Assembly: GCF_035474595.1 (NCBI RefSeq)
Contig: NZ_DATIND010000157.1
Span: forward strand, 1 to 52,221
Direction of reading: 5' to 3'
DNA: 52,221 nt
Source of the DNA: Longimicrobium sp.
GTDB lineage: Bacteria; Gemmatimonadota; Gemmatimonadetes; Longimicrobiales; Longimicrobiaceae
In this document: one piece after another, positions 1 through 52,221 of the stretch
Position numbering within the stretch: the stretch's first letter is position 1
How the letters are laid out: each line of letters begins with the position of its first letter
Translations under genes and position numbers: made by a program
Notes under the pieces: generated by a model
Told to the model about the DNA's origin: nothing
The model's input: the letters and a program-made list of their open reading frames with translations, nothing else
Database searches by the model: none

Positions 1-13
1 TGCGTTGAAGGTC

Positions 14-37
14 GCACTCACGCACTTCCGCACTCAC
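14..37 (-). repeat. octamer array at cupredoxin stop codon
   Basis: Short run of units of the GGAAGTGC / GTGAGTGC type. Read on the minus strand, the TGA stop of the cupredoxin gene is itself part of the first unit. The array may continue beyond the window start. Confidence 0.7.
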
Positions 38-447
38 CGCGCGACGACGGTGCCGAACATCCCCGTGTGGATGCTGCAGCGGTAGTGGTAGACGCCCGGC
101 GTGGCAAAGGTGCGCGTCACGCTGGTGTTCTGCGTCTCGGGGATGTCCGACGGCGGGTTGCCGGTGCTGCCGACGCCGCCGTAATCGCCGGGATTCGTGA
201 CGCCCTGCTGGAAGGTGACGGTGTGCGCCACCGACCCGAACGCGAACGTCACGTTCTCGCCTGCGTTCACCGCCACGGAATCCGGCGTGAAGGCCAGCGA
301 CGGGGTGGCGTTCACGGTGGCGGTGGAGTTGTTCGGCGGCGGGTTGTTGGGCCCGGTGGGGCCGCCGTTGTAGTTGTTTCCGCTTCCGTTGCCGCCGCCG
401 CAGGCCGCGATCATCACCACGCACGCAAGGACCAGGGGAGCTCGCAT
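34..447 (-). CDS. cupredoxin-domain lipoprotein
   Basis: Predicted exported type-1 copper (plastocyanin/azurin-like) protein of 137 residues. The ATG at 447 was chosen over the longer open frame because a GGAGG Shine-Dalgarno lies 7 bases upstream and the protein then begins with a lipoprotein signal, MRAPLVLACVVMIAACGGG, with lipobox I-A-A-C. A Gly/Asn/Pro-rich linker follows. The cupredoxin fold occupies the last ~85 residues, with the expected copper ligands: His in AHTV, then Cys, His and Met in CSIHTGM. Such proteins carry electrons at the membrane or cell surface; the partner is unknown because no oxidase or cytochrome gene is adjacent. It appears to be a single-gene unit, and its stop codon lies in a tandem octamer array. 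Confidence 0.85.
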   Translation of the reverse strand: MRAPLVLACVVMIAACGGGNGSGNNYNGGPTGPNNPPPNNSTATVNATPSLAFTPDSVAVNAGENVTFAFGSVAHTVTFQQGVTNPGDYGGVGSTGNPPSDIPETQNTSVTRTFATPGVYHYRCSIHTGMFGTVVAR

Positions 448-706
448 CGACGCCTCCAGAGCACGGGTGGACCGGCGCGCGCCAGGATAAGGCACGCGCA
501 TCTCCCTGCTCGCATGCCGCGCTCCGGTGTCCCCGCCGATCTTCCGCACATCGGAAGTCGTTGCAACACAATTCTATCGCCCCCAAAAGCCGGCTACGGC
601 AGGGCGAGGGCATTCGGCTGATTGCGATGCACCGTGTCCCATTGCGCCACACTCCGCCGAACCTCCCGCCGGATCTGGCCCCGATGCCGCAGAGTGAGCG
701 GATCAG

Positions 707-759
707 CCTCGCGCAGTTTGCGAGGCTTCCCGTAGTTGTTGCTGCGACTTCAGCCGCCG
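707..759 (+). repeat. dispersed repeat family A, copy 1
   Basis: Contains GCGAGGCTTCCCGTAGTTGT followed by TGCTGCGACTTCAGCCGCC. Two inverted copies lie at 18016-18071 and 26191-26247. Each has a hairpin around the GCCTCGC element and a second small hairpin around GCGACTTCAG-CGC, like a REP-type element. Confidence 0.8.
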
Positions 760-1059
760 GTGAGGAGGCCAGGGCTCACACGTGCGCTGCCGGACACGAT
801 CTTCCTCCCTCGCCCTCCGGCACCACCTACGCGAAGTCCGATCTCCGCAACGGATCGATCAGGGGGATGCTGATCCGATATCCGTCCGTTCCCGCACCAT
901 CCGCGATGCGAAAACAATCGGTAGATGCCGAGAGCACGCTCGATTCTACTTGATCGACGCAGTGGTCCTTCTGCAAAAAATCCGCGATACTCATCGCATG
1001 CCGAGCCCTCCACGGCTCGCCCGCAACAACGCGGATTCGATGCGGCCTCGACGAAACAG

Positions 1060-1090
1060 CGGCGGGCGATCCGTTGTGGATCGCCCGCCG
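1060..1090. terminator. perfect 13-bp hairpin, possible terminator
   Basis: Arms CGGCGGGCGATCC and GGATCGCCCGCCG enclose the loop GTTGT. It lies about 120 bases past the stop of the minus-strand HIRAN-like gene. There is no strong T tract, so termination is plausible but not certain. Confidence 0.45.
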
Positions 1091-1213
1091 CCGTTGGGGA
1101 GGACCGGCCTCGCCAAGGAGTCGCGCGGTTGCCCCGCGCGCTGCCATTTGATTGACGGGTTGCCCTCGAGGGGTCCCAATTTTTCGAGCGAGACCGGCCC
1201 GCTGCGATGTATA

Positions 1214-1555
1214 TTAGGCGGCGTTCGCCTGGAGGCAATGGACTTCGATGACCAGCCGCTTCCAGCTCGGCACGTCGTCGCCGCGCACGCGCACGGCGGT
1301 GGCCGTGGCGGCGCCGCCGCGCTGCAGCCACGGGGCGAGCCAGGCGTTCACCTCGGGCGGCAGATGGCCCACCGGATCGCCGCCCGCCATGTGCACCCAC
1401 ACGGCCGGGTCCTCTTCCATCGGCGGGTCCGGGATCAGGATCAGGCGGTCGCCCTGCTCCAGCTCGCGCACGTGGCTGGCCCGGTCACCGAATACGGTGC
1501 CATGCACGGTGCTGCGGAAAACCGGGGGCTTCGCGTCGGGAAGCGGTGGGATCAT
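1214..1555 (-). CDS. HIRAN-like domain protein
   Basis: Protein of 113 residues. The pattern F-x-S-T-V-H-G, a run E-L-E-Q-G-D-R-L-x-L-I-P-D-P, then D-P-x-A-V-W-V and G-H-L-P-P-E-V-N-A-W-L-A-P-W-L matches the layout of HIRAN domains (hydrophobic strand, 'gD.l.l..ep.N..D..Av.v', 'vGyl.....lAp.l'). HIRAN domains bind DNA ends or stalled forks when attached to helicases, or occur alone. The function of this stand-alone copy is inferred only from the fold. The ATG at 1555 has GAGGT upstream and removes a weak N-terminal extension; an earlier ATG at 1639 is the alternative. It is divergent from the cysteine desulfurase gene. Confidence 0.6.
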   Translation of the reverse strand: MIPPLPDAKPPVFRSTVHGTVFGDRASHVRELEQGDRLILIPDPPMEEDPAVWVHMAGGDPVGHLPPEVNAWLAPWLQRGGAATATAVRVRGDDVPSWKRLVIEVHCLQANAA

Positions 1556-1701
1556 GAGACCTCGATGGATGGATCGGCTGGCTCTCCCGAATGTATCACC
1601 GCGTACACGGCCGCTCAAGCTTTTTGTAAGCGATTGCATCACCGTCAGATAAATCTCCTCGGACGCGTCCCGTCCGGGGGTGCGGAAGGGGTCGCGGAGC
1701 G

Positions 1702-2850
1702 ATGACGGAAGCACCCATCTACCTGGATTACGCCGCCTCGGCGCCCGTCCGCCCCGAGGCGCGCGACGCCATGCTCCCCTTCCTCGACGGCCGCTGGGGG
1801 AACCCCTCCAGCCTCCACCGCTGGGGGCGCGAGGCGCGCGCCGCGCTCGAGGACGCGCGCGCCCGCCTGGCCCGCGTGATCGGCGCGTCGCCCGCGGAGA
1901 TCGTGTTCACCCGCGCGGGCACCGAGGCCGACGCCCTGGCTATCCTCGGCCGCGCGCGGACCGTTCCCGGCGCGCCGGTCGCCGTCACCGCCATCGAGCA
2001 CAAGGCGGTGCTGGCCAGCGCGCACGCCGCCGCCGACGAGGGCGCGCCGCTCATCCTCCTTCCCGTCGACCCGAACGGCGTGGTGGAGATGGCGGCGGTC
2101 GATGCCGCGCTGGAGCGGAAGCCCGCCGTGCTTTCGGTGATGTGGGCCAACAACGAAGTCGGGGTGATGCAGCCGGTGCGCGAGGTCGCGGAGCGCTGCC
2201 GGGCCGCGGGCGTGGTCTTCCACTCCGACGCCGTGCAGGCGCTGGGGAAGGTGCCCGTGCGCGTGGACCAGGTCGCCGCGGACCTGCTGGCGTTCAGCGC
2301 GCACAAGGTGGGCGGCCCCAAGGGGATCGGCGCGCTCTACGTCCGCCGGGGGACGCGGCTGAAGCCGCTCCTCTTCGGCGGCGGGCAGGAGCGCGGCCTC
2401 CGCCCGGGGACGGAGGACGTGGCCGGCGCGGTGGGCTTCGCCGCGGCGGCCGAGGCCGTGGAGGCGGCGCGCGAGGGGGCGATGTCGCGCATCGGCGCGC
2501 TGCGCGACCGGCTGGAGGCGGGGCTGCTCGAGCGCGTTCCCGGCCTGGTGGTGAACGCCGCCGGGGCGCCGCGCCTGCCGACGGTGAGCAACGTCTCCGT
2601 CCCCGGCGCGGACCCCGAGGCGCTGCTGGTGTCGCTGGACCTGCAGGGGATCGCCGTCTCCTCCGGCTCGGCGTGCTCCAGCGGCGCGGTGGAGCCCAGC
2701 CACGTCCTCACCGCGATGGGCATCCCCGCCGACCTGGCGGGCCCGTCCGTCCGCTTCTCCCTGGGCTGGGGAACGACGGACGAGGAGATCGATCGTGTGC
2801 TGGACATCTTCACCGCCGTCGCCGAGCGCGTACGCTCGCTTGCTGGTTGA
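1702..2850 (+). CDS. cysteine desulfurase (NifS/IscS family)
   Basis: PLP-dependent class V aminotransferase-fold enzyme of 382 residues that takes sulfur from L-cysteine as a persulfide and passes it to Fe-S or thio-modification pathways. Seen in the sequence: the N-terminal YLDYAASAP, the PLP-binding lysine K202 in SAHKVGGPKG, the H174-S-D aspartate segment, and the catalytic Cys325 in SSGSACSSGAVEPS. The spacing and the SACSSG loop fit group I NifS/IscS rather than SufS. mnmA, which needs this kind of sulfur donor for s2U34, lies 570 bases downstream on the same strand, so a role in tRNA thiolation is a reasonable inference. No IscU or IscR gene is adjacent. Confidence 0.93.
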   Translation: MTEAPIYLDYAASAPVRPEARDAMLPFLDGRWGNPSSLHRWGREARAALEDARARLARVIGASPAEIVFTRAGTEADALAILGRARTVPGAPVAVTAIEHKAVLASAHAAADEGAPLILLPVDPNGVVEMAAVDAALERKPAVLSVMWANNEVGVMQPVREVAERCRAAGVVFHSDAVQALGKVPVRVDQVAADLLAFSAHKVGGPKGIGALYVRRGTRLKPLLFGGGQERGLRPGTEDVAGAVGFAAAAEAVEAAREGAMSRIGALRDRLEAGLLERVPGLVVNAAGAPRLPTVSNVSVPGADPEALLVSLDLQGIAVSSGSACSSGAVEPSHVLTAMGIPADLAGPSVRFSLGWGTTDEEIDRVLDIFTAVAERVRSLAG

Positions 2851-3328
2851 TCGGCATCCACGTCTCTCGATCTACATCTCCCAACTCAGTGCCGCATCGA
2901 CGGTCGAGGAGTACCTGGCCGAGCTTCCCGAGGACCGCCGCGCCGCGATCTCCACCGTGCGCGACACGGTGCTCCGCCATCTGCCCGCCGGCTACCGCGA
3001 GGGGATGGCCTGGGGGATGATCGGCTGGTGCGTGCCGCTGGAGGCGTATCCGGACACGTACAACGGGCAGCCGCTGTCGTTCGTGTCCCTAGCGGCGCAG
3101 AAGAATTACAACGCGCTGTACCTGACCTGCGTGTACGGCGACCCCGAGCGCGAGCGGCGGCTGCGCGACGCGTTCGCGGCCGCCGGGAAGAAGCTGGACA
3201 TGGGCAAGTCGTGCATCCGCTTCAGGTCGCCCGACGACCTGCCGCTGGACGCCATCGGCCAGTTGATCGCCGACACGCCGCCTCACGCCCTGATCGCGCG
3301 CCACGAAGCCGTGCACCCGCGGAGATGA
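2840..3328 (+). CDS. DUF1801-family protein
   Basis: About 160 residues. The core from STVEEYLAELPEDRRAAI through WGMIGW, the GQPLSFVSLAAQKNYNALYL segment and the closing GKSCIRFRSPDDLPLDAI is typical of DUF1801 (YdhG-like) proteins, whose biochemical role is not established. The start is uncertain. The TTG at 2840 overlaps the desulfurase gene by 11 bases. A GTG at 2795 has a better-spaced GAGGAG but would add a 15-residue proline/serine-rich tail and a 56-base overlap. The overlap suggests translational coupling with the cysteine desulfurase. Confidence 0.75.
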   Translation: MLVDRHPRLSIYISQLSAASTVEEYLAELPEDRRAAISTVRDTVLRHLPAGYREGMAWGMIGWCVPLEAYPDTYNGQPLSFVSLAAQKNYNALYLTCVYGDPERERRLRDAFAAAGKKLDMGKSCIRFRSPDDLPLDAIGQLIADTPPHALIARHEAVHPRR

Positions 3329-3422
3329 GAGGGCATCGACTCGGGCGCCGGCCGCACCGATCGGCCGCAGCGGGGTACGAGCGGCGGCGTATCGCAAACG
3401 GCTGAACCGCACGGAACTGGAG

Positions 3423-4535
3423 ATGGAGAAGAAGACGGTCCTCGTCGCCATGTCGGGCGGCGTGGACAGCTCGGTGGCGGCGGCGCTGCTCGTGGAGCAG
3501 GGGCACACCGTGATCGGCGTGACCATGAAGACGTTCTGCTACCAGGACGCGGAGGCCGAGCTCACCGGCCCCACGCGCTCCTGCTGCGGGCTGGACGGCA
3601 TCATGGACGCGCGGCAGGTGGCCGACCGCCTGGGGATCGCGCACTACGTGTTCGACGTGGAGCGCGAGTTCACCCGCGACGTCATCGACGACTTCGTCCA
3701 GGAGTACGCCGCCGGGCGCACCCCCAACCCGTGCGTGCGCTGCAACGGCAACACCAAGTTCCGCGACCTGCTGCGCCGCGGCCGCATGCTGGGCTGCGAC
3801 GCCATCGCCACCGGCCATTACGCGCGGATGGGGATCGATGAGGCCGGGCGCCCCCTGCTGCTGCGCGGCGTGGACGCCGACAAGGACCAGAGCTACTTCC
3901 TCTGGGCGCTCCCGCCGGAGATCCTGCCGCAGCTGATGTTCCCGCTCGGCGAGCTCACCAAGCCGCGCGTGCGCGAGATCGCCCGCGATCTCGGTCTCGT
4001 CACCGCCGACAAGCCGGAGAGCATGGAGATCTGCTTCGTCCCCGACGGCAACTATCCGCGCTTCCTGCAGAAGCGGCTGGGCGCCGGACACGCCGCGCTG
4101 GCTCCGGGCGCGATGGTGACGACGGCGGGCGAGGTGGTCGGCGAGCACGACGGCTACGCGCGCTACACCGTGGGCCAGCGCCGCGGCCTGGGCGGCGGGC
4201 GCCCGCTCCCGCTCTACGTCATCGGCACCCGCCCCGGGCGCCGCGAGGTGGTGGTGGGCACGATGGAGGAGCTGCATCGCCCCGGCGTCACCATCGGCGA
4301 GCTGAACTGGCTCGCACCGCCGCCGGCGGTGGGCGACGCCGTGCAGGTGCAGATCCGCCACCGCGCGAAGGCGGTGGACGCCACGGTCGCGTCGGTCGAT
4401 GAAGATGCGGTCACGCTCCGTTTCGCCACGCCGCAGCGCGCCGTCTCCCCCGGCCAGAGCGCGGTGATGTTCGCCGGCGACGTGGTGCTGGGCGGCGGCC
4501 GCATCGCCGGCGGCGATCCCGCCGCAGGCGAGTGA
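3423..4535 (+). CDS. mnmA: tRNA-specific 2-thiouridylase MnmA
   Basis: ATP-dependent enzyme of 370 residues that thiolates U34 in tRNAs for Lys, Glu and Gln (the s2 part of mnm5s2U). The N-terminal PP-loop is SGGVDSS (residues 11-17). The two catalytic cysteines are Cys104 in NPCVRCN and Cys204 in EICFVPDGNY, and the central GHYAR and KDQSYFLW blocks are typical. Length fits the family (~360). The start ATG sits directly after ACTGGAG, so the ribosome site is close. The neighbouring cysteine desulfurase is a likely sulfur source. A strong hairpin ends the unit. Confidence 0.96.
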   Translation: MEKKTVLVAMSGGVDSSVAAALLVEQGHTVIGVTMKTFCYQDAEAELTGPTRSCCGLDGIMDARQVADRLGIAHYVFDVEREFTRDVIDDFVQEYAAGRTPNPCVRCNGNTKFRDLLRRGRMLGCDAIATGHYARMGIDEAGRPLLLRGVDADKDQSYFLWALPPEILPQLMFPLGELTKPRVREIARDLGLVTADKPESMEICFVPDGNYPRFLQKRLGAGHAALAPGAMVTTAGEVVGEHDGYARYTVGQRRGLGGGRPLPLYVIGTRPGRREVVVGTMEELHRPGVTIGELNWLAPPPAVGDAVQVQIRHRAKAVDATVASVDEDAVTLRFATPQRAVSPGQSAVMFAGDVVLGGGRIAGGDPAAGE

Positions 4536-4565
4536 CCCGCCGATCATCACGGGCCATGGCGGTGG

Positions 4566-4613
4566 CGCGAACGACGAGCCCGGCCCCCTGACCAGGGAGC
4601 CGGGCTCGTTCGC
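4566..4613. terminator. bidirectional hairpin terminator between mnmA and a minus-strand gene
   Basis: Arms GCGAAC..CGAGCCCGGC and GCCGGGCTCGTTCGC fold with a two-base bulge. It lies between the convergent mnmA and the small secreted-protein gene and can serve both. Confidence 0.75.
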
Positions 4614-4628
4614 GTCATCGCCCCCGCG

Positions 4629-4895
4629 CTACTTCTGCACGTCGCAATCGAGCGGGACCGATTCCGAGTAGATGGACGTGGTGCCCCACCACTGCTGATA
4701 CTTGAGATCGCAACCCATCTCACCCTCGCCGACGAGGGTGCCGTACGACCCGTCCGCGTAGAAATAGTAGTGCTGTGGCGCCGGAAGTCGGGCGACCGCC
4801 CTCACCGCCGCGGGCGCGGCAGCCGAAGCGGTGAGCAGGGCCACCAGTGCGGCAGCCATGCGGCGGCGCGAAACGTCGCGGATGCGATGCAGCAT
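4629..4895 (-). CDS. small secreted protein, function unknown
   Basis: 88 residues. A basic N-terminus (MLHRIRDVSRRR) and the hydrophobic stretch AAALVALLTASAAAPAAVRA form a Sec signal peptide. The mature part is about 55 residues, rich in Tyr, Trp and Gly, with two cysteines (GCDLKYQQWWG and PLDCDV) that could form one disulfide. It resembles small DUF6289-like exported peptides annotated in this group, but that assignment is from memory and tentative. The start is supported by GGAGAGG upstream. It is a single-gene unit ending at the shared terminator. Confidence 0.65.
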   Translation of the reverse strand: MLHRIRDVSRRRMAAALVALLTASAAAPAAVRAVARLPAPQHYYFYADGSYGTLVGEGEMGCDLKYQQWWGTTSIYSESVPLDCDVQK

Positions 4896-5174
4896 ACGTC
4901 CCTCTCCTCCCCGTCAGGGTGAAAGCATCCCGCACCCCGGCCACCGGCGGAAGAGGCTTCCGCGCCTGGACGAGGGTCGGGTGGGACGGCTGCGCAGCCG
5001 GTATGGATCGTAACCGATCGCCACACTTCCCGTCAATACATATCCGGCGTTCGTCCGAACGTCACGCTCATCTTCCCACGTCCGCGTGTCCCCGGCGGCT
5101 GGACGCAGTAGATTCCCCGCGCGCGGCCCGGCATCCCACCCGTGCGGCCGCACCCACCCCGCATCGCCCACCCG

Positions 5175-6227
5175 ATGAACGAGTCGAGACGCAACATCCT
5201 GCTGTACCTGCTGGGCGGCGCATCCGTCGTGATCATCACGGCAGGGCTGCGCGAATCGGCGGGATGGCTGAACCCCGTGCTGATGGCCGGCTTCCTGGCG
5301 CTCCTGCTGCAGCCGCTGGTGGTGCGCCTGCGCAAGCTGGGCGTGGCCGGCGGCGGCGCGGTGGCGCTGGTGGTGTTCGCGCTGGTGATCGCGGGGCTGC
5401 TGCTGGCGGGCTTCGTGGGCGTGTCCATGCGCCAGGTGGCCGGCGAGCTCCCCGGCTACAGCGAGCGGATGCAGGGGCTGATGCGCTCCATCACCGGGAT
5501 GCTGTCGGCGCGCGGCATCGACGCCGGCCAGTACCTGGACAACGCGCTGCAGGGGCCGCAGCTGGGGCGCATGCTGCTGGGCGTGGTCGGCGCCATCGCC
5601 ACCACCTTCGGCAACATGCTGCTCACCCTCTTCATCTTCGCCTTCATGCTGGGCGGGATGTGGGAGATGGAGCGCCGCGCCAGCAGGCGCGCGCGCGACC
5701 ACAGCCCGCTGGCGGCGCGGTTCCTGGCGTTCTCGGACACGCTGCGCGGGTACATCGGCGTGCGCGCGGTGCTGGGGCTGGTGGCCGCGGTGCTGGACTA
5801 CATCGTCCTGCTCGTCCTGGGCGTGGACCACGCGCTGCTCTGGGCGGTGCTGTCGTTCATCCTGAGCTTCGTGCCGAACATCGGGTTCACGCTTTCGCTG
5901 GTGCCGCCCACGCTGCTGGCCCTGCTGGAGGGCGGGTGGGTCCCCGCGCTGATCGTGTTCGCCGCGTACAACATCATCAACACGGTGATCGACAACGTGA
6001 TCGGACCGCGCTTCGTGGGGAAGCAGATGCAGATCTCCGCGCTGCTCAGCTTCCTGTCGGTGATCTTCTGGGCCTGGGTGCTGGGCCCGACCGGCGCGAT
6101 CCTGGCCGTGCCGCTGACGGTGCTCGTGCGTGACCTCACCTTCGGCCCCGCCGACCCGCCCGACATCGCCCCGCCCCAACCGGTGAAGTCGTCCACCGTT
6201 TCGGCGAGTGCCGGCACCGCGGGATAA
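5175..6227 (+). CDS. AI-2E family transporter (PerM/TqsA-like)
   Basis: Polytopic membrane protein of 350 residues with the AI-2E transporter family layout: two early transmembrane helices (LLYLLGGASVVIITAGL and PVLMAGFLALLLQPLVV), a third near LVVFALVIAGLLLAGFVG, a soluble middle segment, then a C-terminal group with the conserved FIFAFMLGG, VPNIGFTLSLVPP and NIINTVIDNVIGPRFVGK blocks. Family members include autoinducer-2 exporters and putative ion or small-molecule permeases, so the substrate cannot be set from sequence. ATG 5175 begins a normal MNESRRN terminus; an in-frame GTG at 5142 adds only a proline-rich stretch. No clear Shine-Dalgarno is seen. Confidence 0.87.
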   Translation: MNESRRNILLYLLGGASVVIITAGLRESAGWLNPVLMAGFLALLLQPLVVRLRKLGVAGGGAVALVVFALVIAGLLLAGFVGVSMRQVAGELPGYSERMQGLMRSITGMLSARGIDAGQYLDNALQGPQLGRMLLGVVGAIATTFGNMLLTLFIFAFMLGGMWEMERRASRRARDHSPLAARFLAFSDTLRGYIGVRAVLGLVAAVLDYIVLLVLGVDHALLWAVLSFILSFVPNIGFTLSLVPPTLLALLEGGWVPALIVFAAYNIINTVIDNVIGPRFVGKQMQISALLSFLSVIFWAWVLGPTGAILAVPLTVLVRDLTFGPADPPDIAPPQPVKSSTVSASAGTAG

Positions 6228-6250
6228 AGCCGTACGCGGATTCCCGAGAT

Positions 6251-6489
6251 GACGTCATCCCGAGATGACGTCATCCTGAGGCCGGCCACGCTGTAACGTA
6301 CGCATGTGCAAGTGCTTGCAGGCCGAAGGATCCATAGCCTGATCCGCACGTGAGGCGTCGCTTCGCACGGATCGCGACCAAGGGAGTCATCTCACGGTCC
6401 ACAGCGGACGTGCGAAACGGGCTATGGATCCTTCGGCCTGCCGTCCTCGGTGTACGCAGATTCGTCGGGGCCGGCCTCAGGATGACGTC
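6251..6489. repeat. family C repeat, inverted double copy
   Basis: Two family-C half units face each other. The left half begins GACGTCATCCTGAGGCCGGC and reaches AGGCCGAAGGATCCATAG; the right half is the reverse, ending GGCCTCAGGATGACGTC. A second GACGTCATCC partial copy leads the left end. The whole forms a ~240-base palindromic element between the AI-2E gene and the dnaJ unit. Confidence 0.85.
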
Positions 6490-6528
6490 TTTGTGCGCTT
6501 TTATGCAGAGGTGATTGCGATGCGAACG

Positions 6529-6562
6529 AAAGCCCGGAGCGCGTCCTGGCGCTCCGGGCTTT
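6529..6562 (-). terminator. terminator of grpE-dnaJ unit
   Basis: Perfect 14-bp stem AAAGCCCGGAGCGC / GCGCTCCGGGCTTT with loop GTCCTG. It lies just downstream of the last minus-strand gene of the unit. Confidence 0.75.
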
Positions 6563-6610
6563 GCTGCATCGATGAAGTCCACGAAGGAGATGCGGATCAG
6601 GAGATGGAGA

Positions 6611-6844
6611 TCAGTCCAGCTCTCGCGAGCTTCGCAGCATCTCCCTCAGCTGCTTTTCGTCGTACTCGACGACCTGCTCCTCGGCGGCGGCCTCGTTGCC
6701 GGGGCGCTCGACGTAGCGCGGCGGGCGGTTGGGGTCCGACAGGCAGTTGAACACGATCCGCGGCCGGACCGAGAAGCCGAATTTGCCGCTGGAGGCGAAC
6801 GCCTCCCACGTCATCAGGCTCTCGTCGGTGAAGGTGTGGCTCAT
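6611..6844 (-). CDS. small conserved hypothetical protein
   Basis: 77-residue soluble protein with no recognised domain. It begins MSHTFTDESLMTWEAFASSG, has a Pro/Arg patch (SDPNRPPRYVERPG) and ends in an acidic-basic helix (EEQVVEYDEKQLREMLRSS). The codon use matches real genes here, and it sits 61 bases after the dnaJ stop on the same strand, before the terminator, so it is probably the last gene of the chaperone transcript. A weak GGAAG precedes the ATG. Confidence 0.6.
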   Translation of the reverse strand: MSHTFTDESLMTWEAFASSGKFGFSVRPRIVFNCLSDPNRPPRYVERPGNEAAAEEQVVEYDEKQLREMLRSSRELD

Positions 6845-6868
6845 CGTCTTCCGCTCTCCGTCTCCGTC

Positions 6869-6903
6869 GTTCCGTACTCTCGTGCTTCCGTACTTTCGTA
6901 CCG
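6869..6903 (-). repeat. octamer array after dnaJ stop
   Basis: Units of the GTACGAAA/GTACGGAA type, read on the minus strand, begin two bases past the dnaJ stop codon and run to the small gene downstream. Confidence 0.7.
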
Positions 6904-6905
6904 GT

Positions 6906-8048
6906 TCAGTGGCGCAGCCCCGCCGCCGAGGCGAAATCCTCGAACTGCTTGCGCTGCTCGTCGGTCAGCTCGTCGGGGACGGTGACCTCCACACGCACGT
7001 ACTGGTCCCCGCGCCGGCCGCCCTTCTCCACCCCCTGCCCCTTGATGCGGAACTTGGTGCCGCTCTGCGTGCCGGGGGGGACGCGGAGCACCACGCCCTT
7101 GCCGTCCACCGTGCGCACCTTGATCTTCGACCCGAGCACCGCCTGGGCCACGTTGATCGGCACCGTCGACTGCAGGTCCAAGCCGTCGCGGGAGAAGAAC
7201 TTGTCGGGCGTCACGCGCACGTTGATCAGCAGGTCGCCCGCCGGGCCGCCCGCCGCCCCCTTCTCGCCCTGCCCCGCGATGCGCACCTTGGAGCCGTTGT
7301 CGACGCCGGCGGGGATCTGCACGTTCACCGTCTTCTGCTCGCGGATCTGCCCCTGCCCGTGGCAGTTGGCGCACGGCTCCTGCGGAACCTTCCCGCGGCC
7401 GTAGCAGTTGGGGCACGGGCGGGTGACGCCGAATCCCCCCTGCCCGAAGGTGATCGTTCCCGAGCCCTTGCACTCCGGGCAGGTGATGATCGGCGTCCCC
7501 GGTTTGGCGCCGCTCCCGGCGCAGACGGGGCAGTCCTCCGTCACCGGGAGGGTGACGGTGAGGGTGCCGCCGCGCGCCGCGGTCTTGAAGGGGATCTCGA
7601 CCTGGTACTCGATGTTCTCGCCGCGCTGCGGGCCCGCGGCGCGCCCGGCCGTGCCCGCGCCGGGGCCGGTGCCGCCGCGGCGCCGGCCGAAGTCGAAGAT
7701 CGAGCCGAAGATGTCGCCCAGCCCGCCGAAGTCCAGGTCGTCGAAGGTGGCCCCCCCGGCGCCGGCGGGGCCGCCCGGCCGCGCGCCGCCGCCCGGGCGG
7801 AAGCCGCCCAGGCCGCCGAACGCGCCCAGCTTGCGCATCTGGTCGTACTGCTTGCGCTTGTCCTCGTCGCTCAGCACCGCGTAGGCCTCGGAGATCTCCT
7901 TGAACTTCTCCGCGGCCGCCGCGTTGTCGGGGTTCGCGTCGGGGTGGTACTGCTTGGCCAGCTTGCGGTACGCCTTCTTGATCTCGTCGGGCTTGGCGTT
8001 CTCGGGCACGCCCAGCACGCGGTAGAAGTCCTTCGTAGGGGTCGCCAT
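6906..8048 (-). CDS. dnaJ: molecular chaperone DnaJ
   Basis: Hsp40 co-chaperone of 380 residues that stimulates DnaK ATPase and delivers unfolded clients. The J domain covers residues 1-70 with HPD at 35-37. A long Gly/Phe/Pro-rich linker follows (about 73-140). The zinc domain (173-234) has four CxxCxGxG-type repeats: [24 protein letters not shown] and CANCHGQG. The C-terminal client-binding and dimerisation region is complete. This is a full type I DnaJ. grpE is 60 bases upstream on the same strand; dnaK is not in the window. Confidence 0.97.
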
Positions 8049-8108
8049 TGGTCTCGGAACTTTATCTCTTGAGCGCGGCCGGAAGGCGCGGCCGCCGCCG
8101 AACGCCGG

Positions 8109-8729
8109 TCACCCGTGCTTGCGGACCACGACCTGCGCGGGGCGCACCAGCACGCCCTTGAAGCGGTAGCCCTTGCGGAACACCTGCCCCACCGTGTCGT
8201 CGTCGGCCTCGCTCTCGGCGGGCATGGTGGTCAGCGCCTCGTGCTGCGTGGGGTCGAACGGCTTGCCGGCCGCGTCGATCTCCTCCAGCCCGGCGGCCTC
8301 CAGCGCGCGCAGGAACTTCTTCTCCACCATCTCGGCGCCCTCGTGCAGCGCCGCGGCGGGCGTGGTCGCCGGGTCGAAGTCGGCGATGCGCTGCAGGTCG
8401 TCGAGCGGCTCCAGCAGCCGCTCGGCCAGCTGCGCCTGGGCGCGCACCCAGGCCTCGCTGCGCTCGCGCTCCACCCGCTTGCGGTAGTTCTCGAACTCGG
8501 CCGCGAGGCGCAGGTGGCGCTCGCGCACCGCCTGCAGCTCGGACGCGGGATCGGCCGCCGGGGTTTCAACCGGCTGCGGCGGCGCCTGCGCGCCGGCGTC
8601 CGCCGCCTGCGGCTCCGCCTCGGCCGGCGCGGGCTCCGCGTGGCCGTTCGCCTTCCCGTTGGGCCTGGCGCCCTGCTCGTCGGCCCGCGCGCCGTGGTGG
8701 TGCCGGTGATGGTGCTTGTGGTCCGCCAT
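8109..8729 (-). CDS. grpE: nucleotide exchange factor GrpE
   Basis: 206-residue exchange factor that releases ADP from DnaK. The N-terminus is unusual: MADHKHHHRHHHGARADEQG is very His-rich and is followed by a ~45-residue Ala/Pro/Glu-rich disordered stretch. The conserved core starts near LRLAAEFENYRKRVERER, the long coiled-coil dimerisation helix, and ends with the beta-wing segment GYRFKGVLVRPAQVVV. ATG 8729 was chosen because the frame upstream of it runs into octamer repeats and cannot be coding. Transcription continues into dnaJ. No CIRCE operator or hrcA was found upstream. Confidence 0.95.
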   Translation of the reverse strand: MADHKHHHRHHHGARADEQGARPNGKANGHAEPAPAEAEPQAADAGAQAPPQPVETPAADPASELQAVRERHLRLAAEFENYRKRVERERSEAWVRAQAQLAERLLEPLDDLQRIADFDPATTPAAALHEGAEMVEKKFLRALEAAGLEEIDAAGKPFDPTQHEALTTMPAESEADDDTVGQVFRKGYRFKGVLVRPAQVVVRKHG

Positions 8730-8873
8730 CGGAAAATCCGCCGTCAGAAGAAAATACGCGTGAGGCTCGACCGCGCCGGTGCGGCGCGGCGAACCGTCAG
8801 ATTCCACATCCGCCGTCAAGGCAAACAGCGGTTTAGCAAGCCGAGTGCCCGGTTTGGATGCCGTTTCGGCAGG

Positions 8874-8980
8874 GTGCGGGAGTGCGAAGGTGCGAGAGTG
8901 CGAAAGTACGGCAGCACGCCTCCGCCAGATCCGCTTCGCGAGCACGAGTACGAAAGTACGAAGAGCACGGAAGTACGAAA
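8874..8980 (+). repeat. octamer arrays upstream of grpE
   Basis: Two short runs of GTGCGGGA / GTGCGAAA / GTACGAAA-type octamers (8874-8910 and 8944-8980) in plus orientation, opposite to transcription of the flanking genes. Confidence 0.7.
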
Positions 8981-9011
8981 GCCCGTCGCGGCGCGACGAT
9001 GGCGCCGCGCG

Positions 9012-9060
9012 AGTCCGCGAAGGCGGACTTCGGGCCGTTGTTGCCGCGAATTCATTCGCC
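9012..9060 (+). repeat. dispersed repeat family B, copy 1
   Basis: Starts with the hairpin AGTCCGCGAAGGCGGACT, then GGGCCGTTGTTGCCGCGAAT and TCATTCGCC. The stop codon of the flanking hydrolase gene (9052) lies inside it. Copies 2 and 3 are at 18660 and 28735. Confidence 0.8.
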
Positions 9061-9969
9061 TTCCGGCCTCGGCCTCCCACCTTCCCGGCCTTCTCCACCC
9101 GGCGCCATTCCGCCCCCGATCCGCTCCTCCATCCACCCCAGCAGGTCCGCGATCGGCCGGGCGCGGTCCAGCTCGTTCAGCGACTCGTGGTGGAAGCCGG
9201 GGTAGCGCCGCACCGTCACGTCGCCGCGCAGGCTCTCCGCGAAGCGCAGCGTGGCCTCCTCGCGCACGATGGTGTCGGCGCCGGGGACGACGAAGAGGAG
9301 CGGGAGGGAGATGCGGTCCTTCTCCGCGAAGGCGTCGCGCATCGCCCCCACCATCTCGGTGTACAGCCGCGGCGAGATCTTGTCGTGGACGAGCGGGTCC
9401 TCGCGGTACGAGCGGGTGTACGCGGAGTCGCTGGACAGCTCGGCCGGGTCCACCTCGTTGGGGATGGGGATCCACGGCAGCGCCTTCGACAGGAAGCCCG
9501 AGAGCGCCGTCTTCCACCGCGCCGCCTGCTTGGCGATCCCCAGCAGCGGCGCGGAAAGGATCGCCCCGCAGAGCTCCGCGCGCGGCCGCGTCTCCAGCCA
9601 GCGGATGCCGATCAATCCCCCCAGCGAGTGCGCGAGGAGGAAGACGGGGACGTCCCGCGGCGCACGCTCCATCACCCCGGCGGCGAAGCGGTCGAAGTCG
9701 TCCACCAGCTTCCCGAAGCGCGCGGTGTGGCCGCGAATCCCCCTCGATCTACCATGCCCGCGGTGGTCGAGCGCGTGCACCTCGATGCCGCGCGGCGCCA
9801 GGTCGCGGGCCACCGCGGCGTAGCGCCCGGCGTGCTCGCCCAGGCCGTGGCTCAGCAGGAGCACGGCGCGCGGGCGTTCCACGGGCCAGGAAAGGGAATG
9901 GAGGCGAAGGCCGTCCGCGGCCCGGAATTCCGACGAGGCGTCGGGCGGCGGAAGGAGCCCGTCGCTCAC
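9052..9969 (-). CDS. alpha/beta hydrolase, monoacylglycerol lipase-like
   Basis: 305-residue serine hydrolase of the lysophospholipase/monoglyceride lipase group (Hydrolase_4). Seen: the oxyanion HGLGEHAGRY (41-50), the DHRGHGRSRG loop, the nucleophile elbow AHSLGG with Ser115, an acid in VPGADTIV and the C-terminal His in YPGFHHESLNE. The start is GTG at 9969, only 8 bases beyond the pgsA stop, so it is the last gene of the mglB-mglA-pgsA run. With pgsA beside it, a role in lipid turnover is a fair guess. The last residues (GREGGRPRPEGE) are read through the edge of a family B repeat, suggesting that the repeat supplied or replaced the native stop. Confidence 0.85.
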   Translation of the reverse strand: MSDGLLPPPDASSEFRAADGLRLHSLSWPVERPRAVLLLSHGLGEHAGRYAAVARDLAPRGIEVHALDHRGHGRSRGIRGHTARFGKLVDDFDRFAAGVMERAPRDVPVFLLAHSLGGLIGIRWLETRPRAELCGAILSAPLLGIAKQAARWKTALSGFLSKALPWIPIPNEVDPAELSSDSAYTRSYREDPLVHDKISPRLYTEMVGAMRDAFAEKDRISLPLLFVVPGADTIVREEATLRFAESLRGDVTVRRYPGFHHESLNELDRARPIADLLGWMEERIGGGMAPGGEGREGGRPRPEGE

Positions 9970-9976
9970 GCGCGGG

Positions 9977-10648
9977 TCAGCGCGCCGCCTTGCGCTGCAG
10001 GTCCAGCGTGCGGAAGGAGTTGAGGTAGATGGCCAGCGACCACACCGTGAGCACCACCGCGATGGTGAGCGAGGCGATGGCGAACCAGCGGTGGAAGGGA
10101 ACCCACACGCCGTTCCAGAAGGGGGTGTTCCACCCGTTCTCGCGCTGCGCCGACCAGAGCGCGTACCAGAAGATGATGGCCCCGGTGGCGATGTTCTGGA
10201 ACACCGCCTTCAGCTTTCCCGCCGCCCCGGCGGGGATCACCACCCCGCGCCGTGCCGCGTACGAGCGGAACAGGGTGATGAACAGCTCGCGCCCGAAGAT
10301 GATGGCCAGGATCCACCAGGGCAGCGTTCCCCCGAACCAGGGAAAGGGCGTCCGCGGCTCGCCGCCGTGGGAAAGGTAGTAGAAGGTGAAGAACGTCGCG
10401 GCGAGGAGAAGCTTGTCGGCCAGCGGGTCCACCAGCTTGCCGAAGTCGGTGATCAGGTTGCGGCTGCGCGCCAGCTTCCCGTCCACCAGGTCCGAGAAGG
10501 CGGCGATGAGGAAGACGATGAAGGCCGCGAGGCGGATGCCGAACCCGTCGGCCAGCAGCATCGGCGCCAGCAGCACCGCCAGCGCGATGCGGCCGAGGGT
10601 GATGGCGTTGGGCAGGTTCAGCCAGGGCATGCGCGCGGCCGCCTCCAT
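9977..10648 (-). CDS. pgsA: CDP-diacylglycerol--glycerol-3-phosphate 3-phosphatidyltransferase
   Basis: Membrane CDP-alcohol phosphotransferase of 223 residues that makes phosphatidylglycerophosphate, the committed step to phosphatidylglycerol and cardiolipin. The full family signature D-x2-D-G-x2-A-R-x8-G-x3-D-x3-D is present (D53, D56-G57, A60-R61, G70, D74, D78). Several hydrophobic helices follow (FGRELFITLF, TGAIIFWYALW, ASLTIAVVLTVWSLAIYL). The length is slightly above average because of a loop near PRTPFPWFGGTLPWW. Its ATG overlaps the mglA stop (ATGA), implying translational coupling. Confidence 0.93.
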   Translation of the reverse strand: MEAAARMPWLNLPNAITLGRIALAVLLAPMLLADGFGIRLAAFIVFLIAAFSDLVDGKLARSRNLITDFGKLVDPLADKLLLAATFFTFYYLSHGGEPRTPFPWFGGTLPWWILAIIFGRELFITLFRSYAARRGVVIPAGAAGKLKAVFQNIATGAIIFWYALWSAQRENGWNTPFWNGVWVPFHRWFAIASLTIAVVLTVWSLAIYLNSFRTLDLQRKAAR

Positions 10649-11226
10649 CAGCTCAAGCTCTTGATCACGAGCTTGCTCACCGCCTTCAGCGTGTCGAACA
10701 CCCCGATCCCGCGCACGGCCACCGCCTCGAAGTGCGGCACCCGGTTGGGGTTCAGCTGCGCCTCCAGCTCCTGCAGGCTCGACGTGTTGGGCAGGTCGCG
10801 CTTGTTGTACTGGATGACGAAGGGAATCTCGCGGAGGTCCAGCCCGTACTCGGACAGGTTCTCGTAGAGGTTGTGCATGCTCTCGATGTTGGCGTCGAGC
10901 CGCTCCACCTGGCTGTCGCCCACGAACACCACCCCGTCCACCCCCTTCAGGATGAGCTTGCGGCTGGCGTTGTAGTACACCTGCCCCGGCACGGTGTACA
11001 GGTGGAAGCGCGTCTTGAACCCGCGGATGGCACCGAGGTCGACCGGGAGGAAGTCGAAGAAGAGCGTGCGCTCGGTTTCCGTGGCCAGCGAGATCAGCTT
11101 GCCGCGGGTGTTGGGCGCCACCTTCTCGAAGATGTACTCCAGGTTCGTCGTCTTCCCGCAGAGACCCGGACCGTAGTACACGATCTTGCAGTTGATCTCG
11201 CGCGAGGCGTAGTTGATCATCGACAT
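10648..11226 (-). CDS. mglA: Ras-like GTPase MglA
   Basis: 192-residue small GTPase of the bacterial MglA family, which sets cell polarity and controls gliding or type IV pilus motility. The P-loop GPGLCGKT is at residues 19-26. The switch region [17 protein letters not shown] has the MglA-typical PGQ-x-Y. Base recognition uses QYNKRD. Its likely GAP/GEF partner, a roadblock protein of the MglB type, is the next gene upstream with a 13-base gap, and pgsA overlaps its stop, so the set is one transcript. Family knowledge supports motility or polarity; motility of this organism is not shown here. Confidence 0.93.
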
Positions 11227-11239
11227 CGTTTACGCCCCC

Positions 11240-11740
11240 TCAGAGATCGCCGAACAGGCGGTCGATCTCGTCCTCCGCCTCGTCCACGAAGGCGGACTCC
11301 ACGCGCGCGGTCTGCGGCGCGGAGGCGGAACGATCGAACATCTCGCGGAAGATCTCGGCGAGCTCGCGAACCACGCCTTTCACCTTGATCCGGATCATCC
11401 CCAGCGTCGTGCGGTTGTCGAAGAGCACCACCAGGATCACCCGGCGGGCCACGTCGGCCAGGTACATGCTCTCCTTCTCTCCCTGGTGGAAGAGCGAGGA
11501 GAACTCGTTCTCGCCGATCATGCTGGCCAGCTGGTCGTTGGCCGAGAAGTCGGCCGCGGCCAGCGAGGCGAAGGCGGTGGAGTCGAAGTCGGGCTTCTCG
11601 CCCGCGGTGGTCACCAGCTGCCCCGTGCGGTCCACCAGCAGGGCGCAGCGGGCGTTGGAGTCGTACAGGAACCCCTGCAATAGCCGGTCGATGCGCTGGA
11701 AGTCGCGTTCCTCGAAGCTCCAGCTGCTGGCGCCCGCCAT
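11240..11740 (-). CDS. mglB: roadblock/LC7-domain protein, MglB-like
   Basis: 166 residues. The roadblock/LC7 fold covers about residues 12-120: RIDRLLQGFLYDSNARCALL, then VDRTGQLVTTAGEKP, and later VILVVLFDNRTTLGMIRIKV. Proteins of this type next to mglA act as GTPase-activating partners (MglB). A C-terminal extension of ~40 residues, acidic at its end (DEAEDEIDRLFGDL), is additional to the minimal domain. Start ATG 11740 overlaps the stop of the upstream small membrane-protein gene (ATGA). The long open frame further upstream is a shadow. Confidence 0.88.
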   Translation of the reverse strand: MAGASSWSFEERDFQRIDRLLQGFLYDSNARCALLVDRTGQLVTTAGEKPDFDSTAFASLAAADFSANDQLASMIGENEFSSLFHQGEKESMYLADVARRVILVVLFDNRTTLGMIRIKVKGVVRELAEIFREMFDRSASAPQTARVESAFVDEAEDEIDRLFGDL

Positions 11741-12048
11741 CAGGCGACCTCGCTCTCGCGGGTGGCCAGCTCGCCCTCGAGCCTGAGCAGCACGCCCTGC
11801 GCGCGCTTGCGCAGCAGCGGGCGCGGCTCCCACGCCAGGAAGTCGCGCAGGAGCAGCACCGTGTCCACGCTGGCGGCCACGCTTCCCAGGTACTCCAGCG
11901 CGGCCAGGCGGCGGAGCGGGTGCGGGCTGAACAGGTCGCGCTTGCTGCGGCTGATCTGGTCGCGCACGAGCAGGACCCCGAGGGCGGCGAGCGCCCCCAC
12001 GGCCAGCAGGGTGAACGCCGTGGTTCGCAGGATTCGCTTGTTTTCCAT
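11740..12048 (-). CDS. small N-anchored membrane protein upstream of mglB
   Basis: 102 residues. A short basic start (MENKRILRTT) is followed by one transmembrane helix, AFTLLAVGALAALGVLLV. A soluble helical part (SRSKRDLFSPHPLRRLAALEYL; ASVDTVLLLRDFLAWEPRPLLRKRAQGVLLRLEG) resembles a short HEAT-like helix pair. It is the first gene of the run ending in the lipase-like hydrolase, and its stop overlaps the mglB start. The tight coupling suggests it could anchor or regulate MglAB at the membrane; this is an inference without a known family. ATG 12048 is preferred over upstream codons that fall in a heptamer array. Confidence 0.75.
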   Translation of the reverse strand: MENKRILRTTAFTLLAVGALAALGVLLVRDQISRSKRDLFSPHPLRRLAALEYLGSVAASVDTVLLLRDFLAWEPRPLLRKRAQGVLLRLEGELATRESEVA

Positions 12049-12102
12049 GTCCCCGGTGGGCGGCGGCCAACGTATGGAGCGTGAGGCGGGTGACAAACTA
12101 AT

Positions 12103-12135
12103 AGGGAACAGGGGACAGGGAACAGGGGACAGGGC
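12103..12135 (+). repeat. heptamer array, left arm of an inverted pair
   Basis: Four imperfect AGGGGAC/AGGGAAC units in plus orientation. It pairs with the inverted array at 12258-12285 across the spacer. Confidence 0.75.
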
Positions 12136-12257
12136 CAAACGGCCCGGGCGGGGAAGGCGATCGGTTATACAGGGCCACTTCACCCGGGCACGGACGCGGA
12201 TACGGATGAGACGAAGGGCAGCGGACCGCGCGTCGCGATCCCCTGCCCTTCCGCTTT

Positions 12258-12285
12258 TCCCTGTACCCTATCCCCTGTCCCCTGC
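12258..12285 (-). repeat. heptamer array, right arm, after recR stop
   Basis: Units of CCTGTCC with variants CCTGTAC and CCTATCC. Read on the minus strand, it begins four bases past the recR stop codon. Confidence 0.75.
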
Positions 12286-12288
12286 CGT

Positions 12289-12876
12289 TCACATCTCCCG
12301 GCGGTGCGTCAGCGCCTCCGCGATGGTGACGCCGTCCGCGTACTCCAGGTCGCCGCCCACGGGAAGGCCGCGGGCGATGCGGGTGACGCGGACGCCCAGC
12401 GGGCCGATGAGCTTGCGCAGGTACATGGCCGTGGCCTCGCCCTCCACGCTGGGGTTGGTGGCGAGCACCACCTCCTGCACCACGCCGCCGCCCACGCGCC
12501 GCACCAGCGGCTCCACGTTCAGCTCGCTGGGGCCCACGCCGTCCAGCGGGCTCAGGCGGCCGCCCAGCACGTGGTACATCCCCCGGTACTCGCCGGTGCG
12601 CTCGATGGCCATGATGTCGCTGGCCTCTTCCACCACGCACACGGTGGTGCCGTCGCGCCGCGTGCTGGTGCAGATGGCGCAGGGGGTGACCTCGGTCAGG
12701 TTGCCGCACACCTCGCACGGGCGTACGCGCTCGCGCACGGCCACGATGGCGCGCGCGAGGCGCTGGGCGTCGTCGGACGGGGCCTTGAGGAGGTGGAAGG
12801 CGAGCCGGAGCGCCGTCTTGCGCCCGATGCCCGGGAGGCGGGCCAGCTCGCCGGTCAGATCGTCGATCGCGGACAA
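12289..12876 (-). CDS. recR: recombination protein RecR
   Basis: 195-residue partner of RecF/RecO that loads RecA at gaps. The N-terminal helix-hairpin-helix (LARLPGIGRKTALRLAFHLL) is followed by a C4 zinc finger with Cys 54, 57, 66 and 69 (CEVCGN..CAIC). A Toprim domain begins CVVEEASDIMAIE and contains GRLSPLDGVGPSELN, and the end is the usual VGGDLEYADGVTIAEALTHRR. The start codon appears to be TTG at 12876, directly before SAIDDLTGELARLPGIG; no ATG or GTG fits upstream. It is the third gene of dnaX-ybaB-recR. Confidence 0.95.
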   Translation of the reverse strand: MSAIDDLTGELARLPGIGRKTALRLAFHLLKAPSDDAQRLARAIVAVRERVRPCEVCGNLTEVTPCAICTSTRRDGTTVCVVEEASDIMAIERTGEYRGMYHVLGGRLSPLDGVGPSELNVEPLVRRVGGGVVQEVVLATNPSVEGEATAMYLRKLIGPLGVRVTRIARGLPVGGDLEYADGVTIAEALTHRREM

Positions 12877-12883
12877 GCGGCGC

Positions 12884-13207
12884 TCAGAACTCGGGAAGGC
12901 TGAACGGGAGGTTCAGGCCCCCCATGTGCTTGCGCATCTCGTCCTCGTACAGCTGGTTGGCGCGGTTCTGCGCCTCGCTGACGGCGGCCAGCACCAGGTC
13001 TTCCAGCATCTCCACGTCGCCCCCGTTGGCCACCGTGGGGTCGATCTTGAGCGAGCGGATCTTGCCGCGCCCGTCGGCGGTCACCGTGACCATGCCGCCG
13101 CCGCTGGAGCAGGTGACCGTGCGCTGGCCGAGCTCGGTCTGGAGCTGGGCCATGCGGGTCTGCACCTGCTGGCTCATCTGGAGAAGCTGCTGAATGTTCG
13201 GATTCAT
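12884..13207 (-). CDS. nucleoid-associated protein, YbaB/EbfC family
   Basis: 107 residues. It has the family pattern: an N-terminal helix QQLLQMSQQVQTRMAQLQTE, the strand motif SGGGMVTVTADGRGKIRSLK, then MLEDLVLAAVSEAQNRA. These dimeric proteins bind DNA and are almost always encoded between dnaX and recR, as here. ATG 13207 gives the normal MNPNIQQLL start and removes an unlikely Pro/Arg-rich extension. recR starts 7 bases after its stop. Confidence 0.93.
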   Translation of the reverse strand: MNPNIQQLLQMSQQVQTRMAQLQTELGQRTVTCSSGGGMVTVTADGRGKIRSLKIDPTVANGGDVEMLEDLVLAAVSEAQNRANQLYEDEMRKHMGGLNLPFSLPEF

Positions 13208-13306
13208 CGTCTCTGTCTGCGGCCGCCGCGGGGGGCGGCCGGTTGCGGTCCACGGATGCACCGGCGCCCGCGCGGCCCCTTGCTCGGCCGGCGCGGGAAA
13301 CATCGG

Positions 13307-15436
13307 TCAGTCAACGAGTTCCAGGTCCCACGCTTGTACCGCCGCGCTCAGGACCGGTTCCCCTTCCATCAGCCGGCGCAGCTTGTCGTGCCGCGCGCTG
13401 GCCGCGGTGATGCGGTTCTGCCGCGGGTCGATCGCGGTCGCCTGCCCGGACGCCAGCTCCAGCGTGACGCGTCCGCCCAGCCGCTTCGCCAGCGCCTGCT
13501 CCAGCGCGGCCCTGGCGGCCGAGTGCGAGAGCCGCTCGATGGCCGGGTTCCCCGCGGGAAGCATCATCCGCACGCTGCGCCCCTCCGGCGAGAGCTGCGC
13601 GGCGCGGAGGACGAACCCCATCCCCGGCGGCAATCCATCTCCATCCTGCAGGATCCCCTGCCACGCGCGCCGCAGCCGGGCGCCGTCGATCGGCCCGTCA
13701 TCCCCCCGCACTTCGGGCGCCGCGGCGGGAGCAGACGGCTCGGGCTCCGCCGGTGCCGGCGCGATCGACATCGCGGGGACGCTCGGCTCCGGGCGCGCGT
13801 GGGACGACGGCGCCTCGTGCGGGAGCTCGATGGGCGGAAGATTGTAGCCGTCGTACTCGTCGTAGCTCGGCGGCGGCACCGGAACCGGCTCGCGCGCGGA
13901 GACCGGCTGCGCCGGAGCGGCCGGAGCCGGCGTCGGCGCGGGCGCGCTCACCGCCGCCGGGGGCGCGGGAACGGCCGGCGTCTCCGCGACGGGCGCGGGT
14001 GCGGCGGGCTTCTCCGCGACAGGCGCGGGTGCGGGCTCGATGACAGGCGCAGACGTGACAGGCGTCGCCGGGGCGGACGCGACGGGCGTGGGCGCTTCCG
14101 CGCGGGGCTCGGGCGCGCGCTGCGGCTCCGGCGCGGGACGCGCGACGGGCGTGGACGCCTGCGCGGGCGCGGAGGGCGCGGCGGACGGCGTACGGTCGAA
14201 GCTGCGCGCGGGGGGCGCGGGCGAGGGACGCGGGCCGCCGTTGCCGCGCGATCCGCCATCCCCGCCGCCCGACGGACCGCCGGGCGAGCCGCCGCCGAGC
14301 GCCGCCAGCACGTCCTCGATGCTGACCGTGCTCTCCAGGTAGGCGAAGCGGAGAAGGAGGAGCTCGATCAGGATCCGCTGCTCGCCGCTCTTCCGGAACC
14401 GCCCGTCCGCGTCCAGCTCGGCCACCTGCGCCAGCATCCGCAGCAGGTCGCCGGGCGCGAAGTGGTTCGCCATCTCGGTGACGGCGCCGCGCAGGTGCGC
14501 GGGGACGCTCTCCGGGTCGCCGCCGCCCAGGCGCACGATCAGCAGCGCGCGGATGAAATCGGCCAGGCCGCGGTAGAACTCGGTGAGGTCGTATCCCTCG
14601 TCCAGCATCTTCCCAACGAAGCGGAAGACGTCGGCCTGCCGCTTGGTGGCGATGATCTCGAAGAGGTTGAGATAGACCTCCGTGCCGACGAGGCCCAGGA
14701 TGCGCCGCACGTCGTCGGGCGTGGGCGTGCCCTCGGTGAACGAGAGCACCTGGTCCAGCAGGCTCAGCCCGTCGCGCATCCCCCCGTCGGCCTTCTGGGC
14801 GATGGGGAGAAGCACGTCGTCGCCCGCCTCGATCCCCTCGTGGCCCAGCACGGTGCGCAGGCGGCCGACCAGGTCCGGGGTGGAGATGCGGTGGAAGTCG
14901 AAGCGCTGGCAGCGCGAAAGGATGGGCGGCGCGGCCTGCTGGATCTTCTGCGGCTCGGTGGTCGCGAACACGAAGATCACGCGCGGGGGCGGCTCCTCCA
15001 GGATCTTGAGGAGCGCGTTCCACGCCTCGCGCGTAAGCATGTGCGCTTCGTCGATGATGTAGATCTTGAAGCGGTCTTCCTCGCTGGGCGCGTACATGGC
15101 CCGCTCGCGCAGGTCGCGCGCGTCGTCCACGCCGCGGTTGCTGGCGGCGTCGATCTCCACCACGTCCAGCGAGGTGCGCCCGGCCCAGATGCGCTCGCAG
15201 CTGTCGCACGTGCCGCACGGCTCGCCGTCGTCGCCGCGGTTGGGGCAGTTGAGCGCCATGGCCAGCACGCGGGCCAGCGTGGTCTTTCCCACCCCGCGCG
15301 GGCCGCAGAACAGGTACGCGTGGGCCACGCGGTTGCGCTGCACGGCCGAGCGCAGCGTGTTGCTGACGTGCTCCTGCGTGGCGACCTCGGAGAACGTCTT
15401 CGGGCGGTACGTGCGGGCCAGCGCGGTGCGAGACAA
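13307..15436 (-). CDS. dnaX: DNA polymerase III subunit gamma/tau
   Basis: 709-residue clamp-loader ATPase and replisome organiser. Walker A GPRGVGKT is at 45-52, the zinc module has Cys 64, 74, 77 and 80 (CGTCDSC), Walker B is YIIDEAH (126-132) and the sensor/arginine-finger segment is ILSRCQRFDF. AAA+ domains I-III fill about residues 1-370. A Pro/Ala-rich disordered linker (about 385-560) precedes a short tau-like C-terminal domain. The start is TTG 15436, which has GAGGT seven bases upstream and yields MSRTALARTYRPKTF; the in-frame extension beyond it includes a heptamer array. First gene of dnaX-ybaB-recR. Confidence 0.94.
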   Translation of the reverse strand: MSRTALARTYRPKTFSEVATQEHVSNTLRSAVQRNRVAHAYLFCGPRGVGKTTLARVLAMALNCPNRGDDGEPCGTCDSCERIWAGRTSLDVVEIDAASNRGVDDARDLRERAMYAPSEEDRFKIYIIDEAHMLTREAWNALLKILEEPPPRVIFVFATTEPQKIQQAAPPILSRCQRFDFHRISTPDLVGRLRTVLGHEGIEAGDDVLLPIAQKADGGMRDGLSLLDQVLSFTEGTPTPDDVRRILGLVGTEVYLNLFEIIATKRQADVFRFVGKMLDEGYDLTEFYRGLADFIRALLIVRLGGGDPESVPAHLRGAVTEMANHFAPGDLLRMLAQVAELDADGRFRKSGEQRILIELLLLRFAYLESTVSIEDVLAALGGGSPGGPSGGGDGGSRGNGGPRPSPAPPARSFDRTPSAAPSAPAQASTPVARPAPEPQRAPEPRAEAPTPVASAPATPVTSAPVIEPAPAPVAEKPAAPAPVAETPAVPAPPAAVSAPAPTPAPAAPAQPVSAREPVPVPPPSYDEYDGYNLPPIELPHEAPSSHARPEPSVPAMSIAPAPAEPEPSAPAAAPEVRGDDGPIDGARLRRAWQGILQDGDGLPPGMGFVLRAAQLSPEGRSVRMMLPAGNPAIERLSHSAARAALEQALAKRLGGRVTLELASGQATAIDPRQNRITAASARHDKLRRLMEGEPVLSAAVQAWDLELVD

Positions 15437-15510
15437 CGGCTTACCTCGTGCGGGGGTGCTGCTGATGCATTTGGGTACGGAATATAGCCGCTGGGGGAAG
15501 AGGGTACAAC

Positions 15511-15526
15511 GACAGGGGACAGGGGA
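15511..15526 (+). repeat. short heptamer array upstream of dnaX
   Basis: Two units of ACAGGGG in plus orientation, opposite to the direction of dnaX transcription. Confidence 0.55.
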
Positions 15527-15586
15527 TGGCGATGATGATCCTTGATGCGAACGCTGGCAATCATTACCCCCACCAAACCGCACACT

Positions 15587-15690
15587 GACGTCATCCTGAG
15601 GCCGACCTCCGGGAATCTACCGCATTCACGGAAGATGGCAGGCCGAAGGATCTACAGGCGAGGTCGCACGTGCGCCGCCGGATTGCACGA
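15587..15690 (+). repeat. family C repeat, copy 2
   Basis: Single unit from GACGTCATCCTGAGGCCGAC through GGCAGGCCGAAGGATCTACA to GGTCGCACGTGCG and GGATTGCACGA. The right flank matches the copy at 44925-45093, so the conserved unit is about 100 bases. Confidence 0.85.
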
Positions 15691-15765
15691 CCAATCCTCG
15701 ATCGGGATCACCTGCCGCTGAGCACGAAAAGGGATGTGTCGGGCGATGCATCTCCCGTCCCGTCG

Positions 15766-16341
15766 TCAGGATTCGCCGCGTCCCGCGCCCCACGTGCGGC
15801 GGAGCGCGGCGATGCCGTAGGCGAGGCGCGACTTCACGGTGCCGAGGGGGATCTCCAGCGCCTCCGCGATCTCCGGCTGCGTGAGGCCGTGGAGATATCG
15901 CATCCGGAGCACCGACCGCGCGCCCGGCGGAAGCGCGTCGAGCCTGCGCGGCAGCTCGGCGACCAGTTCGGAATCTACGGCGGGCTCGTCAGCGGGCGGC
16001 GCGGGGAGATCGGCCCATTCGTCGAGCGGCTGCGTGCGCGACGCGCGCGAGCGCCGCGCCGCGCGCACCGCCTCGCGCGTGGCGATGCGGTACGCCCAGG
16101 CGCGCACCCAGCGATGGTCCCGCACCGTGCCCAGCCGCCGGCAGACGAGGAGCAGCGTCTCCTGCAGCACGTCCGCGGCATCGTCCGCGTCGCCGACGAT
16201 GCCGCGGATGTGCTCGTGCAGCGGCGGCTCCAGCTCGCGGAGCAGGGCTTCGAGCGCCGTCCGGTCGCCCAGCTGCGCGCGTGCGGCGAGCTCGGCCAGC
16301 CGGAGCCCGCCGGCCGCGGATGGGCCGTTTCCCTCAGACAG
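15766..16341 (-). CDS. ECF-type RNA polymerase sigma factor, probable CTG start
   Basis: Sigma-70 family ECF factor. Region 2 is readable from ARAQLGDRTALEALLREL through GDADDAADVLQETLLLVCRR to VRAWAYRIATREAVRAAR. Region 4 is LPPGARSVLRMRYLHGLTQP and EIAEALEIPLGTVKSRL. With the GTG at 16170 the protein would lack half of region 2. The only in-frame initiator upstream that gives a full region 2 is CTG at 16341, with a strong GGAGGGAAGG eight bases before it and an in-frame TAG just upstream. The full product is 191 residues. It overlaps the preceding membrane-protein gene by 8 bases, so the two are probably coupled. Confidence 0.85.
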   Translation of the reverse strand: MSEGNGPSAAGGLRLAELAARAQLGDRTALEALLRELEPPLHEHIRGIVGDADDAADVLQETLLLVCRRLGTVRDHRWVRAWAYRIATREAVRAARRSRASRTQPLDEWADLPAPPADEPAVDSELVAELPRRLDALPPGARSVLRMRYLHGLTQPEIAEALEIPLGTVKSRLAYGIAALRRTWGAGRGES

Positions 16342-16621
16342 GGCGCCTTCCCTCCAGCGCGGCCACTACCCGGGCGCCGACGCGCGACACGTGGGCGCCG
16401 AGCGCGACCAGCCCCAGCGCCACGATGGTGTAGCCGAGCACCGCGAACAGGAAGAGCAGCACCTGCGTCTCGTTCTTCCAGTCCACCTTCAGCAGGGCGA
16501 TCACCATCAGCAGCCCCTCCACCGCCGCGGCGGCGAGGATGGCCAGGCGCACCATGCGCGCGTGCCGGTCCATCCGGTCCAGCACGCCCGCCACGATCCC
16601 GTCGCGATCCGTGTTCGTCAT
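16334..16621 (-). CDS. two-helix membrane protein coupled to ECF sigma
   Basis: 95 residues. A soluble N-terminus (MTNTDRDGIVAGVLDRMDRH) precedes two transmembrane helices, LAILAAAAVEGLLMVIALL and VLLFLFAVLGYTIVALGLVA. No zinc-binding anti-sigma motif (HxxxCxxC) is present, so a classical ZAS anti-sigma is not supported. Position and overlap with the sigma gene still make it a candidate membrane regulator or sensor. ATG 16621 has GGAGACTGGAG upstream. It is the second gene of a three-gene unit. Confidence 0.72.
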   Translation of the reverse strand: MTNTDRDGIVAGVLDRMDRHARMVRLAILAAAAVEGLLMVIALLKVDWKNETQVLLFLFAVLGYTIVALGLVALGAHVSRVGARVVAALEGRRPV

Positions 16622-16661
16622 CTCCAGTCTCCGTTTGCGGTTGCGGGAAGCGGCGGACGGG

Positions 16662-16769
16662 TCAGCGGTGCCAGAGCACGGCCGTGATCGCCGCGGCTTC
16701 GACGATGGCGTAGACCCACACGGCGATCTCGGTCGCCGACATCCTGCGGCGCGGGCGCGGGGCGGGCAT
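16662..16769 (-). CDS. 35-residue single-pass membrane peptide
   Basis: Very small gene: a basic N-terminus (MPAPRPRRRMSATEI) followed by one hydrophobic helix, AVWVYAIVEAAAITAVLW. It is supported by a near-ideal Shine-Dalgarno (GGAGGACCAC then ATG) and by its place 40 bases upstream of the two-helix membrane protein and ECF sigma genes on the same strand. Function unknown; it could be the first product of the sigma operon. Confidence 0.6.
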   Translation of the reverse strand: MPAPRPRRRMSATEIAVWVYAIVEAAAITAVLWHR

Positions 16770-16861
16770 GTGGTCCTCCAGTGTCAGAGTTGCGATCGGA
16801 AGGAATCGCCTTCCACTGGATGAGAGGCAGGCCGTCCGCCATCCGTTCGGTCGGGCGCGAG

Positions 16862-16894
16862 AAAAACCGCCGCGGCGAAGCTCGCCACGGCGGT
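16862..16894 (-). terminator. rho-independent terminator of aldo/keto reductase gene
   Basis: On the minus strand the stem ACCGCCGTGGCGA / TCGCCGCGGCGGT with a 3-base loop is followed directly by TTTTTC. It lies 25 bases past the stop. Confidence 0.85.
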
Positions 16895-16918
16895 CGGCCC
16901 GGCCATGTCGTGCCGGAT

Positions 16919-17899
16919 TCAGCGCCCGAGGCCGGACATCGCCGCCGCGGGGTAGCGCGTGCCGGCCACGGCGCCGGCGGGGACGGCGCGCTCGAGCAGC
17001 GCGAGGTCGTCGGGCGAGAGCGTGGCGTCCAGCGCGCCCAGCGCGTCGGCCAGGCGGTCGCGGCGCTTGGTGCCGATGAGCGGCACGATGTCGTCGCCGC
17101 GCGAGAGGACCCACGCGAAGGCGAGCTGCGCGGGCGTGAGGCCGGTCTGCCCGCCGATCTGCCGGAGCGCGTCGGCCAGGCGGATGTTCTGCTCCAGGTT
17201 CTCGCCCTGGAAGCGCGGCGAGTGCGCGCGGAAGTCGCCCGGCGCGAACGCCGCGCCCGGGGCCACGTCGCCCGTCAGCAGCCCGCGCGAAAGGACGCCA
17301 TACGCCACCATGCCAATCCCCAGCTCGCGCAGCAGCGGAAGGATGCCCTGCTCGGGGTCGCGCGTGGCCAGCGAGTACTCCGTCTCCAGCGCGGTCACGG
17401 GGTGCGTGGCGTGCGCGCGGCGGATGCTGCCCACGCCGGCCTCGCTGAGGCCCAGGTGGCGCACGTAGCCAGCGTCGATCAGCTCCTTCACCGCGCCGAC
17501 GGTGTCCTCGATGGGAACGTTGGGGTCGACGCGCGCGGGCTGGTACAGGTCGATGTAGTCGGTGCGGAGGCGGCGGAGCGAGTAGGTGACGTACGTCTTC
17601 ACCGCCACCGGCCGCGCGTCGAAGCCCACGATCTGCCCGGGCGGCTGCAGCTGCGCGCCGAACTTCACCGAGACGAAGGCGCGGTCGCGCTTTCCCGCCA
17701 GCGCGCGCCCCACCAGCATCTCGTTGTGCCCGGCGCCGTAGAAGTCGCCCGTGTTCAGCAGCGTGACGCCCGCCTCCATCGCCGCGTGGATCGTGGCGAT
17801 GCTCTCGTCCTCGTCCGCCGGCCCGTACACCCCCGACATCCCCATGCACCCGAGGCCCACGGCGGAAACCTCAACGCCACCGAGCTTGCGCGTCTGCAT
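16919..17899 (-). CDS. aldo/keto reductase
   Basis: NADPH-dependent oxidoreductase with a TIM-barrel fold, about 326 residues. Seen: the N-terminal MQTRKLGGVEVSAVGLGCMG, catalytic Asp and Tyr in LLNTGDFYGAGHNE and Lys in SVKFG. The position normally held by the catalytic His (LYQ-x-HR-x-DP in relatives) reads LYQPARVDP, so His is replaced, as in some bacterial AKR subgroups. The C-terminal cofactor segment VPLIGTKRRDRLADALGAL is present. ATG 17899 lies nine bases after GGAGG; ATG 17905 is an alternative. Substrate unknown. It forms a single-gene unit with its own terminator. Confidence 0.9.
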   Translation of the reverse strand: MQTRKLGGVEVSAVGLGCMGMSGVYGPADEDESIATIHAAMEAGVTLLNTGDFYGAGHNEMLVGRALAGKRDRAFVSVKFGAQLQPPGQIVGFDARPVAVKTYVTYSLRRLRTDYIDLYQPARVDPNVPIEDTVGAVKELIDAGYVRHLGLSEAGVGSIRRAHATHPVTALETEYSLATRDPEQGILPLLRELGIGMVAYGVLSRGLLTGDVAPGAAFAPGDFRAHSPRFQGENLEQNIRLADALRQIGGQTGLTPAQLAFAWVLSRGDDIVPLIGTKRRDRLADALGALDATLSPDDLALLERAVPAGAVAGTRYPAAAMSGLGR

Positions 17900-18015
17900 C
17901 TTCATCCCCCTCCCCACACGAGAAACCCCGCCGGCTCACCGGCCAGCGGAGTGAAGATAAGCCGGGCGCAAGAAGGCCGCCGGGACAAGATGAGCGGTGG
18001 CCAGCTCCCGAGTCA

Positions 18016-18071
18016 CCGGCGACTGAAGTCGCAGCAACAACCACGGGAAGCCTCGCAAACCGCGCGAGGCT
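18016..18071 (-). repeat. dispersed repeat family A, copy 2
   Basis: Inverted relative to copy 1: GCGACTGAAGTCGCAGCAAC then GGGAAGCCTCGCAAACCGCG and CGAGGC. It fills most of the gap between the aldo/keto reductase and yraN genes. Confidence 0.8.
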
Positions 18072-18116
18072 GTTCGGCCGGCTCAGGCGCGCTTCACGCC
18101 CCCGCCGTGACCGCGC

Positions 18117-18500
18117 CTACATCCGCCAGGCGTCCTCAACGTGCTCGATGCGGGGCTCGCCGCCGGTGGGGAGGAGCACGGCGATGGCGTCGTAGCGGTA
18201 GCTGTCGCCCTCGCGGCCGTGGCGGTCCACCCACATCTGGGCCACGAACTGGATCTCGCGGCGCTTCTTCGCGGTGATGGCCTCGAGCGGGTGGCCGTAG
18301 CCCAGCCCGGCGCGCGTCTTCACCTCCACGAACGCCACGACCTCGCCGCGGCGCGCGACGAGGTCGACCTCGCGGTGCCCCACGCGGAAGTTGCGCGCCA
18401 GCACCGTCCATCCGGCGCGCTCCAGGTGCTCCGCGGCCATGCGCTCGCCGCGGTCGCCCATCGGCTTGTTCTGCGAGACCAGCGTGCGCGGCGCGTCCAT
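18117..18500 (-). CDS. YraN family protein (UPF0102)
   Basis: 127 residues with the restriction-endonuclease-like fold of YraN: GDRGERMAAEHLERAGWTVL, then ARNFRVGHREVDLVARRGEV and VAFVEVKTRAGLGYGHPLEA, carrying the E-V-D...E-V-K metal-site pattern. YraN proteins are predicted nucleases related to Holliday junction resolvases, but their cellular role is unproved. It lies alone between repeat-rich spacers. Confidence 0.92.
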   Translation of the reverse strand: MDAPRTLVSQNKPMGDRGERMAAEHLERAGWTVLARNFRVGHREVDLVARRGEVVAFVEVKTRAGLGYGHPLEAITAKKRREIQFVAQMWVDRHGREGDSYRYDAIAVLLPTGGEPRIEHVEDAWRM

Positions 18501-18564
18501 ACGGAACCCCGGTTGAAAGGATTTCGTGTGCTTGGGCCTGTTCCGATGCAGTGCCTAACCGAAT

Positions 18565-18598
18565 CGTGGCCCGGCTGCACCAAGTCAACCGGGCCACG
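18565..18598 (-). terminator. hairpin between aroF-type gene and yraN
   Basis: Perfect 10-bp arms CGTGGCCCGG / CCGGGCCACG around a 14-base loop. It lies downstream of the DAHP synthase gene on the minus strand; no T tract is seen. Confidence 0.5.
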
Positions 18599-18659
18599 CT
18601 CATGCTGCAAGTAGATCGTTCGCACGGATGCCCGTGGCCCGCCCCGATGGCGCGGCAGC

Positions 18660-18708
18660 AGTCCGCGAAGGCGGACTTTGGGCCGTTGTTGCCGCGATTT
18701 CAATCGCC
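18660..18708 (+). repeat. dispersed repeat family B, copy 2
   Basis: AGTCCGCGAAGGCGGACT, then GGGCCGTTGTTGCCGCGATT and TCAATCGCC; nearly identical to copy 1 over ~48 bases. Confidence 0.8.
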
Positions 18709-18727
18709 CGGGGCACCCCCGCGGCGG

Positions 18728-18745
18728 CCCTGTCCCCTGTCCCCT
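18728..18745 (-). repeat. heptamer array at DAHP synthase stop codon
   Basis: On the minus strand, TAG GGGACAGGGGACAGGG: the stop codon merges directly with two CCTGTCC-type units. Confidence 0.7.
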
Positions 18746-19799
18746 AAACCACCGCGCGCACCGGCCGCCCGGTGAGCGACGGCTGCATCTCGCGGCCGAT
18801 GGCCTCGGCGATGACCGCGATCTGCTGCATCAGCTCCTCGAACTGCTCGGGGTAGAGCGACTGCGCGCCGTCGCTCATGGCCCGCTCGGGGTCGGGGTGC
18901 ACCTCGATCATCAGCCCGTCGGCGCCGGCGGCTACGGCCGCGCGCGCCATGGGGATCACCTTCGCCCGCAGCCCCGTGCCGTGGCTGGGGTCGGCGATGA
19001 TGGGGAGGTGCGAGAGCGACTTCACCACCGGGATGGCCGTCAGGTCCAGCAGGTTGCGGGTGTGCGTGTCGAAGCCGCGTACGCCGCGCTCGCACAGGAT
19101 CACCTGCCCGTTCCCCTCGGCCAGCACGTACTCGGCGCTGAGCAGCAGGTCCTTCACCGTGGCCGCCATCCCCCGCTTCAGCAGGATGGGCTTTCCCGTG
19201 CGGCCGGCGCGGCGCAGCAGCGAGAAGTTCTGCATGTTGCGCGCACCGATCTGGATGATGTCGGCGTACTCGGCCACCCGCGCCAGGCTTTCCTCGTCCA
19301 GTGCCTCGGTGACCACCGCCATCCCCGTCTCCTCGCGCGCCTTGGCCAGCAGCTTCAGCCCCGGCTCGCCCATCCCCTGGAAGGCGTAGGGGCTGGTCCG
19401 CGGCTTGAACGCGCCGCCGCGCAGGATGGTGGCGCCCGCCTCGCGCAGCGAGTGGGCGATGCCCACGATCTGCGCCTCGCTCTCCACCGAGCAGGGGCCG
19501 GCCATCACCACCACCTCGCCGCCGCCGATGCGCGTGCCGTTGGCCAGCTGCACGATGGTGGGCTCCTCGCGCCACTCGCGCGAGACCTGCTTGTACGGCT
19601 GCGAGACGTGGATGATCTCCAGCACGCCGGGGAGCGACTCCAGGCGGTCGGCGTTCACCTTTCCGTCGTTGCCGACCAGGCCGATCGCGGTGCGCTGCTT
19701 CCCGGGCATCGGGCGGGCCTCGTACCCCATTTCCTCGATCACGTCCACCACGCGCGTCACTTCCTCGGCGCTGGCGTCGTGCTTCATCACGATGAGCAT
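18744..19799 (-). CDS. aroF: 3-deoxy-7-phosphoheptulonate synthase (DAHP synthase, type I beta)
   Basis: 351-residue first enzyme of the shikimate pathway, condensing PEP and erythrose 4-phosphate. The N-terminal ~75 residues (MLIVMKHDASAEEVTRVVDV ... GLVGNDGKV) form the ferredoxin-like regulatory domain typical of the I-beta subclass. The catalytic barrel begins VVVMAGPCSVESEAQI and contains RGGAFKPRTSPYAFQGMG, LLKRGMAATVKDLL and LPIIADPSHGTGLR, and ends in GADGLMIEVHPDPERAMSDG. ATG 19799 was chosen because the domain begins there. Allosteric control by aromatic products is common for this subclass but is not readable here. Confidence 0.95.
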   Translation of the reverse strand: MLIVMKHDASAEEVTRVVDVIEEMGYEARPMPGKQRTAIGLVGNDGKVNADRLESLPGVLEIIHVSQPYKQVSREWREEPTIVQLANGTRIGGGEVVVMAGPCSVESEAQIVGIAHSLREAGATILRGGAFKPRTSPYAFQGMGEPGLKLLAKAREETGMAVVTEALDEESLARVAEYADIIQIGARNMQNFSLLRRAGRTGKPILLKRGMAATVKDLLLSAEYVLAEGNGQVILCERGVRGFDTHTRNLLDLTAIPVVKSLSHLPIIADPSHGTGLRAKVIPMARAAVAAGADGLMIEVHPDPERAMSDGAQSLYPEQFEELMQQIAVIAEAIGREMQPSLTGRPVRAVV

Positions 19800-20087
19800 C
19801 GGTGCACTTCGGTTGCGGAACGTTCCCGGCCGGAAATCCACCGAAATCTACCAAGCGCCGCCCCGTGCGTCCACCGTGCGGAGCGGGACGGGGGAGATTC
19901 GACGGGAGATGAAGATCGAGGAAGATGCGAGCGGGATTTCACCCTCCGCGCCGGTGAGATCCCTCTCCGCACGACCGGCGTCTCCCCCACACGATGATCC
20001 GGCGAGCGACGGACAGGATTCATCGCCCGATGGCGTATCGTTGTTCGGGAAATGGAGATCGGACCCGGAACGACGTCGAGGTGGCGT

Positions 20088-20459
20088 ATGCGGACGGCAA
20101 TCGCGTTGCTGATGGCGCTGCACGGGATCGCGCACCTGCCCGGGTTCCTGAACTCGTGGGAGCTGATGGCGATGGAGGAGATCCCCTACCACACCACCGT
20201 CCTCTCCGGGCGGCTGGACCTGGGGGATGCGGGGATCCGCGCGCTGGGCGTGCTCTGGCTCGCGTTCGCGGCGGTGTTCGTGGCCTGCGCGGGCGGAGCG
20301 CTGGCGCACGGCACGTGGTGGCTGCCGTGGGCGATGGGGGCCGCGCTCGGCTCGCTCGTCCTCAGCGCCGCCGAGTGGCCCGAAGCGCGCATCGGCGTCG
20401 GCGTGAACGCGGGGCTCATCGCCGCGCTGGTGATCGGCGCGAAGCTCGGATGGCTGTGA
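20088..20459 (+). CDS. four-helix membrane protein, function unknown
   Basis: 123 residues with about four hydrophobic helices: the N-terminal TAIALLMALHGIAHLPGFL, then RALGVLWLAFAAVFVACAGG, WWLPWAMGAALGSLVLSAA and VNAGLIAALVIGAKLGWL. The loop after helix 1 (EEIPYHTTVLSGRLDLGDAG) is conserved-looking, but no family is recognised. ATG 20088 is preferred because GAGG lies seven bases upstream. It is divergent from the DAHP synthase gene and converges on the serine hydrolase gene, with a long hairpin between. Confidence 0.7.
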   Translation: MRTAIALLMALHGIAHLPGFLNSWELMAMEEIPYHTTVLSGRLDLGDAGIRALGVLWLAFAAVFVACAGGALAHGTWWLPWAMGAALGSLVLSAAEWPEARIGVGVNAGLIAALVIGAKLGWL

Positions 20460-20478
20460 GCTGATCGGACACGTTGGA

Positions 20479-20547
20479 CTCACGCAGAGACGCGGAGACG
20501 CGGAGGTGGCTGGGCTGCACCTCCGCGTCTCCGCGTCTTCGCGTGAG
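20479..20547. terminator. long inverted repeat between convergent genes
   Basis: 30-base arms (CTCACGCAGAGACGCGGAGA... and its near-perfect complement, one mismatch) around a 10-base loop. Inside each arm the unit GACGCGGA repeats. It lies between convergent genes and probably terminates both; the GACGCGGAGA motif also resembles a mobile REP-like repeat. Confidence 0.75.
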
Positions 20548-20561
20548 AGATCGATGCCGGT

Positions 20562-22250
20562 TTACGGGGTCGATGTCACCGCGGAGCGGCGCACGAACTC
20601 GACGCCGAAGATGCGCGGGGTCGACGCGGCGAAGCCGGTCACGCGCCCCGCGGCGTCGCGGCGGAAGACGACGAGGAGATAGCCGTCCGAGAACACGTCG
20701 GGGGCGGCCGGGCGCAGCTCGGCGGTATCGCGCGGCATCGCCGCGACGAGCCCGCTCCCACCCGGGCGGATGGCCCAGCGCGCGCCCAGCTCGGGCGAGG
20801 CGTAATCGCCCGCGAAGTCCGCTAGCGCGGGCCGCGGCGCGTTCGGGCCCGGGCGCTCGTAGACCACCGCGCGGCCGGCAGCCTCGGAGCGCTCCTCCAT
20901 CTCCATTCCGCCGTCCGGACGGGGACGGAAGGCGAGCGTGATGGGCTCGCCGCGCACCGCGAAGCGCCCGCCGCCCAGCGGCGACAGCTCGTAGTACGTC
21001 ACCACCATGCGCACCGCCAGGCGCCCGTCGCGCCAGGCCACGTTGTGGTACTGGTGGGTGGCGCGGCTCACGTAGAAGCCCAGGAACGGCGCCACCGCGG
21101 CCGAGTCCACGCGCGGCTCCGGGGCGGGCGCGTGCCCCGCGGCGGCCAGGGTGGGCGCCAGGAAGAGCTCGGCCACGCGCTCCGTGAGCCCGTCGGGCTC
21201 GGCCGTGCGCGTGTTGCAGGTGGTGAGCACCGACAGCCGCTGGCGCGGAAAGCGCCACCAGCTGGTGCGGAAGCCGTACTCCAGCCCGCCGTGGTACTCG
21301 CGCGCGAGGCCGCGGTACGGCTCGCGGTGCAGCCCGAACGAGTAGGTGCTGAGCGCGCCGCCGGCCATCCGCAGCGTGTCGTGCAGGATGGCCCGCACGC
21401 GCCGCCCGCCCACGCGCGCGTCGTAGAAGTTGCGGTCCCACCGGGCCAGGTCGGCGGGCGTGGTCAGCAGCCCGGCGTCGCCCTGGCTCTCCACCGGCGG
21501 GAGCATGGGCACCCACCGCCCCTCGCGCAGCGCGTACGCCACCCCCCGGCTCCCGGCCTGGCTGCTGTCGGCGGGAAGCAGGGTGTGCGTCATCCCCAGC
21601 GGCCGGAAGATGCGCTCGGCCATGAACCGGCCCAGCGGCTCCCCCGTCACGCGCTCGACCACGCGGCCCAGCAGCAGGAAGCCGGTGTTGCTGTACAGGT
21701 ACTGCGTGCCGGGCACGAAGCTCAGTCCGTTCACGCGCTCCGCCAGCTCCACCCCCGGCCTGCCGTCGCCCGCGAGCGACGGCAGCTCGCTGTACTCGCG
21801 CACCCCGCCCACGTGGTGCAGCAGGTGGCGCAGGGTGACGCGGTGCGGGTAGCGCGGCAGCTCGGGGAGGTAGCGGTGCACGTCCGCGTCCAGCTCCAGC
21901 CGCCCCTCGGCCACCAGCAGCGCCACGGCGAAGGCGGTGAACTGCTTGGTGATGGACCCCGCGGCGAAGACGAACCCCGTGTCCAGCCGCGCCCCCGTCT
22001 CCACGTTCGCCAGCCCGTACGCGCGAGAGAAGACGACGTCGCCCGCGCGCATCGCGCTCACCACGCACCCCGGCGACCCCGGCGCCGCGAAGCGCGCGAA
22101 CACCGAGTCCACCCGCGCCGCCGCCGGGATCGCCACCATCCCGTCCCCCGCCCGCTGCGCCGCCCCCGCGCCTGCGCCGCGGACCATCGTCAGCACCAGC
22201 GACGCGGCTCCGAGCGCGGCACGGCGGAGGCATATCGAGAACTGCGGCAT
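20562..22250 (-). CDS. secreted serine hydrolase, beta-lactamase/class C PBP family
   Basis: 562 residues. It has a signal peptide (MPQFSICLRRAALGAASLVL ... AGA) and a beta-lactamase-fold catalytic domain (about 45-370) with nucleophile motif S99-I-T-K102, second motif Y186-S-N188 and the family block VTLRHLLHHVGGVREY. The C-terminal ~170 residues form a lipocalin-like/DUF3471-type beta domain (SPLGGGRFAVRGEPITLAFR and later). Members are D,D-peptidases, esterases or unknown hydrolases; true beta-lactamase activity is not implied. ATG 22250 gives the signal peptide. The smc gene lies upstream on the same strand, across a repeat-containing gap. Confidence 0.87.
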   Translation of the reverse strand: MPQFSICLRRAALGAASLVLTMVRGAGAGAAQRAGDGMVAIPAAARVDSVFARFAAPGSPGCVVSAMRAGDVVFSRAYGLANVETGARLDTGFVFAAGSITKQFTAFAVALLVAEGRLELDADVHRYLPELPRYPHRVTLRHLLHHVGGVREYSELPSLAGDGRPGVELAERVNGLSFVPGTQYLYSNTGFLLLGRVVERVTGEPLGRFMAERIFRPLGMTHTLLPADSSQAGSRGVAYALREGRWVPMLPPVESQGDAGLLTTPADLARWDRNFYDARVGGRRVRAILHDTLRMAGGALSTYSFGLHREPYRGLAREYHGGLEYGFRTSWWRFPRQRLSVLTTCNTRTAEPDGLTERVAELFLAPTLAAAGHAPAPEPRVDSAAVAPFLGFYVSRATHQYHNVAWRDGRLAVRMVVTYYELSPLGGGRFAVRGEPITLAFRPRPDGGMEMEERSEAAGRAVVYERPGPNAPRPALADFAGDYASPELGARWAIRPGGSGLVAAMPRDTAELRPAAPDVFSDGYLLVVFRRDAAGRVTGFAASTPRIFGVEFVRRSAVTSTP

Positions 22251-22400
22251 CGGGAGATGTTCCTGCGGGCGTGCGACGATTCCCGCGCACGGCGGGATGG
22301 GCCCGCACCGCAAGCGCAATCCGCACGCCGATGTGCATCGCGTGAGACAAAGTGCAGCGGGGCGACGAAAACGAAGAAGTGCGCCGGATCAGCAGATCCA

Positions 22401-22434
22401 GCGCACTCCCGCACTTCCGCACTCCCGCACTTCG
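22401..22434 (-). repeat. octamer array after smc stop
   Basis: Four GTGCGGAA/GTGCGGGA units in minus orientation, starting a few bases past the smc stop codon. Confidence 0.75.
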
Positions 22435-22439
22435 GTTTC

Positions 22440-25400
22440 CTACGCCGCCTTCGTATCCCCGCCGTACGCGTACGCGCCTTCCAGCTCCACGCCCACGATC
22501 GACGAAACGCCGGGCTCCTCCATCGTCACGCCGTAGATCCAGTCCGCGCTCTCCATCGTGCGCGGGTTGTGGGTGATGACGATGAACTGCGTCTGGCCCT
22601 TGAAGTCGTTCAGCAGCTGGATGAAGCGGCCCACGTTGGCCTCGTCCAGCGGTGCGTCGACCTCGTCGAAGAGGCAGAACGGGCTGGGCTTCACCAGGTA
22701 GATGGCGAAGAGCAGCGAGAGCGCCGTCAGCGTCCGCTCGCCGCCCGAGAGGAGGTGGATGCGCTGCGTCTTCTTCCCGCGCGGGGATGCGCTGATCTCG
22801 ATGGGGCTCTCCAGCGGGTCGTCGGGGTCCGCCAGCCACACGTCGCACTCGCCGCCCTGGAAGAGCGACTGGAAGGTGCGGTGGAAGTTCTGGCGCACGG
22901 TATCGAAGGTGCCCATGAACACCTCGCGCGCCGTCTTGTTGATCTGCCGGATCGCCGACGCCAGGTCGTCGCGGGCCGACGTGAGGTCGTCGCGCTGCTC
23001 CAGCAGGAACTTCAGCCGCGTCTCCTCCTCCTCGTGCTCCTGCACCGCCAGCATGTTGATGGGCCCCAGCGCGTCCACCTGCTGCGCGATCTCGCGCACC
23101 TCCGTGCGCCACGCCTCCGCGTCCCCCTCCTCCACGGGGTTGGCGGCGGCGGACAGGACCTCCCACGGGCGCCCCCACTCCACCTCCAGCCGCTCGCGGG
23201 CGCGGATGGAGCGGCTCTCCAGGTCGGCGCGCTCCAGCTCCAGCCGGTGGCGCTCCTCGCTGGCCTCGCCCTCGCGGCGGCGGGCCACGCGGGCGCGCTC
23301 CTCGGCGGCGTTCACCTCCATCTCCAGCTCGCCCAGCCGCGCGTCGAAGCCGCCGACCTCGGCCGCGTAGCCGTCACGCTCGGCGAACAGCGCCTCCACG
23401 TCCTCCCCCGCGCGGTCGCGGATGCCGGAGAGGCCCTCCAGCGAGCGCCGCAGCTCCTCGGCCTCGGCGTTCAGCGTGGCCGAGCGGGCGCGCGCCGCGT
23501 CCGCGCCGTTTACGGCGTCGGCCAGGGCGCGCTCCACCTCGCGCAGCTCGCCCTCGGCGCGGGCGGCGGCCACGCGCAGCTCGCTCTCCTCGTCGCGCGC
23601 GGCCTCCCAGCGCGCGTCCAGCTCCGCCAGCCCGGCACCCTCGCGCGACGCGGCGGCCTGCGCATCGCCCGCCATGCCGTGCAGCTCGGCCAGGCGCGCG
23701 TCCAGCTCCGCCATCCGCGCCGCCGCCGACTCCGCCTCGCGCCGCGCGGAGGCGATCGTCGCCACCACCTGCTCGCGCTCGCGCTCCAGCCGGCCGCGGC
23801 GGTGCCCGTGCGCGGCGGTGTCGGCGTCCAGCTGGCGGAGCTCGGCCTCGAGCACGCGCCGCACCTCGTCGGCCTCGCGGGTGCGCTCCTCGGCCAGGGC
23901 GATCCGCTCGGCAAGCTGGTCGCGCTCCAGCACCAGCCGGTCGCGCGCCACCTCCGCGTCCTCCAGCTCGTTGCGCAGCCGGCCCAGCATCTCGCGCCGC
24001 GCCAGGATCCCCTCCCCCGCCGCCGGCTGCCCCAGGCGGATGACGCCGCGCGAATCGATGGTGTCGCCGAACGCGTCCACCCGCGCGCCGGGGGCGAAGG
24101 CGTCCAGCGGGTCCTCGCCGGGAAGGACGACGAGGCCCTCGAGGAAGACGTCCACCCAGCGCTGCCCCGCCCCGCTCCCCGCCACGCCGAGGCGATGCGA
24201 GGTACCGCCCAGCGCCTCGCGCACGCCGGGCGCGTCCAGCGGCAGCAGGAGCAGCGTTCCCCCGCCGCTCCACTCCTCGCGGAACCAGCGGCGGACGACG
24301 CGGGCGGAGGCCAGGTCCTTCACCACCAGCGCCTGCAGCAGCGACCCCAGGAAGCTCTCCACCGCCTGCGCCGTGGCCCCGTCGGCCGTCGAGGCGCGCA
24401 CGAAGTCGGCGAGCGGGGCCAGCACGCCGGGAAAGCGCTCGCGCTCGGCCATGATCGCCGTCACCGCGGGGCTGAAGCCCTCGTAGCTGCTCTCCATGGC
24501 CTCGCGCGCGGCCACCTGGCTGGCCAGGCGCTGCACGCGGTCTTCCGCCGCGCGCAGCGTGTCGCGCAGCGGCGCCTCGCGCCCGCGCAGCGTCCGCGTC
24601 TCCTCGCGCGCCAGGTCCGCCGCGTCGGCCGCGGCGTCCAGCCGCTCGCGCAGCGACATTCCCTGCCCGCTCCACAGCTCCGTCTGCTGGCCCAGCACGG
24701 TGATCTCGGCGCCCAGCTGCGACTCCTGCTCGCCCAGCGAGCCCGCGCGCTCCAGCGCCTCGCCGCGCCGGCGCTCGGCCGCCGCGCGCTCGCCCTCGGC
24801 CGCGGCGATCTCGCGCGCGATCTCGCGCGAGCGCGACGCGGCGGCCTCGCTGGCCTGGCGGTGCGCGCTCAGCGTGGCGCGCAGGGCGTCGTTCTCCTCC
24901 ACCCGCGTCTCCAGCCGCTCGCGCACGCCCTCCAGCCGCGCCAGCGCGTGGTCGCGCTCCCCCGCCAGCCGCTCCGCGTCGGCCGACAGCGTCTCCGCCC
25001 GGTCGCCCAGCTCCGCGCGCTCGCGCACCAGCTGCTGGATGCGCATCTCCGCGTTGGAGCGGCGCTCGTCGGCCAGCAGGATCTCGCGCTCGCGCGTGGA
25101 CAGCCGCTGGCGCACGTCCTCCAGCTTCGCGGCCGAGTGCTGGCGGCGGCGGGTGAGCTCGGCCGCCTCGATCCGCCGCTCCTCCAGGATCGCCTCGGCG
25201 GTGGTCCGCTCGGTGCGCGCCTCGCCCTCCTCGCGCGCGAGCGCCTCGCGTCTCCGTCCCCCGCTCTCCAGCGCGGCCGCCAGCGACTGCAGCTCCGCGC
25301 GCGCGAAGGCGACCTCCAGGTCCAGGCGCCGCGTCTGCAGCTCCTGGTGGCGCTGGGCGCGGCGCTTCTGCCGGGCCAGCGCGCGCACCTTGCTCTCCAC

Positions 25401-25991
25401 CTCGTTCACCAGGTCGTTCAGCCGCGCGAGGTCGACCTCCGCGCCCTCCAGCCTCCGCTGCGCGGCCTTGCGGCGATCCTTGTACTTGCCGATCCCCGCC
25501 GCCTCCTCGAACATCGCCCGCCGCTCGTCCGCGCGCTCGGACAGGATCGAGTCGATCATCCCGATCTCGATGATCGAGTAGGCGTTCGATCCCAGCCCGG
25601 TATCGCGCAGCAGGTCGTGGATGTCGCGGAGCCGGCAGGCCACGCGGTTCAGCGTGTACTCGCTGCCGCCCTCGCGGAACACCTTCCGCGCGATCTCCAC
25701 CTCGGTCTGGGGGATGGGGATGGAGGAGTCGTCGTTGGAGAAGGAGAGCGAGACCTCGGCCAGGTTCAGCGGGCGGCGCTTCACCGTTCCCTGGAAGATG
25801 ACCTCCTCCATCTTCCCGCCGCGCAGCGCCGACGCGCGCTGCTCGCCCAGCACCCACCGCACGGCGTCGGCGGTGTTGCTCTTCCCGCACCCGTTGGAGC
25901 CCACGATGGCGGTCACGCCGTCGCGGAACTCGATGAGGGTGCGGTCGGGAAAGCTCTTGAAGCCGTGGAGGCGGAGGGCGCGGAGCTTCAC
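22440..25991 (-). CDS. smc: chromosome segregation protein SMC
   Basis: 1183-residue condensin ATPase that dimerises and extrudes DNA loops with ScpA/ScpB. The N-terminal head carries Walker A GSNGCGKSN (31-39) and the Q-loop segment. Two long coiled coils flank the hinge (about 490-680, including YEGFSPAVTAIMAERERFPG and GDTIDSRGVIRLGQPAAGEG). The C-terminal head has the ABC signature LLSGGERTL (from 1080) and Walker B CLFDEVDAPLDE (~1107). The start is GTG at 25991, giving MKLRALRLHGFKSFPD, the normal SMC terminus. Very high Arg/Glu/Ala content in the coils reflects the high GC. scpA/scpB are not nearby. Confidence 0.97.
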   Translation of the reverse strand: MKLRALRLHGFKSFPDRTLIEFRDGVTAIVGSNGCGKSNTADAVRWVLGEQRASALRGGKMEEVIFQGTVKRRPLNLAEVSLSFSNDDSSIPIPQTEVEIARKVFREGGSEYTLNRVACRLRDIHDLLRDTGLGSNAYSIIEIGMIDSILSERADERRAMFEEAAGIGKYKDRRKAAQRRLEGAEVDLARLNDLVNEVESKVRALARQKRRAQRHQELQTRRLDLEVAFARAELQSLAAALESGGRRREALAREEGEARTERTTAEAILEERRIEAAELTRRRQHSAAKLEDVRQRLSTREREILLADERRSNAEMRIQQLVRERAELGDRAETLSADAERLAGERDHALARLEGVRERLETRVEENDALRATLSAHRQASEAAASRSREIAREIAAAEGERAAAERRRGEALERAGSLGEQESQLGAEITVLGQQTELWSGQGMSLRERLDAAADAADLAREETRTLRGREAPLRDTLRAAEDRVQRLASQVAAREAMESSYEGFSPAVTAIMAERERFPGVLAPLADFVRASTADGATAQAVESFLGSLLQALVVKDLASARVVRRWFREEWSGGGTLLLLPLDAPGVREALGGTSHRLGVAGSGAGQRWVDVFLEGLVVLPGEDPLDAFAPGARVDAFGDTIDSRGVIRLGQPAAGEGILARREMLGRLRNELEDAEVARDRLVLERDQLAERIALAEERTREADEVRRVLEAELRQLDADTAAHGHRRGRLEREREQVVATIASARREAESAAARMAELDARLAELHGMAGDAQAAASREGAGLAELDARWEAARDEESELRVAAARAEGELREVERALADAVNGADAARARSATLNAEAEELRRSLEGLSGIRDRAGEDVEALFAERDGYAAEVGGFDARLGELEMEVNAAEERARVARRREGEASEERHRLELERADLESRSIRARERLEVEWGRPWEVLSAAANPVEEGDAEAWRTEVREIAQQVDALGPINMLAVQEHEEEETRLKFLLEQRDDLTSARDDLASAIRQINKTAREVFMGTFDTVRQNFHRTFQSLFQGGECDVWLADPDDPLESPIEISASPRGKKTQRIHLLSGGERTLTALSLLFAIYLVKPSPFCLFDEVDAPLDEANVGRFIQLLNDFKGQTQFIVITHNPRTMESADWIYGVTMEEPGVSSIVGVELEGAYAYGGDTKAA

Positions 25992-26284
25992 TGCTCTACA
26001 TCAAGACGGGGAGATGTCGGGATGGGGACGATGGCGCCCGGGATCCGGGATGATACGGATGAGTCCGCGCCGGCGATGACGGATCGGGTCTGGGAGATTC
26101 GGGGCCGGGCATCCGGTTGGAAATCCCCGCCAAGTTACAGGGAGAGGGGAGATTGGGGAAGGTCAGCGGCCGCTCCGCCGGAGATCGAAAGGCGGCTGAA
26201 GCCGCGGCAACAACGACGGAAAGCCTCGCAAACGGCGCGAGGCTTCAACAGCACGGCGATGTCCCCTGGCCCCTGCCAGGGCGC
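25992..26284. other. spacer upstream of smc
   Basis: About 290 bases between the SPOR-protein gene stop and the smc start. It holds a family A repeat (26191-26247); no other gene is supported. A promoter for smc should lie here but no consensus is clear. Confidence 0.5.
26191..26247 (-). repeat. dispersed repeat family A, copy 3
   Basis: GGCGGCTGAAGCCGCGGCAA, then CGGAAAGCCTCGCAAACGGC and GCGAGGC; same orientation as copy 2. It lies 38 bases past the SPOR-protein stop. Confidence 0.8.
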
Positions 26285-27937
26285 CTACTTCGACGTGGCC
26301 GGCGCCCGGCCGACACGGCGCACCAGCCGCGCGGGAAGGCGCGAGGATTCCAGCGTCTTCTTCATCGGCGCCGCCTGAGCGGTGTCGGCGAAGGCGCCGG
26401 CGTACAGCGCCCACCGCTCGGTGCCGTCCGTCTGCGGCACGGCGGCGGGGTAGGCGTCGATAGCCCCCGCGCGAAGCGCCTCGGCCCGGCGCTCGGCGGC
26501 CTCCTTCGAGTCGAACTCGCCCAGGTCGAACGCCAGCGGACGCGGCTGGATGAGCGCGTCGGGGCCGCCCACGCTCTCGGGGTCGGCCAGCTTCTTCCGC
26601 ACCAGCTCGTTGCGCAGCGCCACGGCCTGCGCGGTGTCGGCCAGCGACCCCGCGAACACGCGGTAGTAGACGACGCCGCCGATGTCCTCGGGAAAGACGT
26701 AGGCCTCGGTGCCGGGGATCGCGCTCTGCACCTGCCCGGCCAGCTTCCGCGCCGCGTCGTACGCCTGGTCGCCCTGGAACGCCTTCACCACCACCGCGTA
26801 CGGCCGCGGCGTTCCCGCCGGCCTGACGGTGGGCCCCGCCTGCGCGCGCCGCGGGGGAACGCCCGGCGCCTCGCCCGCGGGTCGCTCGGCGCGCCCGGGA
26901 AGCCCCTTCAGCAGGCCGGGAAGGAAGACCATCGCCGCCCCGACCGCCAGCGCCATGAAGGCCAGCACGAGCAGGACCAGCACGAGCGGCGAGATGCGGC
27001 GCTTCTTGGGGATCGACTTCTTCTTGCGGCGCTTCCCCGGCGGCTCGTCGCCCACCGTGTCGTCCCACACCGGCTCGGGAACGGGGAGCGCGGCCGCCGA
27101 CGCGTGCGGCGCCTCGTGCGCGGTGGGAAGCGGCTCGGGCCCACGCGGCGCCGTCTCGCGCGGCGGCCCCATCCACGGCTGGAACCCCGCGGGCTCGGGC
27201 TGCGGAAAGCGGTCCCCCGGCGCGGGCGGCACCACCGGCTGCGGCGGGGGCGACACGGGCTGCGGCGCGGAGCCGTACGGCGCGGGGCGGACCGATCCCT
27301 CGGCCACGCGGAACGGCTCGCGCGCCGGCGGCGTCAGCCACGCGCGGATGCGGAACGGCGCGGGAACCAGCGAGTCGAAGAGCTCGCCGTCTTCCCGGTC
27401 GCCCAGCAGGATCACGTCGCCCGCCCACTCCCCCAGCGCGGGAAGCCCCGGCGCGTCGAGCGGAACGAAGAGGAGGAGCGACGCCTGCGCCTCGCGGAAG
27501 CCGTCCACGATCTTGCCCCAGCGCGCGTGGCGGAAGATGGCGTCGGGCTCGGGGGTGTAGGTTCCCGCGGTGATCAGCAGGAAGCCGCGCCCCGGCACCG
27601 GCCGCGCGCTCCTCGCCAGCGACGCGCCGTAGAGGAACAGGTCCACCACGCCGTCGAGGTTGGGCACCCCCACGCGCTCGTGGAGCACCGGGTCCTCGAT
27701 GGAAAGGTCGGCCAGCACGGTGCGCCGGCCGCCCGCGTTCCACCCCGTGGCCAGCGCGATGGCCGCGTCGGCCACCCACGCGCGGTCGGCGCGCGGGTCG
27801 AAGAGGATGAGCACGGGGCCCGGGCGGTCCGCGTCGAACGCGGCGGCGCCGGGAAGCCGCTCGAACGTCGGGTCGAAGAAGGTGGGCGGCGGCAGCCTGC
27901 GCCCGGAGTAGCCGGTGGCCGTCTGCGGATCGGTCAT
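26285..27937 (-). CDS. SPOR-domain membrane protein with ParA/BY-kinase-like N-terminus
   Basis: 550 residues. The N-terminal ~200 residues read like a MinD/ParA or CpsD-type NTPase (GPVLILFDPRADRAWVADAA ... NAGGRRTVLADLSIEDPVLH ... GVPNLDGVVDLFLYG), but the P-loop lysine/threonine are absent (FDPRADRAWV), so it is probably a catalytically dead fold. A Pro-rich linker, a basic stretch (RRKKKSIPKKRR) and one transmembrane helix (LVLVLLVLAFMALAVGAAMV) follow. The outer part has two SPOR-like halves: RPYAVVVKAFQGDQAYDAAR and AFDLGEFDSKEAAERRAEAL, the latter ending ALYAGAFADTAQA. SPOR domains bind denuded peptidoglycan at division sites. Cytoplasmic NTPase-like, membrane, and wall-binding parts in one chain suggest an envelope/division link; smc is the next gene downstream. 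Confidence 0.8.
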   Translation of the reverse strand: MTDPQTATGYSGRRLPPPTFFDPTFERLPGAAAFDADRPGPVLILFDPRADRAWVADAAIALATGWNAGGRRTVLADLSIEDPVLHERVGVPNLDGVVDLFLYGASLARSARPVPGRGFLLITAGTYTPEPDAIFRHARWGKIVDGFREAQASLLLFVPLDAPGLPALGEWAGDVILLGDREDGELFDSLVPAPFRIRAWLTPPAREPFRVAEGSVRPAPYGSAPQPVSPPPQPVVPPAPGDRFPQPEPAGFQPWMGPPRETAPRGPEPLPTAHEAPHASAAALPVPEPVWDDTVGDEPPGKRRKKKSIPKKRRISPLVLVLLVLAFMALAVGAAMVFLPGLLKGLPGRAERPAGEAPGVPPRRAQAGPTVRPAGTPRPYAVVVKAFQGDQAYDAARKLAGQVQSAIPGTEAYVFPEDIGGVVYYRVFAGSLADTAQAVALRNELVRKKLADPESVGGPDALIQPRPLAFDLGEFDSKEAAERRAEALRAGAIDAYPAAVPQTDGTERWALYAGAFADTAQAAPMKKTLESSRLPARLVRRVGRAPATSK

Positions 27938-27998
27938 GGCCTATGGGGATCGGGACCGGGCGAGAGCGGACGGAAAGACTGCGCCAAGTTAAACGGCG

Positions 27999-28056
27999 GT
28001 GCGGAAGTACGAAAGTACGAAGGGAAGTGCGGAAGTGCGGAAGTGCGTGAGTGCGC
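27999..28056 (+). repeat. octamer array between rsfS and SPOR-protein genes
   Basis: About seven units of GGAAGTAC, GAAAGTAC, GGAAGTGC and GTGAGTGC in plus orientation, near the start of the SPOR-protein gene. Confidence 0.8.
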
Positions 28057-28156
28057 TGGTTCGGCGCGGGATGGAGCGGGCGCGTCCGGGAACGCACGAA
28101 CGCGCCGGGGCCGTCGTTACGGCGCCCGGCGCGTCGAGGGCTGCGGAGTCCCGTCC

Positions 28157-28546
28157 TTACGCGCCGACGGGCGGCGCGAGGACGTAGGTGGGCGCATCGC
28201 CCCACAGGCGCTCGAGCTGGTAGAACTCGCGCGCGGCGGGGTGGAAGACGTGCACCACGAAGTCGAAGTAGTCGATCAGCACCCAGCGCGCCTCGCGCTC
28301 GCCCTCCACGTTCAGCGGCCGGTTGCCGTCCTGCTTCAGCCCGTCGACCACGTTGCCGGCCAGCGCGCCCACGTGCGTGTCCGACGTGCCCGAGGCGATG
28401 ACGAACCAGTCGGTGGCCGACGAGATGCCGCGCAGGTCCAGCAGGGTCACGTCCAGCGCCTTGCGGTCGAACAGCAGGTCCACCACGCGGGCCACGTCCT
28501 TCGGCAGGTCCTTCACGGACGAGGGCGGCACGGGGGTGATGCTCAT
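28157..28546 (-). CDS. rsfS: ribosome silencing factor RsfS
   Basis: 129 residues. RsfS binds uL14 on the large ribosomal subunit and blocks subunit joining during starvation. Family features: VARVVDLLFDRKALDVTLLD, then GISSATDWFVIASGTSDTHV and EGEREARWVLIDYFDFVVHV and FHPAAREFYQLERLWGDAP. ATG 28546 has GGAGAAGCG upstream; the longer frame is discarded. Flanked on both sides by array-containing spacers. Confidence 0.95.
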   Translation of the reverse strand: MSITPVPPSSVKDLPKDVARVVDLLFDRKALDVTLLDLRGISSATDWFVIASGTSDTHVGALAGNVVDGLKQDGNRPLNVEGEREARWVLIDYFDFVVHVFHPAAREFYQLERLWGDAPTYVLAPPVGA

Positions 28547-28623
28547 CGCTTCTCCGGGTTGAGTTCTGGGTGCCACGCGCACCATCTGCGCGGGGGCAAG
28601 TTAAGGGCCGCGCAGGGGATCAG

Positions 28624-28661
28624 GGAAGTGCGGAAGTGCGGAAGTGCGTGAGTGCGTGAGT
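28624..28661 (+). repeat. octamer array, left arm of inverted pair
   Basis: About five GGAAGTGC/GTGAGTGC units in plus orientation; inverted partner at 28842-28891, with a family B repeat between them. Confidence 0.8.
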
Positions 28662-28734
28662 CGACTGCGCGGGCATCGATGTGCCCCACCCGCCACATCC
28701 ATCCATCGGATCCGCCGCGGACGCCGGCCCGCGA

Positions 28735-28793
28735 AGTCCGCGCAGGCGCCGCGCAGGCGGACTGCGTGCCGTTGTAGCCGCGAGTTCACTCGC
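28735..28793 (+). repeat. dispersed repeat family B, copy 3
   Basis: Same layout as copies 1 and 2 but with an 11-base duplication in the hairpin (AGTCCGCGCAGGCGCCGCGC then AGGCGGACT), followed by GTGCCGTTGTAGCCGCGAGT and TCACTCGC. Confidence 0.75.
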
Positions 28794-28841
28794 ATCTTCC
28801 ACACGCCAACCCGGCGCCGATCCCTTCCCCGCGCCGAACCA

Positions 28842-28891
28842 GCGCACTTCCGCACTTCCGCACTTCCGCACTTCCGCACTCACGCACTTGC
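28842..28891 (-). repeat. octamer array, right arm of inverted pair
   Basis: Six GGAAGTGC/GTGAGTGC units in minus orientation, downstream of the rplI terminator hairpin. Confidence 0.8.
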
Positions 28892-28902
28892 GTCGAACGA
28901 CG

Positions 28903-28931
28903 AAGGCGGCCCCGTTCACCGGAGCCGCCCT
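28903..28931 (-). terminator. terminator hairpin after rplI
   Basis: Arms AGGCGGC / GCCGCCCT with an inner CCG/CGG pairing, 35 bases past the rplI stop. Confidence 0.55.
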
Positions 28932-28965
28932 CGCGACGAAATCAGAGCGAAGCGACGAAAGACGG

Positions 28966-29412
28966 TCAGTCTTCCGCGATCACCCAGACCTTGACCTCCG
29001 GACGCACCTGCGGATGCAGGCGCACCGGCACGCTGGTCACGCCCAGCGTCTTGATCGGCTCGTCGAGCTCGATCTGGCGGCGGTCGATGGTGATTCCCTG
29101 CTCGGCCAGCTTCTCGGCGATGTCCGCCGAGGTAATGGAGCCGAACAGCTTCCCTTCCTGCCCCGCGCGGGCATTGAAGGTCAGCGACACGCCTTCGATG
29201 CTGGCCGCGCGCTTCTGCGCGTCCTGCATCGTCTCGGCTTCCTTGGCCGCCGTGCGCGCGCGCTCCGCCTCCAGGCGGCGCTTGTTCGCGTCGGTGGCCT
29301 CGTAGGCCAGGCCCTGCGGGATGAGATAGTTGCGGCCGTAGCCCGGCTTCACGTCGACGATCTCGCCGGCGTCGCCCAGGGTCTCGATCCGCTGGCGAAG
29401 GATGACCTGCAT
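28966..29412 (-). CDS. rplI: 50S ribosomal protein bL9
   Basis: 148 residues. The N-terminal rRNA-binding domain is MQVILRQRIETLGDAGEIVD with VKPGYGRNYLIPQGLAYEAT, the long central helix follows (TDANKRRLEAERARTAAKEA), and the C-terminal domain has KLFGSITSADIAEKLAEQGI. Preceded by the best Shine-Dalgarno in the window (TAAGGAGGATACCCAG). Last gene of rpsF-rpsR-rplI. Confidence 0.97.
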   Translation of the reverse strand: MQVILRQRIETLGDAGEIVDVKPGYGRNYLIPQGLAYEATDANKRRLEAERARTAAKEAETMQDAQKRAASIEGVSLTFNARAGQEGKLFGSITSADIAEKLAEQGITIDRRQIELDEPIKTLGVTSVPVRLHPQVRPEVKVWVIAED

Positions 29413-29425
29413 CTGGGTATCCTCC

Positions 29426-29647
29426 TTACGACTCGAAGCCGGCGATGTACGGCAGCAGCGCCAGGTACCGCGCGCGCTTGACGGCCGTACCCACCTGCCT
29501 CTGGTGCCGGGCGCACATCCCGCTGATGCGCCGCGGAAGGATCTTGCCGCGCTCCGTCACGAAGCGCTGCAGCGTCCGCTCGTCCTTGTAGTCGATGGTG
29601 CGCGCCCCGAGCTCGCAGATCGGGCACGCCTTGCGGCTGGTACGCAT
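29426..29647 (-). CDS. rpsR: 30S ribosomal protein bS18
   Basis: 73 residues: [20 protein letters not shown], then [20 protein letters not shown] and [27 protein letters not shown]. Cysteines in CPIC and MCARH suggest a zinc-binding type. The ATG overlaps the rpsF stop as TAATG, and rplI starts 13 bases after the stop. The longer open frame upstream is a shadow of rpsF. Confidence 0.97.
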
Positions 29648-30006
29648 TACTCGTCCTCCCCTTCCTCGGACTCCTCGTCGCGCTTGGGCTCCGGCGGAAC
29701 CGGGGTGGTGGCAAGGTCGCCCTCGTTGATCACCACCAGGTAGCGGAGCAGCTCCTCGTCGAGCTTCAGGATGCGCTCGAACTCGGGCAGCGCCTCGGCC
29801 GGGGCGGAAAAGTGCGACACCACGTAGTAGCCGCTGGTCTGGTCCTCGATGGGGTACGCCAGCTGGCGCCGGCCCCAGTGGTCGACGGCCGCGATGCTGC
29901 CGCCGCGGTCGCCGGTCAGCAGACCGTTGAACCGCTCGAGCTTCTGGTCCACCCCCCCCTCGTCGAGCGACGGGTGGAAGATGTACACGATCTCGTAGTC
30001 CCTCAA
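29647..30006 (-). CDS. rpsF: 30S ribosomal protein bS6
   Basis: 119 residues starting [20 protein letters not shown]; contains [20 protein letters not shown] and a C-terminal acidic tail ([12 protein letters not shown]). It binds bS18 in the small-subunit platform. TTG 30006 gives the usual M-R-x-Y-E terminus and sits five bases after AGGAAGG; the GTG at 30012 is too close to that site. First gene of the rpsF-rpsR-rplI operon. No leader structure is obvious; in other bacteria bS6:bS18 can bind its own leader. Confidence 0.95.
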
Positions 30007-30067
30007 AGTCACCTTCCTCTGGACATGTGGCCCCGGCCCGGTGATGTGCGCGGAGCAGGAAAAAAAG

Positions 30068-30095
30068 TGCTGCCCCCCGGGTTTGGGGGGCAGCA
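30068..30095 (-). terminator. rho-independent terminator upstream of rpsF operon
   Basis: Minus-strand stem GCTGCCCCCC / GGGGGGCAGC followed by ACTTTTTT. It ends the transcript of the small membrane-protein gene just before the ribosomal operon. Confidence 0.85.
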
Positions 30096-30142
30096 GAGAA
30101 AGATATCACCCTTGCGGCGCCGGGACAACCGCCCGGGGCGGC

Positions 30143-30373
30143 CTATTTGCCCACCAGCCGCCACCGCGCGAGCGCCACCGTCAGCTCGCCGTACACGATG
30201 CACGCGCCCCCCGTGCACGCCGTGACCACCAGGGCGTTCCCCGCCCAGCGCGGCAGGTGCAGGGGGAAGATCAGGAGAAGCGAGATGGCGAGGAGGAAGG
30301 CTCCCCAGGCCAGGGTGAGCACCACCCGGCGGCGGATCTCACGCTCGGGGCTCGTCCAGGGCTGCGGCTGCAT
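30143..30373 (-). CDS. small two-helix membrane protein
   Basis: 76 residues: a charged N-terminus (MQPQPWTSPEREIRRRV), then helices LTLAWGAFLLAISLLLIF and ALVVTACTGGACIVYGELT, and a basic end. No family recognised. It is supported by codon pattern and by the strong terminator 50 bases after its stop. The longer frame extending to 30583 runs through noncoding sequence. No good Shine-Dalgarno is visible. Confidence 0.55.
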   Translation of the reverse strand: MQPQPWTSPEREIRRRVVLTLAWGAFLLAISLLLIFPLHLPRWAGNALVVTACTGGACIVYGELTVALARWRLVGK

Positions 30374-30588
30374 CGTTGTACACGGTGAGGGGTTCCTGCG
30401 TGGGGCCAACCGACCCCCGCGCCGCACGCAAGTTGTGAACCAGCAACGGTTCACGGTGCGACAAAATGCACGCGCGGCCTTGCGAAAGCAAATGGGGGTG
30501 GCGGCTGCGGGCGCGGCGGGCACGGTTCTGGAGTGTGCGCCGCTCGCCGCCCCGGCGGCCCACCCACACCACATCCGGAGCATTTCCG

Positions 30589-31101
30589 TTGACCGACGTC
30601 CCGACTTCCGCGCCCCGCCACGAGCAAGCCAACGCGCTGGTGCTGCAGCGCGTGCAGCCCGCGCTGCTGGGGCTGATGGACGGCTCGGTGAGCACCCTGG
30701 CGCCGCTCTTCGCCGCGGCCGAGCTCACCCACCGGCCGCTCTCCGCCTTCTATGTGGGGCTCGCCGCCTCCGTGGGCGCGGGGATCAGCATGGGCCTGGC
30801 CGAGGCGCTCTCGGACGACGGCGTGGTCAGCGGGCGCGGCAACCCGTGGAGCCGCGGCGCCATCACCGGGGTGGGAACGGTGCTGGGGGGAATGTTCCAC
30901 ACGCTCCCCTTCCTCATCCCCAACCTGCAGACGGCGCTGACGCTGGCGTACGTGGTGGTGGTGCTGGAGCTGATCGCCATCGCGTGGATCCGGCGCCGCT
31001 ACATGCACAGCCCGCTGGGGCCCACCCTCATCCAGGTGGTCTTCGGCGGCGCGCTGGTCTTCGCCATCGGCATGCTGCTGGGGAGCGCCGGCGCGGGGTG
31101 A
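30589..31101 (+). CDS. VIT1/CCC1-family-like membrane protein
   Basis: 170 residues. The segment [20 protein letters not shown] with [20 protein letters not shown], then the later [20 protein letters not shown] and [20 protein letters not shown], match the VIT1/CCC1 (vacuolar iron transporter) pattern: GxxDGxxS(T), an S-M-x-x-x-E/AL-S segment and a P-F-L-I-P helix. Family members move Fe2+/Mn2+; here transport of iron or manganese is only inferred. The cytosolic metal-binding domain of plant VIT1 is absent. The start is TTG 30589 with CCGGAG eight bases upstream. Confidence 0.78.
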
Positions 31102-31124
31102 TCCACCGGCATCGACCGACGCGG

Positions 31125-31160
31125 CGAGGGCGCCGGGGAGTGAAATCCCCGGCGCCCTCG
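31125..31160. terminator. bidirectional terminator, 15-bp stem
   Basis: Perfect arms CGAGGGCGCCGGGGA / TCCCCGGCGCCCTCG, loop GTGAAA, between the convergent VIT1-like gene and a small minus-strand gene. Confidence 0.85.
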
Positions 31161-31182
31161 TGCGCTTCCGTCGATCTCCGCG

Positions 31183-31431
31183 TCAGTGCAGCGCGTACAG
31201 CGCCAGGCGCCAGGCGCGGTGCGAGCGCGGCAGGTTGCCGGACTCGGCCAGCAGGTGGGCGGCGTCCAGGAACGCCACCACGTTGTCGGGCACCACCTCG
31301 TCGGGCGGGTCGCCGCGGACGGCGCTCAGCAGATCGCGCAGCCGGGCGGCCACGGCGTCGGTGTCCTCGTCCGCGTAGGCCTGTGCCAGCGAGCTGCGCT
31401 GGCGCGCCCACCACAGTTCGTCCGTGCGCAT
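31183..31431 (-). CDS. small hypothetical protein
   Basis: 82 residues, helical: RTDELWWARQRSSLAQAYAD, VAARLRDLLSAVRGDPPDEV, then NVVAFLDAAHLLAESGNLPR and SHRAWRLALYALH. No domain recognised; the pattern could be a short TPR-like helical bundle. Only a weak ribosome site is visible. Position next to a strong terminator supports a real gene. Confidence 0.55.
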   Translation of the reverse strand: MRTDELWWARQRSSLAQAYADEDTDAVAARLRDLLSAVRGDPPDEVVPDNVVAFLDAAHLLAESGNLPRSHRAWRLALYALH

Positions 31432-31685
31432 TGTCCGCGTGCCGAATCGGTTCCGATTGCCCGTCTGGACATTCGGTTGGACGCACCGGACCGCCGGATG
31501 GTTGGCCGGCGGCCCCGCGACAGTCTCCGGCCAATAGACACGCGGTCCCGCGCCGGCGTTACGGCGCGGAACCCACAGGATGTCTCACGTCGTACCCCCC
31601 CCGAACCCGGGTGGATTGCGGAGCCGGCGCGGCGGTGAAGAGCGGGGAGATGGAAGGATGTCGCGGCGGGGCGGACGAAGCGGGG
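31432..31685. other. short spacer without recognised genes
   Basis: About 250 bases; no repeat from the named families, no convincing ORF and no hairpin stronger than background were seen. Confidence 0.4.
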
Positions 31686-32126
31686 TCAGGCGGCGGCCGG
31701 GCCGCCCTCCAGCGCGTCGCGGATGCGGCTGGCGAGCTCGACGTGCAGCAGCAGGACGCTGGGATCGCGGCGGCAGACGCGGTCGTAGCGGTTCACGGTG
31801 GGCTCGTCGCCCTCGTCCACCGCCACCAGCTCGCGCGCCTGCTCCACGAAGGCGCGGGCGCCGGCCTCGCTCACCGCGTCCTCGCCGGCGAGTGCCTCGT
31901 CGATCTCCACGATCAGCCCCGAGAACGGCCGCAGCCAGGCGAAGAACGGCTCCTCGATCAGCGCCTGCAGCAGCTGGGAGTTGGTCACGGGCCCGCGGCT
32001 GCGCTCCCACTCCACGCGCTCGGCGTCGATGAGCGCCTTGTGCAGGCGCATGAGCCCGCGGCGGACCTCGACCAGGCGCTGCCGCAGCGGTTCGGGGGTG
32101 GGGTTGCGTCGGAAGCGTGTGGCCAT
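31686..32126 (-). CDS. hypothetical helical protein
   Basis: 146 residues, charged and helical. MATRFRRNPTPEPLRQRLVE and VRRGLMRLHKALIDAERVEW lead into a central conserved-looking block SQLLQALIEEPFFAWLRPFS and GLIVEIDEALAGEDAVSEAG, then YDRVCRRDPSVLLLHVELAS. Relatives of similar layout occur widely as uncharacterised proteins. ATG 32126 was chosen because the frame upstream enters a heptamer array; an ATG at 32153 is possible. Confidence 0.65.
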   Translation of the reverse strand: MATRFRRNPTPEPLRQRLVEVRRGLMRLHKALIDAERVEWERSRGPVTNSQLLQALIEEPFFAWLRPFSGLIVEIDEALAGEDAVSEAGARAFVEQARELVAVDEGDEPTVNRYDRVCRRDPSVLLLHVELASRIRDALEGGPAAA

Positions 32127-32195
32127 GGCGTCGATTCTCGTTCGTGGAAGCATCGATGGCTTCGGACACGAAAGAAGTGCGCCATGTTCCAGATC

Positions 32196-32228
32196 AGGGG
32201 ACAGGGGACAGGGTACAGGGGATAGGGA
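32196..32228 (+). repeat. heptamer array, left arm of inverted pair
   Basis: AGGGGAC units with variants AGGGTAC and AGGGGAT in plus orientation. The inverted partner is the 11-copy array at 32358-32434. Confidence 0.8.
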
Positions 32229-32357
32229 CGGCAGAAACGGCACCGCCGGGTTTTCGTGCGCGCGGGCGATGCGCTCGCGTTCACCGGCACCGCTGTCCCG
32301 GCCGCTCCGCGGGAGGCTGACGAGGAAGAGAAATCGACGCGGCAGCATCGCTTCTCC

Positions 32358-32434
32358 CTGTCCCCTGTCCCCTGTCCCCTGTCCCCTGTCCCCTGTCCCC
32401 TGTCCCCTGTCCCCTGTCCCCTGTCCCCTGTCCC
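32358..32434 (-). repeat. 11 exact copies of CTGTCCC at histidine kinase stop
   Basis: Eleven exact tandem heptamers (77 bases), ending on the base before the stop codon of the histidine kinase (minus strand reads TAG GGGACAG...). The exactness suggests recent expansion, so length may vary between strains. Confidence 0.9.
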
Positions 32435-34570
32435 CTATTCCTCCACCGGCAGCGTGAAGTAGAACCGGCTGCCGTCTCCGGGCGTGCTCTCGGCCCACAG
32501 GCGGCCGCCCTGCGCCTCGATGATGGCGCGGCTGAGGGGGAGCCCCATCCCCCGCGCGGCCACGCTTCCGCTCCACAGCGGGGTGAAGAGCTCGCCCAGC
32601 GCCTCGGCGGCGATCCCGCACCCGGTGTCGGCCACGCAGAAGCGCACCGCGTCTCCCTGCACCTCCGCGCGCAGCTCGATGGCGCCGCCCTCGGCCGTGT
32701 GGCGCACGGCGTTGCCCACCAGGTTGCTGAGCACCTGCAGCGTGCGCTCGCGGTCGCCCACCACGCGCGGCAGCTCGCCCTCGGTGCGCGTGGCGAAGCG
32801 CAGCTCCTTGCGCGCCACCAGCGGCTCCAGCAGGAGCGCGGCCTCGCGCAGCACCATGCACGGGCGGAAGGCGGCGCGCTCCACCGGCAGGCTTCCCGCC
32901 TCCAGCCGGGTGACGTCGGCCAGGTCCTGCACCAGGTGGCGGATCTGCTCGGCGGCCAGCACCACCGCCTCCAGCGGCTGCCGCGCGCCGCCGGCCGCGC
33001 CGTCGTCCAGCACGGCGGTGGCGTTCAGCAGGATGGTGGACAGCGGGTTGCGCACCTCGTGCGACACCATCGACACCACCTTCTGCCGCGCCGCCGCCTC
33101 GTTGCGCACGCTGCGGTACAGCCGCGCGTTGTCCAGGTACAGCGCCGCGCGCCGCGCCACGTCCTCGGCCAGCAGCACGTCGGGGCGGCGGTACGGGCGG
33201 GCGCCGTCGGTGCGCATCAGCGTGAGCACCCCCACCGTCCGCTCGCGCGCCACGAGGGGGACGAACATCACCGAGCGGATCCGCATCCCCCGCAGGATCT
33301 CGGCGTGCCGCTCGTCCACCGCCAGCCGGTCGGCGAACGACCCGTCCACCTCGGGAAGGAAGTCCGTCGCCCCGCTGCGCAGCACGCCGGCCACGCGGCT
33401 GTGGGGGTTGCCGGGCGGGGGATAGAGGCGCCGCGTCTCGGCGATCAGGCGGTGGATCTCGGGGTCGCGGTGCAGCGTGACCACGCGCCCGAACTCGCCG
33501 TCGTCGGTCAGCTCGTCGATGATGCACCCGTCGGCCAGCCGGGGCACCGCCAGCGCCGCCAGCCGCGACAGCGTCTCGGGGTAGTCCAGCGAGCCGCTGA
33601 GCGCCGCGCCCACCTCGGCCAGGAAGGCCGACCGCCGCTCCGCCGCCTGCGCGTTGCGCCGCGCCCGCCGCTCGCGCTTCAGGGCGATGCGGCGCTCGTG
33701 GGTGAGCGCGGCCAGCACCATCCCCGTCATCGACACCAGGGCGAGGTAGGCCTGCAGGAAAAGGAGCGACTGCGCGGGATAGGGCGAGGCTGGGTCGTCC
33801 ACCAGCCGCGCCGCCGCCGCCACGGCCGAGAACGCCACCGCCGCGGTGACGAGGGATGCGCCGCGCTGGCCCGCGCGCATGGCCGCCCAGGTGATGAACG
33901 GGAACACCGCGTAGCTGAGCGGCACCTGCGCGACGGGGAACACCTCCTGGCTGCGGAAGGCCAGCAGCGTCACGCCCACGGCCCCCGCGGCGGCGCCGGC
34001 GACCTCCAGCATGCGCCCGCGGGGAAGCGGCCGCCGCGTTCCGGCCCACGCCAGCACCACCGGAGCGGCCACCAGCACGCCGGTGCCGTTCCCCGTCCAC
34101 CACACCAGCGCGGTGCGCGCGCCCTGCACCCAGTCGATGGAGCCGCGCAGCATCAGCGTGGCCGCGCCGATCAGCGCGCTGGCCGCGGGCCCGGGAATGG
34201 CCCCCAGCGGCACGAAGCGCAGCACGTCGCGCACGCCGCTCAGCGACGGGCGCACGCGGAAGACGCGGCCCAGCAGCCACGCGCCGATCACCGCGTCCAG
34301 CAGGTTCCCCACCGCCATGATGATCGCCAGTTGCGGCGACGCCCCGCCCGCCACCGTGACCACCACCGCCGCCACGTACACTGCGGGCCAGTAGCGGATG
34401 CCCAGCAGGAGCAGCCCGGCCAGCGCCACGCCGGACGCCGGCCACACGGGGCTGGCGTTGGCCTGCACGAAGGCGAGCGAAAGCCCCACGCGGCCGGCCA
34501 CGTAGCAGGCCAGCGCGAGGACGGCCGCACGCAGGTACGGCTGGGCTCGGGACGAAAGGGTAGCGGGCAA
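32435..34570 (-). CDS. sensor histidine kinase with MASE1 and GAF domains
   Basis: 711 residues. An N-terminal MASE1-like integral membrane sensor (about 8-290; LGLSLAF-type start then ANASPVWPASGVALAGLLLL and later PLSYAVFPFITWAAMRAG) is followed by a GAF domain (about 320-490, including FLPEVDGSFADRLAVDERHA). The HisKA domain has phospho-acceptor His504 in SHEVRNPLST, and the ATPase domain has the N box LQVLSNLVGNAVRHT, VADTGCGIA and GMGLPLSRAIIEAQGG. No response regulator is adjacent, so the partner is elsewhere. TTG 34570 is the first usable start downstream of an octamer array; the start is uncertain. Confidence 0.87.
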   Translation of the reverse strand: MPATLSSRAQPYLRAAVLALACYVAGRVGLSLAFVQANASPVWPASGVALAGLLLLGIRYWPAVYVAAVVVTVAGGASPQLAIIMAVGNLLDAVIGAWLLGRVFRVRPSLSGVRDVLRFVPLGAIPGPAASALIGAATLMLRGSIDWVQGARTALVWWTGNGTGVLVAAPVVLAWAGTRRPLPRGRMLEVAGAAAGAVGVTLLAFRSQEVFPVAQVPLSYAVFPFITWAAMRAGQRGASLVTAAVAFSAVAAAARLVDDPASPYPAQSLLFLQAYLALVSMTGMVLAALTHERRIALKRERRARRNAQAAERRSAFLAEVGAALSGSLDYPETLSRLAALAVPRLADGCIIDELTDDGEFGRVVTLHRDPEIHRLIAETRRLYPPPGNPHSRVAGVLRSGATDFLPEVDGSFADRLAVDERHAEILRGMRIRSVMFVPLVARERTVGVLTLMRTDGARPYRRPDVLLAEDVARRAALYLDNARLYRSVRNEAAARQKVVSMVSHEVRNPLSTILLNATAVLDDGAAGGARQPLEAVVLAAEQIRHLVQDLADVTRLEAGSLPVERAAFRPCMVLREAALLLEPLVARKELRFATRTEGELPRVVGDRERTLQVLSNLVGNAVRHTAEGGAIELRAEVQGDAVRFCVADTGCGIAAEALGELFTPLWSGSVAARGMGLPLSRAIIEAQGGRLWAESTPGDGSRFYFTLPVEE

Positions 34571-34672
34571 CCGGGAACGGCGGGAAAACGGCGCGGAAAG
34601 GCAGGCGCGGAACGGACCTGCAAGGTACCCACGCCGCGCGGCAGGGGCAACGGCGGGGAACGGACAGAACCG

Positions 34673-34704
34673 AAGTGCGTGAGTGCGGAAGTGCGTGAGT
34701 GCGT
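34673..34704 (+). repeat. octamer array, left arm of inverted pair
   Basis: Four GAAGTGCG/GTGAGTGC-type units in plus orientation, upstream of the histidine kinase gene; inverted partner at 34788-34820. Confidence 0.8.
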
Positions 34705-34787
34705 TTGTCACTCGCGCACTTCGGCATTCGTCGCACCGAGACCGGCCCCGCCGGAGTCGGAAACCCTCTCCGCGCCGACTCCAGGCC

Positions 34788-34820
34788 CGCACTCACGCAC
34801 TCACGCACTTCCGCACTTCC
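34788..34820 (-). repeat. octamer array at esterase stop, right arm of inverted pair
   Basis: Four units in minus orientation, beginning two bases past the TAG of the erythromycin-esterase-family gene. Confidence 0.8.
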
Positions 34821-34822
34821 CC

Positions 34823-36160
34823 CTACACCGCATACGGATACGTCTCCGGCACCTCCTCGCCGCGATGCCAGATCTCCGACGGCTCCAGCGGCTCCACGGC
34901 GCGTGTGGTGTCGATGTGGATCACCGCATCGAACTGGTCCGCCAGGCGCGCGTGGAAGTAGTGGCTCACGCGCTCCGAGCGGGGGAGGTAAACGACGCCG
35001 ATCGCGCGCTCCAGCCGCCGCTCGCGGAAGACTTCCGCATCTCCATTCCCCCGCAGCGGCAGGACGAAGCTGCCGCCGGCCCGGTGCAGCAGCGCCTCCC
35101 AGCTGCCGGGGAGCGCCGGGCGCACGCGCTTGCGCTCGCCGGGACGGTCCCAGTCCGACGCGGCGGTCACCGTTCCCGTGTACGTGCTGAAGCCGACGAG
35201 CACGGCCTCGTCGCCCCAGCGCTCGCGGGCGAGCTGGCCCACGTTCAGCTCGCCCTCGTCGCCCGGCTCGGTGGCGCGCGCGTCACCCAGGTGGGAGTTG
35301 TGCGCCCAGACCACCGCCTTCGCGCGGGCGCCACCGCGGCCGAAGTGCTCCAGCAGCGCCTCCAGCGTGTCGGCCATGTGCGTGTCGCGCACGTTCCACC
35401 CCTCGGCCGGCGGGCCGAACATGGTGCGGTAGTACGCCTCGGCGTTGGCCACCAGCCGGGCGTTCTGCTCGGCGTAGAAGAACTCGTCCTCGGGGATGTG
35501 CCCGTCGCGCCGCGCCAGGTCGGCGGCGCGGCGCTGCAGCTCGGTCAGCTGCTCCACCGCCTGGTCCCGGCAGCCGGGGGTGACGCCGATCTCGGCCGCG
35601 TAGCCGTACGCCTGGCTGTCGCCGCCGTAGCGCCCGAAGCAGGCGTAGCGCGCGCGGGCCCGGCGCGCGGCCTCGGGATCCACCTGGTCCAGGTAGCGGA
35701 TCACCGCCTCGATCGACGCGAACATCGAGTACAGGTCCAGCCCGTAGAAGCCCGCCTTCGCGCGCCCGGCCGGCAGCGCCTCGTTCCACCCCCGCATCCA
35801 CCCGAGCAGCTCCACTACCTCGCGGTTCCGCCACATCCAGGTGGGAAAGCGGGTGAAGCCGCCCAGCGCCGCATTCGCGTCCGCGTCGCCGCCCATCCCG
35901 CGCACCCAGCGGTTCACGCGGTACGCGTCCGGCCAGTCCGCCTCGGCCGCCATGATGGTGAAGCCCTTCTCCTCCACCAGCCGCCGCGTGATCCGCGCGC
36001 GCTCCTGGTAGAACTCGTGCGTGCCGTGGCTCGCCTCGCCCAGGCACACCACGCGCGCGCCGCCGATCATCTCCATCAGCCCGTCGTAGTCGCGCGCGCT
36101 CCCCGCAAGCGCCGCCGATCCGCGCCGCGCCGCCTCGATCACCCGGTCTCCATCGGCCAT
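34823..36160 (-). CDS. erythromycin esterase family protein
   Basis: 445 residues. Family motifs: VCLGEASHGTHEFYQERARI with Glu42 and His45 of the proposed active site, FTIMAAEADWPDAYRVNRWV, then FPTWMWRNREVVELLGWMRG and AVVWAHNSHLGDARAT with a further catalytic-site His. Known members (EreA/EreB) open macrolide lactones, but most chromosomal homologues, including succinoglycan-linked ones, have other or unknown substrates, so antibiotic resistance should not be assumed. It starts 59 bases after the CHAT gene stop on the same strand and may be co-transcribed with it. ATG 36160 follows GGGGGTGACGG. Confidence 0.9.
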   Translation of the reverse strand: MADGDRVIEAARRGSAALAGSARDYDGLMEMIGGARVVCLGEASHGTHEFYQERARITRRLVEEKGFTIMAAEADWPDAYRVNRWVRGMGGDADANAALGGFTRFPTWMWRNREVVELLGWMRGWNEALPAGRAKAGFYGLDLYSMFASIEAVIRYLDQVDPEAARRARARYACFGRYGGDSQAYGYAAEIGVTPGCRDQAVEQLTELQRRAADLARRDGHIPEDEFFYAEQNARLVANAEAYYRTMFGPPAEGWNVRDTHMADTLEALLEHFGRGGARAKAVVWAHNSHLGDARATEPGDEGELNVGQLARERWGDEAVLVGFSTYTGTVTAASDWDRPGERKRVRPALPGSWEALLHRAGGSFVLPLRGNGDAEVFRERRLERAIGVVYLPRSERVSHYFHARLADQFDAVIHIDTTRAVEPLEPSEIWHRGEEVPETYPYAV

Positions 36161-36219
36161 CCGTCACCCCCCGTTTCCGTTCCCCGCGACGGGCGGCAAG
36201 CGCCGCGCCGGAGCGGACT

Positions 36220-37158
36220 TCACGGCGTCGCACAGGGGTGGTCGCGGCTGATGAGCCTGGGGAGCGGGTATTCCGCCATCTCAGCATCCTCCCAGTGCAC
36301 GCATCCCATCTCGTACGCCTGCGGGACCGAGCACCCGGCCGCGAGCGCCTGGTAAAAGCCGCGCGAGAACTTGATCGCCGACTCGTCGGGGAGCTCGCCC
36401 GCGGTGCCGATCACGTAGGGGACATGCTGCGCGATCGCGCACGCCTGCGGCTCCGAGTAGCAGGAGTTCAGCACCACGCATTCGACCTTGAACGGCAGCC
36501 TGCGGAACAGCCCCCGCAGCCGCTCCCCCGACATCGGCCGTGCGTAGCCACCCTCGTCTTCCAGGAACAGCCCCTCGTCCTCGTTGCCGTGGCCGCTGAA
36601 GTGGAGGATGCGGGGCGTCTGCTCCAGCAGCCCGCGCGTCAGGTCCGGCAGCCGCACGGAAAGCCAGAGATGAACCGCCCAGCGATCGCGGAGGCGGCCG
36701 AGCTGGATGGCTTCGCTGATCTCGCGCGCCTCCTGCCCCACCCTGAGCGCCACCAGGTCACGGGGATCCGCGCCAGCCACGAGGATGTTGTCCGGCGGCG
36801 GAGCGTCCGCGTCCCGGGCGCGATGTCCGCCGCCGATGATCACGTCCCGCCCGGCGACGGTGGTCTGGTTCCCGTTCCCGACGACGTGCACCTGCACCCC
36901 GGCCGAGGCGGGCGGAAACGCGCGCAGGATGTTCCCCGCCATCCAGTCGGCCGCCGCCGCGTCGCGGAGCGCTTCGGCGACGCGCGGGACGCTCCCCTCC
37001 GCGTCCGCCCGCGCGGCGTCCGACAGCGTGGCGCGCGTGTCCGCGTCCAGCGTCTTCTCCAGCCGGCTGCAGAGCAGCCGCTGCGGCGCGTCCATCTCCT
37101 CCCGCTGCCAATACGCGATCAGCGCCTTTGCGGCCGCATCCGCCGGGTCGATGCTCAT
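36220..37158 (-). CDS. CHAT-domain protein (caspase-like) with VAGRD motif
   Basis: 312 residues. Residues 1-85 form a small helical domain, possibly a death-like adaptor. The short strand-rich motif VQVHVVGNGNQTTVAGRDVI (89-108) comes next. The CHAT domain (about 125-312) contains the catalytic pair of the caspase-HetF-type fold: His190 in ILHFSGHGNEDEGLF and Cys233 in CVVLNSCYSEPQA. It continues with VIGTAGELPDESAIKFSRGF and YQALAAGCSVPQAYEMG. CHAT proteases are effectors in several bacterial conflict and programmed-death systems. The gene follows the 892-residue protein with a 14-base gap; that protein carries the same VAGRD motif, so the two probably act together. Confidence 0.86.
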   Translation of the reverse strand: MSIDPADAAAKALIAYWQREEMDAPQRLLCSRLEKTLDADTRATLSDAARADAEGSVPRVAEALRDAAAADWMAGNILRAFPPASAGVQVHVVGNGNQTTVAGRDVIIGGGHRARDADAPPPDNILVAGADPRDLVALRVGQEAREISEAIQLGRLRDRWAVHLWLSVRLPDLTRGLLEQTPRILHFSGHGNEDEGLFLEDEGGYARPMSGERLRGLFRRLPFKVECVVLNSCYSEPQACAIAQHVPYVIGTAGELPDESAIKFSRGFYQALAAGCSVPQAYEMGCVHWEDAEMAEYPLPRLISRDHPCATP

Positions 37159-37172
37159 CGAACACTCTTTCT

Positions 37173-39851
37173 TCAGAAGATTTCAAGCAGGAGGATGACG
37201 ATGAAGATGATGAGGAGGGCGACGAGAAGCGCCCCGCCGAAGTACCACGCCAGGGCGATGCGGAGGATGCGGGCGACGTCGCGCGGGCGGCTGCCGACGC
37301 GCATCGCCTCCCACCGCGCGAGGACGTTGCTCAGCGCCAACGGGCGATGCGTCCGCTGCGCCAGCGCCTCGGGAAGGAGGCCGCGGACCACCGGCCGGAA
37401 CGCCGGCGCACGCACCGTCGCCAGCCAGGGAACGAGCCCGCCGCCGTACCATCCCGGCGCCGATGGCGGCGCCGGAAGCGCCGCCGCGTCCCACGGCCGC
37501 GGTGCGGTGTCCGCGCGGCGCCGCTCGTCGCGGATGCGGGCGATCTCGTCCGCGATCGCCCCGTCCAGCGTCTCCGCGAACGCCACCGCCGCGCGCAGGG
37601 CGATGCGCTGCGCCGCGGGCGCAGACGCGTCCTGCATCCAGCGCAGCATCGCCCGCTCGACGGGCGTGGTCTCGCGCGAGCCCTCTGTCCACGCCGCGTA
37701 CGTCCGCCCGCCGACCTCCACCTCCGCGTCGCCGCCCTTCATTCCCTCCCGCTCCGCCCGGTAGACGTCGGCCAGCGCCAGCGCGATCCGCTCCCGCTCG
37801 CGCCCGGTGAGATCGCCCGCCAGCGCCCGCACCATCGGCTCCACGTGGCCGAAGCGCGTCCGCACCTGCCGCGCCACCGCGTGCACGGCCGCGCTCCGCA
37901 CCCGCGGATGCCGCTCCGTGGCCAGGATCTGCCTCAGCCGCGCGAACCCGTCCTCCGCGCGCACCGGGCTCCCCTCGCCGTACGGCAGCTCGCCGTACGT
38001 GTACGCCAGCACCATCAGCAGCGCCTCCCGCTCCCCCGCCCTGCCGGCGCCGGGCGTCCACCGCGAGACCTCGAGATGCCACTCGTCCAGCGTCGCCCCG
38101 ACGTCGTCGGGAAGGGTGGGCGATGCCTGCGCCAGGCTCGCTCCGATCGCGAACGCGAGATCGGAGCGGCGCGCCAGCCCGCGGAGCGTGGGCCGCAGCT
38201 GCGCGACGTGCAGCCGCACCATCTTCGGCAGCGTGTACCGCGCGAAGCGCTCGCGCACGATCCGGTTGCGGTCGCCGGCCAGCTCCTTCATCAGCGTGAC
38301 CAGGTCCGGCTTCAGCCCGCCCGGCGGGTCGTACTCCGACGCGAAACCCAGCGCCAGCGCCACGGTGGCGCGGATCTGCGCGTGCGCGCCGCCGCTCTTC
38401 CGCTCGTCGCGCCCGGCCAGCAGCGACTCCACGATCCCGCGGATGCGCGCATCCCGCTGCCAGCGCTTCAGCAGCGCGAAGAACCGCGCCTCCGCCTCGC
38501 CGCCCCGAAGCCGCCACCCCGCCACCGCCGCGGCGGCCACCCCCTGCACGTCTGCGTCGGCATCGCTGGCCAGCTCGAGCAGCGCGGGCTCCACCCCGGC
38601 GGGCGACAGGAGCCCCAGCTCGCCCAGCGCCCCGGTGACCGCGCGCCGCACCCGCAGCCGTTCCCCCGGCGAGCCGTACAGCTCCCGGTCGCCCCCGCGC
38701 CCTTCCGCCGAGTCGGCGGCCAGGCGGGTGAGCACGTCCAGCGCGCCCAGCATCTGCCGGCGGTGCCCGTCCCATCCGGCGCGCAGGATGAACGCGCGCT
38801 GATCGGGCCACCGCGGCTCCCATCGAATCCCCCCGTCCGCCGTCTCCACCCGCGCGAAGAAGTCCTCCAGGCGCGCCACGTCGGCGTAGTCGAACGAGCG
38901 CTGGCGCGGGTCGCGGCGCTCGCGGATGTCCGCGACCCACCGCTCCATCGCCGCGAAGAACTGGTCGTCCGGAAGCCCCTCGAAGAACGCCATGCCGAGC
39001 GCCAGCAGCCGTTCGTCGTCGGACCGCGGGGGCGTGTTGAACCACCTCCGGATGGGAACCGCGGGACTGGTGATGGCATCGGCCAGCGACTCGATCCCCT
39101 CGCGTTCCAGCCCCCCGCTCCGCGCCCGCTGCAGCAGCCGCCGGCCGAACTCCTCCACGTTCGGCGGCGTCCGCAGCCGCTCTGCGATCTCGCGCAGCGC
39201 CAGCCCGCACAGCGTCGAGTCTCCGGGCTCGTACGCCTCCTCGTAAGCGCCGTCGCCCAGCGCCCCGCGGATGTCGCCCAACTCGTGCAGAAGGACGGTG
39301 AGGAGCGTGTCGGAGTCGAAGAGCCGGTCGGGCGCGATCTCGTGCCAGAAGGCGTCCTGTCCAGGCGTCAGGTTCCACTCGCGGTGCCGGCGGTCGGTCG
39401 TGGCGATCACCCACTGGCGCGCCCGTGCGGCGTCGGAGCGCAGGCGCGGGAGATTCCAGTCCACCTGCTGCGGGAGGATGCCGGAGAGGAGCACCACCGC
39501 GCTCTCCTTGCGCCGCATCCCGCGCAGCAGCGCGTCCAGCCCGCCCTCCCCCGCCCACTCCAGCACCGGCACCTGCTCGCGCGACGCCAGATCCACCGCC
39601 ACGTGGCGCGCCACCCGCGCCTTGTCTTCGTACGCGCCGGCCAGCACCAGCAGCCGCTGGTCGGCGAGCTGCCGCACCAGATCGCCCACGGCGCGCGGCG
39701 CCGCCTCGCCGCGGACCGCGTCCGCGTCCAGCCGGACGAACTCCTCGGCGGCCATCTGCACGTACAGGTCACGCCCGGCGACCTGCGTCACGTTCGCGCC
39801 ACCCTCCACCCACACGTCCACGCCGGCCGCGTACTCGTCATCACTCGTCAT
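37173..39851 (-). CDS. 892-residue membrane-anchored helical-repeat protein, CHAT partner
   Basis: The N-terminus carries VDVWVEGGANVTQVAGRDLY (11-30), the same motif as in the CHAT protein. A degenerate STAND/AAA-like module follows: LVLAGAYEDKARVARHVAVD lacks the P-loop glycine and Ser/Thr; a Walker-B-like SAVVLLSGIL and WVIATTDRR are present. The large middle (about 250-830) is all-helical with HEAT-like repeats (for example ALGELGLLSPAGVEPALLEL and GVAAAAVAGWRLRGGEAEAR). The last residues form one transmembrane helix, GALLVALLIIFIVILLLEIF. Predicted role: membrane-bound sensor or scaffold for the CHAT protease. No known family name can be given. No Shine-Dalgarno is clear at ATG 39851. 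Confidence 0.72.
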   Translation of the reverse strand: MTSDDEYAAGVDVWVEGGANVTQVAGRDLYVQMAAEEFVRLDADAVRGEAAPRAVGDLVRQLADQRLLVLAGAYEDKARVARHVAVDLASREQVPVLEWAGEGGLDALLRGMRRKESAVVLLSGILPQQVDWNLPRLRSDAARARQWVIATTDRRHREWNLTPGQDAFWHEIAPDRLFDSDTLLTVLLHELGDIRGALGDGAYEEAYEPGDSTLCGLALREIAERLRTPPNVEEFGRRLLQRARSGGLEREGIESLADAITSPAVPIRRWFNTPPRSDDERLLALGMAFFEGLPDDQFFAAMERWVADIRERRDPRQRSFDYADVARLEDFFARVETADGGIRWEPRWPDQRAFILRAGWDGHRRQMLGALDVLTRLAADSAEGRGGDRELYGSPGERLRVRRAVTGALGELGLLSPAGVEPALLELASDADADVQGVAAAAVAGWRLRGGEAEARFFALLKRWQRDARIRGIVESLLAGRDERKSGGAHAQIRATVALALGFASEYDPPGGLKPDLVTLMKELAGDRNRIVRERFARYTLPKMVRLHVAQLRPTLRGLARRSDLAFAIGASLAQASPTLPDDVGATLDEWHLEVSRWTPGAGRAGEREALLMVLAYTYGELPYGEGSPVRAEDGFARLRQILATERHPRVRSAAVHAVARQVRTRFGHVEPMVRALAGDLTGRERERIALALADVYRAEREGMKGGDAEVEVGGRTYAAWTEGSRETTPVERAMLRWMQDASAPAAQRIALRAAVAFAETLDGAIADEIARIRDERRRADTAPRPWDAAALPAPPSAPGWYGGGLVPWLATVRAPAFRPVVRGLLPEALAQRTHRPLALSNVLARWEAMRVGSRPRDVARILRIALAWYFGGALLVALLIIFIVILLLEIF

Positions 39852-39953
39852 CGCCAGCGCATGGAGCGGGAGAGGGAGATGGAAAGCGATTCATCGCCAA
39901 CCGGTTCGCCAGTTGGAAGGACGCGAGCGGCGGTTTTCCATCTCCCTCCACGA

Positions 39954-39992
39954 CCGAGCCCCCGCTCCGCGGAAGGCGGAACGGGGGCTCGG
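39954..39992 (-). terminator. terminator of RiPP-like gene 1
   Basis: Arms CCGAGCCCCCG / CGGGGGCTCGG plus an inner CTCCGC/GGCGGA pairing, 58 bases past the stop of the small peptide gene on the minus strand. Confidence 0.75.
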
Positions 39993-40050
39993 AACCAGTC
40001 AGCATGCGAATCGTCGACGCGCACTCCGCGCCACCGCGGGGACGGCTCGG

Positions 40051-40284
40051 CTACGCCCAGTCTCCCGTGACGGGGACCGTCGGGCCGCACGAGCAGGTCT
40101 CGATGGGCTCGCAGGTGCACGGGCCCTGGGTGGCCATGCAGTCGCTGTCCGCCGCGGCGATCGGAGCCACGAGCTGCGCGGCCGCATCCAGGTTGGCGCG
40201 CACGGTCCCGATCGCGCCGCCGCGGGCACCGGTCACGAACGACTGCACCTCCAGCGTCTCCAGCTTCAGCTGCAACTTGCGCAC
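40051..40284 (-). CDS. pinensin-type RiPP precursor-like peptide 1
   Basis: 77 residues from GTG 40284, which has GGAGGAGCCC directly upstream. The leader MRKLQLKLETLEVQSFVT fits the L-x-L-x-x-L-x-V-[EQ]-S-F-x-T pattern of pinensin-family lanthipeptide precursors, and a GTV motif follows (GAIGTVRAN). The last ~33 residues are rich in Cys, Thr and Ser (DSDCMATQGPCTCEPIETCS then CGP), with five cysteines. No lanthionine synthetase is in the window, so modification is unproved; similar orphan peptides are common in this group. Second copy of the leader type at 42118-42255. Confidence 0.72.
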   Translation of the reverse strand: MRKLQLKLETLEVQSFVTGARGGAIGTVRANLDAAAQLVAPIAAADSDCMATQGPCTCEPIETCSCGPTVPVTGDWA

Positions 40285-40533
40285 GGGCTCCTCCGGGAGA
40301 GGGGGATAAGAGAGGGATACGGATAATGTCGATATCTTCGCCCCCGAGCGGAAGCGCCACGCGGGCGATGCGGGCGCGGACAGCACCCGAACCGCCAATC
40401 TGGAGGTGTTCGATCCCGTCCGCGTGAGCGAGGAGATTCGTCCACGGAGCACTCATTCGGCCACCAGCGGCACACATCCGTGCAACCGGGCGTACAACGG
40501 CGAGTGTACCGAACAAACGCCGAATATCGCCCG

Positions 40534-41304
40534 ATGACCTTCATCCCCCCGCAACTGCTCACCTCGGCCAAGTCTCCGCCCGCCGGCGAAGGCTGGCTGA
40601 ACGAGGTGAAGTACGACGGCTATCGCCTCCTCGCCCGCATCGCGGTTGGGCGCGTGCGGCTGTACACGCGACAGGGGAACGACTGGACCGCGCGCCTGCC
40701 GGCCATCGCCGCGGCCGTGGCGGAGCTGGGGCTGGAGCGCGGCTACCTGGACGGCGAGCTCGTCGCCGTCGGCGCGGACGGCCTCCCCGACTTCGACCTC
40801 CTGCACCGCGCGATGCGCGGCGGCCGCCGTGCCCCGCCGCTCATCTACCACGTGTTCGACGTGCTGCAGCTCGGCGGCCGCGATCTCTTCGCGTCACCCC
40901 TGCGCACGCGCAAGGAGATCGCCGCCGGGCTGCTCGCGGGGCGCGGGGGCCCGATCCGCTACGTGGAGCACGTGGCGGACACCGGCGCCGAGCTCTGGGC
41001 CGAGGCGCGCGCGCTGGGCATCGAGGGGATCGTCTGCAAGCGCGCCGGCAGCGGCTACCGCCCCGGCGTGCGCGGGCGCGAGTGGCTGAAGGTGAAGTGC
41101 TTTCACCGCTACCGCCTCACCATCGCCGCGGTCCGCGCGGACGGCGTGGCCGTGGTCGATCGCGATGGCACCGCCGCCGGAACCGTCCCCGTCTACTCGC
41201 GCCGCGTCACCGCCACGCTCGCCCCCGGCGTGGAGGTCGAAGTCCAGGCGCTCGCCTGGCGCCCCGGCCGCAAGCTCCGCCACGCCCGCCTGCTCCTCGA
41301 CTAG
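40534..41304 (+). CDS. ATP-dependent DNA ligase, LigD-type ligase domain
   Basis: 256 residues. Nucleotidyltransferase core: Lys26 of motif I in NEVKYDGYRLLARI, motif III-like YLDGELVAVG, LIYHVFDVLQLGGRDLF, motif IV GIEGIVCKRAGSGYRPG and motif V REWLKVKC, then a short OB-fold tail (VPVYSRRVTATLAPGVEVEV). It matches the ligase module of LigD (NHEJ) without the polymerase or phosphoesterase domains, or a small stand-alone ligase. No Ku gene is nearby. ATG 40534 chosen by the MTFIPPQLL start. It is followed by a bidirectional terminator. Confidence 0.86.
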   Translation: MTFIPPQLLTSAKSPPAGEGWLNEVKYDGYRLLARIAVGRVRLYTRQGNDWTARLPAIAAAVAELGLERGYLDGELVAVGADGLPDFDLLHRAMRGGRRAPPLIYHVFDVLQLGGRDLFASPLRTRKEIAAGLLAGRGGPIRYVEHVADTGAELWAEARALGIEGIVCKRAGSGYRPGVRGREWLKVKCFHRYRLTIAAVRADGVAVVDRDGTAAGTVPVYSRRVTATLAPGVEVEVQALAWRPGRKLRHARLLLD

Positions 41305-41321
41305 TGGTCAGCGGACGCACG

Positions 41322-41354
41322 AAGCCCCGCCTGCGAGTACCGCCGGCGGGGCTT
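41322..41354. terminator. bidirectional terminator after DNA ligase
   Basis: Perfect 10-bp arms AAGCCCCGCC / GGCGGGGCTT around a 13-base loop, between convergent genes. Confidence 0.8.
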
Positions 41355-41385
41355 GAGGGAGATGCGGATTCGTCGCTCGCGCGGA

Positions 41386-41919
41386 TCAGGATGGAGGCGG
41401 TGGCGGCGCGAGGACCGGCGCCCGCGCCGACGGATCGTATCCGAACGGCCGCACCGCCCACTCCCATCGCTCGCGCGGCGCGGACGATCCCCACGCCGCG
41501 CCGATCGCGCCGCCGACCACCGCTCCGCCCCCGCCGAACAAAGCGATGCGGCCGCCGGCGCTCCCCTCGCCCGGGATCAGCAGCCCGGCGATCGCGCCCA
41601 AGCCGCCCCCGACGAACGCCAGGAGTCCCGCGCGGCTGGCCGCGCTCCCACCCGCCGTCCGCCCGCGCGAGATCTCGAGCAGCTGGATGCTGTGCAGCGG
41701 AAACGACTGCTCCGTCCCCGTCGCCTCGTCGCGCACCACCAGCTGCGCGGTGTCGAACCGCGTCACCTGGCCCGTCACCTTGTCCGGCCGGACCGGCGGC
41801 GCGGTCACCCGCACCCGCGCGTCCAGCAGCTGGCGCGTCTGCGCCCCAGCCACTGCCGGAAGCGACACCATCGCCAGCGCGAGCAGGAAAGCAGCGAGTA
41901 TCCCACGCAGCACGTTCAT
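41386..41919 (-). CDS. exported glycine-rich protein
   Basis: 177 residues. Signal peptide MNVLRGILAAFLLALAMVSL ... AVAGA. A strand-rich domain follows (RVRVTAPPVRPDKVTGQVTR, TAQLVVRDEATGTEQSFPLH), then a Gly-zipper-like membrane segment, LLAFVGGGLGAIAGLLIPGE with GRIALFGGGGAVVGGAIGAA. The first part looks like the bacterial SH3/LSm-like 'G.V......L.l' motif seen in small Gemmatimonadota envelope proteins. Function unknown. ATG 41919 follows GACGAGGG; an ATG at 41943 would place an odd tail before the signal. Confidence 0.7.
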   Translation of the reverse strand: MNVLRGILAAFLLALAMVSLPAVAGAQTRQLLDARVRVTAPPVRPDKVTGQVTRFDTAQLVVRDEATGTEQSFPLHSIQLLEISRGRTAGGSAASRAGLLAFVGGGLGAIAGLLIPGEGSAGGRIALFGGGGAVVGGAIGAAWGSSAPRERWEWAVRPFGYDPSARAPVLAPPPPPS

Positions 41920-42004
41920 CCCTCGTCCGATCGCGGGTTCCATGCGCCTGAGAAGGAGCGGACGCGGGGCGTGCAAGACACACGCCCTCCGGATGGCAGA
42001 AACG

Positions 42005-42043
42005 ACGAAGCGCCCGTCGCGGATGACCGCGCGGGCGCTTCGT
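42005..42043 (-). terminator. terminator of RiPP-like gene 2 / tRNA-like fragment
   Basis: Perfect arms ACGAAGCGCCCG / CGGGCGCTTCGT. On the minus strand it lies just past the tRNA-3'-end-like sequence (42047-42067), the same arrangement as at 44842-44903. Confidence 0.75.
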
Positions 42044-42046
42044 CTG

Positions 42047-42067
42047 GATGGGCCGGGGAGGACTCGA
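42047..42067 (-). repeat. tRNA-3'-end-like direct repeat, left copy
   Basis: GATGGGCCGGGGAGGACTCG+A matches 44883-44903 at 19 of 21 positions, same orientation. On the minus strand it reads as the T-loop/acceptor end of a tRNA (TCGAGTCCTCCC..GCCCA). The rest of the T stem is not paired, so it is a remnant, possibly an attachment-site half. Confidence 0.55.
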
Positions 42068-42117
42068 CCCGGCTGCCTTGCCGCGTCCGCCGTCGTTCTG
42101 CGGGCTGCAGCGGTGGC

Positions 42118-42255
42118 TCAGCCGCAGGCGAGGGGGCAGCTGAGGATGCAGGAGCGGTCGTAGGTCGGCGGCACCTCCGCCATCCGGGCCTCGGCAGCGC
42201 AGGTGCCGAACGACTCCACGCGCAGGCTGTCCAGGTCCAGGCGAAGCGTCTTCAT
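42118..42255 (-). CDS. pinensin-type RiPP precursor-like peptide 2
   Basis: 45 residues. Leader MKTLRLDLDSLRVESFGT matches the leader of the first peptide gene (L-x-L-x-x-L-x-V-[EQ]-S-F-x-T). The C-terminal part is short with several Ser and Cys (TYDRSCILSCPLACG). The ATG at 42255 is preceded by AAAGGATCC at a workable distance, and a terminator follows 75 bases after the stop. It is shorter than usual precursors and lacks the GTV block, so it may be a decayed or minimal member. It lies inside the putative degenerate mobile element. No modifying enzyme is seen nearby. Confidence 0.62.
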   Translation of the reverse strand: MKTLRLDLDSLRVESFGTCAAEARMAEVPPTYDRSCILSCPLACG

Positions 42256-42338
42256 GGGAGGATCCTTTGAGTGAGAGTTCCGAAACGGCGAAGCGGAGCT
42301 CCCAGTTTACGCAACAACTTGCGTTTCGTCCATCCTCA

Positions 42339-42560
42339 TGGCGGGCGCCGCAGTTCGACCTCGTGCTGGTGCTGGCGCACCAGACGGGCACCGGATCGGC
42401 CATGCGCCAGCTCCGCTGGTCAGACATCGACCTCGATGGCGGGACGGTTCACGGGTCGGCCGAGCTGGACAAGGTCGGGATGGAGCACACCACGCTTCTG
42501 ACCGACGAGGCCGGCGCGGCGCTCTGGGCCGAACAGAGGCCCCGGCCGGGGATCGGGAAC
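42339..42560 (+). pseudogene. tyrosine recombinase (integrase) remnant
   Basis: One plus-strand frame reads FDLVLVLAHQTGTGSAMRQL, RWSDIDLDGGTVHGSAELDK and VGMEHTTLLTDEAGAALW. This matches the first part of the catalytic domain of phage/XerD-type integrases (the usual box-1 segment TGxRxxxIRQLRWSDIDL and the DKTG...LT segment), but the box-1 Arg is lost, the N-terminal arm-binding domain is absent and the H-x-x-R...Y boxes are missing. It is a fragment of an inactive integrase. Confidence 0.7.
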
Positions 42561-42640
42561 GCACTCGCTCCGCCGGCGGGTCCACCGGCGAATCCGGAAA
42601 AACACCTCTTGTGATGGATGCCAGACGTTCTCGCGCAGCG

Positions 42641-44428
42641 TTATGGAGGTGCTTCGGGGACGTGAGTCTGGGTCGGGAACAGCTCCGCGGGCGCGATCGA
42701 CGGCGTGAGCGCCCACGGCGACGACGGCACGCTCATCGTCCCGCGCGCGACGAGATCGTCGATGCGGATCGAGCGCGAGGCGAGGCGTCCGAAGGCTTCG
42801 AACACCGCGGGAGGCACCGCGGCCGGCGACGTCCCTTCCCGCAGCCGACTGAGCATCAGGGAGAACAGGCCGCGGAGCTGTGCGTCGAGGTACGCGACGA
42901 TCAGCAGCGGCACGCCTGCGATCACGACGGTCCAACCGGGCACGATGATGGTGAAGATCGCTCCGATGATGATGAGCGCGATCAGTCCTCCTCCCATCTT
43001 CACGCCGACGTCGAGCGCCCGGACGGTGGTCAGCCGCAGCGAGGTGACGTGGGCGAGGTCATCCAAATCGGCGGCGAGCACCAGCGTGAAATTCGCCCGC
43101 AGGTCGAGCAGCGCGCTCGGCGACGTGAACGCGCCGCTGATCAGAATCTCCTTCGTGCCGTCCGCCGTGCGCGCAATGCAGAGCGAGAGCTTGCCGGTGA
43201 GGCTGAAGATGCCGACCTGCAGCGTGACGCCGCTCCAGTCGCAGCACACGCCGCGGCCGTCGCTCACCGGCGTCGAGACGGTGGAGAAGGAGAAGACCGG
43301 GAGTTTCTCGATCAGGCAGCAGAGCAGATCGCGCAGAAACTCGTTGCTGATGTCGACCTGCACGTCGAGCGGACCGCTTGGGGTGAAGAACGGAAAGAGC
43401 GGATCGCCCACCGGCGCGCTGCGCGCGAACGCGATCTGCAGGTAGTGACCCGGAACCGAGCCGTCGTAGACGAGCTGCGCGTTCGCATGCGTCGGCAGCA
43501 GCGCGACCTCGCATGACGATCCCGCGGCCGCCGGCGGAAACACCACTTTGCCGGTGCGGCCGGCGAGCGCGAGGAAGCCGCTGCGCAGCGCTTCCCCGAT
43601 CGCGGCGCGCACGCTCTCCGCGAGGCGGTTCGCAATCGCGGTGACGTCGATCACCGGCTGTGCGATCGAGAGCCCTCCCAGGAGCTGGCGCACGACGGCC
43701 TCGATGTCGCGCGTGAGCGTGCGCGCGAGCTCGGCCGCCGGGACGAGGTCGGGAGCAACGGTCCCGACGAGCGGCTCTCCTCCCTGCTGGATCATCACGC
43801 CGAAGCCGCTCGCCGCATCGACTTCGCTGCGCGCATCGAGCGCGAGAAAGACGTTCACCGATGCCGGCCGGCGTGCGGAGGTGAGCTCGATGGGGATCGG
43901 TACGACCGCGGGCAGCGGGATGCCGAGGTTGCCGGCATCGACCGGCATGGCGAGCGTGGCGACGGTGGCGGGCAGCGAGATCGACTCGGTGTGCATCGGC
44001 GACGTCACCGTGCCGGTGAGGTCACTCAAACCGATCGTCGCGGCGCCGGTCGGCAGCGAGATCGTGCCGGCCGTCGCGTCGGCGGGAATCGTCAGGGTGC
44101 TCTCCACCGGCATCGCCGTGAGCGTCGCGGTCGACGTCGGAATGCTCAGCCGCACGTCGCCGAGCGTCAGCCGCAGCGTTCCGGCCTGCACACTCGCGGT
44201 GACCAGCACCTCGCCGCGCGCCTCGACGAACGCCATCACCTGAAAGACGCCGCCCAGCGAGCTGCGCTCGACCGGCACGAAGCGCGTCACGCGCATCGAC
44301 GCGTTCGTCATTCCCGGGATCGAGAGCGGCAGCCATCCCTGCAGATGCGCGACCGCCGGCTGCAACACGCGCCAGATACCGTCGAGAAGAGACCGCCCGC
44401 CGATGCTCACCGCCGAGTCGAATGCCAT
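42641..44428 (-). CDS. large unknown protein with beta-repeat segment
   Basis: 595 residues with no recognised domain. Residues ~70-170 are strand-rich with repeated hydrophobic/Thr patterns (VRLSIPTSTATLTAMPVEST, TIPADATAGTISLPTGAATI, SISLPATVATLAMPVDAGNL). A mixed middle includes two Cys pairs (RDLLCCLIEKLP and GRGVCCDWSG). Near the C-terminus are two hydrophobic helices (LIALIIIGAIFTIIVPGWTV, VIAGVPLLIVAYLDAQL). No signal peptide is obvious. ATG 44428 has GGGAG eight bases upstream. Its codon use looks less GC-extreme than flanking genes, consistent with recent acquisition; this was judged by eye. It is the main cargo of the putative mobile element. Confidence 0.65.
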   Translation of the reverse strand: MAFDSAVSIGGRSLLDGIWRVLQPAVAHLQGWLPLSIPGMTNASMRVTRFVPVERSSLGGVFQVMAFVEARGEVLVTASVQAGTLRLTLGDVRLSIPTSTATLTAMPVESTLTIPADATAGTISLPTGAATIGLSDLTGTVTSPMHTESISLPATVATLAMPVDAGNLGIPLPAVVPIPIELTSARRPASVNVFLALDARSEVDAASGFGVMIQQGGEPLVGTVAPDLVPAAELARTLTRDIEAVVRQLLGGLSIAQPVIDVTAIANRLAESVRAAIGEALRSGFLALAGRTGKVVFPPAAAGSSCEVALLPTHANAQLVYDGSVPGHYLQIAFARSAPVGDPLFPFFTPSGPLDVQVDISNEFLRDLLCCLIEKLPVFSFSTVSTPVSDGRGVCCDWSGVTLQVGIFSLTGKLSLCIARTADGTKEILISGAFTSPSALLDLRANFTLVLAADLDDLAHVTSLRLTTVRALDVGVKMGGGLIALIIIGAIFTIIVPGWTVVIAGVPLLIVAYLDAQLRGLFSLMLSRLREGTSPAAVPPAVFEAFGRLASRSIRIDDLVARGTMSVPSSPWALTPSIAPAELFPTQTHVPEAPP

Positions 44429-44841
44429 GGATCTCCCTTCCGGCAGGATAACAAGATCCTCAACGTCGAGAAGGCACGTTTCGACAAGATGCTTTCCTCT
44501 GAGGGGTCGGGGAAGTCTCTCCCTCGACACTCCCCAAAAGAGCAGTCCGAAATCACGAACAGGGGAGAGCCATGCCTGCTGGGGAACGCCGCCAGATCGA
44601 TGTCGCCCTCGTCGTCGCGCTTGAGCGTGGATGGAGTTCCCCGACGCGTGCTCTCGCCCGAGGTGACGCTGCGCGACCTGCTCTCGCACCGCAAGGGGGC
44701 TGGAAGCGGCGAACTCCATGATGCACTTCACCGGCTACGGCCGCCCCGAATCCTGCGGCGCGTCCGCTGGATGCAACTGGGATGAATGGCGCCCGCGACC
44801 CAAGGTGGTCTGCTGCCGGGAGACTGATTCGCCAGACGGCA
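44429..44841. other. spacer with possible serine-hydrolase fragment
   Basis: About 410 bases. In one plus-strand frame, SPEVTLRDLLSHRKG (about 44658-44700) matches the V-T-[LV]-R-D-L-L-S-H-R-[ST]-G signature of class C beta-lactamase-family hydrolases, but no continuous gene surrounds it. It may be a decayed fragment. Nothing else was recognised. Confidence 0.35.
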
Positions 44842-44874
44842 AAGGCCCCGCAACGTAAACCGTTGCGGGGCCTT
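44842..44874 (-). terminator. strong terminator next to tRNA-3'-end fragment
   Basis: Perfect 14-bp arms AAGGCCCCGCAACG / CGTTGCGGGGCCTT with a 5-base loop. On the minus strand it follows the tRNA fragment end by about 10 bases, as for native tRNA genes. Confidence 0.85.
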
Positions 44875-44884
44875 GCTTTACTGA

Positions 44885-44925
44885 TGGGCTTGGGAGGACT
44901 CGAACCTCCGACCTCACGCTTATCA
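44885..44925 (-). pseudogene. 3' half of tRNA-Ile(GAT), truncated
   Basis: On the minus strand the sequence runs from GATAAGCGTGAGGTCGGAGG to TTCGAGTCCTCCCAAGCCCA: the end of the anticodon arm (anticodon GAT at 44922-44924), variable loop, a fully paired T arm (GGAGG/CCTCC) and acceptor 3' strand with discriminator A. The 5' half is missing; sequence similarity stops in the anticodon loop, where a TIR-bearing repeat begins. Typical of an attachment-site remnant of a tRNA-integrating element. Isotype assignment is from the visible anticodon. Confidence 0.7.
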
Positions 44926-45093
44926 TACCGGATTCGGAGATCGATCGTGCAATCCGGAAGCGCACGTGCGACCTTGCCTATAGATCCTTCGGCCTGCAAT
45001 CGCTCGTGCAGGGGCAACGACGGTGTGGTCGGCCTCAGGATGACGTCTCTCTCTGTGCGATTGTAATGCACAGATAATAGCCAGATCCGGTAT
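44925..45093 (-). repeat. family C repeat with terminal inverted repeats, copy 3
   Basis: Begins ATACCGGATTCGG and ends with the inverse (ATCCGGTAT at 45085-45093). Inside, inverted relative to copy 2, are TAGATCCTTCGGCCTGCAAT and GGCCTCAGGATGACGTC. At ~169 bases it looks like a small non-autonomous mobile element. It sits exactly at the break in the tRNA-like sequence. Confidence 0.75.
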
Positions 45094-45435
45094 CAGTCGG
45101 CGCGATCCCGTGTTCGCTTGTGACCACCACGCGAAAATGCGCGCAGCAGCAACGAATTTGTGACCCGCCGTAATCCTCCGTGCCAGCGCATCCGCCGGAA
45201 ATCGTTCAAGAAATCGTCCAACGCGACATGAGCCGGTGGTTTCTCGACCACGGGCGGGCTGACGAGCGCGGACGCAGGAAGAAGCGGAGGACGAGGGTAA
45301 CGGCGGGGCACCCACCCGGCCGGCCCCTCCCCCCAACTCGATTCACCTCACCCAGGACGGTGAACCGGCGATAGCCGAACGAGCCACCGCGCTTCGCTCC
45401 GGGGGACGCTGCAAATTCCCGATCGCGGACCACTC
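45094..45435. other. spacer without recognised genes
   Basis: About 340 bases between the family C element and the MFS transporter gene. Small overlapping frames exist on both strands; none has a recognisable domain or a good ribosome site. No strong hairpin was found. Confidence 0.4.
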
Positions 45436-46815
45436 CTAGGCCGGCACCGGCGCCGGCTCGCCGGCGGGCGCATCGTCGGGCGCGGGCGCGGCGGCGGACG
45501 CGGCGGGCTTGACGACCGGCGGGATCGAGTCCGCGGTGCGGAAGTGCGGGAGAAGGGCGGCCCAGGCCGTCGCCGAGAGCACGAAAACGCCCACCGTGCC
45601 CAGCAGCAGCCCGAGGCCCCGCGTGGGCCCGGTGCCCATCACCGCGCCCAGGCTGCCGGCCAGCGGCCCGCCCGGCACCAGCAGCGGCTTGAACACCCGG
45701 TCCGCCAGCACCCCCGCCGTCAGGTACGCGATCGGCTCGGTCGACCACACCAGCACCTGGAGCACCGCGTAGGTGCGTCCCTGCACCTCCTGGGGGATGC
45801 GCGGCATCCACAGCGCCATCAGGCTGCCGTTCATCACCGGGATGCCCAGCGTGATCCCGAAGATGCCGGCGGCCACCAGCGGCACCCAGGGAAGCGCGCC
45901 CATCACCATCAGGCACACGCCCAGCAGCACGCCGTAGCCGAGGATGGCCGCCACCTTCCGCTTCGGCCCGCCCCAGAGCGTCATCGCCAGGCTCCCCGCC
46001 AGCATGCCGCCCCCCATCGCCGAGCCCACGATGCCCAGCGACCGCGCGCCCGCGAAGCCCAGCACCAGCGGCGCGTGCAGCACCCACACGTATCCCAGCC
46101 CCAGGTTCACCAGCGCGAAGAAGAGCAGGTGCGCCCGCAGCGCCGGCTGCGAGCCCACGTAGCGCCAGCCGTCCGCGGCGTCCTGGAGCACCCCCCGCTT
46201 CGCCCCTTCCGCCTCGGCGCGGCGCGGGACGGGCGGGAAGCGGACGGCGAAGAGGGTGGCCACCGCCACCCCGAAGGTGGCGAAGTCGATCAGCATCACC
46301 CGCCCCAGCCCGATGGTGGTCACCAGCACGCCGCCCAGCGCCGGGGCCGCGATCCCCGCCAGGCCGCGCGCGAAGTTCATCATCCCGCTGGCCCGCCCCA
46401 GGTGCTCCCGGGGGACGAGCTGCGCGGTGCTGGCCAGCCACGCCGGCCCCTGGAAGGCGCGGCAGGTGGAGGCGACGGAGACGGCCAGCAGGATGTGCCA
46501 GAGCTCCAGCTGCCCCGCGAAGAGCAGCACCGCCATGAACAGCGTGCTGAGCGCGGCGCCGGCGTCGGCCAGCACCATGGTGCGCCGGCGGTCCCAGCGG
46601 TCCGCCAGCGCGCCGGCCACCGGCGACACCAGGATGCCGGGAACCACCGTGCACAGCAGGATCATGGCGAACGGCGTCGCCGACCCGGTCTTCTGGTAGA
46701 TCCACACGCCCACGCCGAAGTCGGTGAGCGCCGTGCCGATCAGCGACACCATCTGGCCGAACCACACGGCGGTGTAGGTGCGCATCCCGGGGGAGAGGAA
46801 GTGGGGGAGCTTCAT
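45436..46815 (-). CDS. MFS transporter, EntS/MFS_3-like exporter
   Basis: 459-residue major facilitator protein with about 12 helices. The N-terminus MKLPHFLSPGMRTYTAVWFG, QMVSLIGTALTDFGVGVWIY, and the motif A-like loop GALADRWDRRRTMVLADAGA are typical of the MFS_3 group, which includes the enterobactin exporter EntS. A Pro/Ala-rich cytoplasmic tail ends the chain. It is the last gene of the NRPS-PKS unit on the minus strand, which suggests that it exports the product; that is inference from position. ATG 46815 was chosen over an upstream in-frame codon (46866) that adds only a basic extension. Confidence 0.92.
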   Translation of the reverse strand: MKLPHFLSPGMRTYTAVWFGQMVSLIGTALTDFGVGVWIYQKTGSATPFAMILLCTVVPGILVSPVAGALADRWDRRRTMVLADAGAALSTLFMAVLLFAGQLELWHILLAVSVASTCRAFQGPAWLASTAQLVPREHLGRASGMMNFARGLAGIAAPALGGVLVTTIGLGRVMLIDFATFGVAVATLFAVRFPPVPRRAEAEGAKRGVLQDAADGWRYVGSQPALRAHLLFFALVNLGLGYVWVLHAPLVLGFAGARSLGIVGSAMGGGMLAGSLAMTLWGGPKRKVAAILGYGVLLGVCLMVMGALPWVPLVAAGIFGITLGIPVMNGSLMALWMPRIPQEVQGRTYAVLQVLVWSTEPIAYLTAGVLADRVFKPLLVPGGPLAGSLGAVMGTGPTRGLGLLLGTVGVFVLSATAWAALLPHFRTADSIPPVVKPAASAAAPAPDDAPAGEPAPVPA

Positions 46816-46839
46816 CGGTCTCGCGGTGGTTGGGTTTCG

Positions 46840-46864
46840 GCCGGGGCGGACTGTCCGCCCCGGC
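46840..46864 (-). promoter_or_regulatory. intercistronic hairpin between PKS and MFS genes
   Basis: Perfect 11-bp stem GCCGGGGCGGA / TCCGCCCCGGC with a CTG loop, midway in the 66-base gap. There is no T tract, so it may be an RNA-processing or attenuation element or a weak terminator. Confidence 0.5.
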
Positions 46865-46881
46865 ACTGGTGCGGACGGCGG

Positions 46882-49800
46882 TCAGGCCGGCTGCGGCTCG
46901 GCGGCCGGCTCCGGCCCGGGCCCGGCGGCGGACGCGGCCTCGCCGCCCGGGTCCATGCCGCGGGCCACGAGCTGGGCCACCTCGGCCGCGGTGCGGATCT
47001 CCCAGATGGCGCGCAGCGGCACCTCCACGCCGAAGCGGTCGCGGATGCGCCCGGCCAGCTGCACGGCCAGCAGCGAGTCGCCGCCCAGGTGGAAGAAGTT
47101 GTGGTAGATGCCCAGCTTCTCCAGGCCGAACAGCTCCTGGAAGATCTCCACCACCCCCGCCTCGGTCTCGTTGCGCGGCGGCGTGTACTCGGGGGTGAAG
47201 TGGTGCGCGCCGTGCGGCACGAACTCGTGCGCGTCCAGCGTGCCGCTGTCGCGGCGGCCCAGCCAGTAGCGGCCGTGGTCCCACGGGTAGGTCGGCAGGC
47301 GCAGGCGCTGCCGGCGGATGCCTTCGTACACGCGCGGCCAGTCGGGCTCGATCCCCTCGTGCCACAGGGCGGCGGCGGTGGCCGACAGCGTCTCCTCCTC
47401 TCCCGCCTCGTCCTTCACGTGCGGCAGCGAGTGCAGCACCAGCATCCTCGGCTCGCGGGCGGGGTGCCGGCGGGCGAGCGTGGCCAGGCCGCGGCCGGGG
47501 CCCACCTCCAGCAGCACGCGGTCGGGCTCGTCCAGCAGCGTGCGCAGGTTGTCGTCCCAGCGCACGGCGCCGCGCAGGTGGTCCGCCCAGTAGCGCGGGC
47601 TGGTGGCCTGCGCGTCGCTGATCCACCCGCCCGTGAGGTTGCTGACGAAGGGGATCTCCGGCGCGCGCAGGGTGACCTCGCGCGCCACCGCCTCGAAGCG
47701 CGCGACGATCGGCTCCATCATCCGCGAATGGAAGGCGTGCGAGGTGTGCAGCCGCTGGTGGTGGACGCCGCGCGCCTCCAGCTCCGCCGCGAACGCCTCC
47801 ACCGCCTCGCCCGTCCCGCCGACGACGGTGAGCGCCGGGCCGTTGACGGTGCAGAGGTCCAGCTCCGCGGGAAGGACCGCCCGCACCTCGCTCTCCGGGA
47901 GCGAGACGGAGAGCATGGCCCCCGCGGGCATCTCCTGCATCAGCGCGCCGCGCGCGGCCACCAGGCGCAGCGCGTCGTCCAGCGACATCACCCCCGCGAG
48001 GCAGGCGACCGCGTACTCGCCGATGCTGTGGCCCGCGAAGCCCTCCGGCTCCAGCCCCCAGTGCATCCACAGCCTGGCCAGCGCGTACTCCACCGCGAAG
48101 AGCGCGGGCTGGGCCAGCGCCGTCTGCCGCAGCCGCGCCGAGGCTTCCTCCTCCTCCCCGGCCGCGGGGTGGAGGATGCCGCGGAGGTCGAGCCCCAGGT
48201 GGGGGCGCAGCAGCTCGCAGCAGCGGTCCAGCTCCTCGCGGAAGACCGGCTCGTGCCGGTAGATCTCGCGCGTCATCCCCGCGAACTGCGCCCCCTGGCC
48301 GGGGAAGAGGAAGATGACCGGCGTCATGCGGCGCGGGTCCACGTCCGTCCGCACCCGCGCGGGATCGAGCGAGCGCAGCAGCCGCGACGCCTCGGCGGTG
48401 GTGCGGCAGAGGACGCTGCGGCGGTGCTTCTGCGCGCGGCGGCCCACCTGGAGCGTGTAGGCGACGTCCGCCAGGCCGGCGTCCGGGTGCTCCTCCAGCC
48501 AGCGCGCCAGGTTCTCCGTCGCGCGCTCCAGGGCGCCGCGGGTGCGGGCGGAGAGGACGAGCAGGCTCCAGGGGCGGCCCGGGGCGGAGGGCTCGCGGGG
48601 GGGCGCCTCCTGCAGCACCGCGTGCGCGTTGGTCCCGCCGATGCCGAAGGAGCTGACGCCCGCGCGCCGCGGTCCGCCGTCCCGCACCGTCCACTCCAGC
48701 AGCCGGTCCGCCACGAAGAAGGGGCTCCCCTCGATCCCCAGCCGCGGGTTCGGCCGGCGGAAGTGCAGGGTGGGCGGGATCTGCCCGTGCCGCAGCGCCT
48801 GCACGGTCTTGATGAAGCCGGTGATCCCCGCCGCGGCGTCCAGGTGCCCCACGCTGGTCTTCACCGCGCCGACGGCGCACCAGGGCCGGCCGTCTTCCGC
48901 CGCGCCGAACGCTTCCCTGAGCGCGGTGAACTCGATGGGGTCGCCCAGCGGGGTGCCGGTGCCGTGCGCCTCCACGTAGGTGATGGTGTCGGGGGTGACG
49001 CCCGCCACCGCCTGCGCCTCGGTGATGACCTCGGCCTGGCCGTTGACGCCGGGCGCCAGGAAGCTGGCCTTGAACTCGCCGTCGTTGTTCACGGCGGTGG
49101 CCAGGATCACCGCCAGGACGTTGTCGCCGTCCTCCAGGGCGCGGTCCAGCCGCTTGAGGACGACGACCCCGACGCCCTCGCCCTCCACCGTCCCTCGCGC
49201 GTCGGCGTCGAAGGCGCGGCAGTGGCCGTCGGGGGAGACAATGTGCCCCTCGTCGTAGAGATAGCCGCGGCGGCTGGGGACGCCGATGGAGACGCCGCCC
49301 GCCAGCGCCATGTCGCACTCGCCGTTCAGCAGCGCCTGCGTGGCCACGTGCACCGCCACCAGCGAGGTGCTGCACGCGCTCTGGATGTTCATGCTGGGCC
49401 CGCGCAGCCGCATGCGGTACGACACGTGGGTGGTCAGGAAGTCGTTCTCCGTGATCGTGCTCAGCTGCCAGCGGTTGACGCCCTCGAAGAGCGAGGGGTC
49501 GCGGACGTAGTGGTGCATGAAGTACGACGGCGCGGTGGCGCCCGCGTACACGCCCACGGAGCCCTCGTACTCCGCCGTGTCGTAGCCGGCGGACTCCATC
49601 GCCTCCCAGCACGCCTCCAGGAAGAAGCGGATCTGCGGCTCCATCAGCTCCGCGTCGCGCGCGCGGTAGTTGAAGAACGAGGCGTCGAAGCGGTCGGTGC
49701 CCTCCACGCAGCCGCGGGCGCGGACGTAGTTGGGGCGGGCGAGCACCTCCTCGCTCACCCCCTCCGCGCGCAGCTCGTCCACGGTGAAGTGGGTGATCCC

Positions 49801-49923
49801 CTCCACGCCGTCGCGCAGGTTGCGCCAGAAGGCGTCCACGTCGGACGAGCCGGGAAAGCGTCCCGCCATGCCGATGACGGCGACGGCGGTGGGCGGGAAC
49901 TCCGGTGGATTCGGACTGCTCAT
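46882..49923 (-). CDS. type I polyketide synthase, KS-AT-ACP
   Basis: 1013 residues. Ketosynthase (about 12-440) with the Cys-His-His triad: Cys184 in QSACSTSLVAV, His320 in VEAHGTGTPLG and His360 in SVGHLDAAAG. Acyltransferase (about 535-850) with Ser633 in GHSIGEY; the HAFH motif (729-732) fits malonyl-CoA preference. Acyl carrier protein at the end with Ser950 in LGGDSLLAV. No KR, DH, ER or TE is present, so the added unit keeps its beta-keto group unless enzymes act in trans. It starts 41 bases after the NRPS stop; an upstream CAGATG gives MSSPNPPEF. It extends a chain passed from the NRPS T domain. Confidence 0.95.
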   Translation of the reverse strand: MSSPNPPEFPPTAVAVIGMAGRFPGSSDVDAFWRNLRDGVEGITHFTVDELRAEGVSEEVLARPNYVRARGCVEGTDRFDASFFNYRARDAELMEPQIRFFLEACWEAMESAGYDTAEYEGSVGVYAGATAPSYFMHHYVRDPSLFEGVNRWQLSTITENDFLTTHVSYRMRLRGPSMNIQSACSTSLVAVHVATQALLNGECDMALAGGVSIGVPSRRGYLYDEGHIVSPDGHCRAFDADARGTVEGEGVGVVVLKRLDRALEDGDNVLAVILATAVNNDGEFKASFLAPGVNGQAEVITEAQAVAGVTPDTITYVEAHGTGTPLGDPIEFTALREAFGAAEDGRPWCAVGAVKTSVGHLDAAAGITGFIKTVQALRHGQIPPTLHFRRPNPRLGIEGSPFFVADRLLEWTVRDGGPRRAGVSSFGIGGTNAHAVLQEAPPREPSAPGRPWSLLVLSARTRGALERATENLARWLEEHPDAGLADVAYTLQVGRRAQKHRRSVLCRTTAEASRLLRSLDPARVRTDVDPRRMTPVIFLFPGQGAQFAGMTREIYRHEPVFREELDRCCELLRPHLGLDLRGILHPAAGEEEEASARLRQTALAQPALFAVEYALARLWMHWGLEPEGFAGHSIGEYAVACLAGVMSLDDALRLVAARGALMQEMPAGAMLSVSLPESEVRAVLPAELDLCTVNGPALTVVGGTGEAVEAFAAELEARGVHHQRLHTSHAFHSRMMEPIVARFEAVAREVTLRAPEIPFVSNLTGGWISDAQATSPRYWADHLRGAVRWDDNLRTLLDEPDRVLLEVGPGRGLATLARRHPAREPRMLVLHSLPHVKDEAGEEETLSATAAALWHEGIEPDWPRVYEGIRRQRLRLPTYPWDHGRYWLGRRDSGTLDAHEFVPHGAHHFTPEYTPPRNETEAGVVEIFQELFGLEKLGIYHNFFHLGGDSLLAVQLAGRIRDRFGVEVPLRAIWEIRTAAEVAQLVARGMDPGGEAASAAGPGPEPAAEPQPA

Positions 49924-49964
49924 CTGCACGACCAGGGAATGGGAACAGGGAATGGCCAGCGGGT

Positions 49965-52221
49965 TCAGCGGCGTCCGCGGTGCGTGCCCACGGAGGCGCG
50001 GCGCAGGCCGGCGCGGCCGGTGCCGCGCTGCTGCGCCACGGTGACGGCGGGGGCCGCGTCCGGGTTCTCCGTGACGAAGGCGGCCTGCGTGGCCACGGTG
50101 GTGTGGCGGAACAGGTCCACCAGCGTCACCTCGCGCGCGAAGCGTTCGCGGATGCGGGCGTGCAGCCGCGCCACCAGCAGCGAATGCCCGCCGAGCTCGA
50201 AGAAGTTGTCCTCCACCCCCACCCGCTCCACCCCCAGCACCTCCGCCCAGAACCCGGCGATGGTCTTCTGCGCGGGGGTCGTGGGGGGAACGTAGTCGCG
50301 CTCGGGGGCGCGCTCGGGCGCGGGGAGGGCCCGGCGGTCCACCTTGCCGCTGACGGTGAGCGGGAGCCGGTCCAGCGTCACGAAGGCGTCGGGGATCATG
50401 TAGTCCGGCAGGGTGGCGCCCAGGTGGGCGCGCAGCTCCGCGGCGGGCGGCGCGGCGGCGCCTTCCGCCGCCACGATGTAGGCGACCAGCCGCGCGTCGC
50501 GCGCCACCACCACCGCCTCGCGCAGGGCGGGACGGGCCAGCAGCGCCGTCTCGATCTCCCCCGGCTCGATGCGGAAGCCGCGCACCTTCACCTGATGGTC
50601 GGTCCGGCCCGCGTGCTCGATGGCGCCGTCCGGCCGCAGGCGCGCCCGGTCGCCGGTGCGGTACAGGCGCGCACCGGGCTCGGGCGAGAACGGGTCGGGG
50701 ACGAACCGCTCCGCCGTCATCCCCGGCCGCCGCAGGTAGCCGCGCCCCACCTGCACCCCGCCGATGTACAGCTCGCCGGTGACGGCGGGCGGCACCGGCT
50801 GCAGGGCCCCGTCCAGCACGTGCAGCCGCGTGTTCGCCACCGCCCGGCCGATCGGCACGGGGCGCGAGGGGTCGTCGCCGCGGCAGGGCCAGCAGGAGAC
50901 GTCGATGGCCGCCTCCGTGGGCCCGTACAGGTTGTGCAGCCCGGCGGACGCGGGAAGCCGGGCCAGGCACCGCTCGGCCAGCTCGCGCGAGAGCGCCTCG
51001 CCGCTGCTGAAGACGCGGCGCAGCGCCGCCAGCCGCTCCAGCCCGGGCTGCTCCAGGAACGCGGCCAGCATCGAGGGGACGAAGTGCACCCAGGTGACCG
51101 CCTGCGCCTCCATCACCTCTCGCAGGTACCCGGGGTCGCGGTGCCCCTCCGGCCGGGCCACCACCAGCCGCGCGCCCACGACCAGGGGGAGGAAGAACTC
51201 CTGCACGGAGACGTCGAAGGAGAACGGCGTCTTCTGCAGGAACACGTCGTCCGCCCCGATGCCGTACTCCCGCCGCATCCAGTGCAGCCGGTTGACCACC
51301 CCGCGGTGCGCGTTCATGGCGCCCTTGGGGCGGCCGGTGCTGCCGGAGGTGTAGATGATGTACATCAGTCCGTCGAGATCCGCCTCCCCGTCCAGGTTCT
51401 CCGGCGATTCACGGTCCAGCGGCTCGCGGTCGATCCACAGCACCGGCGCGTCGCCGTCCGCCGCGTGCGCCAGCTCCGCCGAGGAGACGACCAGCGACAC
51501 GCCGGCGTCCTGGCGCAGGTACGCCAGCCGCCCGGGGGGATCGGCGGGGTCCAGCGGGACGTACGCGCCCCCGGCCTTGACAATGGCCAGCAGGGCGGCC
51601 ACCAGCTCCGCGGAGCGGTGCAGGCACACCCCCACCCGCCGCTCCGGCCCCACGCCCAGCGCGCGCAGCCGCCGGGCGAGGCGGTTGGCGCGGGCGTTCA
51701 GCTCCGCGTACGAGAGCACGGTCCCGCCGGAGACGACGGCGACGGCGTCGGGCGTGCGGGCTACCTGCGCCTCGAACAGGCGGTGCGCGGGGAGCGCCGG
51801 CACCTCCAGCGGCGGGCCGGCGGCCTCCGCGACCAGGCGGGCCCGCTCGTCTTCCGACAGCAGCGGCAGGCGCGAGAGGCGCTTGTCTGGATCCGCCGCG
51901 GCGGCGTCCAGCAGGGTGAGCAGGTGGCCCGCCACCCGCTCCATCGTCGCCGCGTTCCAGAGGTCGGTGGGGTACCGGAGCACGGCGTCCAGCCCCCGCT
52001 CGTCCTCTTCCATGTACAGCGCCAGGTATCCCTCCCCCGCGCCCACCTCCGCGCCTGCGGGCTCCGCGCGCAGGCCGGGTAGCTCCGGGCCGGCGCCGGA
52101 CGCGTTCTGCAGCGCGATCATCGCCTGGAAGACGGGGGGATGGCTCAGGCTGCGCTCCACCTTCAGCTCGTCCACCAGCTGGTCGAATGGCACCTCCTGG
52201 TGCGCGTACGCCTCCACCGTC
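49965..52221 (-). CDS. non-ribosomal peptide synthetase, C(end)-A-T, cut by window end
   Basis: Open at the 5' side (runs off the right edge); 751 visible residues. The first ~100 are the end of a condensation domain (EVPFDQLVDELKVERSLSHP). The adenylation domain carries A3 YTSGSTGRPKG (290-299), A5 NLYGPTE, A7 LYRTGDRAR, A8 KVRGFRIEPGEIE and A10 Lys625 in SGKVDRR. The thiolation domain has Ser679 in FFELGGHSLLV. Aligning by eye to GrsA, the ten specificity residues read D-V-Q-H-F-S-L-I-D-K, one residue from the serine-type code D-V-W-H-F-S-L-I-D-K. Serine or a close analogue is the best guess; Gln at the third position is unusual. It ends without TE, handing over to the PKS. Confidence 0.95.
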   Translation of the reverse strand, partial: TVEAYAHQEVPFDQLVDELKVERSLSHPPVFQAMIALQNASGAGPELPGLRAEPAGAEVGAGEGYLALYMEEDERGLDAVLRYPTDLWNAATMERVAGHLLTLLDAAAADPDKRLSRLPLLSEDERARLVAEAAGPPLEVPALPAHRLFEAQVARTPDAVAVVSGGTVLSYAELNARANRLARRLRALGVGPERRVGVCLHRSAELVAALLAIVKAGGAYVPLDPADPPGRLAYLRQDAGVSLVVSSAELAHAADGDAPVLWIDREPLDRESPENLDGEADLDGLMYIIYTSGSTGRPKGAMNAHRGVVNRLHWMRREYGIGADDVFLQKTPFSFDVSVQEFFLPLVVGARLVVARPEGHRDPGYLREVMEAQAVTWVHFVPSMLAAFLEQPGLERLAALRRVFSSGEALSRELAERCLARLPASAGLHNLYGPTEAAIDVSCWPCRGDDPSRPVPIGRAVANTRLHVLDGALQPVPPAVTGELYIGGVQVGRGYLRRPGMTAERFVPDPFSPEPGARLYRTGDRARLRPDGAIEHAGRTDHQVKVRGFRIEPGEIETALLARPALREAVVVARDARLVAYIVAAEGAAAPPAAELRAHLGATLPDYMIPDAFVTLDRLPLTVSGKVDRRALPAPERAPERDYVPPTTPAQKTIAGFWAEVLGVERVGVEDNFFELGGHSLLVARLHARIRERFAREVTLVDLFRHTTVATQAAFVTENPDAAPAVTVAQQRGTGRAGLRRASVGTHRGRR

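Follow-up and report, generated by a model that had tools for sequence, protein, structure and literature searches.

The window, which is the whole 52,221-nucleotide stretch analysed, has on its minus strand, between positions 15766 and 16849, a compact operon that comprises, from 5' to 3', a promoter-like site, a gene for a 35-residue peptide, a gene for a 95-residue membrane protein and a gene for an ECF sigma factor. The putative ECF-type autoregulatory promoter (16819-16849, minus strand) has the form CGAAC-N18-CTCTCATC, and its CGAAC starts 80 nt 5' of the ATG of the peptide gene. The peptide, MPAPRPRRRMSATEIAVWVYAIVEAAAITAVLWHR, is a single-helix membrane peptide encoded from ATG 16769 to TGA 16662 (16662-16769, minus strand), and its invariant residue Glu24 lies at mid-helix. 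The two-helix membrane protein, which is encoded from ATG 16621 to TGA 16334 (16334-16621, minus strand), probably has both termini inside, carries an invariant Glu35 in helix 1 and is proposed to be a tether or anti-sigma protein. The sigma gene (15766-16341, minus strand) encodes 191 residues, with Sigma70_r2 and Sigma70_r4 domains, given initiation at CTG 16341-16339. The original observation, an ECF sigma gene with a putative CTG start together with two small membrane proteins, is confirmed in the sequence, and its interpretation is partly supported. Downstream of sigma lies a DnaX-like gene which, as judged by eye, probably starts at TTG 15436-15434 (minus strand) after an AGG-rich site, where the longest-ORF rule would choose GTG 15583 instead.

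The sigma protein matches Sigma70_r4 at 53 bits (Pfam) and TIGR02937 at 79.9 bits (cut-off 42.9), and the solved ECF sigmas SigH, SigW, SigE and SigL match it as well. It has regions 2 and 4, both complete when translation starts at CTG 16341, a length of about 190 residues and all scores over cut-off, as an ECF (group 4) sigma-70 factor does.

The peptide, the two-helix protein and the ECF sigma occur together in eight genomes of the class, which are that of the window and seven others. A search with the two-helix protein among 117 related genomes matches five, own genome included, and in the four others sigma matches with 46-69% identity adjoin the two-helix gene. With profile A1, built from those five, 11 of the 395 phylum genomes give a match at E <= 0.01; seven of these matches are strong (E <= 2.9e-20) and four weak. 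The strong matches are the four known genomes and three new ones from another family (G229, G297 and G291). The weak ones (G338, G241, G320 and G041; E 0.0015-0.008) were set aside, being absent at E <= 0.001 from the class search, whose sample may have lacked some of these four genomes; among them only G338 has a sigma relative (locus L149), which is not adjacent to the match. The 8-row profile A5 matches 9 of 394 genomes of the class at E <= 0.001, i.e. the eight and G412. Around the G412 relative (locus L220), the 7.8 kb retrieved contain no sigma relative, the peptide is lacking, and the gene directly before it is a small one resembling a cupin (by eye); association with a sigma is thus not obligatory for the two-helix family. 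The G412 gene lies at about 3773-4060 of the reverse complement of L220, has the helix 1 glutamate (FEA) and is followed by a large gene resembling an outer-membrane receptor (by eye). The module is absent from 43 genomes of other lineages (43 of 66 contig loci, a set with no positive control), and the class-restricted distribution is thus only what the sampled genomes show.

The eight operon sigmas group together in a tree of 55 sigmas, as a single clade with support 100/99 in which genomes of families f1 and f5 are intermixed. The tree comprises the eight, the loci of suitable length of 32 from the genome searches (L021, one of the 32, was left out as it has no match to sigma) and at most 18 chosen of the 66 contig loci. 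Pairwise distances of sigma and two-helix proteins correlate with r 0.88 (Mantel p 0.0002; partial r 0.88 given taxonomy), those of sigma and peptide with 0.76 and those of two-helix protein and peptide with 0.65, whereas sigma distance is hardly related to taxonomy (r 0.09, p 0.31), which argues that the three genes travelled as one block, irrespective of the species. The membrane genes precede sigma in seven of the eight operons; G008 instead has sigma first, followed by the two-helix gene and the peptide gene, with 4-base overlaps. The sigma and two-helix genes overlap in four of the eight operons, G008 among them, as read from coordinates. The two-helix membrane protein noted earlier upstream of sigma is therefore a real, co-inherited protein of eight genomes.

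L013 and L016, the sigmas nearest to those of the module, join them weakly in the tree (93/41). Their downstream neighbours, of 108 and 121 residues, overlap sigma, contain two hydrophobic helices and lack an HxxxCxxC motif; homology of the module two-helix protein with them was considered and is unsupported (hhalign E 0.096, probability 0.6). These neighbours lie at L013 1537-1863 and L016 2070-2435, and only they give a match, sub-threshold, to PLDc_N, a domain of YxlD/YxlE. Both sigmas follow a gene resembling a peptidase or hydrolase (by eye). In the wider branch, the L036 sigma has directly after it an overlapping 170-residue ORF with several hydrophobic stretches (by eye), which likewise is no classical anti-sigma.

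The AlphaFold2 single-sequence model of the two-helix protein is a hairpin with helices at 3-44 and 51-90 (mean pLDDT 86.8), and these long helices may reach about 20 residues into the cytoplasm. Two-helix proteins have 4-7 Lys/Arg before helix 1, 1-2 in the loop and 3-4 after helix 2, which suggests that both ends of the hairpin are in the cytoplasm. Glu35 of helix 1 is invariant in all eight proteins (alignment A5). No curated Pfam or NCBIfam family reaches its cut-off on the two-helix protein, and no anti-sigma family matches any of the eight. With two helices, no cysteine and no match to DUF1109, the window protein differs from NrsF, which has six helices and a conserved pair of cysteines. 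A comparison of profile A5 with solved chains gives a single meaningless match at E 0.98 and, at E <= 1, neither CnrY nor NepR, class II anti-sigmas whose two short helices embrace the sigma. The absence of a zinc anti-sigma, stated in the earlier note, holds: no separate anti-sigma gene adjoins sigma, and the HxxxCxxC motif of class I anti-sigmas (ASDI/ZAS) is found in neither membrane protein of the window.

The peptide helix resembles helix 1 of its two-helix neighbour and has the same mid-membrane glutamate. The hhalign comparison of the peptide core with helix 1 gives a score of 24.6 (E 1.1e-4, probability 56%), while permuted peptide columns, well-filled ones only, reach 12.7 at most (0 of 150 reach 24.6). 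Independently, the peptide profile gives an in-frame match (E 0.01) to helix 1 of the two-helix protein from G001. One invariant glutamate lies near mid-helix in 8/8 peptides and in 8/8 helices 1. The N-terminus of the peptide is positive in most members (weakly for G229 and G291, balanced in G008), which suggests the same membrane direction as that of helix 1. This likeness, the common glutamate, the conserved promoter and the occurrence well outside the genus go beyond the earlier note.

A CGAAC-N18/19-CTC element is present 5' of the first gene in all eight operons, 37-134 nt before the first start codon. When the 150-nt stretch upstream is shuffled 1000 times with dinucleotides preserved, 2-37 shuffles per locus contain the element. 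The consensus of ECF promoters has AAC in the -35 element, and CGAAC-N18/19-CTC is, by its sequence, a putative autoregulatory promoter of that type. The sole match of the strict pattern CGAACN{17,19}CTCTCWWC anywhere in the own genome is the one at this operon. The relaxed pattern CGAACN{18,19}CTCTC has 33 matches in the own genome (G000), where the reversed control has 13, and 30 in G005, where the control has 9. The ORFs downstream of 31 of the 33 G000 matches and 28 of the 30 G005 matches were compared, the operon site of each genome, one further G000 match in the window and one G005 match being omitted, and no convincing promoter-like target beyond the operon is common to both genomes in this comparison. 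The sole strong shared pair, L170/L196, was rejected, as its pattern apparently lies inside homologous coding sequence and not in a promoter. An interspersed repeat, with near-copies of CGAACCCACTCTCGCACTCTCGCACTCTC at G000:C152 2748, 26561 and 50507, C63 9035 and C65 46404, inflates pattern counts in the own genome. The promoters of G008 (L112 6546) and G001 (L111 5078) are near-identical over about 25 bases despite differing gene order, and promoter and genes look as if they had been rearranged as blocks.

The module belongs with the membrane-partnered ECF sigmas, several of which can be compared with it. In Bacillus subtilis, the ECF sigma SigY is encoded in an operon with several small membrane proteins, YxlC, YxlD and YxlE. 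The module is like that system by description; no family of that name matched the two-helix proteins, and the SigY model, which is among the NCBIfam matches to the window sigma, scores 73.7 bits, far under its cut-off of 194. Class I anti-sigmas of the RseA/RsiW type are encoded next to an ECF sigma and hold it at the membrane, as is proposed for the module, but the membrane proteins of the module have no HxxxCxxC or anti-sigma domain. Published ECF systems include anti-sigmas of classes I, II and III (PMC8103513), and about 79% of the Gemmatimonadetes ECF sigmas are described as associated with a class I anti-sigma (PMC7406223). Within that setting, the module departs from the rule in a conserved way: the proposed holder is very small, and the peptide falls below the length that most annotation picks up.

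Among systems with other kinds of partner, sigma-F of Caulobacter crescentus likewise adjoins a membrane protein, NrsF (DUF1109), a negative regulator and putative anti-sigma. NrsF is described as having six helices, a conserved pair of cysteines and almost no cytoplasmic domain, its N-terminal segment being of only 25 residues (PMC3511200); the two-helix protein of the window, by contrast, is cysteine-free. In B. subtilis, the autoregulated sigma-M is restrained by two membrane proteins of its operon, YhdL and YhdK, which form one anti-sigma complex (PMC6827917). This parallel with the module is by description. YhdL, the major anti-sigma, directly binds sigma-M (PMC6827917); the module proteins have no recognisable anti-sigma domain. 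CnrY of Cupriavidus metallidurans (class II) is a small anti-sigma that wraps its sigma, CnrH, by helices and has no class I domain (PMC7406223, PMC8103513); the module proteins have no sequence match to solved chains of that kind, and their predicted free cytoplasmic helices are of only about 20 residues each. The three-gene module is described in no article found in the open-licence PMC literature, searched by title and abstract start, and it suggests a kind of membrane-held sigma control that none of the articles examined shows.

The most economical reading against the published systems would be a small membrane holder, a helix partner and an autoregulatory promoter loop, and we lean, with only a little more confidence than doubt, towards an ECF sigma that regulates its own operon and is kept at the membrane by the two-helix protein, whose helix partner would be the peptide. 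Control of sigma by the small membrane proteins, which the earlier note had raised, is what this reading would imply. The two-helix protein would be a hairpin with both ends cytoplasmic and helices extending about 20 residues past the membrane, and these short stalks would hold sigma at the membrane, so that the protein would act as a small polytopic anti-sigma lacking a zinc domain. The peptide may pair with helix 1, or replace it, through a glutamate-containing face, and would thereby set the tightness of the hold. A membrane or envelope signal would alter the helix packing and release sigma, which would transcribe at least its own operon, replenish the membrane proteins and close the loop. 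The overlapping genes would couple the synthesis of sigma to that of its holder, and the combination of an inefficient CTG with a strong ribosome site could keep sigma below the level of the holder.

This membrane-holder reading is supported by the presence of the three genes together in eight genomes, the correlation of sigma and two-helix distances (r 0.88), the promoter in 8/8 operons and the sigma clade (100/99). The likeness of peptide and helix 1, the invariant glutamate, the Lys/Arg pattern and the gene overlaps in 4/8 operons also speak for it, short gene overlaps being described as enriched among genes of heteromeric complexes (PMC10666635), and the L013/L016 sigmas likewise adjoin a two-helix protein that has no zinc motif. 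NrsF and YhdL/YhdK serve as precedents. Against it stand the G412 relative that has no sigma, the first position of sigma in G008, the flat codon test of the peptide, the hhalign probability of 56%, the lack of a shared target beyond the operon and the weak L013/L016 node (93/41), and family and solved-chain searches give no sequence link of the module membrane proteins to any known anti-sigma domain. If it is true, the system is compact, and contacts between helices could by themselves suffice to gate a sigma factor. A more specific version is possible, though we hold it only tentatively, in which the peptide is a free-standing copy of helix 1 of a minimal two-helix anti-sigma and acts within the membrane as its partner or competitor, and the paired glutamates form a switch, responding to protonation, lipid or voltage, that gates the hold on sigma. 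That version, if true, would mean sigma control by intramembrane helix swapping, with neither an anti-sigma domain nor proteolysis.

The main rival to the membrane-holder reading takes the membrane proteins as the product of sigma, which would be otherwise controlled and would mainly switch on two small proteins that protect or modify the membrane. We regard this as rather doubtful, though several findings fit it: the single match of the strict promoter pattern in the own genome lies 5' of this operon, the comparison of G000 and G005 gives no other common target, G412 has the two-helix protein and no sigma, and the membrane genes come before sigma in 7/8 operons. It fits less well with the divergence in step of sigma and the two-helix protein, as binding partners often show, with the overlaps of their genes and with the two-helix neighbour that the related L013/L016 sigmas also retain, and the neighbourhoods examined share no other regulator throughout.

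A separate matter is where the sigma gene begins. Its frame opens after an in-frame TAG (16368-16366), and the first ATG, GTG or TTG thereafter is GTG 16170 (16168-16170, minus strand), the expected choice of a standard gene caller, which would give 134 residues with region 2 cut off, as predicted in the earlier note; any caller restricted to ATG, GTG and TTG would fall into this annotation trap. The earlier note also held that region 2 is complete only from CTG 16341, and Sigma70_r2 indeed scores 39.4 bits from this codon versus 18.8 from GTG 16170 (cut-off 24 bits). Its strong ribosome site and overlap are likewise present: GGAGG (16355-16351) precedes the CTG (16339-16341, minus strand) by a 9-nt spacer, and the CTG-initiated gene overlaps the preceding 95-residue gene by 8 bases. 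The starts of the orthologous sigmas were assigned by hand, as the ATG or GTG best fitting the operon layout. At these positions ATG is found in G001 and G008 and GTG in G005, G020, G229, G297 and G291, CTG being seen in the window only. Thus an upstream start in the region of CTG 16341 is borne out in all seven orthologues, and the ATG looked for by the earlier note in two of seven, with GTG in five and CTG in none. A conserved RAQ lies 12-21 residues after the start in the seven orthologues and 20 after CTG 16341, while the next in-frame CTG is 6 residues before RAQ, outside this range. Since 7/7 orthologous sigmas have ATG or GTG 12-21 residues before RAQ and 0/7 begin at GTG 16170, the latter is not the start, and the full-length start lies upstream of it. 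Initiation where G005 has its GTGA overlap was also considered, but the corresponding DNA position is out of frame in the window.

CTG 16341 is the predicted sigma start, and the strong ribosome site fits an inefficient start made usable. The gene overlap there fits coupled translation, which is described as requiring overlaps or very short intergenic gaps (PMC10666635). As CTG occurs in one of eight operons and ATG or GTG in the other seven, it is a peculiarity of this genome, or a base error, and not the mechanism of the system. That the CTG is an assembly base error or a strain variant, with a true ATG, GTG or TTG at the same place, is improbable: the sequence comes from a 163-contig assembly and 7/7 orthologues have ATG or GTG, but deep assemblies seldom carry single-base errors, and a strong, well-spaced GGAGG stands precisely at this codon, as expected to offset a weak start. 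Such an error, if true, would leave the three-gene module unaltered. It is highly improbable that this sigma copy is a fresh pseudogene through loss of its start codon, or that the 134-residue short form alone is made. The CTG is the sole start other than ATG or GTG among the eight operons, as either would have it, yet the frame is intact across 191 codons, and in the short form region 2 is incomplete and scores under the Pfam cut-off. Moreover, pN/pS versus G005 is 0.31 between RAQ and GTG 16170 (residues 21-57) and 0.41 beyond GTG 16170, so constraint runs through the disputed N-terminal stretch, as far as these sequence comparisons go.

The single-helix 35-residue peptide with a good ribosome site (GGAGG 16779-16775, 5 nt from ATG 16769) has also proved real and co-inherited. 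It is kept in all eight operons with 31-39 residues, one of them with a GTG start, and only E24-A25 are invariant in alignment A6. No Pfam or NCBIfam family matches it. Its own profile finds its own locus as the best match in 5/5 genomes (E 9.8e-20 to 2.6e-8), these being the same five genomes from which the profile was built. The sense frame of the 19-residue membrane core is stop-free in 8/8 genomes and has the highest similarity per column of the six frames (1.89; the others 0.99-1.44), which 0 of 2000 residue-order shuffles within each peptide sequence reach. The codon test of the core, in which substitutions are saturated, gives pN/pS 0.94 in frame versus 0.93 and 1.25 out of frame. There is very little chance that the frame is untranslated and conserved as leader RNA or by accident, as this flat codon test and the varying start and length might suggest, against the open frame with its membrane core and VEA/IEA motif in 8/8 genomes, the frame and shuffle comparisons, the ribosome site before the ATG and the retention of the peptide with the operon in G008, where the gene order has changed.

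Follow-up and report, generated by a model that had tools for sequence, protein, structure and literature searches.

We analyzed a 52,221-nucleotide stretch of Longimicrobium sp. DNA (the window), which corresponds to contig C157 of a draft genome assembly (6.57 Mb, 163 contigs, 96.85% complete, 3.95% contamination). Two short ORFs with similar N-terminal leaders were identified on its minus strand. Gene A (positions 40051..40284) encodes a 77-aa peptide with a GTG start, in which the leader occupies approximately residues 1-28 (MRKLQLKLETLEVQSFVTGARGGAIGTV) and the core, containing five Cys, approximately residues 31-77. Gene B (42118..42255) encodes a 45-aa peptide with an ATG start, a leader that lacks the GTV motif, and a short C-terminal end with SC-SC-AC. 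Both genes are preceded on the same strand by ribosome-binding sites assigned by reading the sequence (GGAGGAG at 40285..40300 for gene A; AAAGGA at 42256..42268 for gene B). The original prediction described two ORFs of one leader type that end in Cys/Ser/Thr-containing segments and lie 1.8 kb apart, with two unrelated genes between them. This arrangement was reproduced: the 18-residue leaders align without gaps, both peptides are among the cores with at least two Cys plus dehydratable Ser/Thr, and the measured distance of 1.83 kb is occupied by an ATP-dependent DNA ligase-domain gene (plus strand) and a minus-strand gene that matches nothing in Pfam. The ligase neighbor of gene A has a counterpart in the related genome G306, where a nearby leader-like ORF is weak (15 bits only).

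The two genes were also supposed to have their own terminators. A strong hairpin is indeed located downstream of each, at 39954..39992 for gene A (17-nt arms, 5-nt loop) and at 42004..42044 for gene B (perfect 13-nt arms), but no T-tract terminators were found downstream of genes A and B, and the role of these hairpins as possible terminators remains weakly supported. In agreement with the reported absence of modification enzymes, no lanthipeptide enzyme was found within the window. Other genes on the minus strand of the window include a CHAT-domain protein gene beside a gene for an 892-aa protein without a Pfam match (36220-39851); a TxVAGRD motif occurs in both of them near the N-terminal half, and they possibly constitute a signalling or defence pair. 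Where the contig ends (45436-52220, minus strand), polyketide synthase genes adjoin a gene for an MFS transporter and are part of a separate natural-product cluster.

The leaders of genes A and B had been assigned by eye to the pinensin type. Gene A supports this assignment at a curated threshold, scoring 26 bits against the NCBIfam model NF038180 (pinensin family lanthipeptide leader; cut-off 24), and gene B fails it with 11.8 bits. We built a family profile from 75 leaders among the NF038180 matches of the genome. Gene B, which was not used in building this profile, matches it with 29.7 bits (E 2.7e-7); gene A scores 42.8 bits and is itself part of the alignment. The pinensin-type assignment of gene B, one of the 24 of 170 family members without the GTV motif, is supported by the family profile only. 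A Pfam search with both peptides gave nothing useful.

Searching the whole genome with NF038180 yielded 127 matches. All of them were translated, and 126 proved to be short ORFs (45-124 aa) in which the common leader precedes a Cys-rich end; at least 19 precursors of the genome exceed the curated cut-off. The family profile produced at least 150 matches, all with E <1e-8. A local scan of 774 kb of genome DNA identified 170 precursors, and 22 more were confirmed outside the scanned DNA, giving a catalogue of 192. An independent search with the DNA pattern V-[ED]-[ST]-F...G-T-V returned 115 matches in the genome and none in the reversed control. Together with the profile score of gene B and the lack of matches in 288 of 298 genomes of the phylum (see below), this places the leader similarity of the two genes far above what chance would give. 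Since mark-recapture with this pattern gives an estimate of ~186 precursors, the catalogue looks nearly complete. Two candidates, the NF038180 match at C22:15665 and the pattern match at C25:75366, were rejected as not being precursors. The 192 precursors are distributed over ~110 places on 56 contigs, 78 of these places being solitary and the largest arrays containing 8-9 genes. This pattern comes from a fragmented draft assembly with ~4% contamination, and it recurs in relatives with 1-3% contamination. The genome-wide leader search that had been suggested as a check is therefore positive, with ~190 leaders, and the original prediction understated the case: genes A and B belong to a very large family dispersed over the genome rather than forming an orphan pair on their own.

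Several features indicate whether the members of this family are genes. A ribosome-binding site is located upstream of 91% of precursors, as compared with 12.6% of random control positions. The cores contain 14.3% Cys versus 0.7% in ordinary proteins encoded by this genome, with a median of ~6 Cys per core; at least two Cys follow the leader in all 170 analyzed precursors, Ser/Thr are present in 169 of the 170 cores, and 93% of core Cys are preceded by Ser/Thr at a distance of 2-7 residues. The leaders (consensus MKKLxLxLDxLxVESFxT...GTV) are conserved and the cores are variable, as random precursor pairs share 48% of residues in the leader and 32% in the core. Some cores contain near-perfect internal repeats, such as GGATQCGGVQTCGGGC or repeated CGST. 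Cores of this kind were observed in the precursors at positions 9732 and 13071 of contig C119 (locus L105), as well as in loci L140 and L142, which suggests growth via slippage or duplication.

Search of the genome for split LanB-type dehydratases, the second check suggested for the two genes, revealed LanB-N, LanB-C and LanC genes. Because these genes are present, on contig C23 and outside the window, a genome without LanB/LanC-type enzymes, which would have argued against the original prediction, is ruled out. In the C23 operon, LanB-N and LanB-C are accompanied by LanC (683 aa), a set of six precursors, and genes for an ABC exporter, HlyD, and a subtilase (S8). The domains PF04738 and PF14028 are encoded by separate ORFs, i.e. 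LanB is split. Conserved motifs are retained in three of these proteins: HMxxNR is intact in LanB-C, the CHG zinc motifs of LanC are intact at residues 313 and 360, and the Asp/His/Ser motifs are present in the subtilase. Among solved structures, LanB-C is related to the lantibiotic dehydratase 5ehk and to NisB, and LanB-N to the dehydratase-domain protein 6ec7. The best family of LanC is TIGR03897 (LanM), and its closest solved relative is LicM2.

The C23 LanB-N gene is truncated at the contig end; complete LanB-N was found only in relatives, namely G306, G032 and G224, each of which also has LanB-C. The whole genome contains one LanB-C and two LanB-N fragments. The latter are related and non-identical, and both are cut by contig ends (L113 on contig C4, 13969-16374; L101 on contig C23, 16214-17704). 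They were considered as two ends of one gene, and this was rejected: since there is no exact overlap and identity over the shared protein stretch is only ~77-87%, two copies are likelier. Two LanB-N could mean that the genome has a second maturation system or that the assembly mixes strains, and the latter is not excluded. The operon is conserved in relatives. In G306 the order is LanB-N, LanB-C, LanC, ten precursors, ABC, and HlyD, in which the examined stretch ends; the same order plus the subtilase is observed in G224, which has two precursors, and in G032, which has one. The six C23 operon precursors were compared with their best G306 counterparts. Five pairs look orthologous, and their dN/dS values of 0.18-0.66 indicate purifying selection on the operon precursors, the only ones for which these values were obtained; one pair has an identical 20-residue core. 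Part of a dispersed precursor recurs outside this genome: a 40-residue stretch of the gene A core matches a precursor in G286 (E 3e-6), both ending with GPCTCEPIETC[ST]CG. The flanks of the G286 precursor have no other similarity to the window, i.e. it occupies a different place.

Analysis of 298 genomes of the phylum demonstrated that high leader numbers are confined to the family to which the window belongs. No leader match at E<=0.001 was found in 288 genomes, and ten have any match. The leader counts, all of them lower bounds, are 150 in the studied genome (G000) and G306, 149 in G286, 81 in G032, 75 in G243, 47 in G224, 18 in G304, 11 in G180, 5 in G300, and 1 in G251. Within the family, leaders occur in exactly those 10 of 21 genomes that possess LanB-C, the elimination-domain protein (Fisher p 2.8e-6; this value is uncorrected for relatedness, and presence/absence does vary inside the genus). 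LANC_like genes are found in the same ten genomes plus three without leaders. Outside the phylum, LanB-C homologues of Acidobacteriota, Ignavibacteria/Melioribacteraceae and Bacteroidetes were found to have the pinensin-type leader nearby, which ties the leader to the LanB enzyme pair. The Acidobacteriota and Ignavibacteria/Melioribacteraceae leaders (loci L133-L142) extend beyond Bacteroidetes, where pinensins were described. Several Bacteroidetes leaders have TxxGG at the GTV region (e.g. GTVKGG), and we infer from this correspondence that GTVx[G/A] probably represents a double-Gly cleavage site in degenerate form.

Taken together, these results make it highly probable, in our judgment, that ~190 dispersed precursors of pinensin-type class I lanthipeptides, genes A and B among them, are modified in trans by a shared system. 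The N-terminal leader that the precursors have in common (MKKLxLxLDxLxVESFxT, with GTV after it in most cases) would act as a docking tag, each precursor contributing its own Cys/Thr/Ser-rich core. Ser and Thr of the core would be dehydrated by the split LanB encoded elsewhere, comprising a glutamylating LanB-N and an eliminating LanB-C, after which LanC would couple Cys to the dehydrated residues to form thioether rings. The product may then be exported via the ABC exporter and HlyD, and the leader removed by the subtilase, probably at GTVx[G/A]. One operon, perhaps two, would serve the whole set of ~190 peptides in trans. Expression of genes A and B, their modification in trans, ring formation, the cleavage site, and the export route are all inferred in the absence of expression or chemical data. 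The dispersed precursors are linked to the operon enzymes by leader identity and co-occurrence, not by biochemistry, and the sharing of enzymes remains a prediction. The function of the products has not been shown. Several observations count against this explanation: neither gene A nor gene B is near an enzyme, gene B falls below the curated leader cut-off and lacks GTV, the C23 LanB-N is incomplete, and no shared promoter motif is apparent upstream of the dispersed genes, a k-mer enrichment search having revealed no clear one.

The distance from the enzymes could also mean that only operon-proximal precursors are modified, the dispersed copies, including genes A and B, being silent or decaying duplicates that retained the leader. 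The 78 solitary places far from enzymes, the lack of a common upstream motif, and the restriction of measured purifying selection to operon precursors are all compatible with this scenario. However, neutral decay would not leave ~190 small ORFs intact, and the dispersed ORFs are intact, with a ribosome-binding site in 91% and Cys in every core. In addition, the core motif of gene A is kept in a precursor of another species (G286) at a different place. We regard silencing or decay of the dispersed copies as unlikely.

Two further alternatives accept the dispersed ORFs and dispute their chemistry. The leader might be read by other enzymes, such as the LanM-type synthetases of the genome, or direct a different modification, which would make the family another type of RiPP. 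Further LanC-domain proteins are indeed encoded on contigs C25, C136 and C87; moreover, pinensin-type leaders are known mainly from Bacteroidetes, and the chemistry here is unmeasured. On the other hand, leaders track LanB-C exactly, whereas LANC_like genes also occur in three leaderless genomes, and the leader is found inside the LanB operon and, in other phyla, next to LanB-C homologues. The LanM-like C136 gene, in turn, has its own, different adjacent short ORFs, and another type of RiPP seems very unlikely to us. Alternatively, the products could be unmodified disulfide-rich secreted peptides with the leader serving as an export signal only, as the median of ~6 Cys per core and the exporter and protease in the operon would permit. 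Disulfides do not need the strong placement of Ser/Thr relative to Cys, nor would they account for the exact co-occurrence with a dehydratase domain, and we find this possibility hardly credible.

The C136 locus (L112, 297-4231) encodes a 1082-aa LanM-like LanC-domain protein. Behind it, two short ORFs in tandem carry a leader of another type, HIQFLRG...EEHPIxQLxEEELRVxIGGTDAA, and the locus is apparently a separate class II system of the same genome. Contig C4 (L113, 4749-5442) holds a further family of small repeated ORFs, whose kind is unknown: three tandem ORFs of 55-57 aa with the common start MPRISIQQFRA... lie beside a 320-aa gene.

Among known systems, the family is classified with the pinensin-type class I lanthipeptides. 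It shares with the pinensins of Bacteroidetes the NF038180 leader type, LanB split into glutamylation and elimination proteins, and a LanC resembling the cyclase domains of LanM (PMC7268733). It differs from them in its phylum, in the number of precursors (~190, most of them far from enzymes), in the GTVx[G/A] region in place of TxxGG, and in the operon subtilase and an exporter without the C39 peptidase domain. Precursor-enzyme clustering, a pinensin-type trait, is observed for the six C23 precursors and in the operons of relatives but not for genes A and B; such clustering is not required for processing in trans.

In its organization, the family resembles the class II prochlorosins and synechococsins, whose genome-scattered precursors are served by one enzyme, ProcM or SyncM (PMC10783134, PMC12328550). 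Both comprise many hypervariable precursors with one conserved leader, occurring as scattered singles and tandem arrays, and very few enzymes. However, the prochlorosins have a Nif11-type double-Gly leader and LanM, whereas here an NF038180-type leader is combined with split LanB and LanC, and leaders follow LanB-C across 21 genomes. By this analogy the family would work like the prochlorosins without being a member of that system, as leader and dehydratase are unrelated. Up to 83 precursors per strain were reported there (PMC10783134), and ~190 is over twice this highest published count that we found. The genome note on Longimicrobium terrae, which probably belongs to the same bacterial family, reports three lanthipeptide-type regions identified by antiSMASH and gives clusters only, with no dispersed precursor family (PMC7291104). 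Our literature search, in which subscription journals were mostly not covered, found no paper on such a family in Gemmatimonadota. As NF038180 already recognizes some members, individual genes may be flagged in database annotation; the scale of the family and its link to the enzymes appear undescribed in the literature searchable here.

We are inclined to believe, with less assurance than for genes A and B themselves, that in a Gemmatimonadota family a single class I split LanB/LanC system modifies ~190 dispersed precursors. This would be the most extensive natural set of lanthipeptides known from any one organism and a class I parallel to the prochlorosins, having originated independently with an unrelated leader and dehydratase. 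If this is true, the largest peptide library known to combine one leader with many cores belongs to a phylum that has received little study, and the dehydratase/cyclase pair making it must tolerate ~190 natural substrates, which would provide a class I counterpart to ProcM for building libraries of ring-containing peptides. Mining restricted to enzyme neighborhoods would then overlook most precursors in such genomes, and the purpose of hypervariable repertoires would become testable in a second, independent lineage.
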